The notes under the pieces were generated by a model. It was given only the letters and a program-made list of their open reading frames with translations, was not told where the DNA came from and ran no database searches. 64,000 bases of DNA from Halovenus salina (GTDB lineage: Archaea > Halobacteriota > Halobacteria > Halobacteriales > Haloarculaceae), in assembly GCF_026410925.1 (NCBI RefSeq), contig NZ_CP112972.1, positions 992,001-1,056,000 of the forward strand, written 5' to 3'. Made by a program: the position numbers and the translations under genes. This document shows, in pieces, positions 1 through 64,000 of the stretch (position 1 is the first letter of the stretch; each line of letters starts with the position of its first letter).

Positions 1-792
1 TGTCGAATCATCAGGAAAGGAGTATCCTGGATGGTACGGATCGATAGCACCGTGTTGTAGTTCGGCTACCGGGACACCCTGGTCTTTACAGGCTCTGATG
101 AACGATTCTCTTCCATACGATGTTGTCATCATCGCTATTTCGGGGTCAGTCCGTTCGAGGAGTTTGTCGTACAATGGTTTCCTGGCTTTGCTTTCACGTA
201 TCTTTCGTTCGATCAACGGTTCGACTTCCACCCCTCTCCCGAAGCGGTCCTTTGTGTGACGTTTGATATTGTCTATTGTATCACGGTCCTCATGTGAGTA
301 GTTCAGATCAAACAGACCTAACTTGTGAGCAATCGTTCCAGAATAGTGGATGAAGTCGTTGTATGCGAGATCTTCCGTCCTCGCTGGCGTTTTGTGCCCG
401 TTCTGGAAGTGCTGTTCGACATGAAGATAATCAAATTCGGTCCGGGTGTAAAACGGGTCGAAATATATATCCCACCATGTTCCGTCCTCTAACTTCTTCC
501 GACGCCCAGTCCCGTAACTAAGCACCGCACAGTCCTCGAAGAAGGGGTTTCCGAGGAGGATATTTCGCCCCCAGAGATATCCTCCCTGGAGATAAGTCAA
601 AAGCCCCTCTTCAACACTTGAATCTGATTCCCCAGTCGCGTTGAGTTCCGCGAATAGTTTTCGCTGTAACGGTGCTCGAACGTAATCCCAGACCCGGAGA
701 CCATCAATCTCCCACCCACAGAGGTCAAGCGTCGTCTCAATCTCGAACAAAAACTCGCTAACATCACTGTACTGAATGTCCGTCGTGGCCAT
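1..792 (-). CDS. Putative capsule-type polysaccharide glycosyltransferase, C-terminus beyond the window
   Basis: An open frame of 264 codons runs from ATG at 792 to the left edge with no stop, so the protein is partial. The visible N-terminal part begins MATTDIQYSD and is rich in aromatic and charged residues. Near the edge it carries ELQHG followed by HPGY. The QHG signature is typical of GT-B-like enzymes of capsule and surface-polysaccharide synthesis; that assignment is inference from the motif and the neighbourhood. A strong TATA-like element sits about 27 nt upstream of the ATG, which supports this start and a leaderless transcript. No membrane segment is seen in the visible part. It is the first gene of the glycan locus in this window. 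Confidence 0.6.
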   Translation of the reverse strand, partial: MATTDIQYSDVSEFLFEIETTLDLCGWEIDGLRVWDYVRAPLQRKLFAELNATGESDSSVEEGLLTYLQGGYLWGRNILLGNPFFEDCAVLSYGTGRRKKLEDGTWWDIYFDPFYTRTEFDYLHVEQHFQNGHKTPARTEDLAYNDFIHYSGTIAHKLGLFDLNYSHEDRDTIDNIKRHTKDRFGRGVEVEPLIERKIRESKARKPLYDKLLERTDPEIAMMTTSYGRESFIRACKDQGVPVAELQHGAIDPYHPGYSFPDDST

Positions 793-813
793 ATTACACT
801 CAGAAAGATACCG

Positions 814-824
814 AAAAATAAATA
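814..824 (-). promoter_or_regulatory. TATA box of the leftmost gene
   Basis: On the minus strand this reads TATTTATTTTT. It is centred about 27 nt upstream of the ATG at 792, the spacing expected for a haloarchaeal leaderless promoter. Confidence 0.5.
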
Positions 825-840
825 CCTATCCATTTGTGAG

Positions 841-1200
841 CCTGTCACGGGCATCGGTGCTTTCCTCGTCGTCGCAGTCGTTGCTGCACTCGCCGGTCTG
901 ATTGGCGTGATTGCAGTGAGCTACGCCGGACTTGATCCAGTTGTGCACCAGTCGGGCGAGACAGAGATTCACGGAAGCATCAGCAAGAAGGGCCGCGAGC
1001 GCGACCAGCGCTGGGCACTGGTCCAGTCAGCTCACGTAGCGAAGCGATGATTAGAGTACTTCGGGAATTTCTATACGCGATTAGAACAACGGAAAAACAA
1101 ACAAATCGCAGCAGTTGCAACAGCTCGGAAGATACTGGTATCAATATTCTACATGCTGAAGCGAAACGAACCATTTGATCCGCCAGAGGTGAGTACCTAA
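841..1200 (+). pseudogene. IS110-family transposase, C-terminal remnant
   Basis: One frame reads the conserved C-terminal half of an IS110-type transposase: TGIGAFLVV at the start, then SYAGLDP, HQSGE, HGSISKKG, RWALVQSAHVAKR, an in-frame TGA at 1048-1050, and finally ARKILVSIFYMLKR and a natural-looking stop at 1198-1200. Because the frame is the same on both sides of the TGA, a single nonsense mutation interrupts it. The N-terminal RuvC-like catalytic part is missing, and the element is cut off near 840, directly beside the promoter of the neighbouring gene. It cannot encode an active transposase. The family call rests on the ordered motifs; no terminal structure of the element was found. 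Confidence 0.75.
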
Positions 1201-1355
1201 GTACAAGCAGTCGTTGCAAAAGGTTTGCAGGACCACACAGCACCCGCACAGCGACCCCTCCGCAGTACGACTTATCCCGCCTATCGGTTGAGTAATATAG
1301 ACATAGTCGGTTTCACTCTTGTGGTCTCAAACTGAAGTTGATCGATATGTGCCAT

Positions 1356-1577
1356 TCACGTGAATATTCTTACTGGTAGCGTAGATAATTTCGCCTGCGG
1401 GATTTTCATAGGAGGTGATGATTTTTTGATTTCTAACTGGGATTCCAAATCTGCGTTGGTAACAAAATCTAATTTAGAGATCTTTGTGTTTATTTGAAGA
1501 TCTGATTCAAACAGCTTTGCTGCGACAGACGCACCGATTTCTGCGCTATTTATCGTCGTCGTTTCTAATTCATTTAT
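1356..1577 (-). pseudogene. Open frame without a start, possible gene remnant
   Basis: About 73 codons are open between a stop at 1578-1580 and a stop at 1356-1358. There is no ATG, GTG or TTG at the upstream end. The composition (ELETTTINSAEIGASVAAKLF near the beginning) looks protein-like rather than random. It follows the 2-hydroxyacid dehydrogenase gene in the same direction, so it may be the decayed remainder of a downstream operon gene. I do not recognise the family. The rest of 1201-1587 shows nothing else I can name. Confidence 0.25.
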
Positions 1578-1587
1578 TTATATCCAG

Positions 1588-2628
1588 TCAACTTCGGACC
1601 TCTTGGTCAAGATACTGATATACTTCAGGATTGACAACGTTCTGTAGTGGTTTGTCCTTGAGTACACGTTCCATCTCCTCACCAACGATTTTTATTTTTC
1701 TTTCCTTAGCCTCTGGAGAACTTCCAGCATGATGTGGTGAGTGAACTATATCGTCACATTCCAACACCGGTGAGTCCGTAGGCGGTTCTTTTTCGAAGAC
1801 ATCAATCGCAGCAGCACGAATCTGATTTGATTCAACAGCTTCGACAAGTGCTTTTTCGTCTACAAGTGGACCTCGAGCAACATTAACAAAGACTGCAGAC
1901 TCATTCATTCGATTGAATTCATCTGTAGAAAATAGGTGGTGAGTTTCCTCATTTAACGGAGCATGAAGAGTAATACAGTCAGAACGTTCAAGCAATTCGT
2001 CAAACGATACCTGCTCAACATCAAGTTGTTCGAAAATATCATCATCAAGTAGAGGGTCGAAGGCTATCACGTCCATACCAAGTCCACGAGCCATCGGGAC
2101 AGCTCGTCGACCGATGCGACCGAGTCCAACGATTCCATAGACTCCTCCCTGAATAGGATGTATTACTCGCGAAGATCCCCATCCTGTACTCTTTCGAAGT
2201 CTCCGATCGGCAGATGGTATATCGTGTGCGGCTGCCAGGGCCATTGCAATCCCGTGGCTTGCGACATCTGCTGATCCATAATCAGGTGCGTTCGAAACTG
2301 GAATGCTACGCTTCGTTGCTTCCTTTACATCGATGTTATCGTATCCAGCACCCTGACGAATAATTAGCTTCAAATCCCCAGCTGCATCCATAACACGGTC
2401 GGTGATCGGTGCCACAAAGGTGATAATAACATCAGCATCTGAGCAACTCTGTATCGTTTGCTCTTCAGAGGTACATTCCGCGTAAACGATTTCGTTCTTT
2501 GAAGAGTCTATGAATTTACCATACAGATCCCCTGTTTCTTGTAAGAGACCTTCGTATGGGTTCGGCTCTGGAAATGGTCGATCTGTTACCACAACTTTCA
2601 TACCAGATATCACTGGAAGAGTGTTCAA
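1588..2628 (-). CDS. D-isomer-specific 2-hydroxyacid dehydrogenase
   Basis: This is an NAD(P)-dependent oxidoreductase of the phosphoglycerate/lactate dehydrogenase family, interconverting 2-keto and D-2-hydroxy acids. Visible landmarks are the substrate and catalytic arginine segment RQGAGYDNID, the Rossmann nucleotide-binding motif GIVGLGRIGRR, the family signature NVARGPLVDEKALVEAV, the catalytic glutamate in DVFEKEP and the catalytic histidine in PHHAG. At 346 residues the length is normal. A second in-frame ATG ten codons in (position 2601) begins MKVVVTDRP and is an equally plausible start. It sits inside a glycan locus next to an SDR, an aldolase and a cytidylyltransferase, so a role in modifying a sugar acid is possible, but the substrate cannot be read from the sequence. 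Confidence 0.9.
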   Translation of the reverse strand: MNTLPVISGMKVVVTDRPFPEPNPYEGLLQETGDLYGKFIDSSKNEIVYAECTSEEQTIQSCSDADVIITFVAPITDRVMDAAGDLKLIIRQGAGYDNIDVKEATKRSIPVSNAPDYGSADVASHGIAMALAAAHDIPSADRRLRKSTGWGSSRVIHPIQGGVYGIVGLGRIGRRAVPMARGLGMDVIAFDPLLDDDIFEQLDVEQVSFDELLERSDCITLHAPLNEETHHLFSTDEFNRMNESAVFVNVARGPLVDEKALVEAVESNQIRAAAIDVFEKEPPTDSPVLECDDIVHSPHHAGSSPEAKERKIKIVGEEMERVLKDKPLQNVVNPEVYQYLDQEVRS

Positions 2629-2740
2629 AACTCTATTGGATAGTACTGGAGAATCAAATGGACCTGTAGACAGATGGCGTACTACGGCAGGCCGGTGGGG
2701 TCGAAAAGTATAATCCCAACCACTGACACTGCAATTCTGT

Positions 2741-3666
2741 CGCGTTCTGAGTATTTAAAACCGGCGTGAGCCGGTAGTGACGGCCTGTAATGTCTGTAGC
2801 TTCCAACTCAGAACACAGACCATCAACAAGAGGTACGGACGCCAGCAAGATCAATGCTGACGAAATTGTCGCCGATGTACTCTACTCGCTGCTCGACGCA
2901 GTCGACAGCGAGTCTATTGCCGACGAGTTCAGAATCGGAATCCACTCGGACAAACACGACTTCACGAACCACCTCAAGGTCGCTGTTCGTGAAGGCCTCG
3001 ATCCGTCCAGTTCTCTTGCCGAACTCGAAGACAAGACCGTTGTTGAGGAGTCCCTCGAACACATGTCCAAGTCACGGTTCTCCGAACTCACGAACGACCG
3101 CGACTACCGCGCGGTCGTTCGCCTCCTGTTCGAGCTACTGCACACGCCACAGCTGTATCATCAGCGAGCGGTCCAGCGAAAACGACTGGAATGGCTGACG
3201 CGAGGTGTCGTCGTTCCGACGCAACGAACCTCGAACTGACACGTTCTGTTGTCTTCTCAGACGAGTTCGTCGGAGACGACGAAGATGTCTACGAGATTGA
3301 CTCAGATGACGGCGGACTCGAACGTTTGAGCTGTTTTGTGGGTTGGTTGGATACGTGCTCGTCGTGTGATTTCGCCAACGCCACCCGGTCAGGGGTGGCG
3401 TGGCGCGTGCAATCCAGAAAGTGCGGACTTTCTGGAGCGAGACGCTGGATTCGTTCGGCTGATCAGCCCTCACTTGCCGGCGACAGCCGCCAGCGACGGC
3501 TGTCGCTTTCACCGCGATATTTCCTGTTTTCTGTCCCTGACATGCCAGTTCTCTTGGCTCAACACGGAGTTCACTGACAACGGTTCGGCTTGTGAATCTC
3601 GCACTTCTCGATCCAGTCGTTCTCCGTAAGGCCAATTTCACCGGGGATTTATGAACTCAGAACGCG
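2741..3666 (+). mobile_element. Decayed IS4-family (ISH8-like) insertion sequence
   Basis: The ends form terminal inverted repeats: CGCGTTCTGAGT at 2741-2752 and its reverse complement at 3655-3666, with weaker similarity continuing inward over about 20 more bases. Between them lies a broken transposase gene. The element is only about 0.93 kb because of an internal deletion. No target-site duplication could be recognised. The IS4/ISH8 label comes from the transposase fragments. Confidence 0.7.
2790..3462 (+). pseudogene. IS4-family (ISH8-like) transposase, deleted and frameshifted
   Basis: Three pieces of one transposase lie in order but in different frames. The N-terminal part runs from ATG 2790 to about 3222 and ends in WLTRGVVV. 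The frame then shifts to a segment reading DATNLELTRSVVF and DDEDVYEIDSDDGGLE, which stops matching near 3325. A third frame gives the C-terminus: LFCGLVGYVLVV, an in-frame TGA, then FRQRHPVRGGVARAIQKV and DSFG with the stop at 3460-3462. The middle of the catalytic domain is missing. At least a frameshift, a large deletion and a nonsense codon inactivate it. I recognise the C-terminal pattern from haloarchaeal IS4-type transposases. Confidence 0.75.
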
Positions 3667-3726
3667 GTAGAGCCGCACAGTAAGAATACCTGTGTTTTAT
3701 TCTGTTGAGTGAGCTACTGCTTTTCA

Positions 3727-4542
3727 ATGAACGATTGGAACAATACTGATCATCTTTTCGAAGGAACTACAGCTATTGTGACAGGAAGTACTCGAGGAAT
3801 TGGCGCAGTAATCGCTAGGCAATTAGCTTCGGTTGGATCCTCTGTCGTGATTAGTGGACGAACTGTTGAGGAGGGCGAGCAAGTTGTCGACGGAATAAAC
3901 GAAGCTGGCGGGGATGCAGTATTCACACAGACAGATGTTCGTGATCCCGACGACCTACAGCAACTCACTGAAACGGCAATCAGTGAGTTTGGAGGAATCG
4001 ATATTCTAGTCAATAATGCCGCATTTGAGACGGACACCAACCCGGACGAGGTCGATCTTGATACCTGGAATGCAATCCTCGAAACAGACTTCCGAGCATA
4101 CTGGCTGACTGCGAAGTACGCATATCCTTCATTAGTTAAAAGCGACCACGGATCGATCGTCAATATTGGGTCGAATCACGCGATCGCTACGCAACCAAAG
4201 AAATTCCCGTATAACGCACTCAAAGCGGGCGTCGACGGGATGACTAGATCGATGGCTGTTGCGTGGGGTGTTGATGATATCCGGGTTAACAGCGTCAATC
4301 CGGGGTGGACGATGGTCGAGCGGATAGCGGAGGAGTTAACTGACGAACAACTTGCGTACCTTGATCGTATTCACCCGTTGGGTAGAATTGGAACACCGGA
4401 AGACGTGGCAGACGCTGTTCTCTTCCTTGTGAGTGACTTGGCTGGGTTCATTACGGGGCAGTGTCTCGTGGTTGATGGCGGACGGGCGGCAGTGCTACAA
4501 GATGATCTTTACCTTGGAGATCACAACCTGAGGGAACCGTAA
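3727..4542 (+). CDS. SDR-family NAD(P)-dependent oxidoreductase
   Basis: This is a classical short-chain dehydrogenase/reductase of 271 residues. It shows the cofactor motif TGSTRGIG, the structural motif NNAA (in ILVNNAAF), a serine-bearing strand IVNIGSN, the catalytic YNALK (Y-x-x-x-K) and the C-terminal ITGQCLVVDGG typical of the family. I chose ATG 3727 rather than the in-frame GTG at 3709: it puts the Rossmann strand at the usual distance and has an AT-rich TATA-like stretch about 27 nt upstream. It starts just after the decayed IS element and precedes the GT2-MDR fusion gene in the same direction. The substrate is probably a sugar or sugar acid judging by context, but it is not determined by the sequence. 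Confidence 0.9.
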   Translation: MNDWNNTDHLFEGTTAIVTGSTRGIGAVIARQLASVGSSVVISGRTVEEGEQVVDGINEAGGDAVFTQTDVRDPDDLQQLTETAISEFGGIDILVNNAAFETDTNPDEVDLDTWNAILETDFRAYWLTAKYAYPSLVKSDHGSIVNIGSNHAIATQPKKFPYNALKAGVDGMTRSMAVAWGVDDIRVNSVNPGWTMVERIAEELTDEQLAYLDRIHPLGRIGTPEDVADAVLFLVSDLAGFITGQCLVVDGGRAAVLQDDLYLGDHNLREP

Positions 4543-4688
4543 GAAGGGGAGAGAGAAATTCACCTCCTATAATTCGGCAGTAGAGAGATTAGCACTCTCT
4601 TTATTCTATGGAATTAAACCTTTTTCCGAACCCTCGCAACCGAAATCCAGTACAAATAGATAGTTCGACAAAAAAAGAGGAATAAGGA

Positions 4689-6509
4689 ATGCCTGAAACG
4701 AGTATCATTATTCGATCATTCAACGAAGCAGAGTACATCGGCGATGTCCTCGAAGCAGTCGAGCAGCAGGAATATCGTGATTTCGAAATTATTCTCGTTG
4801 ATTCAGGGTCGACAGACGGAACGCTAGAAATTTCAGAAGAATACGTCGATGAAACTGAATTTATTGCACCGCAAAATTTCACCTTCGGATATTCATGTAA
4901 CGTCGGCTGCGAAGCTGCGTCAGGTGAATTTGTATCTTTTCTATCAGCGCACGCGATACCGACCGACGATCAGTGGTTGGGAACGATGATCGAAAACCTA
5001 TACGAAGGTGACGTCGTAATGACCTACAGTAATCAGGTAGGCGCAGAGGAGACGAAGTTTTCCGAACGACGGCTGTTTAATGAGTTGTTTCCCGAAGAAC
5101 GGAAACGGCAAACAGGCCCCGACTACTGGGCGAACAACGCTAGTTCGGCCATTAAAAAAGAGCTTTGGGAAGAGCATCAGTTCGACGAGTACTTGACCGG
5201 CCACGAGGACATCGAGTGGGCAAAGCACTTCATAGATTGGGGTTACACAGTTGTCTACGAACCGGACGCCTGTGTCTATCACATTCATGATGAGACGTGG
5301 GAACAGGTGTTTAACCGTTTTGAACGTGAAGCGATCGCAGACGTCGAGATTGGCATTAAATCCCCATCTGACAGGTGGCGTGAGTACTTATCAACTCCTA
5401 CAGACATTCTTGGGGACACAATCGCTGCCTTACGCGAGGGCAGCATCAATATAAAGACGTTCTCAAATATCGTCAAGTTCCGGTACAACCAGCACATGGG
5501 AACTGCCTCGGGGTTACAGTCCGAGCGCGATCTAGAAGCCGACCGGTTCGAATACTTTTATAGCGGCGCCAACGAGAAGGTTGTCATCGATGCTGACGGA
5601 AGTTCCTCTCTCGAACGGTCACCGCTGCCCGAACTTCGACCCAACGAGGTACTGGTTCACACCGATTACGTAGGGGTTGCTCCGGACAGTATTCACTTTG
5701 ATTGCGTTGATGGAGAGAACTCCTCGGTCGTTCCACGCGGAAACTACGTCGGCACGGTTGCGGACATCGGTGCAAACGCCAACACGGTTGCGGTTGGCGA
5801 CGTGGTCGTCGGGGGGACGACGTTCGAGTGCGGGCTGTGTAGCGCATGTAGTAACGAAGACGACCGGCCCTGTATGGATCCTGTCGAGCTGGGTGTTGAT
5901 ACAGAGGTAGGAGCGTACTCTCGATTTATCACGGTTCCGTCGGACTACGTGTGTCGACTTCCCGACGACACCGATCCACGAGAGGGAGTACTGGTTCGCA
6001 CCCTTTCACGGATCGCCTGCGAGATCGATCGTGCCACAGCGCTTATTTCAGACAAAGATAGCTGTCTGGTGATCGGCGATTCACTGCGCGCGCAAATAGT
6101 CGCCCAAGTTCTCGAACGGGAGGGTCGTGACGTCCACCGGCTGGCCGGGGGTGGAGGGATTGCCGGTGATACAGACGAACGTGATCCTTCGGCGTACGGT
6201 CTCATCATCGACACGATCGGTGAGGCGTCTACGGTTGAGCAGTACATCCAACAAACTGGCCCGGGAAAGTTCGTGCTTCTCCTCGGAAGCGGATATGGAG
6301 GATTAACCCTCGTCGATGATGCCCTTGAGGATACGACGGTAATGAAGCCCAGCGGGCCGGTGTTCGACAAATTCGACCGCGGACTCGACCTACTTTCGGA
6401 CATCGACGTACAGGCGATCCTTGACGGGACCTACGCACTCGAAGAGTACGAGACGGCGTGGCAGGCGGCCGAGGAGGGACAACAACTCCCAGCCATCGAG
6501 ATCAAGTAA
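4689..6509 (+). CDS. Family 2 glycosyltransferase fused to an MDR (alcohol dehydrogenase-like) domain
   Basis: Residues 1 to about 270 form a GT-A fold family 2 glycosyltransferase: TSIIIRSFNE, ILVDSGSTDGT, an SFLSAHAIPTDD segment where the DxD usually lies, and GHEDIEWAKH as the C-terminal acceptor-side motif. From about residue 300 the chain becomes a medium-chain dehydrogenase: an N-terminal GroES-like fold (PNEVLVHTDYVGVAPDS), GNYVGTVADIGANANTVAVGD, and a structural zinc site with Cys381, Cys384, Cys387 and Cys395. The usual catalytic G-H-E triplet is replaced by R-G-N, and the Rossmann half (CLVIGDSLRAQIVAQVLE) lacks a clear GxGxxG. The reading frame is uninterrupted, and each half is about full length. 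The dehydrogenase half may therefore be structural or non-redox. It starts after a GAGG ribosome-binding-like sequence. Confidence 0.85.
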   Translation: MPETSIIIRSFNEAEYIGDVLEAVEQQEYRDFEIILVDSGSTDGTLEISEEYVDETEFIAPQNFTFGYSCNVGCEAASGEFVSFLSAHAIPTDDQWLGTMIENLYEGDVVMTYSNQVGAEETKFSERRLFNELFPEERKRQTGPDYWANNASSAIKKELWEEHQFDEYLTGHEDIEWAKHFIDWGYTVVYEPDACVYHIHDETWEQVFNRFEREAIADVEIGIKSPSDRWREYLSTPTDILGDTIAALREGSINIKTFSNIVKFRYNQHMGTASGLQSERDLEADRFEYFYSGANEKVVIDADGSSSLERSPLPELRPNEVLVHTDYVGVAPDSIHFDCVDGENSSVVPRGNYVGTVADIGANANTVAVGDVVVGGTTFECGLCSACSNEDDRPCMDPVELGVDTEVGAYSRFITVPSDYVCRLPDDTDPREGVLVRTLSRIACEIDRATALISDKDSCLVIGDSLRAQIVAQVLEREGRDVHRLAGGGGIAGDTDERDPSAYGLIIDTIGEASTVEQYIQQTGPGKFVLLLGSGYGGLTLVDDALEDTTVMKPSGPVFDKFDRGLDLLSDIDVQAILDGTYALEEYETAWQAAEEGQQLPAIEIK

Positions 6510-6529
6510 CAGAACAGCTGCCGAAGTTG

Positions 6530-7312
6530 CTACCGGTCGTAATCGCTGGCAACCGATCGAATCTCGTCGAGGTCGTTTCCAAACACTTCCGAAAGCACGG
6601 TGATGTCGAGACTGTACGCCAGCAGCCGGTATCCCTCTTCGATACGCTGGGTTGCCTCGTCGACGTCAGGTTGGACTACGTGGGTGCCGAGAACTATATC
6701 GTGTTCTCTACAGGCAGCTTCGGCGGTATCGATTGCCTCCTCGAACTTCGGATGATCGAACTGGCCCGTGACATTGAGGGAAGCGCTGAGATCGTAGGGA
6801 CCGAATAGGACGGCGTCAATTCCGTCGACTGCGAGGATTTCGTCAATGTTCTCGATCGCTCGCCGGTGTTCGATCTGGACGCAGACGAGCGTTTCATCGT
6901 TGTCGTAGGGGACCGAGGCGTCGAAATTGGCACCGTAGGTGTTGGAACGGGCGAATCCAACGCCACGCTTGCCTTCAGGGGGATACTTAGCGGCTTTAAC
7001 GACTTCACAGGCTTGCTCGGGAGTGTTGATCAACGGTGCGATGACGCCTTTCGCGCCAGCGTCAAGATGGCGCTTGACGGTCTCGTAGTTCGTTTCTGGC
7101 AGTCGTACGAGGGGCGTGCAATCGGAATCGCCAGCTGCGATGGCTTGGTACAGTGCTTGAGCTTCAGTGATGCCAATAGCAGAGTGTTCGGTGTCCACAG
7201 TGAGGAAATCAAACCCCAAGGATGCGAGCAGTTCGGCGACAACGGGGCTATTGGTATTGAGCCAGGTGCCGATTGCTGGCTCCTCCTGAATACGCTCTCG
7301 CAGCGGTTCCAT
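6530..7312 (-). CDS. HpcH/HpaI-family aldolase
   Basis: This is a class II (metal-dependent) pyruvate aldolase of the HpaI/GarL/RhmA family, 260 residues, a normal length. Visible active-site elements are the start motif GTWLNTNSP, the histidine in VDTEHSAI, the arginine in TPLVRLPE, DAGAKGVIAPL, the metal-binding glutamate in CVQIEHRRAI and the aspartate segment LFGPYDLSASL. The family cleaves or forms 2-keto-3-deoxy acids from pyruvate and an aldehyde. Only 2 nt separate its start codon from the stop of the upstream cytidylyltransferase gene, so both are almost certainly cotranscribed and may act on the same keto-deoxy sugar acid; that last step is inference. It converges with the GT2-MDR gene. 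Confidence 0.9.
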   Translation of the reverse strand: MEPLRERIQEEPAIGTWLNTNSPVVAELLASLGFDFLTVDTEHSAIGITEAQALYQAIAAGDSDCTPLVRLPETNYETVKRHLDAGAKGVIAPLINTPEQACEVVKAAKYPPEGKRGVGFARSNTYGANFDASVPYDNDETLVCVQIEHRRAIENIDEILAVDGIDAVLFGPYDLSASLNVTGQFDHPKFEEAIDTAEAACREHDIVLGTHVVQPDVDEATQRIEEGYRLLAYSLDITVLSEVFGNDLDEIRSVASDYDR

Positions 7313-7314
7313 CG

Positions 7315-8073
7315 TTAATCATCGCCCCCGTACTCGTCCCAGACAACCCGCTCCTCGAACTCGCGGAGATCCTCACGATTCCGTTCATAGAAGGCATGTA
7401 GCTGGGCGTTGAAGTGGTTATGAATGTCCCGACCGGTGGTCCAGGTGCGGACAATCGGTTGGCACTTTTCACCCATCCACCACCAAGTTCCAGGGCCAGA
7501 TTTTTCTTGAACAGTTTCTTTTCGGAACGCCCAGATTCCCTGGTCATAGTAGAATGCAGAGTCATATGTCTTCCGATCAGTCTCGGCATCCTCACTTACC
7601 TCATCGTAGGCGGTGAGGTACCCCTCATCATTAACTTTCATAGCGCGGATCGGATGGTCGTCGGCAGCCTCCCAAACAGTCATCGTTGAGTCAATCTCGG
7701 GACGTTCGTGAAGGAGTTCGACCGCCTGATCGATAAGATCAGAATCGACCATTGTGGTGTTTCCAAGAAGAACGACGACGTTCTCTAGATCCTCTACTTG
7801 TTCGTCGACGGTCTCTGTGGCATGCTTAATTACGTCACCATGACCGCCGTCCCCCCACAGCTCCTCAGGACGCCAGATGATTTCTGATCCCAACTTACGA
7901 GCGACATCAGCGATTTTATCACCATTCGTTGAGGTATAGCTCTTGGAAATCGTTTCGGCTTCTTCAGCGGCCTTGACAGGATAGCTCACGAGCGAGCGGT
8001 TGGCCACTTCCATGACGTTCTTATTGGGAATAGAAGTGCTGCCCGCCCTCGCAGTAATTATGGCGACATCCAT
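7315..8073 (-). CDS. CMP-sugar synthetase (acylneuraminate cytidylyltransferase family)
   Basis: This 252-residue nucleotidyltransferase resembles NeuA/KdsB-type enzymes, which activate ulosonic acids with CTP to give CMP-sugars. It shows AIITARAGSTSIPNKNV, a variant of the IPARGGSKGIPxKN nucleotide-binding loop, then YTSTNGDKIADVARKLG and RPEELWGD with the expected spacing, followed by VVLLGNTTMVDSDLIDQAV. The start at 8073 places the first strand immediately at the N-terminus, as in the family. It leads a two-gene unit with the HpaI-type aldolase. No NeuB-type synthase gene is present in the window, so whether the substrate is a sialic-acid-like, KDO-like or other keto-deoxy sugar is open. 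Confidence 0.85.
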   Translation of the reverse strand: MDVAIITARAGSTSIPNKNVMEVANRSLVSYPVKAAEEAETISKSYTSTNGDKIADVARKLGSEIIWRPEELWGDGGHGDVIKHATETVDEQVEDLENVVVLLGNTTMVDSDLIDQAVELLHERPEIDSTMTVWEAADDHPIRAMKVNDEGYLTAYDEVSEDAETDRKTYDSAFYYDQGIWAFRKETVQEKSGPGTWWWMGEKCQPIVRTWTTGRDIHNHFNAQLHAFYERNREDLREFEERVVWDEYGGDD

Positions 8074-8131
8074 GTAATTGAGATAGGGTAGAGGACAAAT
8101 GAATCCCTGGTTTTCTTATTTATCAGAACCA

Positions 8132-8407
8132 TTAATTGAGTTTCCTCGTTATCTTTTCTTGAGCGTTTCCATTTGTCGCAATAAGGCCGCAACTATCTAG
8201 AGACCACGGATCGCCGTGGAGATCAGTTACTTCATCGCCAGCTTGTCAAACAAGTTTGACGCCAGCAATAGTATCCCATGGGTTTGGATCTGGTTGTGTA
8301 GCAAAACAAGCATCTAATGCACCACGAGCAACCAGCCCTAACGTGAGTTGAGCACTACCAGTCGGCGAAGATTTCCAAACTCCAACAAATATCTGAAAAT
8401 TCTTCAT
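8132..8407 (-). pseudogene. Inositol monophosphatase-family C-terminal remnant
   Basis: On the minus strand one frame reads the C-terminal landmarks of the IMPase/SuhB/CysQ family: SPTGSAQLTLGLVARGALDA, then NPWDTIAGVKLV, an in-frame TGA at 8246-8248, QAGDEVTDLHGDPW and LIATNGN, ending at 8132-8134. The family's metal-binding WD in NPWD is preserved. The N-terminal half, including the DPLDGT motif, is missing, and the fragment stops against the end of the IS1595-like element at about 8410. It is a broken gene; the ATG at 8407 is probably accidental. I looked for the 5' half on the other side of the IS element (9457-9587) and did not find it. Confidence 0.7.
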
Positions 8408-8409
8408 GC

Positions 8410-9456
8410 TCTTCGGTAGACTGGCGGAACCAAGAGTATTAGCGCCTCTGGCTGGACAGAAACGAACAGGTCCAACGAACGCCCTGCCCTTGGCCAGAGG
8501 CTATCGGAACCTGTGGAACTGGGAGCAATAGACTTTCGGCCCGAGCCGCTCGATGCCATTGTCGCGCGGCGTCTCAAGGAGATTTGGGTGGCGCAATCCT
8601 GCCCACACTGCGAGCAGAAAACACCCCAGGCACTCGACGGATCTGATCGTATCTGGTGTAGCCACTGCAACCGGAAAACCACGTACACGCGGGGAACGCC
8701 GTTCTACGATTTGGAACTCGCTCCTGGCGAGTTCCTCATCGCCGTCATCCTCTACGCTGATACGCTGTTGAGTATTAACCAGATCGCGTTTCTGCTCTCG
8801 CCGTGCTACAAGACTCTCCACGACAACATCAGAGAGGTCGAAACAACCTTTTGTCGCGGATTTCCGACTGTCTGGGATCACATCTCCCAGACAGTCGGCG
8901 GCCCGACACAGGTCGATGAAACCCAGCAGGTGTATTCCGGTTTAAAAGGACAAGATCCGCCACGGGAGGGACTTGACCGCGGTGGGTCGCTCGAGGGCGG
9001 ACGCACCCGTTGGACAGGGGATCAAGGAGACGAACTGACGCTCGTCGCGGCCTGCCGCGACGTGCTTCGCGTGGTGTCAGCGCAAGAGGGAAGCGACTAC
9101 GATGAGGATTTGGGTCCAGTGATTGAGGAAGCAGACAATCTCTCCCAGCCGCTGGGAGAGGTCTGGACCAATGGACTGCCCGACTACCGAGGTATGGAGC
9201 ACGACCACCGGTACGTTGTCCACGACGAGAAATACGTTTCCAACGAGGGCGTCCACACGAATCAGGGAGAGTGTCTCTGGTTGCTGCTCCAACCGTAGCT
9301 GGCGAAGTTCCGCGGCCTCTCCAAGCCCGGCTTGGAGCAGGCCGCTCGTACCTACGGTTTCCTCCGGGCACTGAAACTTACTGGGGCACCGATCCACAGT
9401 CTCGTCGATCGTATCGCCATCAACGTATCCAGCTAGTTCCGCCAGTCTACCGAAGA
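8410..9456 (+). mobile_element. IS1595-like insertion sequence with 21-bp inverted repeats
   Basis: Perfect terminal inverted repeats flank the element: TCTTCGG followed by TAGACTGGCGGAAC at 8410-8430 and the exact reverse complement at 9436-9456. The single gene inside is a transposase with a premature stop. The flanks show no convincing target duplication, which suggests rearrangement after insertion. The element is about 1.05 kb, a normal size for the family. Confidence 0.8.
8513..9436 (+). pseudogene. IS1595-like transposase with premature TAG
   Basis: The frame opens at GTG 8513 and shows an N-terminal zinc ribbon with the pairs CPHC and CSHC, followed by a DDE-type catalytic region (QVDETQQVYSG with the first Asp, later DYRGMEHDHRYVVH and NEGVHTNQGECLW). 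A TAG at 9296-9298 interrupts it after LLLQP. The same frame continues as LAKFRGLSKPGLEQAARTYG and LKLTGAPIHSLVDRI to a natural stop at 9434-9436 inside the right inverted repeat. A TGG to TAG change (PWLAKF to P-stop-LAKF) would explain the break. Full length would be 307 residues. The family call is from the zinc ribbon plus DDE layout and is fairly, not fully, certain. The region 9457-9587 after the element holds nothing I can identify. Confidence 0.7.
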
Positions 9457-9587
9457 ACGCGGATCAAAGATTTTCGGACGACAACGCAGGCCGAAGAACA
9501 AGTAGTGTTACCAGAGCAAGGTATCGGTCGCAAATCAGAATGCTACGCGTTCTGGGGACGTAGTAGGGCAGGGATACATCGGGTAGT

Positions 9588-11096
9588 TCATATGTATCCA
9601 AGCGCCTCCAGTTGTTGGATATCCTGATCAGTGAGACCTCGGTCTGCCTCCTCGAGTTGCGAAAGGTGTTCTTGTACCGTCGCAGTCAGCCGTTCAGGTG
9701 CAGCCGAATACGGTTGTTTCGTGTCGTCAGTCCCGGCCCATCGAACACCCGTTGACTCAGCGACAACCTTCCAGCCGTCGTCGTACGCAACTGCAGAGCG
9801 TTCAGCCAGAGCGTGTCTGATATCAGACTGTGGTGCATCCGGGTATTTCTCAATCGTATCCTCAACACCCCCTTTAGGAGGATACTGGCTGGCAGTCAAG
9901 CCGGAATCCACCAGTCCCAGGACACAGCGCCCGTTGGAATCAAGCAATTGCTCGGGGGACAAAAACAACTCGTAGAGTTTCTTGAGCGAGACAGTTTGAG
10001 AGACCGTCCGAGCCTCAAGTTGGGGGTGAGCGATGACCAGCGGAACTCTGAGGACGGCCTCGCTAACTGACGCTTCGTGACCCATCCGTCGGCGCCCCAT
10101 TTCGTCGGTTTCGCCTAGGTTTTCGCCATGATCGGCAGTGACTACGACGATAGTATCTTCGAGGAGTCCTTCGGTTTCAAGCGTGTGATATAATCTCTGC
10201 AGGTGACCGTCAACAGTCTCCACCTCACCGGCGTACAGCCCACGAACATCTTCTACATCAGATTCGTCGAGTTCGCTTCGTTCGACCTGCTCGGCGAACG
10301 GCCAAGTGGCGGCCACCTCCTCGTTGAGCCGAACAAGTTCGGAATACGATAATGATCGGCCTATGTGTTTGCGCTGCAACGCCTCGGGCGGTTTGTAACA
10401 CCGATGTGTATCCATGTAGTTGGTGAACAAAAAAAACGGCTCATCGTTGTCGTGAGAGGCGAGCATTGATTTGATAGCCCGCGTGTTTGTCTCTGGAGAG
10501 TAGGAATAATCGCTGGTCGGAGCGAAAACAGGGTGGGGGAGCCGAGAGAGAGGTTCCAACTTCGCCGCGATCTCCCCGGCAGCAACAGCAGAGAGATTAG
10601 CGAGACTCTTGAGCGGATTGTCACTAGTTGGCACGCGTCTTAACACGTCAAGAAGCGCCTCCTTGTGTGAGCTACCCTCGTTGTTGAGGATTCTCTGTGC
10701 ATTTCCGGAAACGTCCATCCCGTTGAGGAACAGGTCTCGGCCACCGGTGTATCGGAAATGATCAAAGTCTTCATCGAAGCCGGTTCGCTGACTGGCGAAT
10801 CCGTTTGCGGAGACGCCGTATGTAGTGTATCCTTCGCGGGAAAGTTCGGAAACCAAGGGTGTGTCTATTGAGTCAGTAAAACGATAGGTCCCGTGCTTGT
10901 GGGGTAGTTTACCCGAAAAGATAGATGCGTGTGATGGAGGAGACCAGGTGCTGGGAGCAACCGCATGTTCGAACCAGATATTCGATGACCGCAATTTGTT
11001 CAGAAAAGACGCGTGCTCGACGGCATAATCATACCTGCAGGCATCCCAGACGACAAACAGGATATTGGGAGGATTGTCTCCGGTGTCCGTAATCAT
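9588..11096 (-). CDS. Sulfatase-superfamily protein (alkaline phosphatase fold)
   Basis: A 502-residue soluble protein of the sulfatase / phosphotransferase branch of the alkaline phosphatase superfamily. Metal-ligand motifs are visible: the N-terminal Asp pair in ILFVVWDACRYD and the C-terminal DHGE in VVVTADHGENLGE. The nucleophile region reads APSTWSPPSHASIFSGKLP; the formylglycine pentapeptide C/S-x-P-S-R of true sulfatases is degenerate (S-P-P-S-H), so hydrolysis of sulfate esters is not assured. No signal peptide or membrane helix is seen, so it would be cytoplasmic unless exported by another partner. It is divergent from the aminotransferase gene at 11180, with only 83 nt between the two starts. 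Such genes are frequent in haloarchaeal glycan loci. Confidence 0.85.
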   Translation of the reverse strand: MITDTGDNPPNILFVVWDACRYDYAVEHASFLNKLRSSNIWFEHAVAPSTWSPPSHASIFSGKLPHKHGTYRFTDSIDTPLVSELSREGYTTYGVSANGFASQRTGFDEDFDHFRYTGGRDLFLNGMDVSGNAQRILNNEGSSHKEALLDVLRRVPTSDNPLKSLANLSAVAAGEIAAKLEPLSRLPHPVFAPTSDYSYSPETNTRAIKSMLASHDNDEPFFLFTNYMDTHRCYKPPEALQRKHIGRSLSYSELVRLNEEVAATWPFAEQVERSELDESDVEDVRGLYAGEVETVDGHLQRLYHTLETEGLLEDTIVVVTADHGENLGETDEMGRRRMGHEASVSEAVLRVPLVIAHPQLEARTVSQTVSLKKLYELFLSPEQLLDSNGRCVLGLVDSGLTASQYPPKGGVEDTIEKYPDAPQSDIRHALAERSAVAYDDGWKVVAESTGVRWAGTDDTKQPYSAAPERLTATVQEHLSQLEEADRGLTDQDIQQLEALGYI

Positions 11097-11179
11097 ACTT
11101 TCTAGAAGGGATGTTACAATCTTAATTGTTCCGTGGTTTCATCACAATCTAATTACGCCAGAAGGCCAAACAACGAAGC

Positions 11180-12277
11180 ATGGTTGATGGTGTGCCATTC
11201 ACAGATATTCATATGGACGACGAGACAATTGAAGCAGTGGGTGATGTTCTTCGGGGGGGAAGATACGTCAAGGGGCCGGTCGTCGAAGCCTTCGAAGAGG
11301 AGTTTGCCGACCACTGTGGCACAGAGTACGCAGTCGGCGTCAACAGCGGGACTGCCGCTATCCTGCTCGGATTACAGGCTGCGGAAATCGGCGAAGGAGA
11401 TGACGTATTTGTGCCTGCCCACACCTACTTTGCTTCTGTTAGCCCAGTTCTCTTTCTAGATGCGAACCCGGTGTTTGTCGACGTACGTACTGATACGTAT
11501 ACTATCGACCCAAACGACCTCGAACAGAAGATAACCACGGCAGACAACCCTGCTGCAGTGATCCCTGTCCATATTTACGGACAGATGGCAGAGATGGACC
11601 GTGTAACCGAGATAGCCAAAACACACAACCTCCATGTCGTCTCAGACTCCTGTCAAGCACACTTCGCGGAACAGAACGGACAGAAGGCTGGGAGCATTGC
11701 AGATATTGGAGCCTTCAGTTTCTATCCCTCGAAGAACATGACTGTCGCGGGTGACGGTGGGATGCTCGTGACCGACGACGACGAATTGGCCCGACGCGCA
11801 CGTGCGCTCCGAAACCACGGCCGGGACGAAGCAGGGGTTCACCGACACCTTGGTCTGAACTATCGGATGAGTGAAGTACTCGGTGCGGTCGGAAAGCAGC
11901 AATTGAAACGCGTCGACGACTGGAACGCAGGTCGACGCCGTGCAGCGTCAGTGTACGACGACCGCTTGGCCGACATCGACGAGGTGGTTGCGCCAGCAGA
12001 AAATACAGATAACAAACACGTTTATCACCTGTACGTTGTCCAAGTTCCCGACCGAAGCAACCTACGTGAGTATCTGGACGAAAACGGAATTGGAACCGGA
12101 ATCCACTACCCGACACCTGCACACGAGCACCCTGCGGTAGTCGAGCGCTGTGGCGAGACGAGCATTGAGTTCGTCGAGGGCCTCTGTGAAAGAATCATCT
12201 CGCTACCGATGCACCCGAGACTATCCGAAGAAGAGGTTCACACAGTCTGTGACCACATCGAGGAGTACTACACATGA
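11180..12277 (+). CDS. DegT/DnrJ/EryC1/StrS-family sugar aminotransferase
   Basis: A PLP-dependent aminotransferase that converts a keto group on a nucleotide-linked sugar to an amine. Visible landmarks are GVNSGTAAILLGL (cofactor phosphate site), VFVPAHTYFAS, VIPVHIYGQMAEMD, the DSCQAH segment (Asp contacts the PLP pyridine) and the Schiff-base lysine in SFYPSKNMTVAGDGGML, then NYRMSEVLGAVGKQQLKR. At 365 residues it is standard length. Its stop overlaps the start of the Gfo/Idh oxidoreductase by 4 nt (ATGA), so the two are translationally coupled. That order matches the 3-keto sugar oxidase/aminotransferase pair of diamino-uronic acid synthesis (WlbA/WlbC type), which is the likeliest role here; the positional specificity is inference. 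Confidence 0.92.
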   Translation: MVDGVPFTDIHMDDETIEAVGDVLRGGRYVKGPVVEAFEEEFADHCGTEYAVGVNSGTAAILLGLQAAEIGEGDDVFVPAHTYFASVSPVLFLDANPVFVDVRTDTYTIDPNDLEQKITTADNPAAVIPVHIYGQMAEMDRVTEIAKTHNLHVVSDSCQAHFAEQNGQKAGSIADIGAFSFYPSKNMTVAGDGGMLVTDDDELARRARALRNHGRDEAGVHRHLGLNYRMSEVLGAVGKQQLKRVDDWNAGRRRAASVYDDRLADIDEVVAPAENTDNKHVYHLYVVQVPDRSNLREYLDENGIGTGIHYPTPAHEHPAVVERCGETSIEFVEGLCERIISLPMHPRLSEEEVHTVCDHIEEYYT

Positions 12278-13257
12278 AATACGGCGTCATCGGAACCGGC
12301 TACTGGGGGTCGAATCACGCCCGCGTCGCGGTCGAACTCGTTGATGAGGGCACACTCGATGATGTGGTGCTCTGTGACGTAGACGAGGGTCGCGCCGCCG
12401 ACCTGGCAACTACCTACGGCATCGAGTACACGACCGACTACACCGATCTCCCGGAAATGGGAATCGACGCCGTGACAGTAGCGACCCCGTCCCCGACACA
12501 CCACGAAATAGCGACATATCTCCTCGAACGGGAAATCGACTGTCTGGTCGAGAAACCCCTCGCGCTCGATAGCGACGGCGCCTGGGAAATCGTCGAGACA
12601 GCAACTGAACACGGACAGGTGCTTGGAGTCGGGCACATCTTTCGGTACCACCCGGCACTGAACGACCTGAAACGGCGAGTCGAACGCGGGGAACTCGGCG
12701 AGATCAAGTATATGAACACGACCCGGTTCTCGTTTCGGGTGCCCCGTGAAACCGCGGGAGCACTGTACTCGCTAGCTGTTCACGATATCGACATCTCGAA
12801 CTACCTGCTCGAAGCGACACCACAGTCGCTGTACTGCAACCTCGATAGCGTCATCCGCGATGATGTCGACGAAACAGCAACTGTCGTCCTCGACTACGGC
12901 GAGGCGACGAGTGTCATCAATGAATCCTGGCAGGTTCCGGTGTACGGCAAACAGCGTGACCTGACGGTAGTCGGCTCCGAAAAGGCGGCGCACATCGACT
13001 ACCTCAAAGACACCGTCGTTGAGCTTTACGACAGCAGGGTGAGACAGGACGGCGACGAGTTCCGAGCACAAAGCGAGGGTAAACAGGTCTACGAGACAGA
13101 GAACAACGAACCGCTGAAAATCGAAGTCTCGGAGTTCCTGGATGCCTGTAAGACAGGGAATCCGTTGCGGGCATCTGGTCAGGTGGGTGCGGAAACAGTC
13201 GAACTGCTTGAGCGCTGCAAGCAGTCTGCGGCACAAGGACGCGTTATCACCCTGTAA
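12274..13257 (+). CDS. Gfo/Idh/MocA-family sugar oxidoreductase
   Basis: A 327-residue NAD(P)-dependent sugar dehydrogenase. The N-terminal Rossmann motif reads GVIGTGYWGSNHARVA. The conserved EKPLA motif (CLVEKPLALDSD) supplies the catalytic lysine, and GVGHIFRYHPALNDLK and AVHDIDISNYLL belong to the C-terminal alpha/beta domain, the latter with the conserved histidine/aspartate pair. The ATG overlaps the end of the aminotransferase gene. Known relatives in this arrangement (WlbA type) oxidise C3 of a UDP-N-acetylglucosaminuronic acid to supply the aminotransferase. The gene ends 8 nt before the convergent formyltransferase gene. Confidence 0.92.
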   Translation: MKYGVIGTGYWGSNHARVAVELVDEGTLDDVVLCDVDEGRAADLATTYGIEYTTDYTDLPEMGIDAVTVATPSPTHHEIATYLLEREIDCLVEKPLALDSDGAWEIVETATEHGQVLGVGHIFRYHPALNDLKRRVERGELGEIKYMNTTRFSFRVPRETAGALYSLAVHDIDISNYLLEATPQSLYCNLDSVIRDDVDETATVVLDYGEATSVINESWQVPVYGKQRDLTVVGSEKAAHIDYLKDTVVELYDSRVRQDGDEFRAQSEGKQVYETENNEPLKIEVSEFLDACKTGNPLRASGQVGAETVELLERCKQSAAQGRVITL

Positions 13258-13265
13258 GCTCCGGC

Positions 13266-14081
13266 TTAAAACAGACTCTCCTGGTCCCGGAACATCTCGC
13301 CGAACTCCTCGTAGGACGACTTCGTCAGGTGAATATCGGTTCCCCCCACCGTCGTGTGAGCGGGCTTGAACGGGGGGAAGTCAAGGGCCCGAATCTTGTC
13401 ATACAGTGCGCGTTCATCCGCTGGATCCGCCAATTCCTCAAGCGGGATTTCCTTTTTGCCGTCGAGGCTCGACTTGTAATAGAAGTACGTCGGACCATTG
13501 AACTCCGACTGTGGGGTCCGCATCTCGTGTACCTCCCCGGAGACAATTTGCGGTAGCGTCTCCTCGAACAGGGCGGCTGACGCCTCGCGTGTCTTCTCGT
13601 AGAGCGACCGTGCTGTATCTTCCTCCGTGATGTCGACAAACCGACGGTCGACCACGTCGCCAGCGTCGACTTCTTCGGCCATAAAGTGAATCGTCGTCCC
13701 GTGTTTCCAGTAGTCGTCGTCCCGTGCGTTCATAATCGAGTGTGAGAATACGTTCGACCCCTGATAGCGGGGGAGTTCAGCCTGATGGAGGTTCAGCGCC
13801 CCATCATCAGGGTGCTGGAGCAACTCCTCACCGAGGATGTTCGGATAGTACACACTCACGATGTAATCTACCTCGTAATTTAGAACACCGCGTTCGTCGT
13901 CAGGTTCGAGTACTGGATACCCGAACTCCAGGGCCCGTTCGTGGACTGAGCCCGCCCACCACGAGTCGTACTTTTTGGGGTACGTTACGACAACGGAGAT
14001 ATCGATGTCCGGTGTGTCATCAAGTAACTGGAGGCAGCGTTCACCAAGTGGATGGCTTCCAAAAAAGGCTACGTCGGTCAT
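13266..14081 (-). CDS. Sugar N-formyltransferase-like protein (Fmt/GART fold)
   Basis: A 271-residue protein with the formyl-THF transferase fold. The catalytic asparagine-histidine-aspartate triad is visible as NLHQAELPRYQG, TTIHFMAEEVDAGDVV, with Asn, His and Asp in the standard order. The N-terminus MTDVAFFGSHPLGERCLQLL is the family's first Rossmann strand and loop. It is too short and too context-specific to be the methionyl-tRNA enzyme, which archaea lack because they do not formylate initiator Met-tRNA. With a sugar aminotransferase and Gfo/Idh enzyme beside it, the likely reaction is formylation of a nucleotide-sugar amine using N10-formyl-tetrahydrofolate. That haloarchaea have such a cofactor pool is known; the substrate is inference. 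Confidence 0.85.
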   Translation of the reverse strand: MTDVAFFGSHPLGERCLQLLDDTPDIDISVVVTYPKKYDSWWAGSVHERALEFGYPVLEPDDERGVLNYEVDYIVSVYYPNILGEELLQHPDDGALNLHQAELPRYQGSNVFSHSIMNARDDDYWKHGTTIHFMAEEVDAGDVVDRRFVDITEEDTARSLYEKTREASAALFEETLPQIVSGEVHEMRTPQSEFNGPTYFYYKSSLDGKKEIPLEELADPADERALYDKIRALDFPPFKPAHTTVGGTDIHLTKSSYEEFGEMFRDQESLF

Positions 14082-14151
14082 GACATGCTGGATAAGAATC
14101 TACACCCTCATTAAATCACGCTATTTCGGGCGGCCCCCAATGGCTCCGATA

Positions 14152-15156
14152 CTACGCCAGCCGCTCTAGTTGGTCGTAGTACGTCTGGGCGACAGCGTTC
14201 CAGCTGTGGTCTTTTGCTTTTCGCTGGAGATGTTCGCCATATGCGCTCGCCTCGTCTGGCTGTTCACAAATCCAGCTGAGTTTCCGCGAGATAGCGTCAG
14301 GCTCTGGGTCCAGAAACAGCAGTTCGTCCTCGGTGAAGTTCGCCCGGAGCTTGCCGTCGTATCCGAGCGTTGGAAGGCCTGCCGCACCGTATTCCATCAC
14401 TTTCAGGGGCTGTTCTTTGTCTACCAGACAGAGGGCACATGAGGCGTGTGAAAGAAAGCCCGGAACCAAGTCGTACTCGAAGGCACCGAGATAGTGGACA
14501 TTCTCGTGGTCGGCAGCGAGCTCTGAGAGGGTAACACCGCGTTCCTGCCCGAGGAACACGAACTCCCACTCCGGTGTCATCGACGCCGCCTCGACAATCT
14601 CGGTGAGATAATACTCCGGAACCATGCTCCCAATATACATCGCAACTGGAGAATCCATATCTACGTCCCGGTTTTCAAGGATGGTCCGGGTTTCAGAAAT
14701 AATGTCGCCGTCTGGGTAGGCAAAGGCAGAGTAATCCACAGCATTTCTGACGTAGGTGGGGTCGATTCCGCGGCGCGTTGTCTCCTCGTAGGTTCTGCTT
14801 TCGACGACGAAACAGGCATCCGAACGTTCGAGAACCCACCACTCGTACCGGCGGCACAACTCGAACAACGGTCCCGGTAACTGTTCAATGTCTGCGAGTG
14901 AGTCGCTCACGTCCCCGATAAACGGAAGTCGACGAAGCCGAGCCAGCGGGTAACCCAGATAGAGGCCGATTCTGACGTTACCTAGAATAACGTCGTAATC
15001 GCCGGTAAGCCCTGCTTTGATTGCACCGAGGGCATCCGCCCCGCTCGCGTCACGTATCGTGACATCGACACCCATCTCCGAGAGGTGTGCTGCAATCCGT
15101 TCCCGGCGGAGACTCACGTGCTCGCCAGTCGACGGGCGGAGCCAGAGAACCTTCAT
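14152..15156 (-). CDS. Family 4-type (GT-B) glycosyltransferase
   Basis: A 334-residue GT-B glycosyltransferase. The N-terminal domain begins MKVLWLRPSTGEHVSLRRER, and the middle shows the donor-domain strand VAMYIGSMVPEYYLTEIVEA, then WEFVFLGQERG, VHYLGAFEYDLVPGFLSHA and the donor-binding LKVMEYGAAGLPTLGYD, equivalent to the E-x7-E/KxxEYxAxGxP motif. A C-terminal helix follows. No membrane segment is evident. It is preceded by the divergent sulfatase gene at 15263. Which sugar it transfers cannot be told; a place in the same glycan pathway is inferred from position. Confidence 0.88.
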   Translation of the reverse strand: MKVLWLRPSTGEHVSLRRERIAAHLSEMGVDVTIRDASGADALGAIKAGLTGDYDVILGNVRIGLYLGYPLARLRRLPFIGDVSDSLADIEQLPGPLFELCRRYEWWVLERSDACFVVESRTYEETTRRGIDPTYVRNAVDYSAFAYPDGDIISETRTILENRDVDMDSPVAMYIGSMVPEYYLTEIVEAASMTPEWEFVFLGQERGVTLSELAADHENVHYLGAFEYDLVPGFLSHASCALCLVDKEQPLKVMEYGAAGLPTLGYDGKLRANFTEDELLFLDPEPDAISRKLSWICEQPDEASAYGEHLQRKAKDHSWNAVAQTYYDQLERLA

Positions 15157-15262
15157 CCTGTTTGCCAGTACGAGTATCGACCGTAATTATTCTTTGATAA
15201 ACAGGGATTCGCTGTTTGGGGAACCACAACAGTAAATGTGACTGGCTGACAACAAAACATCA

Positions 15263-16603
15263 ATGACTGATATTGTCTATATTACCGTAGACTCACTGCG
15301 AGCAGACCACGTCGGGTGGCACGGATACGAGCGAGACACGACTCCATTTCTGGACAGTTTGAGCGAGAGTGCGCACACGTTCACGAACGCCTTTTCACAT
15401 GGGTGTTACACCCGCCAGGCGTTTCCGGCAATGATGGCCGCTGAATACCCATCCATCAGTCAATCGCACGGTGGGTTGTCAGAGGAGTACACACCCCTCG
15501 CAGAGGCTCTCTCTGAGGCAGGGTACACCACTGGTGGATTTCATTCGAACCCACATCTTCTTCCTCAGTTTGGCTACCATCGCGGATTTGATAGATTCTA
15601 TGACTCGGATACTGAGTCGAGTAAACTCGCACGTCTTCGTCAGTGGGTTAAGGATACGATTCCCTCACAGAGCTTCCTCTACAGTACACTCGAAGCCGTC
15701 TTCAGCAAAACCGAGGAAGCCGGCTTCAATCCGGGCACGCCGTTTGTCCTAGCTGACGAGATTACCGACCTGGCAATAGACTGGTGTCAGTCCGTCGCCA
15801 CGGAGTCACAACGATTCCTCTGGGTCCATTACATGGACGTCCACCACCCGTACTCACCCCCAGAAGAGTATCAGCTAGCGTTCCGAGAGGAAGCTATCTC
15901 GGAGCGTCGGGCAGTGAAGCTTCGTCGAAAGATGGTCGACCAGCCAGAGGAAGTAACCGACGCGGAGCTGTCGGATATCGTCGACCTCTATGACGGCGAG
16001 ATTCGGTTTGTTGACGATCAGGTTCGTCGGCTCGTCGAGACGGTCCAGTCACAGTGGGGGGCAGACACCCTTATTGCGTTCACCTCAGACCACGGTGACG
16101 AACTGAACGACCACGACGATTTTGCACATAGGGACACGCTGTTCGACGAACTAGCACACGTTCCGTTGCTAATCCAGTGTGGCGAACAACAGGGCGTCCA
16201 CGAGGATATGGTCGGTTTGATGGACCTTCCACCGACCTTTCTCGAGTGTGCCGGTATCGAACCTCCCTCGACGTTCCGGGGCGAGAGCCTTGTTAAAATA
16301 ATGGAAGGTGGGTCGACCGACCAGGATTACGTACTCATCGACGAAGGGGAGACGATAGCGTACCGTGACAGGTCCTGGAAGTACATCGTCGGTCCAGGCC
16401 GGGTTGAACTCTATAACATCCAAAACGACCCTGGAGAACAGATAAATGTCGTCGACCAACACCCGGAAGTTGTCGAGGAAATTGAGGCGACGCTCGAACA
16501 GTATTCGGAACTCGGAACCGCCGACAGTGATGAACTCACAGCCGGGGAGTTTTCAGGAGAGGTACAAGACCGGCTGGAACAACTCGGATATCTCCAAGAG
16601 TAG
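15263..16603 (+). CDS. Second sulfatase-superfamily protein
   Basis: A 446-residue member of the same superfamily as the protein at 9588-11096 but clearly different in sequence. Metal-binding aspartates are in DIVYITVDSLRADHVGWHG, and the C-terminal site is FTSDHGDELNDHDDFAHRD. The central region HYMDVHHPYSPPEEY and the C-terminal ELYNIQNDPGEQINV are characteristic of sulfatases. The nucleophile region reads SHGCYTRQAFPAMMAAEYPS, again lacking a clean C/S-x-P-S-R. No signal peptide is seen. The ends LEQLGYLQE and LEQLEALGYI-like tails are shared with the other sulfatase and suggest common ancestry. Convergent with the epimerase gene, with 2 nt between. Confidence 0.88.
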   Translation: MTDIVYITVDSLRADHVGWHGYERDTTPFLDSLSESAHTFTNAFSHGCYTRQAFPAMMAAEYPSISQSHGGLSEEYTPLAEALSEAGYTTGGFHSNPHLLPQFGYHRGFDRFYDSDTESSKLARLRQWVKDTIPSQSFLYSTLEAVFSKTEEAGFNPGTPFVLADEITDLAIDWCQSVATESQRFLWVHYMDVHHPYSPPEEYQLAFREEAISERRAVKLRRKMVDQPEEVTDAELSDIVDLYDGEIRFVDDQVRRLVETVQSQWGADTLIAFTSDHGDELNDHDDFAHRDTLFDELAHVPLLIQCGEQQGVHEDMVGLMDLPPTFLECAGIEPPSTFRGESLVKIMEGGSTDQDYVLIDEGETIAYRDRSWKYIVGPGRVELYNIQNDPGEQINVVDQHPEVVEEIEATLEQYSELGTADSDELTAGEFSGEVQDRLEQLGYLQE

Positions 16604-16605
16604 CG

Positions 16606-17553
16606 TTATGTCGGCTCGTCCGATTGTTCGAACCACTCAGTGGTCTTCTCCAGTCCCTCCTCGAATCTGACATCTGGCTCGTACCCGAGCAGTTCCTGTG
16701 CTTTCGAGATGTCCGCATGCGAGTGTCGAACGTCCCCTGGACGAGGGTCGTCGTAAATTGGATCGATATCCGTACTCAGCAGGCCATTCAATGTCTCGAC
16801 CAGTTCGTTGATCGTTGCGCGGCCGCCACAGGCGGCGTTGAACGTTTCGCCGGTCGCATCTCCCTCGGCCGCGCGGATGTTTGTCTGGATTACGTTGTCG
16901 ATATAGGTGAAATCCCGGGACTGTTCGCCGTCGCCGTAAATAACCGGCCGGTCGCCGTCGAGCATCAAGTTGATGAACTTGGGGATAACTGCGGCGTACT
17001 CACCGGAGGGGTCCTGACGTGGTCCGAAAATATTGAAATACCGAAGGGCAACTGTATCATAATCGTACAGCTCACTCGCCTGCATCGCGAGCTGTTCGGT
17101 GTAGTACTTCGAGAGGGCGTACGGTGACTCGGGGTTTGCTTCCATCGTCTCGACTTTTGGGAGAGCAGTCGTCGACCCGTAAACGGACGACGAGGAGGCG
17201 ACGACAACGGTATCGACGTCGGTGTCTCGGGCTGCATCGAGGAGGGTTGCAGTCCCGGTACAGTTGGCGTCAGTCGACGTGACGGGGTCGTCGACGCTCC
17301 GCGGAACGGAGGGCACTGCAGCCTGGTGAAACACGTAGTCGACACCGTCGAGCAGTTCCGAGACCAGGTCTGGGTCACGAATGTCACCCTCGGTGAACGA
17401 GACGTTGTCGCGTCCTTCGAAGATCTCAAGATTCGACCGCCGACCCGTCTCAAAGTTGTCGATGCCACGAACCTCGTAGCCGCGGTCGAGCAATGCGTCG
17501 GCAAGCGAGGAGCCGATGAATCCGGCCATTCCGGTGATAAGCGCAGTAGACAT
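16606..17553 (-). CDS. NAD-dependent nucleotide-sugar epimerase/dehydratase (GalE-like)
   Basis: An extended SDR of 315 residues. It starts at ATG 17553, chosen because the Rossmann motif (ALITGMAGFIGSSLADALL, TGxxGFIG) follows directly; the frame is open further upstream but that part has no family similarity. Other landmarks are GIDNFETGRRSNL, DIRD, VDYVFHQAAVPSVPRS, the catalytic Ser and Y-x-x-x-K (SPYALSKYY), ALRYFNIFGPRQDP and RDFTYIDNV. The closest functional class by motifs is the UDP-glucose/UDP-N-acetylglucosamine 4-epimerase group. It lies 49 nt downstream of the nucleotide-sugar dehydrogenase gene in the same direction and probably shares its transcript. Confidence 0.92.
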   Translation of the reverse strand: MSTALITGMAGFIGSSLADALLDRGYEVRGIDNFETGRRSNLEIFEGRDNVSFTEGDIRDPDLVSELLDGVDYVFHQAAVPSVPRSVDDPVTSTDANCTGTATLLDAARDTDVDTVVVASSSSVYGSTTALPKVETMEANPESPYALSKYYTEQLAMQASELYDYDTVALRYFNIFGPRQDPSGEYAAVIPKFINLMLDGDRPVIYGDGEQSRDFTYIDNVIQTNIRAAEGDATGETFNAACGGRATINELVETLNGLLSTDIDPIYDDPRPGDVRHSHADISKAQELLGYEPDVRFEEGLEKTTEWFEQSDEPT

Positions 17554-17602
17554 ACGGAGGACTGGTACCGCCCCGGCGTTGAATGTATCGGCTTCAGTTG
17601 GA

Positions 17603-18868
17603 TTATAGCCGGACGATATTGTCGCGCTCGAATTCTTTGGTCGCATTACGGGTGTCGAAGACGAGATCCGCCTGCTCGACGATCATATCGAGATCAAGGG
17701 CAGAGTGGTCGGTCGCGAGGACAACACAGTCGGCATTCTCCAGCCGTTCTCTTGTTAACGGGACCGACTCGTATGTCTCTCCGAGCACGTCGAACTCGGG
17801 GACGTGTGGGTCGTGATAGCTAATTTCTGCATGCCAGTCTTCGAGCTGAGAGATGATATCGAGCGCCGGCGACTCCCGCGTATCGGAGACATCCGGCTTG
17901 TAGGCGACACCCACCACGAGCACATCTGCCGTCGAGAGTGCGGTACCACGCTCGTTCAGCTGTTCGACGACGCGCTGGACGACGTGGGCCGGCATCTCAC
18001 GATTGACCGTATCAGCGAGGTCGATAAACCGCGTATCGATACCCTGCTGATTTGCCTTCCAGGACAGGTAAAACGGGTCGACCGGAATACAGTGGCCGCC
18101 AAGTCCCGGGCCGGGATAGAACGACATGAATCCGAATGGTTTCGTCGCCGCGGCGTCGATGACAGACCAGATATCCACGTCGAGTTCGTGGGCGACCTGT
18201 GCGAGTTCGTTGATAAGACCGATGTTGACAGCCCGGAACGTGTTTTCGAGGAGTTTGACCAGTTCCGCTTCGGTCGCAGAATTCACTCGGACGACCTCGT
18301 CGAACACCTGCTCGTAGATAGCCTGGGCGTGGTCCCCACAGTCCTCGGTGACGCCGCCGAGTACCTTGGGGATCTCCGTGGGACCGTACTCCTCGTTACC
18401 CGGGTCGATTCGCTCCGGCGAGAACGCCAGATAAAGGTCCTTGCCGATGGTGATGCCGTTCTGTGCCAGTGTCTCCCCGACGACCTCGCGTGTCGCACCC
18501 GGGTACACTGTGGATTCGAGGACGACCGTACAGCCTGTCGGAAGCGCCGGAGCGAGACGTTCAGCCGCGTCGACGACAAACGAGAGGTCGGGCGAGTCGG
18601 TCTTCCGGAGTGGCGTGGGGACACAGATTGAAACCGCGTCGACAGACGAGAGTGCCTCGTACTCCGTGGAGAACTGCAATCCATCGTCGAGGGCCCGTTT
18701 GACGGTCTCGTCGTCAATGTCGTTGACAGTTGATTCTCCACGAGTAAGTCTGTCGACTGTCTCGGCATCGACATCGACACCGATTACCTCAAACCCCGCT
18801 TCCTGCATCGCCAGTGAGAGCGGAAGACCAACGTAACCAAGGCCGATGACACCCACGCGCGTTGTCAT
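17603..18868 (-). CDS. UDP-glucose/GlcNAc/ManNAc-type nucleotide-sugar 6-dehydrogenase
   Basis: A 421-residue UDP-sugar dehydrogenase that oxidises C6 of a nucleotide hexose to the uronic acid in two NAD steps. The start at 18868 places the Rossmann motif RVGVIGLGYVGLPLSLAMQE at the N-terminus. Further landmarks are VVLESTVYPGATREVVGE, FSPERIDPGNEEYGPTEIPKV, ATEAELVKLLENTFRAVNIGLINE, the catalytic cysteine region GPGLGGHCIPVDPFYLSWK and VLVVGVAYKPDVSDTRESPALD. The GLGGHCIPVDP variant is typical of the UDP-N-acetylhexosamine branch (WecC/WbpA/AglM-like). It would provide the uronic acid substrate for the Gfo/Idh and aminotransferase pair. It is divergent from the histidine kinase gene at 18969. 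Confidence 0.92.
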   Translation of the reverse strand: MTTRVGVIGLGYVGLPLSLAMQEAGFEVIGVDVDAETVDRLTRGESTVNDIDDETVKRALDDGLQFSTEYEALSSVDAVSICVPTPLRKTDSPDLSFVVDAAERLAPALPTGCTVVLESTVYPGATREVVGETLAQNGITIGKDLYLAFSPERIDPGNEEYGPTEIPKVLGGVTEDCGDHAQAIYEQVFDEVVRVNSATEAELVKLLENTFRAVNIGLINELAQVAHELDVDIWSVIDAAATKPFGFMSFYPGPGLGGHCIPVDPFYLSWKANQQGIDTRFIDLADTVNREMPAHVVQRVVEQLNERGTALSTADVLVVGVAYKPDVSDTRESPALDIISQLEDWHAEISYHDPHVPEFDVLGETYESVPLTRERLENADCVVLATDHSALDLDMIVEQADLVFDTRNATKEFERDNIVRL

Positions 18869-18968
18869 AGCTCGATACAGGGTGCTGTGGGGCTTGAGTT
18901 CGTCGGTCCATACCAAGTAGGCAACCCTCGTATATTTAACTACAGACGTAGAATCGAGGACAACCGTC

Positions 18969-20117
18969 GTGATAGACAGAGAGCTCCGAGTACCCGGCAC
19001 ACCAACAGAGCAGGGATATATTGGTCTTGCCCTGGTCGTGGGAACCGGCCTTTCGACCTCGTGTGTCGCACTGTTGCACGCATCTCGAACACAGTTCAGC
19101 GCCATCGAGGCGATCTACGTGTTCACTCCTGTCATCGTGAGCATCGCACTCGTCGTTGCGGGGACGTTACTCTGGACGACGCAGTTCGGTGGCCGAGAGA
19201 TGCTCCGTATCGGCACCGCGGTCTTTCTGGGGATGACCGTCTTCGGCTTGCTCATCACATGGACGATCACCCACGAGTTCATCCGTGGCGGGTCGGTCGC
19301 ACACGCGCCGTTCGTGACCGTCAACAGCATGACTGTCGGGGCATTCGTCGGGCTGGTACTTGGCTGGCTCGACGCCAGAAACCGTCGCTACGAGACGACG
19401 CTCCGACAGGAGCGAAACAAGTTCAAGCGACAGACGGAGGAACTCGACGAGTTCGCTGCTATCGTCTCACACGACCTCCGCAACCCGCTAAATGTCGCCA
19501 CGCTAGAACTCCAGCGTGCGAAGGAGACGGCCGGCGGAGAGACGACTCAAACGCTCGAAGATGTTGAAGAATCTCTCGCCCGAATGGAGACAATCGTCGA
19601 GGACGTGTTGGCGCTGGCCCGGGAAGGTGACGCTATCGGTGACCTCGCCGCAACCTCGATTGAGGAGGTAGCAGAGTACTGCTGGGGGAACGTCGAAACT
19701 GGAGCGGCAACTCTGGAAGTTGTCGACAGCACGACAGTCATGGCGGACCGAAGCGCGCTGGAACACATCTTTGAGAACCTCTTTCGGAATGCGATAGAGC
19801 ACGGCTCTGAGACCAGCATTCCTGCGGACAGCAAGCCACTGGTTATTCGCGTCGGAACGGTTGAGGGAGGGTTCTACGTCGAAGACACCGGGACAGGACT
19901 TCCCGAAGACCTCCAGTCGGCGATATTCGAGTCAGGTGTGACGACACAGCAGGGCGGAACAGGAATCGGACTCAGTATCGTCCAGAAGCTGGTGGCCGCA
20001 CACGGGTGGACAATCGAGGCAACCGACGGAAGCGACGGCGGTGCCCGCTTCGAGGTGACTGGTGTTGATCTCGTCGCCGAGCCGTCTGAAGAGAGCTGGC
20101 TGGCTGAACTGGATTGA
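18969..20117 (+). CDS. Membrane-bound sensor histidine kinase
   Basis: A 382-residue kinase beginning at GTG 18969. The N-terminal third has about four hydrophobic helices (roughly residues 16-38, 47-70, 80-101 and 115-134), resembling the HisKA_7TM/N-terminal membrane sensors of haloarchaea but shorter. A HisKA dimerisation helix carries the phospho-acceptor His168 in EFAAIVSHDLRNPLNV. The HATPase domain follows with N-box IFENLFRNAIEHG, G1 box VEDTGTGLPED and G2 box QGGTGIGLSIVQKL. No receiver domain is present, and no response regulator gene is adjacent. It lies divergent to the nucleotide-sugar dehydrogenase and converges with the aldehyde dehydrogenase. Confidence 0.9.
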   Translation: MIDRELRVPGTPTEQGYIGLALVVGTGLSTSCVALLHASRTQFSAIEAIYVFTPVIVSIALVVAGTLLWTTQFGGREMLRIGTAVFLGMTVFGLLITWTITHEFIRGGSVAHAPFVTVNSMTVGAFVGLVLGWLDARNRRYETTLRQERNKFKRQTEELDEFAAIVSHDLRNPLNVATLELQRAKETAGGETTQTLEDVEESLARMETIVEDVLALAREGDAIGDLAATSIEEVAEYCWGNVETGAATLEVVDSTTVMADRSALEHIFENLFRNAIEHGSETSIPADSKPLVIRVGTVEGGFYVEDTGTGLPEDLQSAIFESGVTTQQGGTGIGLSIVQKLVAAHGWTIEATDGSDGGARFEVTGVDLVAEPSEESWLAELD

Positions 20118-20118
20118 C

Positions 20119-21570
20119 TTACCAGTTCTCGTAGACAGTCTTCGTGCTGGTGAAAAATCGAAGTCCCTCGTCGCCGGACTCGCGGTAGGTATCACTGGAG
20201 GAGTCTTTGAAGCCGCCGAAGGGGACGTGTAGCTCCGTGCCGGAGGTCTGTTCGTTGATTTTGACGACGCCGGCCTCGATGTCGTCGGCAAAGCGTTTGG
20301 CCTCGGCGAGGTCTTCGGTGGCCATACTCGCCGAGAGGCCGTAATCCACATCGTTTGCGACCTCGAGTGCCTCCTCGTAGCCCGAGACTTTCAACACCGC
20401 TAGCACCGGCCCGAATATCTCCTCCTGTGCAATTCGCATCTCGTGGTCGACGTCGGTGAATACGGTGGGCTCGACGAAGTAGCCGTCCTCGTAGACCCCG
20501 CCGGTCAACTCCTCGCCACCGTATGCGAGGGTTGCACCCTCGGTCTGTCCGACATCGATGTAATCGAGCGTCCCCGCAAGTTCGCCTTCTGAGGCCTGGG
20601 GACCCATATCCGCACCGTCGAGTCCGTGACCGACCTCAATTCGCTCTGCCCGCTCTGTGATGCCCTCGACGAACTCGTCGTAGACATCCTCGTAGACGAT
20701 GGCCCGGGACGTCGCGGTACAGGCTTGGCCTGTCACCCCGAATGCACCCCAGCGGGCAATCGAGAGCGCGCGCTCCATGTCGGCAGTGTCGGAGACGACC
20801 AGGGGATTTTTGCCACCCATCTCTGTCTGGACGCGTTTCATGTCCTCGGTCGCCCCCTCGTACACCGAGAAGCCGACGGATTTGCTGCCGGTGAATGAGA
20901 CGGCGTCCACGTCCTCGTGTTCGATGATTCCGTCGCCGACCTGGCTGCCCGAGCCGGTGACGTAGTTGACGACGCCGTCTGGTAGTCCGGCAGCCTCAAA
21001 ACACTCGAACAGCTTCCGGGTGCAGTTGGGCGCGTTACTCGCCGGCTTGAACACCACGGCGTTTCCGGTTGCAATCGCGGGCGCGATCTTCCAAACGGGG
21101 ATAATAAACGGATAGTTCCAGGCGGTGATGAGTCCGGCGACGCCGACTGGTTCTCGGACCACCGAGAGGTCCTTTGCGGGCGTGCTAGATGCCTTCTTCT
21201 CGTGGCCGAAGTCGCGGATACGTTCCGCGTAGTAGTACAGAATGTCGACTGCGCGGCTCACCTCGCCCGCCGCTTCGGGGACGGTCTTGCCTTCCTCGTG
21301 CGTGAGCGTCTCGGCGAGTTCGTCGCTCCGGGACCGAATCTCTTCGGCGGCCCGCCGGAGGAACTCGCCGCGCTCGGGGGCCTGGCGGCCGGCCCACGCT
21401 GTTTGTGCCTCTGTCGCAGCCGCGACAGCCGCGTCGACATCTGTCTGTGTCGAGGACTGGAACTCGCCAATGGTGTCGGTCACATCCGCAGGGTTGTAGA
21501 CTGTGAGCGTCTCGCCACTCTCTGATTCCTGCCACTCGCCGTCGATGTAGTTCAGGTGTGTCACTGCCAT
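20119..21570 (-). CDS. NAD(P)-dependent aldehyde dehydrogenase
   Basis: A 483-residue class 3-like ALDH superfamily member. Visible motifs are the oxyanion asparagine in TAWNYPFIIPVWK, FKPASNAPNC, SFTGSKSVG (cofactor site), the general base glutamate in QTEMGGKNPLVV, the catalytic cysteine in GQACTATSRAIV and EEIFGPVLAV. The active site is complete. Relatives in haloarchaea include the alpha-ketoglutarate semialdehyde dehydrogenase of the pentose pathways (XacD-like) and general aldehyde oxidases; I cannot separate these from sequence alone. It sits 72 nt downstream of the nusA stop, in the position where most haloarchaea have the S12/S7 ribosomal genes, yet it looks like a separate unit. Confidence 0.92.
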   Translation of the reverse strand: MAVTHLNYIDGEWQESESGETLTVYNPADVTDTIGEFQSSTQTDVDAAVAAATEAQTAWAGRQAPERGEFLRRAAEEIRSRSDELAETLTHEEGKTVPEAAGEVSRAVDILYYYAERIRDFGHEKKASSTPAKDLSVVREPVGVAGLITAWNYPFIIPVWKIAPAIATGNAVVFKPASNAPNCTRKLFECFEAAGLPDGVVNYVTGSGSQVGDGIIEHEDVDAVSFTGSKSVGFSVYEGATEDMKRVQTEMGGKNPLVVSDTADMERALSIARWGAFGVTGQACTATSRAIVYEDVYDEFVEGITERAERIEVGHGLDGADMGPQASEGELAGTLDYIDVGQTEGATLAYGGEELTGGVYEDGYFVEPTVFTDVDHEMRIAQEEIFGPVLAVLKVSGYEEALEVANDVDYGLSASMATEDLAEAKRFADDIEAGVVKINEQTSGTELHVPFGGFKDSSSDTYRESGDEGLRFFTSTKTVYENW

Positions 21571-21642
21571 ATGCTATGAGTATCTACCCGACGGGATAAT
21601 AGAGTACTGGGTTCGACGGGACCGCGATAAAGAGACGAGCGG

Positions 21643-22068
21643 TCAGGTCAACTCGATGTCGTCGATATCGTGGTGTCGGCGGGCCAGCTTCCGTGCGGCC
21701 TCGATGTTCTTGCCGTCGGTTCCGATGGCCGCACCGTGGTCCTCCTGGGCTACCTCGGCGTAGGCCACCCGGTCGTCGTTCTCGCTAATCGTGACGTTGT
21801 AGACCGCGGCCGGAGCGAGCGCGCTGGCGACGAAATCTTCGGGGTGGTCAGCGTCCTCGACGAGCTTTATTGAGCGGCCGAACTGGTTTTCCGCGCGACG
21901 AACGTGTTCGCCGTCGGTGCCGATTGCCTTGCCCATCTCGCCGGGCTTGATGAGTAGGATGACTCGGTCGTGGTCGTCGTCGACGATGCAGTCCCGCACT
22001 GTCGCCTCCGTCTCGTCCTCGAACAGCGCCGCGAACTGCCGTGCGTCGTCCGAGAGCGTAAATCCCAT
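21643..22068 (-). CDS. nusA: Archaeal NusA-like transcription factor
   Basis: A 141-residue protein made of two KH domains only, as in archaeal NusA; bacterial S1 and NusG-binding parts are absent. The two GxxG loops are seen as IKPGEMGKAIGTDGEHVRR and EDHGAAIGTDGKNIEAAR. It binds RNA and is presumed to act with RNA polymerase in elongation or termination. The start codon is 4 nt after the rpoA2 stop, so the gene is the distal member of the RNA polymerase operon, a conserved archaeal arrangement. Confidence 0.96.
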   Translation of the reverse strand: MGFTLSDDARQFAALFEDETEATVRDCIVDDDHDRVILLIKPGEMGKAIGTDGEHVRRAENQFGRSIKLVEDADHPEDFVASALAPAAVYNVTISENDDRVAYAEVAQEDHGAAIGTDGKNIEAARKLARRHHDIDDIELT

Positions 22069-22072
22069 GAGC

Positions 22073-24742
22073 TCAGTCGGCCTGGGACTCGTTTGCGCTC
22101 ATCCGCAGATCCACGTCGCCGGTCCCGAGCTTGATAGGTTTGCCGACAATGACATTCTCAGTCACGCCGTCGAGCTCGTCAATCTCGCCGTGGATGGCGG
22201 CATCGAGCAGGTGACTGACCGTCACCTCGAAGGCCGCGCGGGCCAGCACCGAGTCCTTCGAGCCGGAGATGCCGTGGCGGCCGATAGACTCGATTTCACC
22301 GTTGTTCGTCATGATGTCAGCGACGAGCATCAGGTGACGGATGTTCACGTCGTCGAGCCCCTGCTCTTCGAGCGTGTTCTGTGTCTCGTTGATGATCGCC
22401 TCACGAGCGGCCTCGATGCCGAGGTTCTTGTGAATCTCGTGGATGTTGTTACAGGTCGTCCGGCTGGCGTCGACGCCCTCGATGTCGAGCACGTCTCCGA
22501 AATCCGACCCCTCGGTGTAGAGGACGAACTGCTCGCCCTCGTCGGTCTCTTCTTTCCGGATGACCACGCGGGAGATATCCTCGATACCCTTGAACGTAAT
22601 CTCACGGAGCTCCTCGACGAGCTGGAGGAGGTCGCGGTAGGATGGCTCTTCGGGACCGAACTGGATGCCAAGCCCCTGCTGGATGGTCTTGACGCCGAGT
22701 TTCGACTCGATGGTGCTCGCAATCTCTTCGGCAACCTGGACAGGGTCCTCGACGGTCGGCCACCGCTCTCGGAGGGTCTCCTCGTTGAGCGATACCTGGA
22801 CAACCATGTCGGCGACGTTCGTCGAGACATCCCCGAGCTGGAGAATCTTGGTCGCCTCGATTTTCCAGACGACCTCGTGGGCACGGTCGCGGTTCTCGGC
22901 GTACTCGTCTTCGAGGTAGACGTTCATCATCGGCGTGTCGGGCTCTTTACGAGCATCGACCAGCTCGATGAGCCGAGGCAGACCCTGTGTCACGTCGATT
23001 TCTGCGACACCCGCGTAGTGGAACGTGTTCATCGTGTTGTGCGTGACGACGCCCTCTGCCGTGGTGAACGTCTCGAGCCCAGCTACCGAGAAATCATACA
23101 CGTACTCGTGGTCTGGTGTGAACGTCTCGATAGACTCGATTCGGTCCCAGACGACATCACCCTCAACTGCTGTTCGCAACGCGTCGAGTTCTGGAATCTC
23201 GTCTGCTGTCTCATCTGATAGCTCGGAGACCAGACGTGACAGCCTGTTCCGACCGATGCGCTGGCGCTTGTGTGCACTGTTGATCTGTCTGGATGGGAGA
23301 CCTGCCTTCGATGCAGCACGTTTCAGGCTATCTCCGAAGTTCGGAATCTGGTCGGTTGCATCCGGACCGTCCGGGTCGATTTCGGTGACGAGGTTTCGAA
23401 GTTGCTCGTGGCGCTCACCGACCAGCCCAATCTGTTCAGCAAATCGGGTGACGTGTTTGCTCGGAACCCGGAGCGTGTGAGAGTCGTCTTGCTCGCCTCT
23501 GGTAGCGTATACGCCGAACCGAGCGAGTAACAACGCCACTCCCTCGGTCAGGCGCTCCGATGTCGAACTCGACCGGATTGCCCGTGTCGCGACGTTGCCA
23601 TCGCCGCTGAAATACCCCGAGAGGAGACCAGATGCAAACGAGTCAGATGCACCGAAGGCAAAGTCCGGAACGATCTTCTCGCCGTCCTCGACACAGCACG
23701 CCCGAAGGAAGTCGGCAAGAACCGTTCCGTTGATGCGAATGTCGTGGCCGAGCGCGAACCCGCTCGTATTTTCGTATTCGTTTGTCGAGAGGTCAAAGCG
23801 GTCGGCAAACTCCCGAACGCGGCTCTGGAACGGCTCCTCAACGTTGGAGATAGAGACGTAGTGGTCCGTCAGGTTCCCCTCGGCAAGGAATGCACCGATG
23901 AAGAAGCCGGTCTCCTCGTCGATCGGGAACTGTTCAGGTAACGCGACAGTTCCCTGTCGCGGGTAGACCGCGTGCTCCTCGAGTTCTCCTGCCTCAAGTG
24001 CCTGGCGTTTGTTGTGGATTTGGGAGTCGCCGCCGGGATGAACGTCGACACCGCCGTCCGTGAGCGACGAGGTATACCAGTACTCGCTTGCGGGAAGATG
24101 TTCACGCAGATCGACCGCCGTCCGGTCTCCGCCGTCGAACTCTCCGATGACAGGCAACCAGTCACCTTCGCTCAACTCCTCGCCTGCGACGGGAACGACC
24201 TCGTTGTCGCTCCGCGTGACGAACGAGTGCGATTTCGTCGCTCGAATCGTCCGTCCGGACTCCAACTCGAATTCGAGCAACTCGTCGGGAGCCTCGTGTC
24301 GACTCACCTCCTCGACTGGTTTCCACTCGACTTGTTCGTCGTTCCGGAGTGACACCACTTCGATGTCATCCGGTGCGCGTGTCACCTCGTGCCCGTCGAT
24401 ATCCTGGGTCTCCCGAACGTGGAGAAGCCCGTCGACAAGCGATCCGATTTCGGTCACCTGTGTCTCGTCTCCTCGGCGAACGATGACACGTTCATCGTGC
24501 GGGATGCTCATCTGGGTTCCGGGCTCGCCGATACTCTGGGCACTGACCGTCCCGACGGGGTCGAGCGGGTCGACACGGGATTTCTCGTATTCGGCGGCCG
24601 TCGCCTGGACGATCTCGTCGGCCTGCTCGGTCGTTACATCGCGTTCTTCGAGTGTGCTGTACAGCTCGTTTCGGAGCCGAACCGGCAGTCCAGCCTCCTC
24701 GACGAGCACTTCGATGTCCTCGGATACGTCGTGTTCTGTCAT
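22073..24742 (-). CDS. rpoA2: DNA-directed RNA polymerase subunit A'' containing an intein
   Basis: The open frame of 889 codons equals a normal haloarchaeal RpoA'' of about 398 residues plus a 491-residue in-frame intein. The N-extein (1-78) ends [15 protein letters not shown]; the C-extein resumes [22 protein letters not shown], the trigger-loop region of the active centre that is conserved in all cellular RNA polymerases. The rest carries [20 protein letters not shown] near the C-terminus. RpoA'' is the C-terminal part of the beta' equivalent and provides the bridge helix and trigger loop side of the catalytic site. It lies between rpoA1 (9 nt upstream) and nusA in the operon. Confidence 0.96.
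23036..24508 (-). other. RpoA'' intein with LAGLIDADG homing endonuclease
   Basis: This is residues 79-569 of the RpoA'' frame, 491 residues long. It begins with serine ([12 protein letters not shown]), a Ser1-type splicing junction, instead of the commoner cysteine. Block B is TKSHSFV with the T-x-x-H motif; the penultimate histidine and terminal asparagine close it as VVTHN, followed by a +1 threonine, which is a competent nucleophile for splicing. Block F reads [14 protein letters not shown]. Two dodecapeptide motifs of a LAGLIDADG endonuclease are visible, [12 protein letters not shown] and [12 protein letters not shown], so the homing domain looks intact. Splicing would regenerate [13 protein letters not shown] exactly. 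Confidence 0.95.
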
Positions 24743-24751
24743 GATATCACC

Positions 24752-27667
24752 TCAGTCGTCGGTCTGGGCGAGCCACCATTCGTCGGCGTGCTCGGAGAGG
24801 TTCGTCGGTTCCTCGCGCTCACCCATGAAGCGCTGCTTCTCGCTCTGGTCCTCGAACTCGCTGTCCATCACCCGGTCGGCGATGCGCTCGACATCGACGG
24901 CCGGATCGGTTTCGTCGCTCGACACCTCGACGGGCGAGGTGCCGTCCTCGCCGAACTCGAACTGGACCACGGTGTCCGAGGTGTCTCGGACGGTGCCGTC
25001 GTACTGTGCTTCGAGTTCGGTGAGTGCGTTGATGAGCCGGCGCTGCAGGTACCCGGACTTCGAGGTACGGACTGCGGTATCGACCAGTCCTTCGCGGCCA
25101 CCCATCGCGTGGAAGAAGAACTCCTTGGGGTTCAGCCCCTCTCGGTAGGAGTGTTCGACGAAGCCGTGAGCCTCTGCTGAGAGGTCGCCCTCCTCGAAGT
25201 GGCTGAGCGTCCGGTTCTCGTAGCCGCGGTTGATGCGTTCGCCACGTACCGCCTGCTGGCCGACCAGGCCCGCCATCTGCGTGAGGTTCAGCATGGACCC
25301 ACGCGCACCAGAGTCGGCCATGACGACCGCCGGATTCTCGTCGCCGAAGTGCTCCTCGGCGATTTCGCCGGCGCTGTCACGTGCCTGACCCAGTGCCTGC
25401 ATAATCTTCATCTCGACGGTCTCGTCGACCGAGCGGCCCGGAAGCGGTTCGAGCTCGCCCTGCTGGTAGATCTCGATGAGCTCCTCGACGCGCTCTTTGG
25501 CTCCCTCGATGGCCTCGTCGACCTGCGACTGGGCCTCGGGCGGAATCGACTCGTCGTCGATACTGATCGAGAACCCGAAATGCATGATGGTTCGGATCGC
25601 GACCGAGGAAACCTCGTTGATGAAAATGCGCGCCCGTGTACGGGAGTAGCTCTTTGCGATTGTGTCGACGACCTCGCCACCGAACGCACCGACGGCGTTC
25701 TCATCGATCGTCCCCTGGAGGTGCTGCCCGTCCTCGATAACCACGTCGTCGCCGGCGTTCGACGTGAACTCGAGGTTCAGGTCGTCGGGCAACAGCTCCG
25801 AGAAAATCGAGCGTCCGGTCCAGTACTTCTCGCCGTCTTCGGTCCCGTCGGCTGCGGGCAGTTCGTCGATTCGGGTCGCACGCAACAGGTCGAGCGCCTG
25901 TGTCTCATTGAAGTGGGGATTCTGGTTCGTGAGGAGATACGTCGCGGTGACGTGGTCCTGGATTGCGCCCAGAATGTTCTCGCCAAAGCGCGGGCTGAGC
26001 AGTTGCTCTTGGACACGCATCAGCACGCGAGCCTCGGCGCGAGCCTCCTCGTTCTGGAGGGCGTGCATGTTCATCTCGTCCCCGTCAAAGTCGGCGTTGT
26101 ACGGCGGACAGACCGTCGTGTTCAGCCGGAACGTCTTGTACGGCATCACCACGACCTCGTGGGCCATGATGGACATGCGGTGCAGTGACGGCTGTCGGTT
26201 GAAGATAACAATGTCGCCGTCGATGAGGTGCCGGGACACTTCCCAGCTGGGCTGGACCTTCTCTGCGAGTTCCTCGCAGTTCTTTTCGGTCACTTTCAGC
26301 CGACGGCCGTCAGCCCGACGGACGTAGTTTGCTCCCGGGTGTGTCTCGGGGCCGTTACGGACGTACCGGCGGGCGTCTTCGAGGTTGCGCTCGTTGACGT
26401 TCATCGTCTGGGTCATCTCGCTTGCGATACGGTCTGGAACGCCGACCTCGTTGAGACTGAGTGTCGGGTCCGGCGAGATAACAGTACGAGCAGAGAAGTT
26501 TACACGCTTCCCAGACAGCGAGCCACGGAACCGCCCCTCCTTGCCCTTGAGCCGCTGGGAGAGAGTCTTCAGGGGCCGGCCAGAGCGGTGTCGGGCCGGC
26601 GGTGTTCCCGAGATCTCGTTGTCCATGAACGTGGTGACGTGGTACTGTAGCAGTTCCCAGAGGTCCTCGATAATGAGCTGTGGCGCGCCGGCTTCGCGGT
26701 TCTCCATGAACCGCTGGTTGATGCGGATGATGTCGACCAGCTTGTGGGTGAGGTCGTCCTCAGAGCGCTGACCGTTGTCGAGCGTAATCGACGGCCGAGC
26801 CGTCACCGGCGGCACCGGCAGGACGGTCAGAATCATCCACTCGGGGCGCGACCGGTCAGGGTTGATGCCCAGCACGTCAAGGTCCTCGTCTGGAATAGCC
26901 TCGAACCAGTCCCGGATATCCGAGGGCATCAGCTTGTTCATGTCCTCCTCGGTCAGGTCCACGTCGAGTGCAGACTCGATTGCCTTCCGGTCGTCCTGGC
27001 GCGGTCGGAAGTCGCCGGAGAGGATTTCCTGAACGCGGCCGGCGTCGATGTCGGTCTCCTCTGCGAGCGCGGTCGGACTTACGCGTTCGTCGTCTTCTTC
27101 CTCGTCGGGCTCCATCGCCGCGGCGATACGAGCCGGATAATCCGACGCGAGCACCTGCTGGACCTCGTAGTAGGTCGTCGGCTTCTCGTGTTGGATATCG
27201 AACTGCGGTTCGCTACAGTGGGGACACCGGTCTTTTTTACGTGCCTGCCTGACGGCGGCTTTGGTCACGTCGTTAAGATCCTCGTCGAGGTTGCGTGCCC
27301 GGCCCAGGCGGTCATGGAACTCGTCTCTCTCGTCCTGGGTGAGCAGCAGTTGGGAACACTCCCGACAGGTGCCCCGCAGAAGACGACGGATGAGCTTCGA
27401 GAATCCGACGTGGATAACGGGCGCGGCAAGCTCGATATGGCCGAAGTGGCCGTTACAGGAGCCGCTGTGTTGCCCACAGGTCTTGCACTCAAGGCCGGGG
27501 TCGATGACACCCAGCCGCGGGTCCATCAGTCCCATGTCGATTGGGAAGCCGTCATCGTCGTACGTGTCGGCCGTGATGACTTTCGTTGCGCTCATCTCGC
27601 GGTACTCTTCGGGGTCCATCAGGCCGAAGTTTATCTGGCTGATTTCTTTTGGTGCGTGCTGACTCAT
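24752..27667 (-). CDS. rpoA1: DNA-directed RNA polymerase subunit A'
   Basis: A 971-residue subunit, the N-terminal part of the beta' equivalent. The catalytic Mg-binding motif NADFDGDEMNMH lies at residues 524-535. N-terminal zinc sites are seen in CKTCGQHSGSCNGHFGH and CRECSQLLL, and another in CPHCSEPQFD. The GRPLKTLSQRLKGKEGRFR and GKRVNFSARTVISPDP segments are the conserved clamp and active-centre sequences. No intein interrupts it. An acidic insertion of about 75 residues in the clamp region (EPDEEEDDERVSP onwards) is a haloarchaeal feature. It is 1 nt away from the rpoB1 stop upstream. Confidence 0.97.
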   Translation of the reverse strand: MSQHAPKEISQINFGLMDPEEYREMSATKVITADTYDDDGFPIDMGLMDPRLGVIDPGLECKTCGQHSGSCNGHFGHIELAAPVIHVGFSKLIRRLLRGTCRECSQLLLTQDERDEFHDRLGRARNLDEDLNDVTKAAVRQARKKDRCPHCSEPQFDIQHEKPTTYYEVQQVLASDYPARIAAAMEPDEEEDDERVSPTALAEETDIDAGRVQEILSGDFRPRQDDRKAIESALDVDLTEEDMNKLMPSDIRDWFEAIPDEDLDVLGINPDRSRPEWMILTVLPVPPVTARPSITLDNGQRSEDDLTHKLVDIIRINQRFMENREAGAPQLIIEDLWELLQYHVTTFMDNEISGTPPARHRSGRPLKTLSQRLKGKEGRFRGSLSGKRVNFSARTVISPDPTLSLNEVGVPDRIASEMTQTMNVNERNLEDARRYVRNGPETHPGANYVRRADGRRLKVTEKNCEELAEKVQPSWEVSRHLIDGDIVIFNRQPSLHRMSIMAHEVVVMPYKTFRLNTTVCPPYNADFDGDEMNMHALQNEEARAEARVLMRVQEQLLSPRFGENILGAIQDHVTATYLLTNQNPHFNETQALDLLRATRIDELPAADGTEDGEKYWTGRSIFSELLPDDLNLEFTSNAGDDVVIEDGQHLQGTIDENAVGAFGGEVVDTIAKSYSRTRARIFINEVSSVAIRTIMHFGFSISIDDESIPPEAQSQVDEAIEGAKERVEELIEIYQQGELEPLPGRSVDETVEMKIMQALGQARDSAGEIAEEHFGDENPAVVMADSGARGSMLNLTQMAGLVGQQAVRGERINRGYENRTLSHFEEGDLSAEAHGFVEHSYREGLNPKEFFFHAMGGREGLVDTAVRTSKSGYLQRRLINALTELEAQYDGTVRDTSDTVVQFEFGEDGTSPVEVSSDETDPAVDVERIADRVMDSEFEDQSEKQRFMGEREEPTNLSEHADEWWLAQTDD

Positions 27668-27668
27668 G

Positions 27669-29495
27669 TTAGACTGCGTCCTCCAGTTCGACTCGCGGCG
27701 CGATGCCGAGTGCTTTCATTTCGTCGAGCAGCAGCTTGAACGCGTACGACATCTCGACCTCGTGTATTTCGGTCTCCTCGTCGCAGTTCGGGCAGTACAC
27801 CCGGCGTTGCTCGACGTTCTCGACTGCGGTCATCCCGCAGTTGCCACAGACGTTGATGAACTCGCGGTCGGACTCATCGAGCAGACGCTCTTTGAGCGTC
27901 ATGGCTGCGCCGTGCCCGATGAACACGTCCCGTTCCATCTCACCGATACGGAGACCACCCTCGCGGGCGCGTCCCTCGGTCGGCTGGCGCGTGAGCACCT
28001 GGACCGGCCCGCGTGAGCGGGCGTGAATCTTGTTCGACACCATGTGATACAGCTTCTGGTAGAAGATGGTGCCGACGAAGATCTCGGCCTCAATTTTCTC
28101 TCCGGTGATGCCGGAGTACATGATCTCCTTGCCGCTGGATTTGAAGCCGCGGTCCTCGAGCGCACCGCGGAGTTCGTCCTCGTCCTCGCCGGTGAACGGT
28201 GTCCCGTCGACGCGGCGGCCTTCGAGCGAGCCGACCTTGCCGCCGATCATCTCCAGAATGTGGCCCACGGTCATCCGCGATGGGAGTGCGTGGGGGTTCA
28301 GGATGAGGTCCGGAACGACCCCGTCCTGGGTGAACGGCATATCCTCCTGTGGCGCGATGTGGCCGACCACACCCTTCTGTCCGTGCCGGGAGGCGAACTT
28401 GTCGCCGAGCTCGGGAATCCGCTCGTCACGAACCGAGACCTTCGACAACTTCGAGCCGTCCTCGTTTTCCATCAGCGTCACCGTGTCGACGACGCCAGAC
28501 TCACCCGAGCGCATCGTGACGCTCGTCTCTCGGCGCTTCTGCGGCGAGAGTCCGCCCATGTCGTCGGGCTCTTCGAGGAACCGTGGCGGCGACGTTTTCC
28601 CTAGCAGGACGGCGTTCTCGCCGACATCAGTTTCGGGATTGACGAGGCCGTCCTCATCGAGGTGTGTGTAGGCCTCTTCGCCGCGTGCACCACGGACCTC
28701 GTCGTCGGGAATCTCGAAGCGGTCTTCCTGACCGCCGGGGTAGCGCCGCTCCTCGCCCTCGTAGGTCCGGAAGAAATGCGACCGGGCGAGCGCGCGCTCG
28801 ACAGAGCCCTTGTTCATTACAAGGGCGTCCTCGATATTGAACCCCTCGTAGCTCATCACGGCGACGACGAAGTTCTGGGCCGCCGGCCGGTCGTCGTATC
28901 CGATCTGTTCTGTCGTCTGGGTCTTGACCATCGACAGCTGCGGGTAATGCAGGAGATGCTGTCGTGTGTCCGGGCGGATGCGGTAGTTCGCCGCCGGGAG
29001 ACCGAGCGACTGTTTGATCATCCCCGACCCCATGGTGATACGCGGTGAGGCGTTGTGTTCGGGGTATGGAATCATCCCTGCGCCGATACCGAACATCAGC
29101 TGTGGGTCGATTTCGAGGTGCGTGTGGTCGTCGGTAAGCTCCTCCTCGTCGACCCCGACGAGGATGTCCTCTTCCTCCTCGGCGTCAATGAACTCGACGT
29201 AGCCGCGTTCGACGAGTTCCTGGAAGTCGGTATCACCGGCTTTCAGTGCCTCGACCTCCGTCTCGGAGATGAGCGGCTCACCGTTCTCGACGACCAGAAG
29301 CGGCCGCCGGGCACGGCCGGCGTCGGCGTTGACGATGACCTCGCTGGTTCGTCCCTTGACCGAGACGTTGACCATATCGCTGACTTCGCCCCGGCGTCGA
29401 GCCTGTCGAATCTGTTCTGCGAGCTGTTCCGGGTCGGGGTGTGTGCCGACCAGACTGCCGTTAACGTATACTTTGGCTTCTCGTCCCTGACTCAT
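27669..29495 (-). CDS. rpoB1: DNA-directed RNA polymerase subunit B'
   Basis: A 608-residue subunit, the C-terminal half of the split beta equivalent found in haloarchaea and other Euryarchaeota. Conserved segments are [20 protein letters not shown], the [15 protein letters not shown] motif of the active site hybrid-binding region and [18 protein letters not shown]-terminal zinc site is visible as [10 protein letters not shown] and VYCPNCDEE. Uninterrupted and full length. The start at 29495 is only 4 nt after the rpoB2 stop. Confidence 0.97.
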
Positions 29496-29499
29496 GATT

Positions 29500-31062
29500 T
29501 TAGTCGTCCGCGGGGGCGTCGATGCCCTCGATGCCGGGGATGCCCTCGACGCCCATCCCAGCGAGTTCCTGTTTCAGCTCCTGTTCGTCCTCGACGTTCT
29601 GTGAGAGTTCCATCGCCTGTGCGAAGTTCTTGACCAGCCCACAGTTCGGTCCTTCCGGTGTCTCGGAGGGACAGATACGCCCCCACTGGGTGGCGTGGAG
29701 GTCTCGGGCCTCGAAGTGTGGCTGTGAGCGACTGAGCGGCGACCGTAGCCGGCGCAGGTGAGAGAGAACACCCATGTAGTCGGTCCGGTCGACCAACTGG
29801 GAGACGCCCGAGCGACCGCCGACCCAGTTCCCTGTCGCAATCGGGTGTTCGAGCCGTTCGGTCAGCACGTCCGAGCGGACCACCGTCGACACAGAGAGCT
29901 GACGGTTCCGCATGTTCGCGCGTTCGAGCTGGTATTTCACGTCTCGGGCCAGCTTGTTCAGGGCCGTCCGGAACAGGTCACGCATCAGGTCGCCCGATAC
30001 CTTGAGGCGCTTGTTCGCGTAATGGTCCTTGTCGTCGGCTTCGCGCCGCTCGAGCGCCAGCTCGAAGCAGGCCTCGGCCATCCGACAGAGGTAGTAGGCC
30101 TTGTTGATGCGGACATCTTCTTCTTCGACGCCTTCCTCGTGGAGGTGGGGAAGCAGGTAGCGGTCGATGACGTAGTTTGCCCGCTTGAGCTGGTAGTTTT
30201 TGCCCTGGCCGGAGGCGACTCGCTTACCGAGTGCCTCGATTGCCTCCTCGGTCGTCTGGACCTCGGCGGCTTCCAGGTTCTCCAGCATGAACTTCACGAT
30301 CTCGGGGTCGTCGCTGACCCGGTGGACGATTTCCTCGTCGGATTCCAGTCCGAGCGCGCGCACGAGGGTCACGAAGTTGACGCTGCCCGACACCGAGGGG
30401 AACGAGACTTCGAGTAGTCCATCACGCGTGCGCTCACAGAGCACAAGGGCGCGGTACCCACGGCGCTGGGAGAACGTCTTTGCGACCTCGATCTGGTCGC
30501 CGTATTTCGTGTCGGTCTCGGCAAGAATTTTGTTCGGGGCCAGATCCTCGCTTGTCATCAGGACGCGTTCGGAACCGTTGACGATGAAGTAGCCACCTGG
30601 GTCGGCGGGGTCTTCACCGATGTCGATGAGTTCCTCGCGCGTGAAGTCGGCGATGTTACACTTGTCTGAGCCGACCATGATCGGCATCCGGCCGATTTTC
30701 GTCTCGGTCTGGTCGACGACGACCTCTTCCTCTTCTTCGCCGCCTTTGATGACGGCCATCTCCATGAACACCGGGGCGGAGTAGGTGATGTTCCGGAGAC
30801 GTGCCTCCTGTGGGTACAGGAGTTCCTCGCTGCCGTCCGCCTCGCGTACGCGCGGGGTGACTACACGGACGTCACCCAGTTCGACGTAGACCGGCTCCTC
30901 GCCTTCCTTGTCGCCGATGTCGGTGTCGATGGTCTCTTTCTCGTCGACAACCTGCTGCATCCCCCGGCTGAGAAAGTTGTTAAACGACCGGAAGTGGTGT
31001 TCGGCGAGCCGTTCTCGTGAAAAGTACTCTCGTGAAATTTCGCGTTTGTCCTCGATATCCAT
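29500..31062 (-). CDS. rpoB2: DNA-directed RNA polymerase subunit B''
   Basis: A 520-residue subunit, the N-terminal half of the split beta equivalent. Landmarks include [20 protein letters not shown], the fork-loop region [20 protein letters not shown] and [36 protein letters not shown] near the C-terminus, of which the ICPSETPEG signature is diagnostic. The frame's start overlaps the rpoH stop by 1 nt (position 31062), so the two are translationally coupled. Confidence 0.97.
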
Positions 31063-31289
31063 TATTTCACCACCAGTCGGTACACCACGGCTGTGTCCGT
31101 GGTTCGTGAGTCCCGTGTGATCTTGACGACATCGCCTACGGCCGCCTCGTCAGGCAGCGCAGGGTCTGTTCGCGTGATTTTCGGGAGGTCGGTTTTTTCG
31201 ACGTTGTACTCCTGCATCACGTCCTCGAGTTCATCCTCGTCAAGGACGGTGTGATCCGGTACGAGTTTGTGGTTGCTTACATCTACCAT
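31062..31289 (-). CDS. rpoH: DNA-directed RNA polymerase subunit H
   Basis: A 75-residue archaeal Rpb5-type subunit, containing only the C-terminal assembly domain. The sequence [18 protein letters not shown], then [11 protein letters not shown] and [11 protein letters not shown] is the conserved core that contacts the polymerase jaw. It is the first gene of the minus-strand RNA polymerase operon rpoH-rpoB2-rpoB1-rpoA1-rpoA2-nusA. The AT-rich stretch around 31340-31370 on the minus strand (ATAAGCGTTATATGCC) is the likely promoter region. Confidence 0.96.
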
Positions 31290-31509
31290 GAGTGTGGCTT
31301 ACGGGCGAAGAATCTGTTCGTAGATACTACAGTACGATATTTCTGCGAGGCATATAACGCTTATTAAATCGAGTCGGCGGGGCTATTGGTCCCTTGCGGA
31401 ACCAATGGTGCTCAGGTAAATGGCAATTTGTAGCGTGGGATAAAATACCTTGCGAGGCGGCTCCGATTGGAAAGTCTTAATACTATTACCCGGATACGAG
31501 AAAATGCGT

Positions 31510-31582
31510 GCCCGGATGGTGTAGTGGCCCATCATACGACCCTGTCACGGTCGTGACGCGGGTTCAAATCCCGCTCCGGGCG
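31510..31582 (+). tRNA. tRNA-Asp (anticodon GTC)
   Basis: A complete cloverleaf of 73 nt. The acceptor stem GCCCGGA pairs with TCCGGGC, the D-arm contains GGTGTAGTGGCCC, the anticodon loop CTGTCAC carries GTC, and the T-arm is GCGGGTTCAAATCCCGC. No CCA is encoded and no intron is present. A TATA-like TTAATACT lies about 30 nt upstream. Its 3' end is repeated twice downstream, marking it as an integration target. Confidence 0.97.
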
Positions 31583-31699
31583 CTTCTTCAAAATCAAACT
31601 GACAAGCGGCGCGTTTTATCGCGCCGCATCCCGATTTTGCTGTGTAACTAAGAGGGATTTGAACCACGCGACGAGTGAGCGTCAGCGAACGAAGTCGCC

Positions 31700-31723
31700 C
31701 GGGTTCAAATCCCGCTCCGGGCG
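31700..31723 (+). repeat. Second copy of the tRNA-Asp 3' end (att-like)
   Basis: These 24 bases are identical to the last 24 bases of the tRNA-Asp gene (31559-31582). The preceding bases do not form the rest of a tRNA. Such duplicated 3' ends are the usual footprint of a tyrosine-recombinase element integrating at a tRNA gene. The stretch 31583-31699 between the copies encodes nothing I can support. Confidence 0.75.
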
Positions 31724-31868
31724 TTTCTCCGATTTCACACGTCGCGGAGTTCCATCTCCGCGACCCACTCGTGAAGTCACTGTGCGATCGAGAGGGATTG
31801 GAACACAAGGAGTCGCACGCCCGGACTGGCCGAACGAAGTGAGGCCACAGCCCGGACCGTCTCTGCAT

Positions 31869-31891
31869 GGGTTCAAATCCCGTTCCGGGCG
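31869..31891 (+). repeat. Third, diverged copy of the tRNA-Asp 3' end (att-like)
   Basis: Twenty-three bases match the tRNA-Asp 3' end with one C to T change. Together with the copy at 31700 it implies at least two successive integration or duplication events at this tRNA. The stretch 31724-31868 and the bases up to 31966 hold no gene I can identify; the short antisense frames there are translations of the repeated T-arm. Confidence 0.7.
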
Positions 31892-31966
31892 TACCAATTT
31901 TCGTTTAGGTCCCACGTATAAGAGAGGGGTCGCTATATCTCACACCGCCGGTTTTGATAATCAGGG

Positions 31967-32374
31967 GTGTCTGGCGTGACGGTCCCGGACGCCGATCGGA
32001 TTGCCGAGTACCTGCAGCTGAATGCGGACGCGGCCACACCCGAGGTGCTCGGCGCGACCGACACCGAACCCACCGTATGGGGTGACGTCGTGGGCGACGC
32101 CCTCGCGAGCAACGAGCCCCACCTGGCGCTCGAAACGCCTGACACCAGTGCGCCCGAAAAGGATTTTGGGGACGGAGACCCCATCCTCGAGGCGGACAAA
32201 CCGGCCTCGACGACGTCCGAAGCTCCCGATACCGACGGTTCGGCGCTCGTCGACGCGCTGGAGTGGTTCCACCAACAGTTAGACCGCGACCTCCCCGACG
32301 AGTGCAACCACGACACGCCTCGGGATGAGGTGGCTGTATATTTGGTCGGTGGTCTGTCAGTTCGCATTGCGTAA
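31967..32374 (+). pseudogene. N-terminal fragment of a plasmid/virus primase-like protein
   Basis: An open frame of 135 codons starting at GTG. It is strongly acidic, and its best-conserved part reads SALVDALEWFHQQLDRDLP followed by DECNHDTPRDEVAVYL. I recognise the WFHxQLDR..P....TPR pattern from primase- or replication-associated proteins of haloarchaeal plasmids and proviruses; this is a pattern memory, not a verified hit. After TPRDEV the match is lost and the frame ends soon after, so it is probably the truncated start of a much larger protein. It overlaps the end of the oppositely oriented integrase fragment, so both were cut at one junction near 32340-32360. Confidence 0.4.
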
Positions 32375-32590
32375 CCGGAGTTGGACGTCCTCGAGGCGGC
32401 CGCCGTCAACCTGGATAATCCGATAGGCGACCGAGTGCCGGAGAGTGTGAGGGGTGACGTCGTCGGAATCGCCGACACCGCCGCCGGCGACCTGGGGCCA
32501 CACGTCGCCCTCGGTTGCGATCTTGAGTGTCGCCGGCGGGAGCGAACCTATCTGAATTCGGTCCGGGAGGTACACCGTTCCGGCGTCCAA
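32357..32590 (-). pseudogene. Tyrosine recombinase (integrase) fragment
   Basis: The minus-strand frame contains VTPHTLRHSVAYRIIQVDGG and RLEDVQLRLRN, the conserved box II H-x-L-R-H segment of tyrosine recombinases, followed by a helix that normally leads to the H/W and the nucleophile tyrosine. Both the N-terminal half and the catalytic tyrosine end are missing; the frame stops at RLRNAN where other integrases read on. It is therefore inactive. Together with the tRNA-Asp repeats it records a former integrative element. Confidence 0.65.
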
Positions 32591-32722
32591 GTTGAGATGG
32601 TCGAGTCAAGAGCGCACAGTTCACCCGAAGTCGTGACACCTCTCGAAAGGTGGATACACTATAGCACGTTGTATTGCCACGCTATCATAGGAATTATACC
32701 CCAGTTCATTCTATCCTGTTTC

Positions 32723-33568
32723 ATGACTACCGATATCATTATTTTGACTGCGAACTCACTTCGGCACAGCTACCTTCGTCAGACGTTCGGCCTTGCGGAC
32801 AATATTGAAGTGGTCAAGTCCTACTGCGAGTCGAAAAGTGGCTCCCTTCTTGAAGAGGCACGCAAAAACGGAGAGCAAGTACGCATAGACCATCTGGAAC
32901 GGCGTGCTCGCTCCGAGCACGATTACTTTGCTCACTTCGTGAATACCACACCCGATCGGAGTAATCCAATCGAGATTCCATACGGTGATATTAATGAACA
33001 GCAGTACTACGAGGAAATAACGGATCTCGAACCTGACCTGCTTGTGGTCTACGGGAGTTCTATCATCCGAGATCCCCTACTAAGCGAGTACGATGGTAGA
33101 ATTCTCAATGTTCACCTCGGTCTATCTCCGTATTACCGGGGTACAGGGACAAATTTCTGGCCGTTAGTGAACGGTGAACCCGAGTACGTCGGTGCGACAT
33201 TCATGTATATTGATGAGGGTGTTGATACCGGTGAAATTATCCATCAGCTTCGTGCCCGTGTCCATCCGTATGATGGACCCCATGACATAGGAAACCGACT
33301 CATAGCGGATGTAGGACAGGTTTATCCAGAAATCGTCCGACGCTTTGACGATCTTCACCACGTATCACAGATCGACGAACCGAACAACGATCACTATTAT
33401 AAATCAAGCGACTATAATCCAGACGCAACAGCGCAACTGTATGAGAACTTCGCGGATGGGATGGTCGAGGAGTACCTTCAGAGCGAGGAGGAGCGAGTCG
33501 CCGAGGTACCAATCGTGAAACATCCAGTCATCGACGAGGAAAAACCGCTGACGCATTCCGATGTGTGA
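32723..33568 (+). CDS. Formyltransferase-family protein
   Basis: A 281-residue protein of the formyl-THF transferase fold (Fmt/PurN/ArnA type). The catalytic elements are LNVHLGLSPYYRGTGTNFWP, with the Asn-x-His, and ATFMYIDEGVDTGEIIHQ with the Asp. The position of the family's second His is taken by Met in ATFMYIDEG, so reading the triad needs care. ATG 32723 was chosen: it begins a Rossmann strand (TTDIIILTANSLRH) and has AATTATACC about 30 nt upstream, a leaderless promoter arrangement; the longer open frame upstream lies in integrase debris. It overlaps or abuts the NodB deacetylase gene downstream, so the pair forms one unit. Likely substrate: an amino sugar, by context. Confidence 0.8.
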   Translation: MTTDIIILTANSLRHSYLRQTFGLADNIEVVKSYCESKSGSLLEEARKNGEQVRIDHLERRARSEHDYFAHFVNTTPDRSNPIEIPYGDINEQQYYEEITDLEPDLLVVYGSSIIRDPLLSEYDGRILNVHLGLSPYYRGTGTNFWPLVNGEPEYVGATFMYIDEGVDTGEIIHQLRARVHPYDGPHDIGNRLIADVGQVYPEIVRRFDDLHHVSQIDEPNNDHYYKSSDYNPDATAQLYENFADGMVEEYLQSEEERVAEVPIVKHPVIDEEKPLTHSDV

Positions 33569-33570
33569 TA

Positions 33571-34524
33571 ATGAAGGCGGTTATGTATCACTACGTCCGG
33601 GATGGGGTAGATCGCCTGCCGAACTACTATTATCTTGATATCACCGATTTCCGCAAACAGTTGGATTACTTTGATCAGGAATTCGGATTCGTTGAGCGTG
33701 AGTCGTTTCTCGCGTATCTTCGCGGGGTGCGTTCAACTCCTCCATCAGGAGTCATACTCACGTTCGACGACGGGCTCCGGGATCATTACGAGTTTGTTTT
33801 CGCCGAATTACAGAAACGGGATCTCTGGGGTATATTCTATGTGCCGACGGGCCCCTATCAGACCGAAACCCTGTTGGATGTCCATAAGACTCATATTCTT
33901 CTCGGGGAGGTTTCAGGGTCGGAACTCCTTGCAGAAACGCATGAGATTATTGAGGAAAAAATGATTCCACACCGCCGACGCGAGGAATATAAAACGAAGA
34001 CGTACAAGACACACGACGACATCAAAGCGACAAAAGAAGTTAAACGGATACTGAACTATTACGTATCTGATGAGTTCCAGACAGAGGTTCTGGACCGGCT
34101 CGCAGCACGTATTGGCCACGAACCGGTGGATGTCTCTGATTACTACGTCCGGCCTGAGGAGTTGCGCGAAATGTATCAAAATGGGATGACGATTGGTGCA
34201 CATACAGTCAACCATCCTGTGCTCTCGAAACTTGATAAGAGAGAACAAGAACTCCAAATTCACGATAGTTTCGCCCATCTGGATGATATCCTCGGTGACA
34301 TGACCCTTAGAACATTTTGTTATCCCTACGGAAACGATGCGACCTACAATGAAATAACGGTTGAATTACTCAATTCATGCGAATGCGAATGGTGCTTTAA
34401 AGTCGAGTCGGCAGATATAACGGATGAAGATATCGGATCACGCCCACAGGCTCTTCCCCGATACGACTGTAACGAATTTCCCTATGGCGAGGCAAGCGGC
34501 TCGATAGGAACTAATTCAAAGTGA
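33571..34524 (+). CDS. Polysaccharide deacetylase-family (NodB) protein
   Basis: A carbohydrate esterase family 4 / NodB-homology protein of 317 residues. Visible motifs are the MT1 motif TFDDG (in VILTFDDGLRDHYEF) with the catalytic and metal-binding aspartates, MT2 as TIGAHTVNHPVLSKL with the two metal histidines, and RTFCYPYGND as MT3. ATG 33571 is preferred to the GTG at 33565; either choice leaves it tightly coupled to the formyltransferase. Members remove acetyl or formyl groups from amino sugars. A central insertion of about 90 residues (around residues 100-190), rich in charged residues, is longer than usual. No signal peptide is seen, so a cytoplasmic, lipid- or nucleotide-linked substrate is more likely than an extracellular polymer. 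Confidence 0.85.
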   Translation: MKAVMYHYVRDGVDRLPNYYYLDITDFRKQLDYFDQEFGFVERESFLAYLRGVRSTPPSGVILTFDDGLRDHYEFVFAELQKRDLWGIFYVPTGPYQTETLLDVHKTHILLGEVSGSELLAETHEIIEEKMIPHRRREEYKTKTYKTHDDIKATKEVKRILNYYVSDEFQTEVLDRLAARIGHEPVDVSDYYVRPEELREMYQNGMTIGAHTVNHPVLSKLDKREQELQIHDSFAHLDDILGDMTLRTFCYPYGNDATYNEITVELLNSCECEWCFKVESADITDEDIGSRPQALPRYDCNEFPYGEASGSIGTNSK

Positions 34525-34586
34525 TGATTACAATTGTTCGAGCCCTGTAGTTTGATACAGATAGTTTGCTGAGTATACTTATCACG

Positions 34587-34790
34587 TCAGACAAAATCGC
34601 ACACATGCTCCTCGTCGATGGGTGCGTTCGGGTTCAGGACGTCAAACCCGTCACAGTAGCACGGCCAGCACAGAAGGCCGGCTTCGGCCTCAAGCCGACT
34701 CCCGGTGCATGAGCAGTCACCGGGGCGACCGTCAAAGTCGGTTAGTTCGGCGTCGGTTCTTTCTTGGGTAGTGATTTCGTAGGCAGACAT
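34587..34790 (-). CDS. Small cysteine-rich haloarchaeal protein
   Basis: A 67-residue acidic protein read from ATG 34790 (an upstream in-frame ATG at 34805 is less likely). It has five cysteines arranged as CSC, CWPCYC and a final C near the end (EEHVCDFV), which suggests metal binding. I do not recognise the family. Small Cys-rich proteins like this are common on haloarchaeal plasmids and proviruses, in keeping with the integration-site context. Confidence 0.55.
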   Translation of the reverse strand: MSAYEITTQERTDAELTDFDGRPGDCSCTGSRLEAEAGLLCWPCYCDGFDVLNPNAPIDEEHVCDFV

Positions 34791-34993
34791 GGTCTTTCGC
34801 TCCAAGAAAGGCCGGTTTGGGTGTCTCCAGTACTCGGACGTTTCAACACGCCCCGAGGGGACCGTCTTTTCTTGTTGTTACCTTAGACAGCATGAAAATT
34901 AAAACTATCGAAGAGGGTATCTATTGGTCGGTATTTGGTTTTTATCCCTTAGAAGGCATAAATTTTAGGGAATTAACGCCGTAGTAGACACTG

Positions 34994-35251
34994 ATGCCTG
35001 AATCCAGTAACAAAGGCGGGCGAAAGCCCAGGGTAACCGACGAGAACCTACTCGACGTGTTTCGGACGACGTCTGATCCCGTCCTCTCGACGGCGGAAGT
35101 CGCCGACGCCGTCCCTATCAAGCGCCGAGGGACGCTTAACCGGCTCCAGGCGCTTGAAGAGTACAGCGAGCTGGAGAGTAAGCGAATAGGCGGACGTAAC
35201 ACGGTATGGTGGCTCGTTGACGAGGCAGACGTATCGAACACCGAGGGTTGA
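34994..35251 (+). CDS. Small winged-helix DNA-binding protein
   Basis: An 85-residue protein with a predicted winged helix: DENLLDVFRTTSDPVLSTAE as helix 1 and turn, VADAVPIKRRGTLNRLQALEE as the recognition helix, and SKRIGGRNTVWWLVDE as the wing. This is the layout of phage-repressor-like and MarR-like regulators of haloarchaea. It probably regulates itself or neighbouring element genes. AT-rich sequence (TTTTTATCCCTTAGAAGG and further) precedes the ATG. The GTAGTAGACACTG just before the start offers no clear ribosome-binding site. 35252-35397 holds no gene I can see. Confidence 0.7.
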   Translation: MPESSNKGGRKPRVTDENLLDVFRTTSDPVLSTAEVADAVPIKRRGTLNRLQALEEYSELESKRIGGRNTVWWLVDEADVSNTEG

Positions 35252-35397
35252 GCCACGGCAACTAACGAACCCGGACCAATCGACGGAGAGGGTGACACGC
35301 CCGCCCGACAAGCTGAAGCGTGACGCCGTCCCGAACGTTAACCAACACCGGCAGGTGTGACACCGCGACTGTTGGTTAATACTCTCAGCCGCCGTGG

Positions 35398-35746
35398 TTA
35401 CAAATCCTCCTCGGTATTCGGATGCATACTGCCGTAGTCGAGGGCCATGTGGGCTTTTTTCGTAACTTCTCTCCCTCCTCAAGCTTTGCCCTGAGCGAAT
35501 CGAGCGGCACACAATCTTCAAGCGACAGGAAATTGAATTGTATCCCCCATGGAGCGGTGCATATACTCCGTGATCCTCGGCGTATTCTCGAATGACGTCG
35601 TTCACGATTAGCTCACCAAGAATATTTGTCACGTCTTCGCGCTCGCTCTCGGCGCGTATCATGTGGTATACGGCCGCGAACAAGGCACCGTGTACGATAT
35701 CGAACTCGTCGACGCCCCACTCGTTTGAGGACACTCGGGGGCCCAT
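35398..35746 (-). pseudogene. Double-frameshifted gene of unknown family
   Basis: Three consecutive minus-strand frames read like one protein. Frame 1 runs from ATG 35746 (EWGVDEFDIVHGALFAAVYH, ending REYAEDHG), then a shift near 35560 gives FNFLSLEDCVPLDSLRAKLE, and a second shift near 35465 gives KKAHMALDYGSMHPNTEEDL with a stop at 35398-35400. Each segment is coherent and the joins coincide with short homopolymer-like runs. The reconstructed protein would be about 115 residues and acidic. I do not recognise the family. Sequencing error cannot be excluded, but two independent shifts argue for decay within the element remnant. Confidence 0.45.
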
Positions 35747-35894
35747 ACGAAAGATATCCCTGAACTACCAGTCCGCTGCATATATAAACAAGCCACTCGT
35801 CCAGATTGTAACTTGGTCTCACATACCATTTGTTTCTGAGTGAGAGACCTATGACGATAATTTTTTACCTATTGGTTTAGTTTATCCCATTAGT

Positions 35895-37853
35895 ATGTCC
35901 AGAAACTCTGACGGAGATAACTTGAATAGCACACGACGTCGGCGCCTTCTTGCCGCCCTGGGTGGAAGCGCCAGCGTTGGGCTGGCTGGCTGTTCCGCTA
36001 TCTTTGGCGGAGACGACGGTGACGACGGAGAAGATGGCGAAGATGGTGAAGACGGCAGTGACGGCAGTGACGGTGAAGACGGCAGTGACGGTGAAGACGG
36101 CAGTGACGGTGAAGACGGCGGCGATGGCGAAGACGGTGAGGACGGCGAAGACGGTGAGGACGGCGAAGACGGCGAGAGCGAGATGACCAACGCCGATAAG
36201 GCACAGGCTGCCTGGGAGACCATCTCCACCAACCCCGCTCCCGAAGACCAGGACCTCCGAAACGAGGCCTACGTCGAGATCGAGGAAGCGGTCCGTGACG
36301 ACATGGTGATGATCAACTTCGGACACGATGTCGGCGAAACCTTCTGGCGCCAGGAGGTCGACTGGGAGCGCAGAGGCGCGCTCGGTAACTCCTACCACCA
36401 GCACAAAACGACGAGCGTGGAGGGCTCCGACAGGCTGCAGCTGCGCAACGCAACCAACAGTTCTCTCGATCCGGTCGAGTCCGACGACACGGCCTCGGCG
36501 ACTGTCATCCACAAGTGCTACGACAAGTTGGTCCACTATCCTCGGGGTGTTCCGGAAATCGAGAACCAGGTTCTCGACTCGTTCGAGCTCTCCGATGACG
36601 GCCTGACGTACACGTTCAACCTGAAAGAGGGTGTCCAGTTCCACAACGGTGAGGAGCTCACCGCGAACGATGTCTACTACTCGATTCGCCGCCTCGCAGA
36701 GGCAGAACAGAGCGTTCGCGCAGAGTTCGTCTTCGAGGCACCGAACGGCATCGGAATGGTCCACGAGACCGACGACGAAGGGAACGTCGTCCCTGACTCG
36801 CTGGGCCTCGAAGTCGTCGACGACTATACGCTCGAGCTGACGACCGAGAACCCCAACCCCGCAGTGCTCGATGTCCTGACCTACCAGGCGTTCGGTATCC
36901 TGCCCGAGGGCCTCGTCGGTGACATCGAGGGCTACGACGGCGAAATCGACGTCGAGACTCTCCGAACCCAGGAGAGCTTCGGAACAGGTCCGTGGCAGCT
37001 CGAATCCTGGTCACAGAACGAGGAGATGCTGCTGAGCCGCTTCGACGACTATCACGGCACGCCCGCCGAGCAGGAGGAGATTATCTACCGTATCGTCGAG
37101 GACAGCGAAGCACGGTACACGCTGCAGATCGAGGGTAACCTCGACATCTTCAGCGTGCCGACCTCCTACTACAACCGTGACAACTATACCGTTGAGGAGA
37201 CCGATGACCGCGGCCGCGGTGTTGGTACGTACACGCTCGAAGGCACCGAGCTGGGCTACCAGCGTCTAACCGACCTGGTCACCAGGTACTTCGGGTTCAA
37301 CGTCGCGAATACCGAGCGGCCGGTTCGCCAGGCGGTCGCGTACGTCCTGGGTCAGAACGAACTGGTCGAAGAAGTCTTCGAGGGTCGACAGACGCCAGCG
37401 TTCAGCTTCACTCCGCCGGCAATCTGGCCGACCGGACAGGATGGCTACGACCAGTGGGTCAGTGAGTGGCAGTACGGAACCGAAGACGAGCCAGGTGCGA
37501 GTAACGTCCAGGCGGCACGGGACCTGCTCGACGAAAACGGTATCGAGGAGACCGAACTCACGGTCACCACCTACCAGAGCCCGACCTACCAGAACGCGGC
37601 AACGCTCATCCGCGACAAGCTCGCGGGAACGAATCTTAACTTCTCGCTCGAGGAAGCCGCGTTCTCCGACCTCATCCAGCGCGGGTACGACGGTGACCTT
37701 CAGATGTACTCTCTCGGATGGGCCTGGAGTTGGGAGAGCGTCGCATACGGTCACTTCGGCTTCGAGCCGAAAAACACCGATACCTCCGGCATGCCCGAGG
37801 ACAACAACGGCTACTACCTCGACTGGCACACCAACCTCTCGGAGAACCAGTAA
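35895..37853 (+). CDS. Peptide/nickel-type ABC transporter substrate-binding lipoprotein
   Basis: A 652-residue family 5 extracellular solute-binding protein. The N-terminus STRRRRLLAALGG is a twin-arginine signal and LAGC with Cys33 is a lipobox, so it should be exported folded by Tat and lipid-anchored outside the membrane. Residues 39-95 are 19 acidic G-x-x triplets forming a stalk before the ligand-binding fold. The fold shows LSDDGLTYTFNLKEGVQFHN, NGEELTANDVYYSIRRLAE, LEVVDDYTLELTTENPNP and GTGPWQLESWS. Ligands of this family are oligopeptides, nickel or sugars; I cannot tell which. It is followed after 287 nt by permease and ATPase genes of the same type. Confidence 0.93.
   Translation: MSRNSDGDNLNSTRRRRLLAALGGSASVGLAGCSAIFGGDDGDDGEDGEDGEDGSDGSDGEDGSDGEDGSDGEDGGDGEDGEDGEDGEDGEDGESEMTNADKAQAAWETISTNPAPEDQDLRNEAYVEIEEAVRDDMVMINFGHDVGETFWRQEVDWERRGALGNSYHQHKTTSVEGSDRLQLRNATNSSLDPVESDDTASATVIHKCYDKLVHYPRGVPEIENQVLDSFELSDDGLTYTFNLKEGVQFHNGEELTANDVYYSIRRLAEAEQSVRAEFVFEAPNGIGMVHETDDEGNVVPDSLGLEVVDDYTLELTTENPNPAVLDVLTYQAFGILPEGLVGDIEGYDGEIDVETLRTQESFGTGPWQLESWSQNEEMLLSRFDDYHGTPAEQEEIIYRIVEDSEARYTLQIEGNLDIFSVPTSYYNRDNYTVEETDDRGRGVGTYTLEGTELGYQRLTDLVTRYFGFNVANTERPVRQAVAYVLGQNELVEEVFEGRQTPAFSFTPPAIWPTGQDGYDQWVSEWQYGTEDEPGASNVQAARDLLDENGIEETELTVTTYQSPTYQNAATLIRDKLAGTNLNFSLEEAAFSDLIQRGYDGDLQMYSLGWAWSWESVAYGHFGFEPKNTDTSGMPEDNNGYYLDWHTNLSENQ
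36009..36179 (+). repeat. Acidic G-x-x triplet repeat tract inside the binding lipoprotein
   Basis: Nineteen consecutive triplets (GDD, GED, GSD, one GGD and a final GES) span 171 bp. At the DNA level the core is an 18-bp direct repeat (GGCAGTGACGGTGAAGAC) occurring three times in tandem, followed by near-identical 9-bp units. The tract lies directly after the lipidated cysteine region and is likely a flexible, highly charged surface spacer. Such tracts are prone to length change by slippage. Confidence 0.9.
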
Positions 37854-38045
37854 CGACGCCCAGCTAGCACAGCCACACCGTTATCGAACCAGTATCTAGC
37901 CGCCGTGCGTGTTTTGATCCCTCAGACAATGAACCAGCAACGACAACAGTGCCACGTACAGCCCAGTAGAGCCACCGACCGATGTCACGGCGGACAAACA
38001 TCTGTGTCGGATGTCGCGCGTCCGCTCCTGAGCGGGGAAAAAAGG

Positions 38046-38057
38046 ATATATATTATA
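38046..38057 (+). promoter_or_regulatory. TATA box of the permease-ATPase operon
   Basis: ATATATATTATA with an AAAAGG-like BRE just upstream. Transcription would begin around 38075, a few bases before the ATG of the 21-codon leader frame at 38079. A short perfect hairpin (CCGCTC-CT-GAGCGG, 38022-38035) lies immediately upstream and may be a regulatory site. Confidence 0.55.
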
Positions 38058-38078
38058 GAAGCGTTCAACTCTGGACAT

Positions 38079-38144
38079 ATGATCCGAGAGCCACAAAATC
38101 AGCGGTACTTCCGAGATGACACGTTCGTCGGTGATAGACGATGA
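38079..38144 (+). CDS. Possible leader peptide upstream of the permease gene
   Basis: A 21-codon frame beginning MIREPQNQRYF and ending at a TGA that overlaps the ATG of the permease gene (ATGA at 38141-38144). It begins within a few bases of the start expected from the TATA box, so it would be leaderless and could recruit the ribosome, with termination delivering it to the permease start. It has no recognisable domain. It could equally be an accidental frame in a short 5' leader. Confidence 0.35.
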   Translation: MIREPQNQRYFRDDTFVGDRR

Positions 38145-39196
38145 GTCGGTGGCAGTATGTCATAAAGCGACTGGCGATGTCGGTCCCGGTCGTGTTCTCG
38201 GTCATCACGTTCCTCTTTCTCGTCCTTCGGCTGGGGCCGCTGGACCCAGTCGCTGCACGGCTCGGACAACAGGCACAGGGGGCAAACGTCCAACGATTGC
38301 GCGAAGAACTCGGCCTCGACGAGCCACTGTGGGTGCAGTTCCAGGACTACCTAGTCGAAACAATCACATTTTCCGGAGAGTCCTGGGTCGTTCGAAACGG
38401 CGCTGATGTCCGAGGCATGCTTCTGGAAGTCGCGGGACCGACAATCTGGCTGGGTGTCTGGGCTATTGTCCTCCCACTGTTCATCGGGCTGCCGCTTGGC
38501 TTCTATGCCGGCCTGAACCCCAACACGCCCAGTGATATCATCGCAAACGTCTCAGGGATTATTTGGCGGTCGATGCCGAACTTCTGGCTCGCCGTGCTGG
38601 CACTTGGCTTCCTTCGGTCGACAAACGGCGGGGGCGGGCCTTTCGGGTTCAATTGGTATACGACGGGCCCACAGACCCAAAGTGCCGTTGGAACGCCGGA
38701 TCTCAATTTCGCCACAATCGGCGATGTCTTTGGCGTCCCAATGCTTACCGGAGTGGACTGGTCGGCATTCTTCGTCGACGCGAAGCTGATTTTGCCGGCG
38801 GCGCTGATTCTCGGGTCCTCGTCGATGGCCGCGGAGTTGCGCCTCGGACGGACGGCCGTTCTGGAAAATATCAATTCGAACTACGTCGAGACGGCAAAAG
38901 CAAAAGGGTTGAAGGGCCGGAAAATCGTCTGGAAACACGTCTTCCGCAACGCGTTGATTCCACTTGTCCCGATTATAACGAGTGAGGCCTTCATCCTCAT
39001 CGGTGGGTCCGTGATTATGGAGCAGATCTTCAACATCAACGGACTCGGGCGGATGTACTTCCGTTCGATACAGACGGCCGATGTGCCACTCGCCGGTGCT
39101 ATCGTGTTCCTGTTCACCGTGATAATAATATCACTGAATATCGTTCAGGACATTCTGTACACAATAATCGACCCGCGGGTAGGGTACGACCAATGA
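38141..39196 (+). CDS. ABC transporter permease, DppB type
   Basis: A 351-residue inner-membrane permease of the oligopeptide/nickel class. The first helix is MSVPVVFSVITFLFLVLRLG, and five further hydrophobic segments follow. The conserved EAA loop reads NYVETAKAKGLKGRKIVWKH, which couples to the ATPase. GGSVIMEQIFNINGLG is the typical C-terminal segment. The stop overlaps the start of the second permease (ATGA), so the operon is translationally coupled. Confidence 0.94.
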   Translation: MSRWQYVIKRLAMSVPVVFSVITFLFLVLRLGPLDPVAARLGQQAQGANVQRLREELGLDEPLWVQFQDYLVETITFSGESWVVRNGADVRGMLLEVAGPTIWLGVWAIVLPLFIGLPLGFYAGLNPNTPSDIIANVSGIIWRSMPNFWLAVLALGFLRSTNGGGGPFGFNWYTTGPQTQSAVGTPDLNFATIGDVFGVPMLTGVDWSAFFVDAKLILPAALILGSSSMAAELRLGRTAVLENINSNYVETAKAKGLKGRKIVWKHVFRNALIPLVPIITSEAFILIGGSVIMEQIFNINGLGRMYFRSIQTADVPLAGAIVFLFTVIIISLNIVQDILYTIIDPRVGYDQ

Positions 39197-40956
39197 CCGA
39201 GACACAACCCAACAGTTCCATGAGCGACACTGCGATACGAACGGACGGAGGTACTGAGACGGAAGAATCGTTCCGGCAACGACTCCGGAGCAACCCCCGC
39301 CCAGCAGCACTCTGGACGGCGGTGTTGCTGTTGCTCATACTGCCGGAGTTCTCGCGGTTTATCGACTGGGCGCTCACCCTCGGTGGCGGTGTCAAGTTCG
39401 TCCTCGATGGCTTCATTGCGGCGCCTGCCTGGGTTGGGTCAAATTTCGAAGAGTCCCTTGGATTCCTCGTCGGGTCGGTCGCCTCGGACGTTACTGCGTT
39501 GCTACTGTTGTTCGTCCTCGCGACGCTTCTTCGAGGGTATCTTCCATTGCACCCAGATTCCAAGCTCGGCCTGGAGTTGAGTCGGAGCCGTCGTATCTGG
39601 TTCGAACGGAGCTTCCTGACCGCGGTATTTGCAGCCGTCACAGCTGTCCTCGTATTTACGCCGCTCGGAGCGGCGTTGCGAAACGAGGCCGGCTTCTACG
39701 TCGGAACCCTCGATTCCCTTTCGGAGATCCAGACACTCATCAGTAGGGAGACGATTCCGAACCACGGCTATCAGACAGCAGACGGGAGCTGGGAGGGGAC
39801 GTTCCTCGGGCTCTCACCCCGGTATGCATGGCTCACCCGGTTCCTCGTCGTGTGGGTCTATGCGGCAATCTTTATCGCGTGGCTCTGGCGGGGCTACAAC
39901 GTATTCAGAGAACACTACCGGTCGATGGACTGGACGCCGCGCGACGACGTTGTCGACAACCTCCGCAACCACAATTGGGGAATCTTCGGTCTTGCTATCG
40001 TCCTCGGATTCATCGTGCTCGCGTTGTTTGCACCGACAATAGCAACGTATCCGATTCAGGAGAACATATACGAGCCGTACTCGGGCGATTCCGAGTTCAA
40101 GTATTTCGATGAAGAAGCCGGAGAAGTCCAGACCGCACTCCACGGTGACGCAAACCTCGACAGTAGGTCACAAGGAGAAGGGTCCGGTACCGTCAGTATC
40201 AACGAGTACGACGATTACGACCGGTATGCGCCACTTGGGACGACAACGAAGGGGAAAGATATGATGACATATATCGCGTACGGGGCACAGACCTCGCTGA
40301 CGATTGGACTGGTCGCGATACTCCTCGCAGTGTTCATGGCGCTGTTGCTATCGCTTGCCAGCGCGTACTACGGCGGGATAGTCGACTTAGTGACGATTAT
40401 CGCGACTGACTCGATAATATCCATTCCGATATTCGTCCTGGTGTTAATGATGTCTGTCGTGTTCAGCCAGGGGGACGTCTGGATTGCGGAACCGATGGAC
40501 GGTGGATTCCTGCTCGCGCTCATATACGCGTTCGCGTACATGCCCAGCATGTGGCGGTCGATTCGTGGCCCCTCACTGCAGGTCGCAGAGGAGGAGTGGG
40601 TCGACGCCGCAAAGAGCTACGGGCAGACGCCGCTTGCTATCATGCGCAAGCACATGGCACCGTACGTCCTGAGCTACCTCATCATCTACAGTTCACTCCT
40701 GATTGGCGGAATCATCATCATCACCTCAGCGCTCGCATTCCTCGGATACGGCGTCACAGCGCCGACTCCCGAATGGGGTCGACTCATCTCTAACGGCCGC
40801 CAGGCGGTGGCGACAGAATCGTGGCACGTGTCAACCGTCTCTGGTGTGATGATAGCTATTGTCGTCACCGGCTTCAACGCCCTTGGTGACGGCATCCGAG
40901 ACGCAATCGACCCACAGGCTGAGGCGAACAGCGGCAACGCCGGAGGTGGTGCCTGA
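39193..40956 (+). CDS. ABC transporter permease, DppC type, with extended N-terminus
   Basis: A 587-residue permease. The C-terminal half is a normal DppC: TSLTIGLVAILLAVFMALLL, the EAA loop EEEWVDAAKSYGQTPLAIM and ALAFLGYGVTAPTPEWG. The N-terminal 300 residues are extra, with several hydrophobic segments (around residues 37-58, 90-115, 145-165 and 215-235) and a long soluble loop, a feature shared by haloarchaeal DppC homologues but much longer than the bacterial 300-residue protein. The stop overlaps the downstream ATPase start. Confidence 0.93.
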   Translation: MTETQPNSSMSDTAIRTDGGTETEESFRQRLRSNPRPAALWTAVLLLLILPEFSRFIDWALTLGGGVKFVLDGFIAAPAWVGSNFEESLGFLVGSVASDVTALLLLFVLATLLRGYLPLHPDSKLGLELSRSRRIWFERSFLTAVFAAVTAVLVFTPLGAALRNEAGFYVGTLDSLSEIQTLISRETIPNHGYQTADGSWEGTFLGLSPRYAWLTRFLVVWVYAAIFIAWLWRGYNVFREHYRSMDWTPRDDVVDNLRNHNWGIFGLAIVLGFIVLALFAPTIATYPIQENIYEPYSGDSEFKYFDEEAGEVQTALHGDANLDSRSQGEGSGTVSINEYDDYDRYAPLGTTTKGKDMMTYIAYGAQTSLTIGLVAILLAVFMALLLSLASAYYGGIVDLVTIIATDSIISIPIFVLVLMMSVVFSQGDVWIAEPMDGGFLLALIYAFAYMPSMWRSIRGPSLQVAEEEWVDAAKSYGQTPLAIMRKHMAPYVLSYLIIYSSLLIGGIIIITSALAFLGYGVTAPTPEWGRLISNGRQAVATESWHVSTVSGVMIAIVVTGFNALGDGIRDAIDPQAEANSGNAGGGA

Positions 40957-42305
40957 TGTCAGTCGAAGGCACCACACGGAATCAGAACGCGGACGAGACA
41001 CCACTGATAGATGTTCGGAACCTCCAGACCGCGTTCTTCACAGACAAAGAGACAATTCGGGCGGTCGACGGAATCTCGATGGATATCGACTCCGGAGAAA
41101 CCGTCGGTATTGTCGGCGAGAGTGGTTCCGGAAAGAGTGTCACCGCACGGTCGATAATGGGACTCGTCGAACAGCCTGGACGGGTACTCAGAGGGAGCAG
41201 TGTTCGGTTCCACCAGTTAGAAGCAGTCAAAGATTACGCTGAGACGTTCTCGAAACACACCGTCGACGTGACCGAGCTTCGAAGCGAACACAATCCCGGG
41301 GAGTTGCTCGACAAGATACCGTCAGAGGTGACCGCGGAGACGTTCGGGCGCGAGCAGCGAGGCGATGTGACACTCACGGATATTCTCGCCGCCGGCTACG
41401 GCGACGAGTTAGATATCACGAACAAGAACGACTGTGTGTTCATCACAGAACGGGCGGGAGACTCGCCAGAAGATATCACTGCAGGGTTCATCGAGGTTAC
41501 GCGCCTCGATGGCGAGCGGCAGCGACAGATGCGCGGTGGTCGAATTGCCATGGTGTTCCAGGACCCCCTAACGAGCCTGAATCCGGTGTTCACCGTCGGC
41601 AACCAAATAAAAGAAGCCCTAAACCTGCACCGTGGTCTCAGCGGTGAGGAGGCGACCCGCGAAGCAGTCGAGTTGCTCGAAGCCGTCGGCATTCCGGACG
41701 CTGGCCGGCGTGTCAACGAGTATCCCCACCAGTTCTCTGGCGGGATGCGCCAGCGTGCGGTTATTGCGATGGCGCTTGCCTGTGAGCCGGAGTTGCTCAT
41801 CTGTGACGAGCCGACGACTGCACTCGATGTGACAATCCAAGCCCAGATTCTGGAGCTCCTCGCAGAGATTCAGGAGGAGCGTGACATCGGCATCATGTTT
41901 ATCACCCACGACATGGGTGTCATCGCCGAAGTCTCGGACAAGGTGAACGTGATGTACGCGGGCGAAGTTATCGAACAGGCCGACGTCTACTCGCTGTTCG
42001 AGAGCCCCAAACACCCCTACACAAGGGGGCTCCTCCGGTCGATTCCAGGGACACAGTCGGGAGAGCGACTTGAGACCATCGAAGGGAACGTTCCGACACC
42101 GACCGAGGCGGCCTCGGATTGTCGATTCGCGCCGCGGTGTCCGAAAGCGTTCGACGCTTGCGAGGTGGTCCACCCGTCTCACGTCGGGGTGGGCGAGAAG
42201 AGCAACGAGCATACGGCTGCGTGTCTGTTGTACCCAGAGGAGATACCGGAGACGCGACGGGTCGAGATACATAGAGGCGGTGACGGACGAGGTGATAGCA
42301 AATGA
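40956..42305 (+). CDS. ABC transporter ATP-binding protein, DppD type
   Basis: A 449-residue ATPase. Walker A GESGSGKS is at residues 54-61; the Q-loop [12 protein letters not shown] starts at residue 199, roughly 95 residues later than in bacterial DppD, because of an insertion (about residues 75-190). Signature [16 protein letters not shown] and Walker [13 protein letters not shown] are intact, and the C-terminal cysteine cluster [14 protein letters not shown] followed by CLLYPEE is typical of the oligopeptide class. The stop overlaps the next start by 4 nt. Confidence 0.94.
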
Positions 42306-43633
42306 GCCAACAACTTGCATCCAGCGATAGTGCGACGAGAGAACGACAGGAGAAGCTGGTCGAGGTCAGAGAGCTGAAGACGTATTACGGCGATTCGGGG
42401 ATGTTCGGTGGGCCACCGGTCAAGGCAGTCGACGGTGTCTCGTTCAACGTCTTCCGTGGCGAGACACTCGGCCTGGTCGGTGAGTCAGGCTGTGGGAAGA
42501 CGACGCTCGGGCGCACGCTGCTCCAGCTCGAAGACGCGACCGGGGGCGAAGTCCGCTACGAGGGGACAGATATTACCGAGCTGAATTCGGACCAGCTCTA
42601 CGAGTGGCGTCGAAACGCACAAATGGTGTTCCAGGACCCCGATTCAAGCCTCAACGATCGGATGACAGTCGGCGAAATCGTCCGCGAGCCCCTCGACGTC
42701 TACGAGTGGGAGACGCCGGCCGACCGCCGGGACCGCGTCAGAGAGCTACTGGAGACGGTTGGCCTCCGGCCGGAACACTACTTCCGGTATCCACACCAGT
42801 TCTCGGGCGGCCAGCGTCAGCGTATCGGCATTGCCCGGACGCTTGCGTTGGAGCCGGATTTCATGGTACTCGACGAGCCTGTCAGCGCACTCGACGTGTC
42901 GGTCCAGGCAGAGGTAATCAATCTCCTTGAAGACCTTCAGGAGGAGTTCGGCCTGACGTATCTGATTATTGCTCACGACCTCTCGGTGGTGCGTCACATC
43001 TGTGACCGCGTCGCCGTCATGTACCTGGGGAATATCATGGAAATCGGGCCGACAGAAGAGCTGTTCACCGACCCGGCCAACCCGTACACACATTCACTCC
43101 TGTCAGCGATTCCAGAGCCGGACCCCACGGATACGACCGAGCGAATTACGTTGTACGGCACGCCCCCAAACCCGCGGTATCCGCCGTCGGGCTGTCCGTT
43201 CAGCACGCGTTGTCCGGCACGGATTCGTCCTCCGGAGTTCGAGCATCTCGACGACGAGATTTGGAAGGGTATCAATACACTCCGGGATGTGTTGTTGGAA
43301 CGAAAACGGGCCGATCGGTCGATACGAGAGCGCATCCGCGAGCGTCTGGGTCGACAGACGCGGTTCGCAACCGTCGAAGAGACGTACGAAGAGCTATTCG
43401 GCCATCTTCAGATACCCCCCGAAGCCGAGTCAAGCATCAATCAGATAGTTGAACACGCCTCGAACAACGACGAGGAGGCGGCACTAGACGTACTCACCGA
43501 CGAGTTCGGCGGCGTCTGTGAGTCCGAACAGCCAGAGTATCACACAGTCAGCGAAACCGGGCGAGAGAGCTTCTGTCACCGCCACGGCGACGACCACCGC
43601 CGCCCGGCACAGGTGCTCGAAGAGCGCTACTAA
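42302..43633 (+). CDS. ABC transporter ATP-binding protein, DppF type
   Basis: A 443-residue ATPase partnering DppD. Walker [11 protein letters not shown]-loop [14 protein letters not shown], signature [16 protein letters not shown] and Walker [13 protein letters not shown] are all intact. The oligopeptide-type C-terminus is split: the first cysteines ([11 protein letters not shown]) are separated from the last ([20 protein letters not shown]) by about 105 residues of charged, predicted helical sequence. It closes the transporter operon; the next gene starts 1 nt after its stop. Confidence 0.94.
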
Positions 43634-43634
43634 C

Positions 43635-44174
43635 ATGGACAACGTCCGGAATCGGGCAGTCGAGCTCGCACGAGCGTGGGTCGACGCGGTTGGCTACGCA
43701 CTGGTTATGACTGTCCTCTCCGGGCTGGTCGCAGTTATCGCGGGGATTGGAACCGGCGGAGGATTCGTCCGCGGGAAGATTCTGTTGTTCGTCATCGGAT
43801 GGTTGTTGATGACGGCTGGAACGCTAAAGCTGTGGCCGTCCTCCCCACGGTCGTCCGATCTCCCCTCACGGAACGTACTCGGCATCTCAATCGGATCCGA
43901 CAACGACGATAAGAACTCGAACGACCGCGAGGGAAACACCAAACAGCTCCGTGAGAGCATGCAGGACGCCGAGGCGAGTGGCGAGGACCTACGCCCACTC
44001 TCGGCCGAGAAAAAGAGTCGTGTCGAGCGAATCGCCAGCGCTGTGCCGCCGAACAGGTGGGTCCGTGACCCCCGGCCCGAAAATCGACTAACCGACGGCA
44101 GCAAACTATTTTTGGCGAGTCTGTTCGTCTTCGGGCTCTCGTATGTGATGGAGCGGTACTTCGGGGTCGTATAG
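43635..44174 (+). CDS. Haloarchaeal membrane protein of unknown function
   Basis: A 179-residue protein starting at ATG 43635. Two hydrophobic helices lie near the N-terminus (about 18-40 and 48-66), then a charged linker of about 80 residues (DNDDKNSNDREGNTKQL and further), and a third helix at the C-terminus (LFLASLFVFGLSYVMERYFG). I do not recognise a characterised family. It follows the DppF stop by 1 nt, so it may be translated from the transporter transcript. Confidence 0.7.
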   Translation: MDNVRNRAVELARAWVDAVGYALVMTVLSGLVAVIAGIGTGGGFVRGKILLFVIGWLLMTAGTLKLWPSSPRSSDLPSRNVLGISIGSDNDDKNSNDREGNTKQLRESMQDAEASGEDLRPLSAEKKSRVERIASAVPPNRWVRDPRPENRLTDGSKLFLASLFVFGLSYVMERYFGVV

Positions 44175-44220
44175 GGAGTAATCTCAAGAGTTATGCGGCT
44201 CCGTCTCCCGAGTATGCCAT

Positions 44221-44826
44221 ATGCCAGCTGACAATCCCGAGGACGGTAACGGCGGGGGCGAGGCGTCGTCTCCCGTCGATACCGAGGACCCACACGTGGG
44301 CGAGACAGGCGCCGACAGCGACGACCTCCAGAAAGCGCGCATCGAGAGCCGGGGGGACACCCACAGTGAGGCGTGGGAGCGAACGATAGAAGATATGCAA
44401 GCACTCGCGGATGGTCGTAGAGAGGACGGCTGGGAGGCCCATACGGTCATTGCCGCACACACAGACGCCGTAACAGCAGAACAGGGCGAATACAATCACT
44501 GTGGACTCAGCCACGTCATCCCGGACAACCATACCGACGTCCTCAACGAGGTTTACGACGAGTCCGAGTTCACTGAATTTCTCGTCTACGGCCAGCCCGT
44601 CGAGACGTTCATGTTCCTCGTTACGGAGTTCATCGACCCGGAGCGCGAGCGGACTATCTTCGTCGCCGGCTCGTACGACCCGGTTCGAGGTGCCAACCTT
44701 CCGGAGTACGGCGAGGAACACGGCGTTCTCACCTCGTATTTCAGAACTATCGATGGGACGATACTCGGGTCGTTCGACCACGAGCGCTGGGAGCCTCTGG
44801 TCGGCCAGGCTCCAGACGAACAGTAG
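44221..44826 (+). CDS. Haloarchaeal conserved soluble protein of unknown function
   Basis: A 201-residue, very acidic protein. The first 45 residues are disordered-looking (NPEDGNGGGEASSPVD), then a compact alpha/beta part with HSEAWERTIEDMQALADGR, HTVIAAHTDAVTAEQGEYN, GLSHVIPDNH and LVYGQPVETFMFLVTEFID. The second half contains GSYDPVRGANLPEYG. No catalytic motif is recognised. Start at ATG 44221; it converges with the DUF429 gene, touching it at 44826/44827. Confidence 0.7.
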   Translation: MPADNPEDGNGGGEASSPVDTEDPHVGETGADSDDLQKARIESRGDTHSEAWERTIEDMQALADGRREDGWEAHTVIAAHTDAVTAEQGEYNHCGLSHVIPDNHTDVLNEVYDESEFTEFLVYGQPVETFMFLVTEFIDPERERTIFVAGSYDPVRGANLPEYGEEHGVLTSYFRTIDGTILGSFDHERWEPLVGQAPDEQ

Positions 44827-45555
44827 CTAGCCGACAAGCGGCGTCTCTGCCCTGTAGACAATTTCCATCGGCAGGCCCTTCGAGTCGGTGGGTGGCTCTG
44901 GCGGGAGCGACCAGAGCGAACCCGGTCCCGGCTGGGCAGTGTACGCCAACACGACCGCATCGAGCACGTCGTCGACCGCGACATCTTCGCCCCCAGTCTC
45001 CTCGGCAACTCCCTGGACGACCGGCGGCGCGTCGGTATCGAATCCAGCGAGAGCACGCATCCGCTCGGCGTAGCCCGCGGCACTCTTTTTCGAGTGCGAG
45101 AGCGGTTCGCCGGCAAACGCCCGAAAGCAAACCTCAGGATGGGACTCGCGTATCGCCATCCGTGCCTCCGGGACGTTCTGGACGAGGTCGTCGACAGACG
45201 CAATCGAGTCACTTAGTGCGAAGGCTTGCTTCGACAGGCCCGAGCCAGTCTTGCGCTCGTGGACCCGTTTCGCGGCCGGATACCGGCGTTTCCGTGTCGC
45301 CTCTCGTACGGGCGGTGTGAACACAGATGGGGCGCGGGAGCCGATGACATCCCTGGCGAGTGAGTCACACTGGCGGCCATCGCCTCCCTTCTCGATGAGG
45401 CCGATTGGCACGTCGATGAGGATGCGCTCGGCGGTATCTTCGTATCTGTACCAGAGGTCACCAATCTCGTCGAAGACAGCTGTCCGGTTGTAGCCCTGCT
45501 GGTCGAAGACGACCGCAAGCCACGACCCACTGCTCCAATCGACGCCGACGTACAT
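44827..45555 (-). CDS. DUF429-family protein (predicted RNase H-like nuclease)
   Basis: A 242-residue protein starting MYVGVDWSSGSWLAVVFD, the RNase H-like first strand with the conserved Asp. LIDVPIGLIEKGGDGRQCDS has the second conserved acidic site, and DVIGSRAPSVFTPPVR, the ESHPEVCFRAFAG segment and DDVLDAVVLAYTA complete the family pattern. The fold resembles nucleases of the RNase H superfamily, but biochemical activity in this family is not established. Confidence 0.85.
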   Translation of the reverse strand: MYVGVDWSSGSWLAVVFDQQGYNRTAVFDEIGDLWYRYEDTAERILIDVPIGLIEKGGDGRQCDSLARDVIGSRAPSVFTPPVREATRKRRYPAAKRVHERKTGSGLSKQAFALSDSIASVDDLVQNVPEARMAIRESHPEVCFRAFAGEPLSHSKKSAAGYAERMRALAGFDTDAPPVVQGVAEETGGEDVAVDDVLDAVVLAYTAQPGPGSLWSLPPEPPTDSKGLPMEIVYRAETPLVG

Positions 45556-45608
45556 TCAATTATGTATCAGTCGTCGGCGAGTAAAAACCTCGCGCACGGC
45601 GGGAGTAT

Positions 45609-45773
45609 CTAGAACAGGCCAGTAAGAACGTCGTTGAGCGCAATAAGAGTGCCACCGGCAAGGAGTGCTGCGAGCACCCAGAGCACGCTGATGGTCGCCA
45701 GTTCCGAGGTAAAGTCCCGAGAGCTGTTGTTCTCGCTCGGTTCACCTGCCTGCTGTTCTTTGAGGCTCATCAT
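45609..45773 (-). CDS. 54-residue single-pass membrane microprotein
   Basis: A short frame with ATG at 45773 (a second ATG follows at once). The first 24 residues are polar and charged (SLKEQQAGEPSENNSSRD), then one clear hydrophobic helix from about residue 25 to 45 (ATISVLWVLAALLAGGTLIA) and a short tail to TGLF. The start is supported by composition: the charged side precedes the helix, giving a plausible topology. No known family. Its other-frame neighbours are shadows. It stands alone on the minus strand between the DUF429 gene and the protease gene. Confidence 0.6.
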   Translation of the reverse strand: MMSLKEQQAGEPSENNSSRDFTSELATISVLWVLAALLAGGTLIALNDVLTGLF

Positions 45774-45931
45774 CGAATCTAGCGAAATGAGTTATTTGAA
45801 CGTTCCTATCCGTGTTACGTCTGGTGTTTGGTATCATAAACCGAAGTGTTCGCCAGAGAAATCCGACTGTCTTTCTGGGTGCCAGTCAAGATACCCAAAC
45901 ATGTTTTGTCTGAGGATCCTGAGTCCACGCT

Positions 45932-47209
45932 ATGTTCGAATATCACATTGTTCTGCTCGTCCTGCTGGGAGGGACAACCCTTCTGTCGACGGTTCTCTCA
46001 GTGGCAAACGTTAGACACGGGGCCAGAGAGATGCGTCGCAACGCCGACTGGCTCGACGAGTTCCTCGACATCGATGGCCCGAGCGAGATTATCGACTACC
46101 AGCGCGCCGCGACCGGCCTCGGGCTGATTCAGTCCTGGGTCGGTCTCGCGTTGCTGCTCGGTGCACTCTACACCGGAGTCGTAACCGACGCTGTCGAGTT
46201 CCTCGATGGCACTGGGCTCCCAACAGTTGCACAGGGTGTCATCTTCTTTTTCGGGCTGTTTGTCGCCCAGCGAACGCTCAGCGTTCCGTTCGACCTCTAC
46301 AGTACGTTCGTAATCGACGAGCAGTTCGAGTTCAACGAGACATCGCCCCGGCTATGGCTGCGGGACCTCGTCGTTGGTGTGCTCGTCAGCGGTGTCATCC
46401 TCGGTGTGGTGGCGGGCGCATTGCTCGTGTTGATAGAGACATTCGAGACGGCGCTGTGGGTTGTCAGCGGCTGGGTTCTCATCGTCGGGTTCATGCTGTT
46501 CATGCAAGTGCTGTACCCACGGGTGATTGCGCCGCTTTTCAACGACTTCGAACCAATCGAGAAAGGGGACCTCCGCGACCGGGTTGAGGCTGTGTTCGAC
46601 CGGGCGGGGTTCGAGGCCGAAGAGATATACACGATGGACGCGAGTCGGCGCTCTAGCAGACTCAACGCCTACTTCATCGGCTTTGGCCGCGCAAAGCGAG
46701 TCGTCCTCTTCGACACCCTAGTCGAGAAGCTGGACGGGCCAGAGGTCGAGGGCGTTCTCGCACACGAACTCGCTCACTGGAAGCGCAACCACGTCTGGAA
46801 GCGTACTGGCGCGACCGCACTCCAGCTCGGAGTCGTCCTCGCGGCAGTTGGATATCTCCTCTCGACAGAGTGGCTGTACGAGCTCTTTGAGTTGCCGGAG
46901 GTAAGTTACGCCGGCCTGTTCGTCGCTGTATTGTTCGTGATGCCGCTTCTCGAACTCACCGCACCGATAGTGAACAAGCTCTCGCTGGCACACGAACGCG
47001 AGGCTGACAGCTTTGCCGTCGACGTGATGGGTGAGGGCGAGCCGATGGTCGGTGCGCTCTCGAATCTCGCGGGCGAGAATCTCTCGAACCCCTTCCCACA
47101 TCCCTGGTACGCCGCGTTCAACCACCAGCATCCGCCGATTCCCGAGCGTATCCGGCTCATCCAGGAAGAAGCCGACGAGGCTGCCGAGGGGGAGACGACC
47201 TCCGTCTGA
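45932..47209 (+). CDS. M48-family membrane zinc metalloprotease (Ste24/CAAX-like)
   Basis: A 425-residue integral membrane protease. The zinc motif HELAHW (HExxH) is in GVLAHELAHWKRNHVWK, and the third zinc ligand glutamate is expected in LAHEREADSFAVDVMG. Hydrophobic helices are seen before and after the zinc site (starting with HIVLLVLLGGTTLLSTVL). The region FNEFDFE-like GKVPFPLYSTFVIDEQFEFN before the middle matches Ste24 homologues. Archaeal members are thought to process membrane proteins; prenylated-CAAX substrates are not expected. Confidence 0.93.
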   Translation: MFEYHIVLLVLLGGTTLLSTVLSVANVRHGAREMRRNADWLDEFLDIDGPSEIIDYQRAATGLGLIQSWVGLALLLGALYTGVVTDAVEFLDGTGLPTVAQGVIFFFGLFVAQRTLSVPFDLYSTFVIDEQFEFNETSPRLWLRDLVVGVLVSGVILGVVAGALLVLIETFETALWVVSGWVLIVGFMLFMQVLYPRVIAPLFNDFEPIEKGDLRDRVEAVFDRAGFEAEEIYTMDASRRSSRLNAYFIGFGRAKRVVLFDTLVEKLDGPEVEGVLAHELAHWKRNHVWKRTGATALQLGVVLAAVGYLLSTEWLYELFELPEVSYAGLFVAVLFVMPLLELTAPIVNKLSLAHEREADSFAVDVMGEGEPMVGALSNLAGENLSNPFPHPWYAAFNHQHPPIPERIRLIQEEADEAAEGETTSV

Positions 47210-47249
47210 GGGTGTAAGAGTTAACAACGTCGGGCATGTAGGGGAGGAT

Positions 47250-47612
47250 ATGAGCACAACTGAGGAGCCGACACAGGGAACCAGCATCTCCGTGACCGAG
47301 CAGGCAGCCGAGGAGGCGATAGCGCTTCTTGAGGGCGAGAACATGGACACCGACATCGCCGGCCTCCGGCTCTACGTCCAGCAGGGTGGCTGTGCTGGCC
47401 TCTCGTACGGAATGCGTTTCGACGACGAGCCCGAGGAGGACGACACCATCTTCGAACACCACAGCCTCCGCGTGTTCGTCGACCCAGCGAGTATGAACTA
47501 CATCGAAGGCTCCGTGCTCGACTACGAGGGCGGACTCCAGGGCGAAGGGTTCCACGTCGAGAATCCCAACGTCGTCAGCGAATGTGGCTGTGGCGAGAGC
47601 TTCCGCACCTGA
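47250..47612 (+). CDS. Iron-sulfur cluster assembly accessory protein (IscA/ErpA/HesB type)
   Basis: A 120-residue A-type carrier. The three conserved cysteines are visible: GGCAGLSYGM with the first, and SECGCGESF with the C-x-C pair near the C-terminus. The core ITVTEQAAEE-like start (SISVTEQAAEEAIALL) and RVFVDPASMNYIEGS fit the family. It delivers or stores Fe-S clusters. ATG 47250 is chosen because the frame upstream lies within the preceding gene's 3' end region and has no family similarity. Confidence 0.93.
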   Translation: MSTTEEPTQGTSISVTEQAAEEAIALLEGENMDTDIAGLRLYVQQGGCAGLSYGMRFDDEPEEDDTIFEHHSLRVFVDPASMNYIEGSVLDYEGGLQGEGFHVENPNVVSECGCGESFRT

Positions 47613-47813
47613 TTACTCGCCGAGTTCGAACGCGATTTCGACTTCTGCCTGATACTCCCTGTTCTCGACGGACCCGACTTCGACGCCAAGTTCATCTACT
47701 TCGACCCAGTGGACGTTCTCCAGTGTTGTCTCTGCTCGCTCGATTGCGTCGTCGACCGCGTCCTCGAATGACTCCTCGCTCGTGCCGATAAGGTCAATTT
47801 TCTTGAACACCAT
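47613..47813 (-). CDS. Dodecin (flavin-binding)
   Basis: A 66-residue protein with the dodecin fold: [19 protein letters not shown], then [15 protein letters not shown], with the flavin-stacking Trp in HWVEV, and [12 protein letters not shown]. Dodecins form hollow dodecamers storing riboflavin-type flavins in haloarchaea. Its stop touches that of the convergent IscA-like gene. Confidence 0.94.
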
Positions 47814-47861
47814 TGCGTCTCGCTGATACTCCCGGCTCCGTAATAAACGTATGTCACACCC

Positions 47862-49430
47862 TCACTCGACGAAGCCGTCCTCGAGTGCGGCCGCCACGCG
47901 GTCACGAAGTGACCACGACTGGATACGGGCAGCGATTGCGTCGATGTCGCCGTCGAGTTGTCTGTCACCGGAAAGCGGGTCGACGGCGTCGCGGATGGCC
48001 TCGTAGAGAGCAGCGGTCCCAAGGCCGTGGGAAAGCGAGTCGTCGACGTACTCGGCGGCCTCTGCTCCACAGAGGAGTTCGATTGCGACCACGCGCCGGG
48101 CCTGGTCGAGGACTTCACCAAGCCCCAGTACGCTGGTCGCACTCATGCTGACGTGGTCTTCTTGACCGCCGCTGACGGGGACGTTGTCGACGCCGGGCGA
48201 CCCGTGGGCGCGACAGTCACTGACCAGCGATGCCGCGGTGTACTGAGCGATCATCAGCCCAGACTCGACGCCGCTTTCGGTCGCCAGAAACGGCGTGAGA
48301 TGAGATTCCTGGACGTTGGGATTCAGGAGCCTGTCGACTCGGCGCTCACTCATCGCCGCGAGGTCCGTGACCGCGTTTGTGACGTAGTCGAGGCGGTGGG
48401 CAAGCGGTGCACCGTGGAAGTTCCCGCCCGAGACGACGGCCGCAGACTCTGTCTGGCTCGCCCGTGGTTCGACAGTGTCGGCGTCGAAGATGAGTGGGTT
48501 GTCCGTCGCGCTGTTGAGTTCGGTTTCGACAGCCTCCCGAAGGTGGGCGACTGCGTCACGAACTGCGCCGTGGACCTGCGGAAGACACCGCAACGAGTAG
48601 GCGTCCTGGACACGGTCGCAGTTGCGGTGTGATTCGACGATTTCGGAGTCGGCGGTGAGCCTGCGGACATTCGTCGCACTCACGCGGTGTCCGGGGTGTG
48701 GGCGTACGTCCGCGATTGCCTCACTGCTCGTGACGGTTGTCCCCATCCCAACCTCTGTCGTCAGCGCACCGGCCGCGTCCGCAGCGTCGAGCAGGCCTTC
48801 GGCGTCGACGACCGCCAGCGCGGCTAGCCCGGCGGTGAGCTGTGTGCCGTTGATGAGCGCCAGTCCCTCCTTTGGCGCAAGCGAGAGTGGTTCGAGGCCA
48901 GCCTGCTCAAGTGCCGTTTCTCCCGACAACCGCTCGCCGTCGATAGTCGCCTCGCCCTCGCCAATGAGCACCAGCGCGAGGTGAGCCAGCGGCGCGAGGT
49001 CGCCGCTCGCTCCGAGGCTCCCGTAGGTCCGGACCACTGGGTGGACGCCGTGGTTGAGCATGCCTGCGAGCGTCTCGACGACGGTTTCGCGAACCCCAGA
49101 GTACCCAAGCGAGAGGGCGTGTAGACGGGTCAAGAGCAGTGCACGGACCTCCTCGCGGCCGAGTTCCTCGCCCTGGCCGGAGGCGTGGCTCCTGAGGAGG
49201 TTGTGCTGGAGGTCCTCTAAGTCCTCGCGGGGAATCCGCTCGGTGACGAGTTCGCCAAAGCCGGTGTTGATGCCGTAGACCGCGTCGTCTCCCTCGATGA
49301 CCGACGCTACTCGCTCGCGGGAGGCACGGACCTGCTCGCGTACTGGCTCGGAAATCGCGACTGTGGCGTCGTCTCTGGCGACTGCCGCGACATCTTCGGG
49401 GGTCAGCTCTTCCCCGACCTGGACGGTCAT
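47862..49430 (-). CDS. hutH: Histidine ammonia-lyase
   Basis: A 522-residue lyase that deaminates L-histidine to urocanate. The MIO cofactor-forming triad Ala141-Ser142-Gly143 is in GSLGASGDLAPLAHL, preceded by GINTGFGELV and followed by GTQLTAGLAALAV and the FHGAPLAHRLDYV segment. The active site looks complete. It is the last gene of the hut operon; its start overlaps the hutI stop by 4 nt. Confidence 0.96.
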   Translation of the reverse strand: MTVQVGEELTPEDVAAVARDDATVAISEPVREQVRASRERVASVIEGDDAVYGINTGFGELVTERIPREDLEDLQHNLLRSHASGQGEELGREEVRALLLTRLHALSLGYSGVRETVVETLAGMLNHGVHPVVRTYGSLGASGDLAPLAHLALVLIGEGEATIDGERLSGETALEQAGLEPLSLAPKEGLALINGTQLTAGLAALAVVDAEGLLDAADAAGALTTEVGMGTTVTSSEAIADVRPHPGHRVSATNVRRLTADSEIVESHRNCDRVQDAYSLRCLPQVHGAVRDAVAHLREAVETELNSATDNPLIFDADTVEPRASQTESAAVVSGGNFHGAPLAHRLDYVTNAVTDLAAMSERRVDRLLNPNVQESHLTPFLATESGVESGLMIAQYTAASLVSDCRAHGSPGVDNVPVSGGQEDHVSMSATSVLGLGEVLDQARRVVAIELLCGAEAAEYVDDSLSHGLGTAALYEAIRDAVDPLSGDRQLDGDIDAIAARIQSWSLRDRVAAALEDGFVE

Positions 49431-50650
49431 GGCTTGTCACCCCCCGCAGTGACGACAGGTTCACCGTCTTTCACCACGGTCTCGACACGATTGGTCCCCG
49501 CGTTGGCCGGGACGTGTGTCACCGACGGTAAGTCGAAGATTGCAAAATCAGCCGGCGTGCCCTCGGAGAGAGTGCCCGCGTCCTCGCGGTCGAGTGCGCT
49601 CGCCGCGTGTGCGGTAGCCCCCAACACTGCCTGGGACGGCCTCATCCCCATTTCGAGACAGGCGAGCGAAACGACAGTCCCCATGTTGTGGACGAAGCAG
49701 CTCGGATTAAGGTCCGTTCCGAGCGCAACCGGCGCGCCAGCGTCGAGAAACGGCTCTGGGTCTGCGTACGGTTCGCCCAGCGAGAAGGCCGTCGCCGGCA
49801 ACAGCGTGGGAACGACGCCCGCCTCGGCGAGCGCCTTTGCATCGTCCTCGTTCGCAGACAGCAGGTGGTCAGCGCTCACGGCTCCGAGGTCGGCGGCGAG
49901 CTGTGCGCCACCGATACGGGTGAACTCCTCGGCGTGTATCTTCGGTTCGAGCCCGTGGTCGCGTCCGGCCGCCAGAATCCGGCGAGATTGGGTCACGTCG
50001 AAGACGCCCTCCTCACAGAACACGTCACAGAACACCGCAATACCTTGCTCGGCAACCGCAGGCAGCTGCTCCTCGATGACCGAGTCGACGTAGTCGTCGG
50101 TCGTCGAACCCTCGGGGACTGCGTGGGCCCCCATGAACGTCGGCACCAGGTCGACGGGATGGCGCTCGTCGGCCTCTGCGATGACCTTGAGCATCCGCAG
50201 CTCTGTCTCCGTGTCGAGTCCGTAGCCCGATTTGACTTCGGCGGTCGTCGTCCCGTGTTCGAGCATCACGTCGAGCTGTGTGAGAAGGGCCTCGAGTAAC
50301 TCCTCGTCGGTGGCCTCTCTGACGCTCTCGACGGTGACCGGGATGCCGCCACCGGCGTCGGCAATCTCGGTGTAACTCTTGCCCTCGATGCGGGCGACGA
50401 ACTCGTCAGAGCGGTCGCCGGTGAAGAGCGCGTGGGTGTGGGGGTCGACGAATCCCGGCAGGACCGTCTGCCCGCTGGCGTCGATTGTCCGTCTCGCATC
50501 CTCGTGTTCGGAACGGACCTCCTCGCTGTCTCCGAGCGCGACCACAGTTCCGTCGTCGACGGCGAGTGCGCCATGTTCGACTGTCTCCAGCCCGTCCACA
50601 CCGGGACCGACGGCAAGCTCGGCAATGTCGTGGACCAGTAGGTCGGTCAC
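49427..50650 (-). CDS. hutI: Imidazolonepropionase
   Basis: A 407-residue amidohydrolase that opens imidazolone propionate to N-formimidoyl-L-glutamate. The metal motif [14 protein letters not shown], the mid-protein [31 protein letters not shown] and GTDLNPSC with the C-terminal metal Asp are all seen. The start overlaps the hutG stop by 4 nt, and its stop overlaps hutH. Confidence 0.96.
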
Positions 50651-51582
50651 GCCGACTCACCCCCAAGAACAGACAGGGCGTGAGCAACCGTTCGTGCGGC
50701 GGCGTCTGCGGTCCGACCGTCGGGACACAGCGGCGGTGCTGTCTCGACGACTTCGAAGCCGGCGAGTCGGTCGTCGCTCGCAAGCAATCTAACGAGACGG
50801 AACAGTTCACGAGTCGTGATACCGCCAGGGGTCGGCGCTGAGACGCCTGGGGCCGCGGTCGCGTCGAGAACGTCCATATCGACACTGAGGTAGAGGTGAT
50901 CGGCTTCGACAGCCGCGAGCGCGCGGTCTGCCGCCTCGACAGGGTCATCGCCGACCTCTTCAGCGGTGACGACCTCGCCGCCCTGGTCCTGGAGATACTC
51001 GGCATACGCCGTCGAGGTCTCGAAGTGGCGCGCTCCGAGGACAGCCATCTCGTCGAGGCCGGCCTCCCAGAGCTGTCGGTACGGCGAGCCGCTGGAAGGT
51101 TCGCCCTGAACGGTCCGGCAGTCGAGGTGGGCGTCGAGGCTGACGACACCGACGGTTCCCTCACGGTCGAGTAATGGGGCGACGTTCGGGTACGTCAGTG
51201 AGTTGTCGCCGCCGAGGAATATCGGCGTCGTCTCCTGGTCGTGGACCCGACCAGCTGCGTTCCGGACAGTATCCTGTGTTTCCGTGACACTGGCACCCAC
51301 CGGAAAGTCGATGGTTCCGAGGTCGCCGACAGAGTCGACCGGCCCGGCGTCGAAGTGGTGTGTCTTCACGCCCGCGAGCGAGTCGCAGATAGCCGCCGGC
51401 GCTTCACGTGCACCCGGCGTGCCGATGACCGCGCCGTCGTAGGGTTCACCGACGAGGACCGCACGGTAGTCGCTCGCGCCCTCAATGGCCGTTGGTTCGA
51501 CGAGGTGCCCGAACTGTTCGTCGTTCGGGTCGCTCGTCGTCCCCGTCCACTCCTCAGGGAACCGAAGCGGTGGATTGCTCAC
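50647..51582 (-). CDS. hutG: Formimidoylglutamase
   Basis: A 311-residue ureohydrolase (arginase fold) converting N-formimidoyl-L-glutamate to glutamate and formamide. The binuclear Mn motifs are [23 protein letters not shown] and [15 protein letters not shown]. The start overlaps the hutU stop and its stop overlaps hutI, so the whole operon is translationally coupled. Confidence 0.95.
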
Positions 51583-53315
51583 TGTCGATCACGCGTGGGA
51601 ATCGCCACGTCGGACTCCTCAGCAGCGTCAAGTGCCTCCTCGTACCCCGCGTCGGCGTGTCGGATGACACCCATTCCTGGGTCGGTGGTGAACACGCGTC
51701 TGGCCGTCTCGGCGGCCTGTTCGCTGCCGTCGAGGACGACGTGGTTGTTGGTGTGTAGAGAGTTGCCGATGCCGACCCCGCCGCCATCGTGGACACTGAC
51801 GATGTCTGCACCGGCAGCACAGTTGACCAGGGCGTTCAGAATCGGCCAGTCGGCGACGGCGTCGGTCCCGTCTTTCATCGCCTCGGTCTCGCGGTTTGGA
51901 CTCGCCACCGACCCAGCGTCGAGATGGTCCCGAGTCACCACGACGGGAGCCTCGATTTCGCCCTCTGCAACGAGTTCGTTGATGCGCAGTGCGAATCGGG
52001 CGCGTTCAGTGAGTCCCTCGTCGTCTGTGTCATAGCCGAGCCAACAAACGCGACTCGGCAGCCCCTGGAACTCGACTTGCTCCTGTGCGAGGTCGATCCA
52101 CCGGAGGAGTCCCTCCTTCTCGGGGAACAGCTCGCGGATTGCCTCGTCAGTCCGGCGGATGTCCTCGGGGTCTCCAGAGAGTGCCGCCCACCGGAATGGG
52201 CCTTTCCCTCGACAGAACATCGGGCGGATGTACGCCGGCACAAAGCCAGGGAAGTCGAAGGCGTCGTCGCGGTCGAACGCCTCCTTGACCTGTCCGCGGA
52301 TGTTGTTCCCGTACTCGAAGGCAATCGCTCCCTCCTCCTGGAGGTCGAGAACGGCGTCGACGTGGCGTTCCATCGTCGCCAGACTCTCCCGGCGGTACGT
52401 CTCGGGATCGTCTTCTCGGAGGTCGTCTGCTTCCGCGACGGTGTACCCGCTCGGGTAGTAGCCTTCCAGTGCATCGTGGGCGCTGGTCTGGTCAGTCACG
52501 ATATCGGGGACGACGCCCCGCTCGAGCAGGCCTTCGAGGAGGTCGGCAGCGTTCATGTGAACACCAACGCTGTAAGGTTCGTCGGCTTCGGCGGCCTCCC
52601 GTGCGCGGTCGAGTGCATCGTCGAGGTCATCGGCTTTCTCCATGCAGTAGCCCGTCTCGATGCGGCGTTCGATGCGTTTCTCGTCGACCTCGGCCGCGAT
52701 ACAGACCCCTTCGTTCATCGTCACGGCCAGGGGCTGTGCGCCACCCATCCCGCCGAGGCCAGCCGTGACAACGATTTTCCCCGCGAGTGTGTCGTCGAAC
52801 TCCTGGCGGCCGAGTTCGGCGAGCGTCTCGTAGGTTCCCTGCAGGATGCCCTGGGTCCCAATGTAGGCCCAGGAGCCGGCAGTCATCTGGCCGTACATGA
52901 TCTTGCCTTCGGCTTCCAGCTCGTGGAAGTGCTCCCAGTTGTCCCAGCTGCCGACCAGATTCGAGTTCGCAATCAACACCCGTGGTGCGCGCTCGTGTGT
53001 TGGGAACCGGCCGACTGGGCGGCCACTCTGGACGAGCAGCGTCTCGTCGTCGTCGAGTTCCCGAAGTTCCTCGACGATTGTTTCGTAGTCGGCCCACGTG
53101 CGCGCGGCTTGGCCCGTGCCACCGTAGACGACGAGTTCCTCGGGTTTTTCCGCTACCTCGGGGTCGAGGTTGTTGTTCAACATTCGGAGCGCCGCCTCCT
53201 GTCGCCACCCTTCGCACTCGATGTCGGTGCCTGTTGACGCACCCTGGTACTCACGCCACACGTCCGACGGCTCCTCGTCACTGTCGTCCTCGTTTGCGTT
53301 CTGTTGTCTCGCCAT
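51579..53315 (-). CDS. hutU: Urocanate hydratase
   Basis: A 578-residue urocanase that hydrates urocanate to imidazolone propionate with a tightly bound NAD. Family segments are [63 protein letters not shown] (the NAD-binding loop), ARPMFC-like [14 protein letters not shown] and [19 protein letters not shown] 53315 (MARQQNAN) is preferred; two more codons upstream would also be in frame. It is the promoter-proximal gene of the minus-strand hut operon. The first 25 residues are a polar acidic extension. Confidence 0.95.
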
Positions 53316-53348
53316 ATACACTCATATTGCGGGTGGTTCGGTGTAACG

Positions 53349-53363
53349 ATACAGGTACCGTAT
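53349..53363. promoter_or_regulatory. Palindrome in the hutU/HTH-10 divergent region
   Basis: ATACAGGTACCGTAT: the centre GGTACC is a perfect palindrome, flanked by ATAC and GTAT with a one-base asymmetry. It lies about midway in the 99 bp between hutU and the divergent regulator, so it is a natural candidate operator for both. There is no experimental support in the sequence. Confidence 0.35.
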
Positions 53364-53414
53364 GGAGATGGCTTTTTACGTGTCTCGGCCCGTATCTGGA
53401 GACAGAGTCGCGTC

Positions 53415-54059
53415 ATGGAACAGGTAACGATTCAAATCAAGGACGACAGTGCGTACGTGTCTGCGACACAGGATAGTGACGCTGTCATCGAACTCTGGTG
53501 TAACGAACACTGCGATTTACTGTACGTCGTCGGCGCTGCCGACGGCGTCGTCGAGTACGTCAGAGACCAGGTCGGCGTGCGAGACGACATTCGAGAGGGC
53601 AACGAGCGCGTGATTGTCACCGATGACTGTCTGAAACAACATGAAGAAGGCTACATCGAGACGTACGTCACACGTCACGACTGTCTCCTGTTGCCGCCGC
53701 TGCGGTACGAGGACGGCGCAAAACACGTTCGTGTGCTCGCGCTGGACAGCCAGCGTCTCACCGACTTCTTCAACGACATCAACGACGACTTGCCCGTCGA
53801 CGTTGCCTCGACACAGACGGTGACCGTCCCCGTCTCGGGATCGCCGCTACCCGGACTGGGCAGCTTTTCGCCTGATCTGTCGCCGCGTCAGCGCGAGGTG
53901 CTGTCAACTGCTTGGCAGGAGGGGTACTACGAGATTCCGCGAGAAGTGACAACCGAAGAACTCGCAGCGACCTTTGATCTCAATCGTCGTACCGTCGAAG
54001 ATCACCTCCGACGCGCGGAGCAGAAACTCGTCGGCGTGTTCAGCGACTCTTTCTCGTAA
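53415..54059 (+). CDS. HTH-10 (bacterio-opsin activator family) regulator
   Basis: A 214-residue regulator. The C-terminal HTH_10 domain reads LSPRQREVLSTAWQEGYYEI, then TTEELAATFDLNRRTVEDHLRRAEQKLV. The N-terminal 150 residues form a sensor part of unknown ligand type (DSAYVSATQDSDAVIELWCN). Because it is divergent to hutU with a shared 99-bp region, it is likely the regulator of histidine degradation; haloarchaeal regulators of this class commonly act next to their targets. ATG 53415 was chosen as it is preceded by no longer open start with similarity. Confidence 0.9.
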   Translation: MEQVTIQIKDDSAYVSATQDSDAVIELWCNEHCDLLYVVGAADGVVEYVRDQVGVRDDIREGNERVIVTDDCLKQHEEGYIETYVTRHDCLLLPPLRYEDGAKHVRVLALDSQRLTDFFNDINDDLPVDVASTQTVTVPVSGSPLPGLGSFSPDLSPRQREVLSTAWQEGYYEIPREVTTEELAATFDLNRRTVEDHLRRAEQKLVGVFSDSFS

Positions 54060-54126
54060 CCAGAGGAGATCCACTATCCACGGAATGTCAGCTCCCCGGC
54101 CGCGATCTGCGTGGATAGGGTAGTCT

Positions 54127-54182
54127 TACCACATAAAAAGTTGGGACAGGTTTTATTATATCGAATATATTCATATGTGGTA
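54127..54182. promoter_or_regulatory. Nested inverted repeats in the gap before the PAS kinase
   Basis: TACCACATA at 54127-54135 and its reverse complement TATGTGGTA at 54174-54182 enclose a perfect 10-bp palindrome GAATATATTC at 54163-54172 and an AT-rich stretch (TTTTATTATATC). The rest of the gap 54060-54342 has no gene. This could be an operator, a bidirectional promoter region or an old element footprint. Confidence 0.35.
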
Positions 54183-56452
54183 TGATAGCTCGCTGTTCGG
54201 GTTGGGGATTATTTCTGCTTTCGAGAGGGGATGGTCGTAACCGACTCGGGAGAAGGCTTGTCGTTGGGCACTGTACTATTTTCGAACTGGTGACCGGACG
54301 GCAAAAAGGGTTTTCCGCCGCACACAGCGACGATAGTCAGGTATGACCGGAAGAGAGAGAGATGTCCTCGTAATCGAAAGCGGGGACCAGACGGTCGCGA
54401 GCTGTCTCGAACCCGACGACAGGATACGAGTCCGAACCGCAACGCCACAGGAGCTACCAAACATCGATGGCAGAGAGTCGGTGGATTGTGCGGTTCTCGG
54501 AGCCGGCGGCGGGATCGAACCCGAGCGGATGCTCGAACGAATCGAGTCACGGACCGCAGACTGTCCGGTCATCGTGTCCGGTGTCGCCTGTGAGTGTGCG
54601 GGTGATCTTCTCGATGCGGGAGCGACCGATATCCTCTGTAAGTGCAACGGTGACAAGCCGGCGTTATTGACGAGGAGAGTACACACCCTCGTGGACGCGA
54701 CGAGAACCTCGGAGCCGGGCGAGAAGCGCCTCGAACGGTTGCTTGAAAACTCCCCGGATCGGCTGAGCGTTCTCGCTGAGGATGGGACCTACCAGTACAT
54801 TGCTCCGGCAGTCAAGCAGTTGATGGGGCACACGGCTGCCGAGCTGGAGGGAACGAACGTCTTCGAGTACGTCCACCCAGACGATCGGGAGCACGTTCGT
54901 GACACCTTCGAGGCTGTCTGTTCGGAGCCTGGCCGCAAGGAGAGCATGGAGTACAGAATCCGTGATTCGACAGGAAACTGGCGGTGGGTACACTCGACGT
55001 GGACAAACCGCTTCGGCGATCCGATCGTCGCGGGTGTGGTGATCAACTCCCGGGAGATTACCGAACGAGTCGAGCGCGAGCAACACCTCCGAAAAGAGCG
55101 CGAGCGGTTCGAAGTTCTCTTCGAGCAACTCGAACAGCCCGTCGTCGAGGCCGAGGGCGACGATGAGCCGACTGTCGTCACGGTAAACGCCGCTTTTGAA
55201 GAGATGTTCGGATTCGACGCGGACGAGATTGTCGGCGAGCCACTCGGCGATTTCCTCGGTGCAGATACTGACTCCGAGCTGTACGAGAGCGAGCACCTGC
55301 TAGAAGGGGACAACCCTGCGGGGACTCAGCAGGTGACACGCGAAACTGCCGACGGAACCCGAGAGTTCCTGTTACAGACCGCCCGCTACGAAGACGACTC
55401 CCGTGGATTCGGCATCTACGCCGACATCACCGACCGCGTCGAGCAGCGACAGCTTCTGGAGGGGTACGAGACTGTGCTCGAAGCCGTCGACGAACTCGTC
55501 TACATCCTGGATGAGAACGGTCGCTTCCAGTTTGTCAACAAGGCACAGGAGTCGATGACGGGGTACAGCCGCGACGAGTTGCTCGGCGAGCACATTTCGG
55601 TGCTGATGGACGAAGCGAGCCGACAGAAAGCGCGCGAATACATCGACCAACTGCAAACCACAGACGAGCAAAGCGTCAGGTTCGAGCGGACCGCAACCAC
55701 CGCAGACGGCACGGAGATTCACTGCGAGGACCGGATGGCACTGTTGCCGGGTGACAGCGACTTCCAGGGGACTGCCGGCATCATCCGGGACATTACCGAG
55801 CACAAAGAGCGAGAACAGAAACTCCAGGCCGAGCGAGAGCGGTTCCGGGTGCTGTTCGAGCGTCTCCCAGAACCCACACTTGAGTTCAAGTTCGACGATG
55901 GGGCTCCAGTTGTCAAAGACGCAAACCCCGCTTTCGAGGAGACGTTCGGCTATGAGGCTGGCGAGATTGTCGGCGAGTCATTCGATGAGTACATCGTCCC
56001 AGCCGGCCGCACGGAGGAGGCCACAACGCTAAACCAACGCGTCAGAGAGGGAAAGCAGTTCCATTCCAGGGAGATAACCCGCCAGACTGCCGACGGGACC
56101 CGAGAGTTTCTGTTCCGGCCTGCCGTCTACAGCGACGGCGACGAGGCGTTCGCTGTCTACGCCGATATTACCGAACAGAAAGACCGCGAGCGGCAACTCC
56201 GCGAAGAGCAGGCACTGACGGAGACGTTGATTAATACACTCCCGGTCGTCTTTTTCGCGTTCGACGAACAGGGACAATTCATGCGCTGGAACGACCGCGC
56301 AAACGAAATTAGTGGGTTCAGTGACGAAGAAATCGCGTCGATGCATCCCGCGGAGTTCGTCGTCGAAGAAGACAGACCGACTGTCTACCAGAAAATGAGC
56401 GAGATTATCGAACACGACACGACAGTTTCCTTCGAGGCGAAGGCCCAGAACA

Positions 56453-56457
56453 AGGAT
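56453..56457 (+). repeat. Left target-site duplication (AGGAT) of the ISH3-family element
   Basis: AGGAT directly precedes the left inverted repeat and is identical to the five bases after the right one. It is part of the kinase codons for Lys-Asp. Confidence 0.92.
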
Positions 56458-57853
56458 CAGTCGATCACATCAAAGAGCTCACTACCCTGTCCAGTAGCCG
56501 CTGAATAGTTGTCTTCGATACTTGGATAGAGTTCGAACGGAGTGAACCGGTAAGTTCTGTTCTTGGCGGCCGGAGTTTGATGCTTACCAGTCGCTGTCGG
56601 CGGCGGATCGCCGCCGACGCGACAGCGTTGCCACTCACGACCGCTGTCCTCATTTGGGGCAGCTACCGGAAGAACCGGTCGTCAAGCGGTTGGTTCGCTG
56701 GGACAGCTCTGCGGACGCCAAGTGCTGTCCAGGCTGCCCGGAGTACCATCTCACAGAACTCTCTGAACGGCCATTTCCAGAGGCGGCGCCCCCCGCGGCG
56801 GGGCGCCGCCACGTATTGCCAGTGGAGATACCGCCAGCTGTTCTGGAGCAGCAAGCTCACGATAAACATCACCAGTCGCAGACCAGCGTCCTGCGAACTA
56901 GTGAACGCGAGACTCTGTTTGGCTAATCGATAGCTCGATTCGATGCCGAAACGTTTGCTGTAGTGCTCTCGTGCATCTCGTGGCGTGTCGATGAACGGCG
57001 CGTCAGCGGCGTAGCCGTGGCGCGCCACCCCGTGTTCGTCGTACCGTCCTTGTTGGTAGACACAGTCGATGAACACAGGGAACGTTACCTTGCCGGCGAG
57101 ATCGTGTTCGATCTCGCGGCTCCAGCCTCTGTTGAGTTCCTCCTGGATCGCCTCGCCCCACTTGACAATCGGCATGACGTAGGCGTAGTTGTGCGCGTAC
57201 AGCAAGCTGAGACAGGTGCTGTTGTAAAATCCGCGGTCAAGGTAGACGGCCTTGACGGCCAGGTCAAGGCCGTCGAGAAGTTCGAGAAACTCTGCGAGGA
57301 CATCGCTAGTCGTCTCACCGTCAACCAGCTGACGAACTGCCAGTGTGTAGCGCTTGTTGCGCACCCGCGCGTAGAGCGTGGCATAGGCGTGAAACGCGGT
57401 GGTTCCTCGTTTCGCCTGTGAGAAGTACAGAGCCTCTGTCTCGTCTTCGTCACCGTAGTAGGGATCGAGGTGGAGGTCGACGACGACCTCCACCGGCCGA
57501 TCCGGCAATGTCTCAAGCGCATCTCGTTGTAAGAGCATGTCTCCAACTGCCTCGACAGTATCTAGGTCGAACTGATCGGTGAGATATCCTCGGACGGTAT
57601 TGGCATGCGGCGAGTCGTCTGTCGTTTCGCAGACGTGATTGATCGAGGTCCCGCCGGCGCTGGCGCCGGCGAGGACCTCATACAATGTCTCCGTAGAAAC
57701 CTTAACGTCTTCTCCGAGATCTACCGCAAGTTCCTTCTCAAGACTGTTGACGACAAAATTAAGCAGGTGCTCTTCCTCTATCTTGTTGTCTGCTTGTGGT
57801 TGTTGCACATCTTCCTCAAGCAGACGCTTCCTCTAACTCGATGTGATCGACTG
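56458..57853 (+). mobile_element. ISH3-family insertion sequence inside the PAS kinase gene
   Basis: A 1,396-bp element with terminal inverted repeats beginning CAGTCGATCACATC at the left end and the exact reverse complement at the right end, flanked by a perfect 5-bp duplication (AGGAT). It carries one intact transposase gene on the minus strand. The perfect duplication and full-length transposase indicate a recent insertion. Four strong inverted repeats lie inside (56596-56618, 56782-56810, 57245-57274, 57652-57671). Confidence 0.94.
56663..57808 (-). CDS. ISH3-family transposase
   Basis: A 381-residue transposase. DDE-type catalytic motifs are visible: VEVVVDLHLDPYYGD with the first aspartates, AVKAVYLDRGFYNST with the second Asp, and RFGIESSYRLAKQSLAFTSS with the final Glu followed by the Y-R characteristic of the ISH3/IS4-like group. 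The N-terminal part (EEHLLNFVVNSLEKELAVDL) resembles other haloarchaeal ISH3 family members. The frame is intact. It is oriented opposite to the interrupted kinase. Confidence 0.93.
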   Translation of the reverse strand: MQQPQADNKIEEEHLLNFVVNSLEKELAVDLGEDVKVSTETLYEVLAGASAGGTSINHVCETTDDSPHANTVRGYLTDQFDLDTVEAVGDMLLQRDALETLPDRPVEVVVDLHLDPYYGDEDETEALYFSQAKRGTTAFHAYATLYARVRNKRYTLAVRQLVDGETTSDVLAEFLELLDGLDLAVKAVYLDRGFYNSTCLSLLYAHNYAYVMPIVKWGEAIQEELNRGWSREIEHDLAGKVTFPVFIDCVYQQGRYDEHGVARHGYAADAPFIDTPRDAREHYSKRFGIESSYRLAKQSLAFTSSQDAGLRLVMFIVSLLLQNSWRYLHWQYVAAPRRGGRRLWKWPFREFCEMVLRAAWTALGVRRAVPANQPLDDRFFR

Positions 57854-57858
57854 AGGAT
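57854..57858 (+). repeat. Right target-site duplication (AGGAT) of the ISH3-family element
   Basis: AGGAT directly follows the right inverted repeat and matches the left copy at 56453-56457. The kinase frame resumes with GGC GAC after it. Confidence 0.92.
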
Positions 57859-59095
57859 GGCGACCCCATCCCACACGAGTACACCGGCGCGAAGATAACC
57901 GACGAGTCCGGCGAAACGATGGGAATCGTCGGCGTCGGGAGAGATATCTCCGACCGCAAGGAGCGCCAGCGCCGGTTCGAGGCAGTCTTCAACAACACCT
58001 ACCAGTTCACCGGGCTGATGGACCCGGATGGGACGCTGATCGAGATAAACAACACAGCCCTCCAGTTCGGAGGGCTCGACCGGGAGGATGTGGTCGGGGA
58101 GCGTCTCTGGGACGTCTACTGGTTCCAGGACAACAGACAAGGACAGGAAGTCGTTCGTAAAGCTGTCGAAACCGCCCAGAACGGGTCGCTCTACCGGGGG
58201 GAAGTCGAGGTTCAAGGTAAAGAGCGGAGCGAAGTCATCGACTTTTCTGTCCGGCCAATCGTTGACGAACAGGGGAACGTGAAGCTTCTGATTCCCGAAG
58301 GACGGACAATAACGGAGCTGAAAGAGCGAGAACAACATCTGAAAGTTATGAATCGGTTTCTCAGACACAACGTCAGAAATCAGATGACAATCATCCAGGG
58401 GCAGGGAGACTATCTGGCGAGCCAGATCGATGATTCCGAATACCAGTCGTGTCTGGAACAAATTACTGAAAATGCCACCGAACTGACCGAGTTGACCGAG
58501 ACGGCACACGAACTCTTGCAGCTAACCGTCGAACAGAGCCCTGAACGTCGGCCAGTCGCGCCCGGAGATGTGGTGAAAGAGAGCCTTCAGCAACTCGGAG
58601 ACCAGTACCCGGAGGCAGCGATCTCCGTGGATTGCCGGGCAGACGCGCTCGCGAGTGCGGACAATCGACTGGGGGCTGTCGTCGAAGAACTCGTCGAAAA
58701 TGCAATTGTCCACGGCAGTGACAAACCCCAGGTCGACGTGACTGTCTCTAAGACAGACGATCACGTCGAAATCCACGTCGCCGACGACGGGCCTGGCATC
58801 CCAGACGACGAACTGGCCGGTATCATGACCGATCAAGAACAGACACAGCTCACACACGGGACCGGGTTCGGACTCTGGATTGTGCGCTCTATCGTTGACG
58901 ACTGTGGTGGTGAACTCGACTACCGGAAACGTGACGGTAGCGGGAGCAAAGTCATCGTCCGACTCCAGCAGGCGGGTGGTGAACAGTCCAGTGAATTCGA
59001 TCAATCAGACCGCCGGTAGCCGGAGACGAGCACTACGGGAAGCCTCGGGGCTTGACCCCGGCGCTTCATGTGTTTCGAACCGTGTCGAGCGAGAG

Positions 59096-59848
59096 CTAGC
59101 CGATGTACCGGAGGTCCTCGTCGGCCCCGGCAGCAGAGCCCTGTTCCATCTCCTGAATCTTCCGGACGACATCCTCCATCTCGTCGGCCCGGTCCTCCAG
59201 CGATTCGAAGTCGACCTCGAACCCGATAGCGTCTTCGAGCACTTCGAGCACGGCCTTTGCGCTCTTCGGGTCGACGAGGTAGCCGCTGGTCTGTCCCATG
59301 ATGCACGAAGCGGGCACGTCACGCCGGTCGCCGAGACCGAGCAGGAGGCCGCTGATGCCGACGATACCACCTTCTGGCTCGTTCCCGCGGAAGTCGACGC
59401 CGAACTCCTCTAGTTCCTCGCGCTGGGTTTCGGTCGTCGTCGCGCCGATGACATCGTACTCCTCGATGAGTTCGCCGGTTGGAACCCCACCGAGTGCGTA
59501 CACGGGTGTCGCGTCGAACTCCTCGACAATATCAAGCAGCGTGTCGGTCAGTCCGTAGTGGCCAACTGTGTCCTGTGCCTGGTGGTCGCCGGTCAGCACC
59601 AGCAGGTCGGCCTCGGGGGCCGAGACGGCGTGTATCTCGGCACACGCAAGCTCCGTGAGCCCCTCTTCGACGCTGACTTGTGGCGGGAAGTGCGTGGAGT
59701 AGACACGACGGACCAGCTCGCTGTCGAGTTCCTCGACCAGATGCTCGGCGGCGAGTTTGCCGACGTGGCCGACGCCTGGGAGTCCCTCGATAAGCACTGG
59801 ATCCTGCAGGTCGGCCTCGGCGACGCGCTCGATTTCGAAATCGTCCAT
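59096..59848 (-). CDS. PAC2-family protein (archaeal proteasome assembly chaperone-like)
   Basis: A 250-residue protein of the PAC2/DUF75 family. It starts at ATG 59848, chosen because the conserved first segment DPVLIEGLPGVGHVGKLAAE follows soon after; the frame upstream reads through the Nop10 gene region. Other landmarks are LLVLTGDHQAQ, VYALGGVPTGELIEEYDVIG and GIVGISGLLLGLGDRRDVPA. Archaeal members bind proteasome components (PbaA-like), but the exact role is not settled. The C-terminal region with MEDVVRKIQEMEQGSA is coiled coil-like. It lies at the end of a translation-linked cluster, 4 nt after the Nop10 stop. Confidence 0.9.
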   Translation of the reverse strand: MDDFEIERVAEADLQDPVLIEGLPGVGHVGKLAAEHLVEELDSELVRRVYSTHFPPQVSVEEGLTELACAEIHAVSAPEADLLVLTGDHQAQDTVGHYGLTDTLLDIVEEFDATPVYALGGVPTGELIEEYDVIGATTTETQREELEEFGVDFRGNEPEGGIVGISGLLLGLGDRRDVPASCIMGQTSGYLVDPKSAKAVLEVLEDAIGFEVDFESLEDRADEMEDVVRKIQEMEQGSAAGADEDLRYIG

Positions 59849-59852
59849 ACCG

Positions 59853-60035
59853 TTACTGGGGTCTGGAGCGTTTAAGTGCGCGTCGATACTCGCCGTGAGG
59901 GTCACTCGGAGAGAACGGAGCAGGCGCGCTGTTGACCGCGTCTGCGCCACACTGGGGACAGCTCTCACCGAGCGTGTACACCGGTCGCTCGTGGGCCTGC
60001 TCCCAGTCTCCACAAACGCGAATGTCGGATTTCAC
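59853..60035 (-). CDS. nop10: H/ACA ribonucleoprotein subunit Nop10
   Basis: A 60-residue archaeal Nop10. The zinc-binding part is seen as RVCGDWEQAHERPVYTLGES and CPQCGADAVN; the first ligand pair is reduced to one cysteine, a haloarchaeal variant. It belongs to the pseudouridylation H/ACA RNP with Cbf5 and Gar1. It sits between aIF2-alpha and the PAC2 gene with only 2-4 nt gaps. Confidence 0.94.
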   Translation of the reverse strand: MKSDIRVCGDWEQAHERPVYTLGESCPQCGADAVNSAPAPFSPSDPHGEYRRALKRSRPQ

Positions 60036-60037
60036 AA

Positions 60038-60838
60038 TCAGTCGTTGTCTTCGTGTCGCTCGCGGTGGTACCCCGCGGTTCCACCGTGATCGGAGACGAC
60101 CGCAGCCGCGCGGTCGGCGCTCTCCTCGAGGTGGGATTCGGCGGTCTTGTAGTCGGGTGCCTTGACCTCGATGCGGTATTCGGGCGACCCAACATAAGTA
60201 ACCTCGAGGTCGACTTCTTCGGGAATATCGCCGTTACCCTCAGCAGCCTGCATCGCCTCGCGGACGACGTCGACGCCGCCGCTCGCGGGACACTCAAGAT
60301 CGACGTAGCCCGTAACCGTCACGTACGGAACCGAGACGTTCTTGCGGGCCGTCTCGACGATTGCGGTGATGTCCTCGTCGGAGAGGTCGGTGTCGGCGAG
60401 TGCCTCCTCGCCGTGGATGGCGGCCTGTTCGAAGCCGTCGTAGAGGGTCCCGAACTCCGTGAGGAACGTGTTCGCAATCTCGGCGTAGCGGTCGCCGTCG
60501 AGGTCCTCACCGAAGGCGATTTCCATCCAGTTGTCGGCCTTCTGTTCGTTTTTCCACTCCTGGATTTTGTCTTTTCGCTGGTGGTCGTTGACGTCTTTCA
60601 GCGAGAGGTCAATCTGCTGGGAGTCTTCGTCGACATCGAGGACCTTGGCGACGACACGCTGGTCCTCGCTGACGTGGTCGCGAACGTTCTTGATCCAGCC
60701 GGAGGCGACCTCACTGATGTGCGAGAGGCCGCGCTTGTCTTCGTACTCCAGCAGGTCGACGAAGACACCGAAGTCTTCGATGTCGTCGACTCGACCGACG
60801 ACGAGCTCACCGGGTTCTGGCCAGCCGCTGTATTTCAT
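60038..60838 (-). CDS. Translation initiation factor aIF2 subunit alpha
   Basis: A 266-residue factor that, with beta and gamma, delivers Met-tRNA to the ribosome. The N-terminal S1 domain reads [20 protein letters not shown] and [20 protein letters not shown]; the middle helical domain follows ([20 protein letters not shown]), and the C-terminal alpha/beta domain contains [20 protein letters not shown]. The start overlaps the S27e stop by 4 nt. Confidence 0.95.
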
Positions 60839-61008
60839 CGTGCTTCGACCGTTTCGACGACCTCGCCTTCGAGGTCGGCCTTGCCGCCGCTCGGGTGGGC
60901 GAGCGTGTGCCCACAGACCGCGCAGGCGACCGATGTCGCGGCCTTCTCGAAGACGACTTGTTCGTTCTCACAGTCCGGACACGCGACGAGGGTAAAGTTA
61001 CTAGCCAT
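60835..61008 (-). CDS. rps27e: Ribosomal protein S27e
   Basis: A 57-residue small-subunit protein. The C4 zinc ribbon is visible as [20 protein letters not shown] followed by [15 protein letters not shown] 61008 ([13 protein letters not shown]) places the zinc ribbon at the expected position. It lies 5 nt after the L44e stop and overlaps aIF2-alpha. Confidence 0.95.
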
Positions 61009-61013
61009 CTGTA

Positions 61014-61295
61014 TCACTCCTGGAAGGTGAGTCGGCCGGCGCGCCAGCCCTCGCGCTGGTGTGCCTTGCCGCACTCGCCACAGCGGTAGGTGAGCTGTGT
61101 TTTCTTGGTTGGTTTGTCACCACCCGGCACCTTCGAGAACTTACCGTCGTTCCCGATGCCGGCCTGGCGGTCGCGCTGACGACCGTCGACTTTGGTCATC
61201 CCGGAGGAGCGCCCCGTTCGGACCTTCTCGACTTCGTGTTCGTGGTGTTCGTTACAGTGCGGACAGTAGGTGTTCATCCGTCGTGGCATTTCCAT
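61014..61295 (-). CDS. rpl44e: Ribosomal protein L44e
   Basis: A 93-residue large-subunit protein. [20 protein letters not shown] at the start and [20 protein letters not shown] near the end carry the CPHC and CGEC zinc ligands, and [20 protein letters not shown] is the conserved middle. ATG 61295 corresponds to the known start of haloarchaeal L44e. It is the first gene of the L44e-S27e-aIF2alpha-Nop10-PAC2 unit. Confidence 0.95.
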
Positions 61296-61422
61296 AGATA
61301 TCGACCTTTGCGGGGTATTCAACACGCGCGGTTAAAACCCGTACGGTTCGGATACGCCACCCCGATAAAGGTGTGATATCTGATGGCATAGGCATTTGTT
61401 GCTGGAGTTCTCACTCTGTTGT

Positions 61423-62496
61423 ATGGCCGACCGTTCGGCGCTTGATGTCGCCACGGCGTTTCTGGAGGCGATGGTATCTACATCCAGGGTCGAAGCAGCC
61501 GAGCGGTTTCTGGCGGACGACGTGCAGGTCAGGATAAACGGAGACACCCACTCTCGGGCGGCGTATATCGAGCGCCTCGAGACGAGCGACGAACAGTTCG
61601 AGATGATAGATGCCACGATACGAACAGCCATCACAGCGGGAAACCGTGCCGCGTTCACACAGGAGTTACTGATAGAGCACAAGGGAACAGCCTACGGCGT
61701 CGAGCCGGGTCACGAACGGTTCACCGAGCCCACTACCTCAATTGTCACCGTCGAGGACGGCGCGATTACTGAAATCGAGATTACACACGACCCAACGGCG
61801 ACACTCGAGGCGCTCGGTCTGCTCTCTACGGACCCGACGACCGAGAAGCTCCGGGACCAGTATTACGAGATACTGAACCGCGTGCTGCGTCACAACCTCC
61901 GGAACAAGCTCAACGTCATCCTCGCCAGCACCGAGACCTTCGAAAATGACCCGGCGGCGGCCGCCGCTACTATCAAAGAGAAGACAGCGGGCCTGCTCAA
62001 CACCGTCGAAAAGGCACAGAAAATCGAGCAGATGGCGATCGATACCCCGCTCAGTCCTTCGCAGTTTCGCGTCGCAGATGCGGTTACAGAGGTACTCGAC
62101 CAGTACGAGCGCCACCACAGTGTTTCCTGTCGGTGTAACTGCCCCGACGACGCCCTCGAACTCAGAAGCGACAAGAGCCTGATTCAGAATATCCTCGAAG
62201 AGACGATTCAAAACGCTATTTTGTACACAGACAGGGAAATACCGGAGGTAACGGTGACAGCCCGACCGGCTTCGGGACAGTACGCTGTCGAGCTCGAAAT
62301 AGTAGACAACGGCCCTGGAATCCCGGAGAACGAACTCGAACCGCTCCGCAAAGATCAGGAAACGCAGTTACTCCACGGCAGCGGTATCGGCCTGTGGATC
62401 ACGAAGTGGTGTGTTACCCGCCTCAACGGCCGGATTCGGTTCGGGACAAGCGGAGAGTCGACGGTCCACATCCTGCTTCCGAATCTGAGCCTCTGA
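61423..62496 (+). CDS. Histidine kinase with NTF2-like (SnoaL-type) N-terminal domain
   Basis: A 357-residue soluble kinase. Residues 1-125 form an NTF2/SnoaL-like fold (LDVATAFLEAMVSTSRVEAA, EQFEMIDATIRTAITAGNRA, AITEIEITHD), where kinases of this class usually have PAS domains. A HisKA-like helix follows with the phospho-acceptor in ILNRVLRHNLRNKLNVILAS, and the HATPase shows ILEETIQNAILYTD, VDNGPGIPENE and HGSGIGLWITKW. ATG 61423 was chosen as it starts the SnoaL-like strand order; an earlier ATG at 61396 is possible. No receiver or output domain is attached. Confidence 0.85.
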   Translation: MADRSALDVATAFLEAMVSTSRVEAAERFLADDVQVRINGDTHSRAAYIERLETSDEQFEMIDATIRTAITAGNRAAFTQELLIEHKGTAYGVEPGHERFTEPTTSIVTVEDGAITEIEITHDPTATLEALGLLSTDPTTEKLRDQYYEILNRVLRHNLRNKLNVILASTETFENDPAAAAATIKEKTAGLLNTVEKAQKIEQMAIDTPLSPSQFRVADAVTEVLDQYERHHSVSCRCNCPDDALELRSDKSLIQNILEETIQNAILYTDREIPEVTVTARPASGQYAVELEIVDNGPGIPENELEPLRKDQETQLLHGSGIGLWITKWCVTRLNGRIRFGTSGESTVHILLPNLSL

Positions 62497-62700
62497 TAGT
62501 AATTCTTGCGAGTTGTTACCGCCATAGTTTCGCTTATCGCACATAGCAGACCGTGAAACGAGCGATTCACTGAAACAGGCCTGACAATTACCGCAATAAT
62601 CACTATGAGCGTCGGCTGACGAGAATTACTTGTGCTGTCATTAAACCGGCTGGACCATCGTTCCCGAAGGTTTTCCCCTGGGCCTGCCTACGCCGGGACG

Positions 62701-63129
62701 ATGGCCGACGGTACCCCCGACTCACTCGAAAAGCAGGTACTCGTCGAACACCGCGAGACCGTTGTTGACGTGTGTGAGGCCGGGGATGCGGTCGCGACGG
62801 CCTGGCCCGACGAGACCGTTACCGACCCGAAGCAAGTGACGATGCCACTGACTGCACTTCTCGCCGAGCGAGGTCTCGATACCGCGTTACTCGACGTGCT
62901 GGCGACAACCGTCGGTGCGGTCGGCGCGTCCACCGCCGGAACGCCGGTTCCCGCTCCGCCGTACTTTATCGTGACGAGCAGGGGGCCGCTCTGTCGGGCA
63001 ACGCTCGACGATGGGCGTCGGCTCGTCGTTCGGCTGAACCTGTTTACCGTCGAGCGTCGCCCGCGCGCCTACCGCTTTCGGAACCCATCGCCAAATACAT
63101 GTCTGGAAACTGGTATTTTCGAGGGCTAA
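62701..63129 (+). CDS. Haloarchaeal conserved protein of unknown function
   Basis: A 142-residue protein from ATG 62701. It has a compact two-part look: an N-terminal helical half (SLEKQVLVEHRETVVDVCEA, TMPLTALLAERGLDTALLDV) and a beta-rich C-terminal half with PPYFIVTSRGPLCRATLDDG and RLVVRLNLFTVERRPRAYRF. I do not recognise a characterised family. The stretch 62497-62700 before it holds no gene I can see. Confidence 0.6.
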   Translation: MADGTPDSLEKQVLVEHRETVVDVCEAGDAVATAWPDETVTDPKQVTMPLTALLAERGLDTALLDVLATTVGAVGASTAGTPVPAPPYFIVTSRGPLCRATLDDGRRLVVRLNLFTVERRPRAYRFRNPSPNTCLETGIFEG

Positions 63130-63275
63130 GCGCACGACAGGACGGGAGAAACCATCTGTTTGGGTGAACGACTCATCGAAGAAATTCAGGCCGCCCTCTG
63201 GCGATTCAACAAATGAAATCGACAGACGTGAACGTTCCGGTGGAGTTTTATGAGAGTATAGCAAATGTTTACGAT

Positions 63276-63509
63276 ATGACTCACACCTGCCGGGATTGTA
63301 AACGGACGTTTAGCTCGGAGCTTGAACTCGAACTTCACCAAGACAACTGCAAGTCGGGAGAGTTGTTCTGTGACAGCTGTGGGACACGATTCGCAGAGCG
63401 AGCAGCAACAGAGGACGGCTGGCATTACCGATGCCCAGAGCCAGACTGTGAGGGAGACGGAATCGGCGAGGACATCCACCGCGTAGAGGACGTTCGCCTC
63501 AAAGCCTGA
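63276..63509 (+). CDS. Small zinc-finger protein
   Basis: A 77-residue protein read from ATG 63276 (MTHTCRDCKRTFSSELELEL). It starts with a C2H2-type finger (CRDCKRTF ... LHQDNC) and continues with a second Cys-rich module CDSCGTRF and WHYRCPEPDCEGDG. Similar small proteins are common in haloarchaea. The longer frame from 63213 adds residues without similarity. Probably DNA- or protein-binding; function unknown. Confidence 0.75.
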   Translation: MTHTCRDCKRTFSSELELELHQDNCKSGELFCDSCGTRFAERAATEDGWHYRCPEPDCEGDGIGEDIHRVEDVRLKA

Positions 63510-63510
63510 G

Positions 63511-64000
63511 TTACTTCCCCCAGAAGGGGTCACGGTTGCGGTGACGTTCCAGATACATCGAGAGGACCTCCCGCTCGTCCGCGGAGATGTCTTCTGTCAG
63601 TTCCTGTTCGAGAATTTTGGCGTGTTTCTCCGGAATCTCAACCCATAGCTCGTCGCCTTCCTTTATTTGGCGGCCAACGGTCGGTCCGTCGATTGAGACG
63701 GCGACCCGTTCACCGGTCCGGGCCTCGTCGACATCCTCGCCCTCGTCCTGGATGGTCTTGAGCGTCCCGACGCGATCGGGCTCGTTCCCCTCGAAGGAGA
63801 CGACGTTACAGTTCCGGCGGAGCAGCCCGCCCCGAACCTCGACGCCGACGACTGCTGGGTCAGACTGTCGGAACGTGTGGTCGGGGAGAATCTCGAAGCG
63901 GGAGGGCCGGGTGATGTTCTCCAGAATCTGCTCCTGTTGGGCCTCCTGTATCTCCTCGACGTACTCCTGGTAAGATTCGATGAGCCGGTAGATGACGTCG
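63511..64000 (-). CDS. infB: Translation initiation factor aIF5B/IF-2, C-terminal part
   Basis: The right edge cuts the N-terminal GTPase part away; about 163 codons of the C-terminus remain, ending at the stop at 63511-63513. Visible segments are SRFEILPDHTFRQSDPAVVG, RRNCNVVSFEGNEPDRVGTL, GERVAVSIDGPTVGRQIKEG and VLSMYLERHRNRDPFWGK, the domain IV and tail of archaeal IF5B, which helps join the subunits. The frame is open to the edge. Confidence 0.93.
   Translation of the reverse strand, partial: DVIYRLIESYQEYVEEIQEAQQEQILENITRPSRFEILPDHTFRQSDPAVVGVEVRGGLLRRNCNVVSFEGNEPDRVGTLKTIQDEGEDVDEARTGERVAVSIDGPTVGRQIKEGDELWVEIPEKHAKILEQELTEDISADEREVLSMYLERHRNRDPFWGK

Follow-up and report, generated by a model that had tools for sequence, protein, structure and literature searches.

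The genome of Halovenus salina contains a reading frame that joins a glycosyltransferase (GT) to a full-length medium-chain dehydrogenase (MDR) whose active site looks degenerate. The locus raises the question of whether such a fusion is real and, if so, what its second half does. We present here an analysis of this gene, its neighbors, and its relatives; the window is the whole 64,000-nucleotide stretch analyzed (NZ_CP112972.1, positions 992,001 to 1,056,000). The gene is a genuine conserved but rare GT-dehydrogenase fusion; other genomes also have both domains in one frame, so the joining is not due to chance. It is phylogenetically scattered and tied to a compact cassette for an apparent CMP-activated acidic sugar. 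No title or abstract start found in our literature searches describes this fusion; zinc-binding dehydrogenases are called frequent inserted modules in the abstract of PMC13114784.

The fusion gene and its distribution

The ATG-started frame runs without interruption. Its features are as follows.

4689..6509, + strand: GT2-MDR fusion gene, 606 aa
4689..5558, + strand: GT-A/GT2 domain, residues 1-290; xED base E173-D174 kept, S86-A87-H88 at the DxD position
5559..6008, + strand: catalytic GroES-like lobe of the MDR, residues 291-440 (Pfam, alignment)
6009..6506, + strand: Rossmann lobe of the MDR and C-terminal tail, residues 441-606; GxGxxG lost (G463, S465, A468)

Pfam model PF00535 matches residues 5-140, the GT-A sequence core, with 84.9 bits against a cut-off of 23.3, and PF08240 (ADH_N) matches residues 318-426 with 47.2 bits, which bears out the preliminary description of one frame joining a GT-A transferase to an MDR. 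The cofactor domain PF13602 stays under its cut-off (17.9 of 27 bits). The alignment likewise confirms the retained structural zinc cysteines (Cys381, 384, 387, and 395) and the replacement of the GHE triplet by R350-G351-N352. The Rossmann fingerprint, previously called weak, reads G463-x-S465-xx-A468, and degeneration goes further than described: at the positions that we take, from general knowledge of MDRs, to be the catalytic zinc ligands, Cys is replaced by A331, His by G351, and Glu by R437. With both the zinc ligands and the nucleotide fingerprint lost, redox chemistry by the window MDR half is unlikely, judging from these residues.

AlphaFold predicts an intact MDR fold for the second half, from an input alignment whose intact bacterial members may lend it that fold; for the full chain the pTM is 0.59, and the orientation of the two domains is unsure. 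A VIA-align fold search, in which the rows returned cover the MDR half, matched ketose reductase/sorbitol dehydrogenase (1e3j) and threonine dehydrogenase (2dq4). The window MDR shares the predicted fold and the structural Cys4 with these zinc MDR polyol dehydrogenases but differs in lacking the three catalytic zinc ligands and the NAD fingerprint and in being fused behind a GT; the bacterial fusions described below share their catalytic residues. The first half has the GT-A sequence core and xED base of GT2/GT-A enzymes (PF00535; chondroitin synthase 2z86 and SpsA 1qg8), from which the window family differs by S-x-H in place of DxD and by the fused MDR.

A single frame with strong matches to both GT and MDR was found in at least 3 of 391 sampled haloarchaeal genomes, namely, the window genome, a Halobellus genome (G276), and G327. 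The three belong to different families, and the other two proteins share 53 and 48% identity with that of the window. This class sample scored few candidates per genome and may miss remote fusions; by eye, no further GT/MDR coincidence was seen among the matches listed for the 391 genomes. Overlapping samples of the families of G276 (170 genomes; E, 1e-55), G327 (125 genomes; E, 1e-55), and the window (146 genomes; E, 1e-40) gave no further haloarchaeal fusion. Each fusion gene has a lower G+C content in the GT part than in the MDR part (0.483 versus 0.573 and 0.584 in the window gene); as the trend is shared by Halobellus and G327, the step in the window is not taken as a recent junction. The window genome holds one full copy.

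A scan of genome contigs with the window protein alone yielded no confirmed relative, while a three-row haloarchaeal alignment yielded 29 loci, including 15 bacterial loci that match almost the full query, up to at least residue 591. Phylum samples added two bacterial fusions (one beyond the center genome among 297 genomes and one among 227); a third, of 218 genomes, held the fusion in its center genome only. The resulting 17 bacterial loci come from about ten phyla (Pseudomonadota, Nealsonbacteria, Thermodesulfobacteriota, Bdellovibrionota, Omnitrophota, Nitrospirota, Lindowbacteria, Verrucomicrobiota, Acidobacteriota, and Gemmatimonadota). Two of them, L079 and L081, are near copies, and the Bdellovibrionales gene (L080) has one in-frame TGA at 11234-11236, within the MDR half. 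None of 181 plasmid records searched covers 80% of the query. The possibility raised earlier that homologues are always separate genes fails on these 17 loci and three haloarchaeal families, and a recent frame joining or assembly error, to which we give next to no credence, is rejected because domain order and boundary are identical in conserved fusions from many groups.

Active sites and descent of the dehydrogenase half

Active sites were compared across 16 bacterial rows (L080, with its in-frame stop, was left out) and 3 haloarchaeal rows. The preliminary description had raised the prospect of an intact active site in close relatives. This holds for the bacterial fusions, where the catalytic Cys, His, and Glu and the GxGxxG fingerprint are intact in 16 of 16, but not for the haloarchaeal ones, all three of which have lost all three catalytic zinc ligands. 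The Halobellus fusion has Q, E, and S at the catalytic positions and, like the window copy, has lost the NAD fingerprint (G-x-T-xx-A). G327 has S, R, and R and is the only haloarchaeal fusion to retain the fingerprint, as GGGLLG. All three haloarchaeal rows and 13 of the 16 bacterial ones retain the four structural cysteines; in L132, one is missing. In the Nealsonbacteria fusions L077 and L078 all four are absent and the catalytic residues are kept, a decay opposite to the haloarchaeal one. Free haloarchaeal MDRs have CGSD and GHE in 27 of 27 cases; a narrow GxGxxG pattern matches only 8 of these 27 and is therefore unusable as a fingerprint control.

The MDR halves of the haloarchaeal fusions are 25-35% identical, versus 60-72% for their GT halves; the corresponding values for bacterial fusions are 52% and 53%. 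In the MDR tree, 17 fused MDR halves lie on one side of a branch and the 27 free haloarchaeal MDRs on the other (100/100). This tree carries a long-branch warning, and its free MDRs are haloarchaeal with no bacterial ones among them; it does not prove that the fusion arose only once. A free haloarchaeal MDR as the source of the second half is unsupported, as the fused halves stand apart from the 27 free ones. Halorussus ruber, which has the GT only, is nested within the haloarchaeal fused clade (GT trees, 98/93 and 98/94) and has therefore lost the MDR. The family offers a natural decay series, consisting of an intact MDR, an MDR without zinc ligands but with the fingerprint, an MDR without either, and a lost MDR, in which the decay of a fused enzyme domain can be followed where another enzyme may do its work.

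The cassette and the candidate donor

Four neighboring genes in the window, two of which (the short-chain dehydrogenase and the cytidylyltransferase) the preliminary description had passed over along with the missing DxD of the transferase, are as follows.

1588..2628, - strand: D-2-hydroxyacid dehydrogenase (Pfam, cassette profile scan)
3709..4542, + strand: short-chain dehydrogenase (SDR); TGxxxGxG is TGSTRGIG, YxxxK is YNALK
6530..7312, - strand: HpcH/HpaI-type aldolase, under the equivalog cut-off
7315..8073, - strand: cytidylyltransferase (PF02348), PseF-like, below the cut-off of the PseF model

Cassette profiles were scanned in 39 stretches representing 38 places (G327 was supplied as two pieces); plasmid loci L126-L128 were included, and L072, L129, and the 9 remotest loci (L095-L103) were left out. 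The cytidylyltransferase and the 2-hydroxyacid dehydrogenase are both present in 29 of the 38 places and at 14 of the 17 bacterial fused loci. The other three (L081, L089, and L130) have neither in their stretches; three bacterial fused stretches (L076, L081, and L090) are shorter than 5 kb. These profile matches and alignments show a family of predicted GT-A glycosyltransferases without DxD, fused to a zinc MDR and mostly located within a cytidylyltransferase/2-hydroxyacid dehydrogenase cassette. For the plasmid record L129, the neighbors listed name neither an SDR nor a cytidylyltransferase.

The profile scan found the SDR at 0 of 17 bacterial fused loci, at 2 of 3 haloarchaeal fused loci (the window included), and at 10 of 18 GT-only loci, with a profile made from 7 of the counted SDRs (5 GT-only and both haloarchaeal fused-locus ones). 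Those 10 are among 13 GT-only loci with both other cassette genes; it was not found at the remaining 3 (L126, L128, and L136). At L071, L083, L131, L133, and L135, the GT-only stretch is cut short or missing a gene. Comparing 0 of 13 fused loci (L079, L081, L089, and L130 out) with 10 of 13 GT-only loci gives a Fisher value of 1e-4 with kinship ignored. On the tree, no more than one or two supported changes separate the fused and GT-only states, which leaves one or two independent contrasts; the mutual exclusion of SDR and MDR therefore has no statistical power and describes a pattern without testing it.

A PF04199 cyclase (arylformamidase-like, below the model's cut-off) recurs in bacterial cassettes, e.g., at L085 7227-7862, and is absent from the haloarchaeal stretches scanned. 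Between the cytidylyltransferase and sulfatase genes of the window, overlapping open reading frames at 8404-9400 look, on visual inspection, like the remains of a mobile element; Pfam gives no match for the frame at 8513-9298.

In GT2 enzymes, DxD coordinates a metal that stabilizes the nucleotide diphosphate (passage in PMC11231755), and some GT-A families have lost both motif and metal (passage in PMC7185993). S-x-H replaces DxD in 20 of 20 aligned family members, with the ED base kept. As controls, DxD is present in 16 of 17 weaker haloarchaeal GT2 matches (L050-L066; one aligned unclearly), and all 4 nearer matches (L046-L049) have D-A-T type motifs, so that loss of DxD is not unique to the fusion family. 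Because a CMP-sugar has no diphosphate, Ser-x-His at this position fits a CMP-activated donor.

The window cytidylyltransferase would serve in CMP-sugar activation, and the aldolase is a possible source of a 2-keto-3-deoxy acid. Beside the Halobellus fusion are a galactonate dehydratase (610 bits against a cut-off of 311) and a KdsB-subfamily enzyme; either the dehydratase route there or the aldolase route in the window could give such an acid. The only KdsB-type cytidylyltransferase match in the window genome is of partial length, 36% identical, and away from the cassette. Families GT30, GT99, and GT107 are CMP-Kdo transferases. If the donor is as proposed, the window GT would share a CMP-activated keto-deoxy donor with the CMP-Kdo transferases of GT137, which passages in PMC11231755 present as modeled with a fold unlike known GTs; the window GT differs in matching GT2 profiles, and the GT2 fold would join the few folds known for such donors.

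In Halorubrum sp. PV6, the N-glycan cluster for legionaminic acid is likewise a haloarchaeal glycan cluster with CMP-sugar activation; passages of PMC6137143 list NeuA/B/C-type genes, and the word dehydrogenase is absent from the main text of that paper. The Halobellus fusion has STT3/AglB at a distance of about 4 kb. The window and the 19-kb stretch L036, which overlaps its left edge, have no STT3/AglB match, so an N-glycosylation role for the window cassette is likely only by analogy.

What the dehydrogenase half may be

We regard it as somewhat probable that the gene goes back to an ancient enzyme with two functions and that its redox half, made superfluous next to an SDR, degenerated in haloarchaea. 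The bacterial fusion would oxidize or reduce a sugar or its precursor and then transfer it; the earlier suggestion of a second half that takes part in making the sugar suits these members but not the window copy. In haloarchaea, the fused gene would have come into the same cassette as the SDR, the SDR would carry out the redox step, and the MDR half would have turned into a pseudo-dehydrogenase that still folds; if it is retained for anything, this would be as a scaffold based on the structural-zinc lobe. Less certainly, the GT half would add a CMP-activated 2-keto-3-deoxy (ulosonic) acid to a surface glycan. The GT-only haloarchaeal cassette L069 encodes an SDR 73% identical to that of the window and a 2-hydroxyacid dehydrogenase 72% identical to the window enzyme; these values suggest that the fused gene was combined with an SDR cassette. 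G327 counts against displacement by the SDR: it has no SDR of the cassette kind (best match, 38%, versus 62% in G276) and no zinc ligands, leaving its redox step unexplained.

A broader version is tentative. It would make the whole family, fused and unfused, metal-independent transferases of GT-A/GT2 fold for CMP-activated 2-keto-3-deoxy acids, with the MDR acting on donor or product in the same polypeptide and the haloarchaeal line in mid-decay after displacement by the SDR.

We consider it unlikely that the MDR half of the haloarchaeal fusions is a passenger with no function, its frame persisting only for want of time to acquire stops or because stops would destabilize the GT half. The identity of the Rossmann lobe among haloarchaeal copies, down to 13-25%, and the loss in Halorussus ruber speak for it, as does a relic of another copy in the window genome; the retained structural cysteines and the 39-55% identity of the GroES-like lobe speak against it. 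The Rossmann half, moreover, is open in 3 of 3 copies, while only 8 of 400 simulated neutral segments remain stop-free, and it outscores shuffles, so it is not constraint-free. The relic (L036 7235-7372; about 982231-982371 of contig C1) has 46 residues, 46% identical to the fusion's C terminus, and by this alignment comes from the C terminus of a further MDR or fusion copy. It lies some 14 kb upstream, with about 380 bases separating it from a preceding ABC transporter gene whose product is 66% identical to a transporter near the Halobellus fusion.

Repurposing of the MDR half for binding or assembly (acceptor, nucleotide, partner, or dimerization), such that transfer requires it, seems less probable again: the kept structural-zinc cysteines and intact predicted fold agree with it, but Halorussus ruber has dispensed with the MDR and the orientation of the two domains is poorly defined. 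Some MDRs perform zinc-independent redox chemistry. That this half still does so is very improbable; G327, with its fingerprint and no cassette SDR, would suit it, but in the window and Halobellus copies two of the three fingerprint glycines are gone, as is most of the similarity in the cofactor lobe.

Just upstream of the window, at L036 11377-15216, Pfam matches place NeuB, UDP-GlcNAc 2-epimerase, cytidylyltransferase, and 2-hydroxyacid dehydrogenase genes in a row; by these assignments this is a second cluster of CMP-sugar type with a 2-hydroxyacid dehydrogenase.
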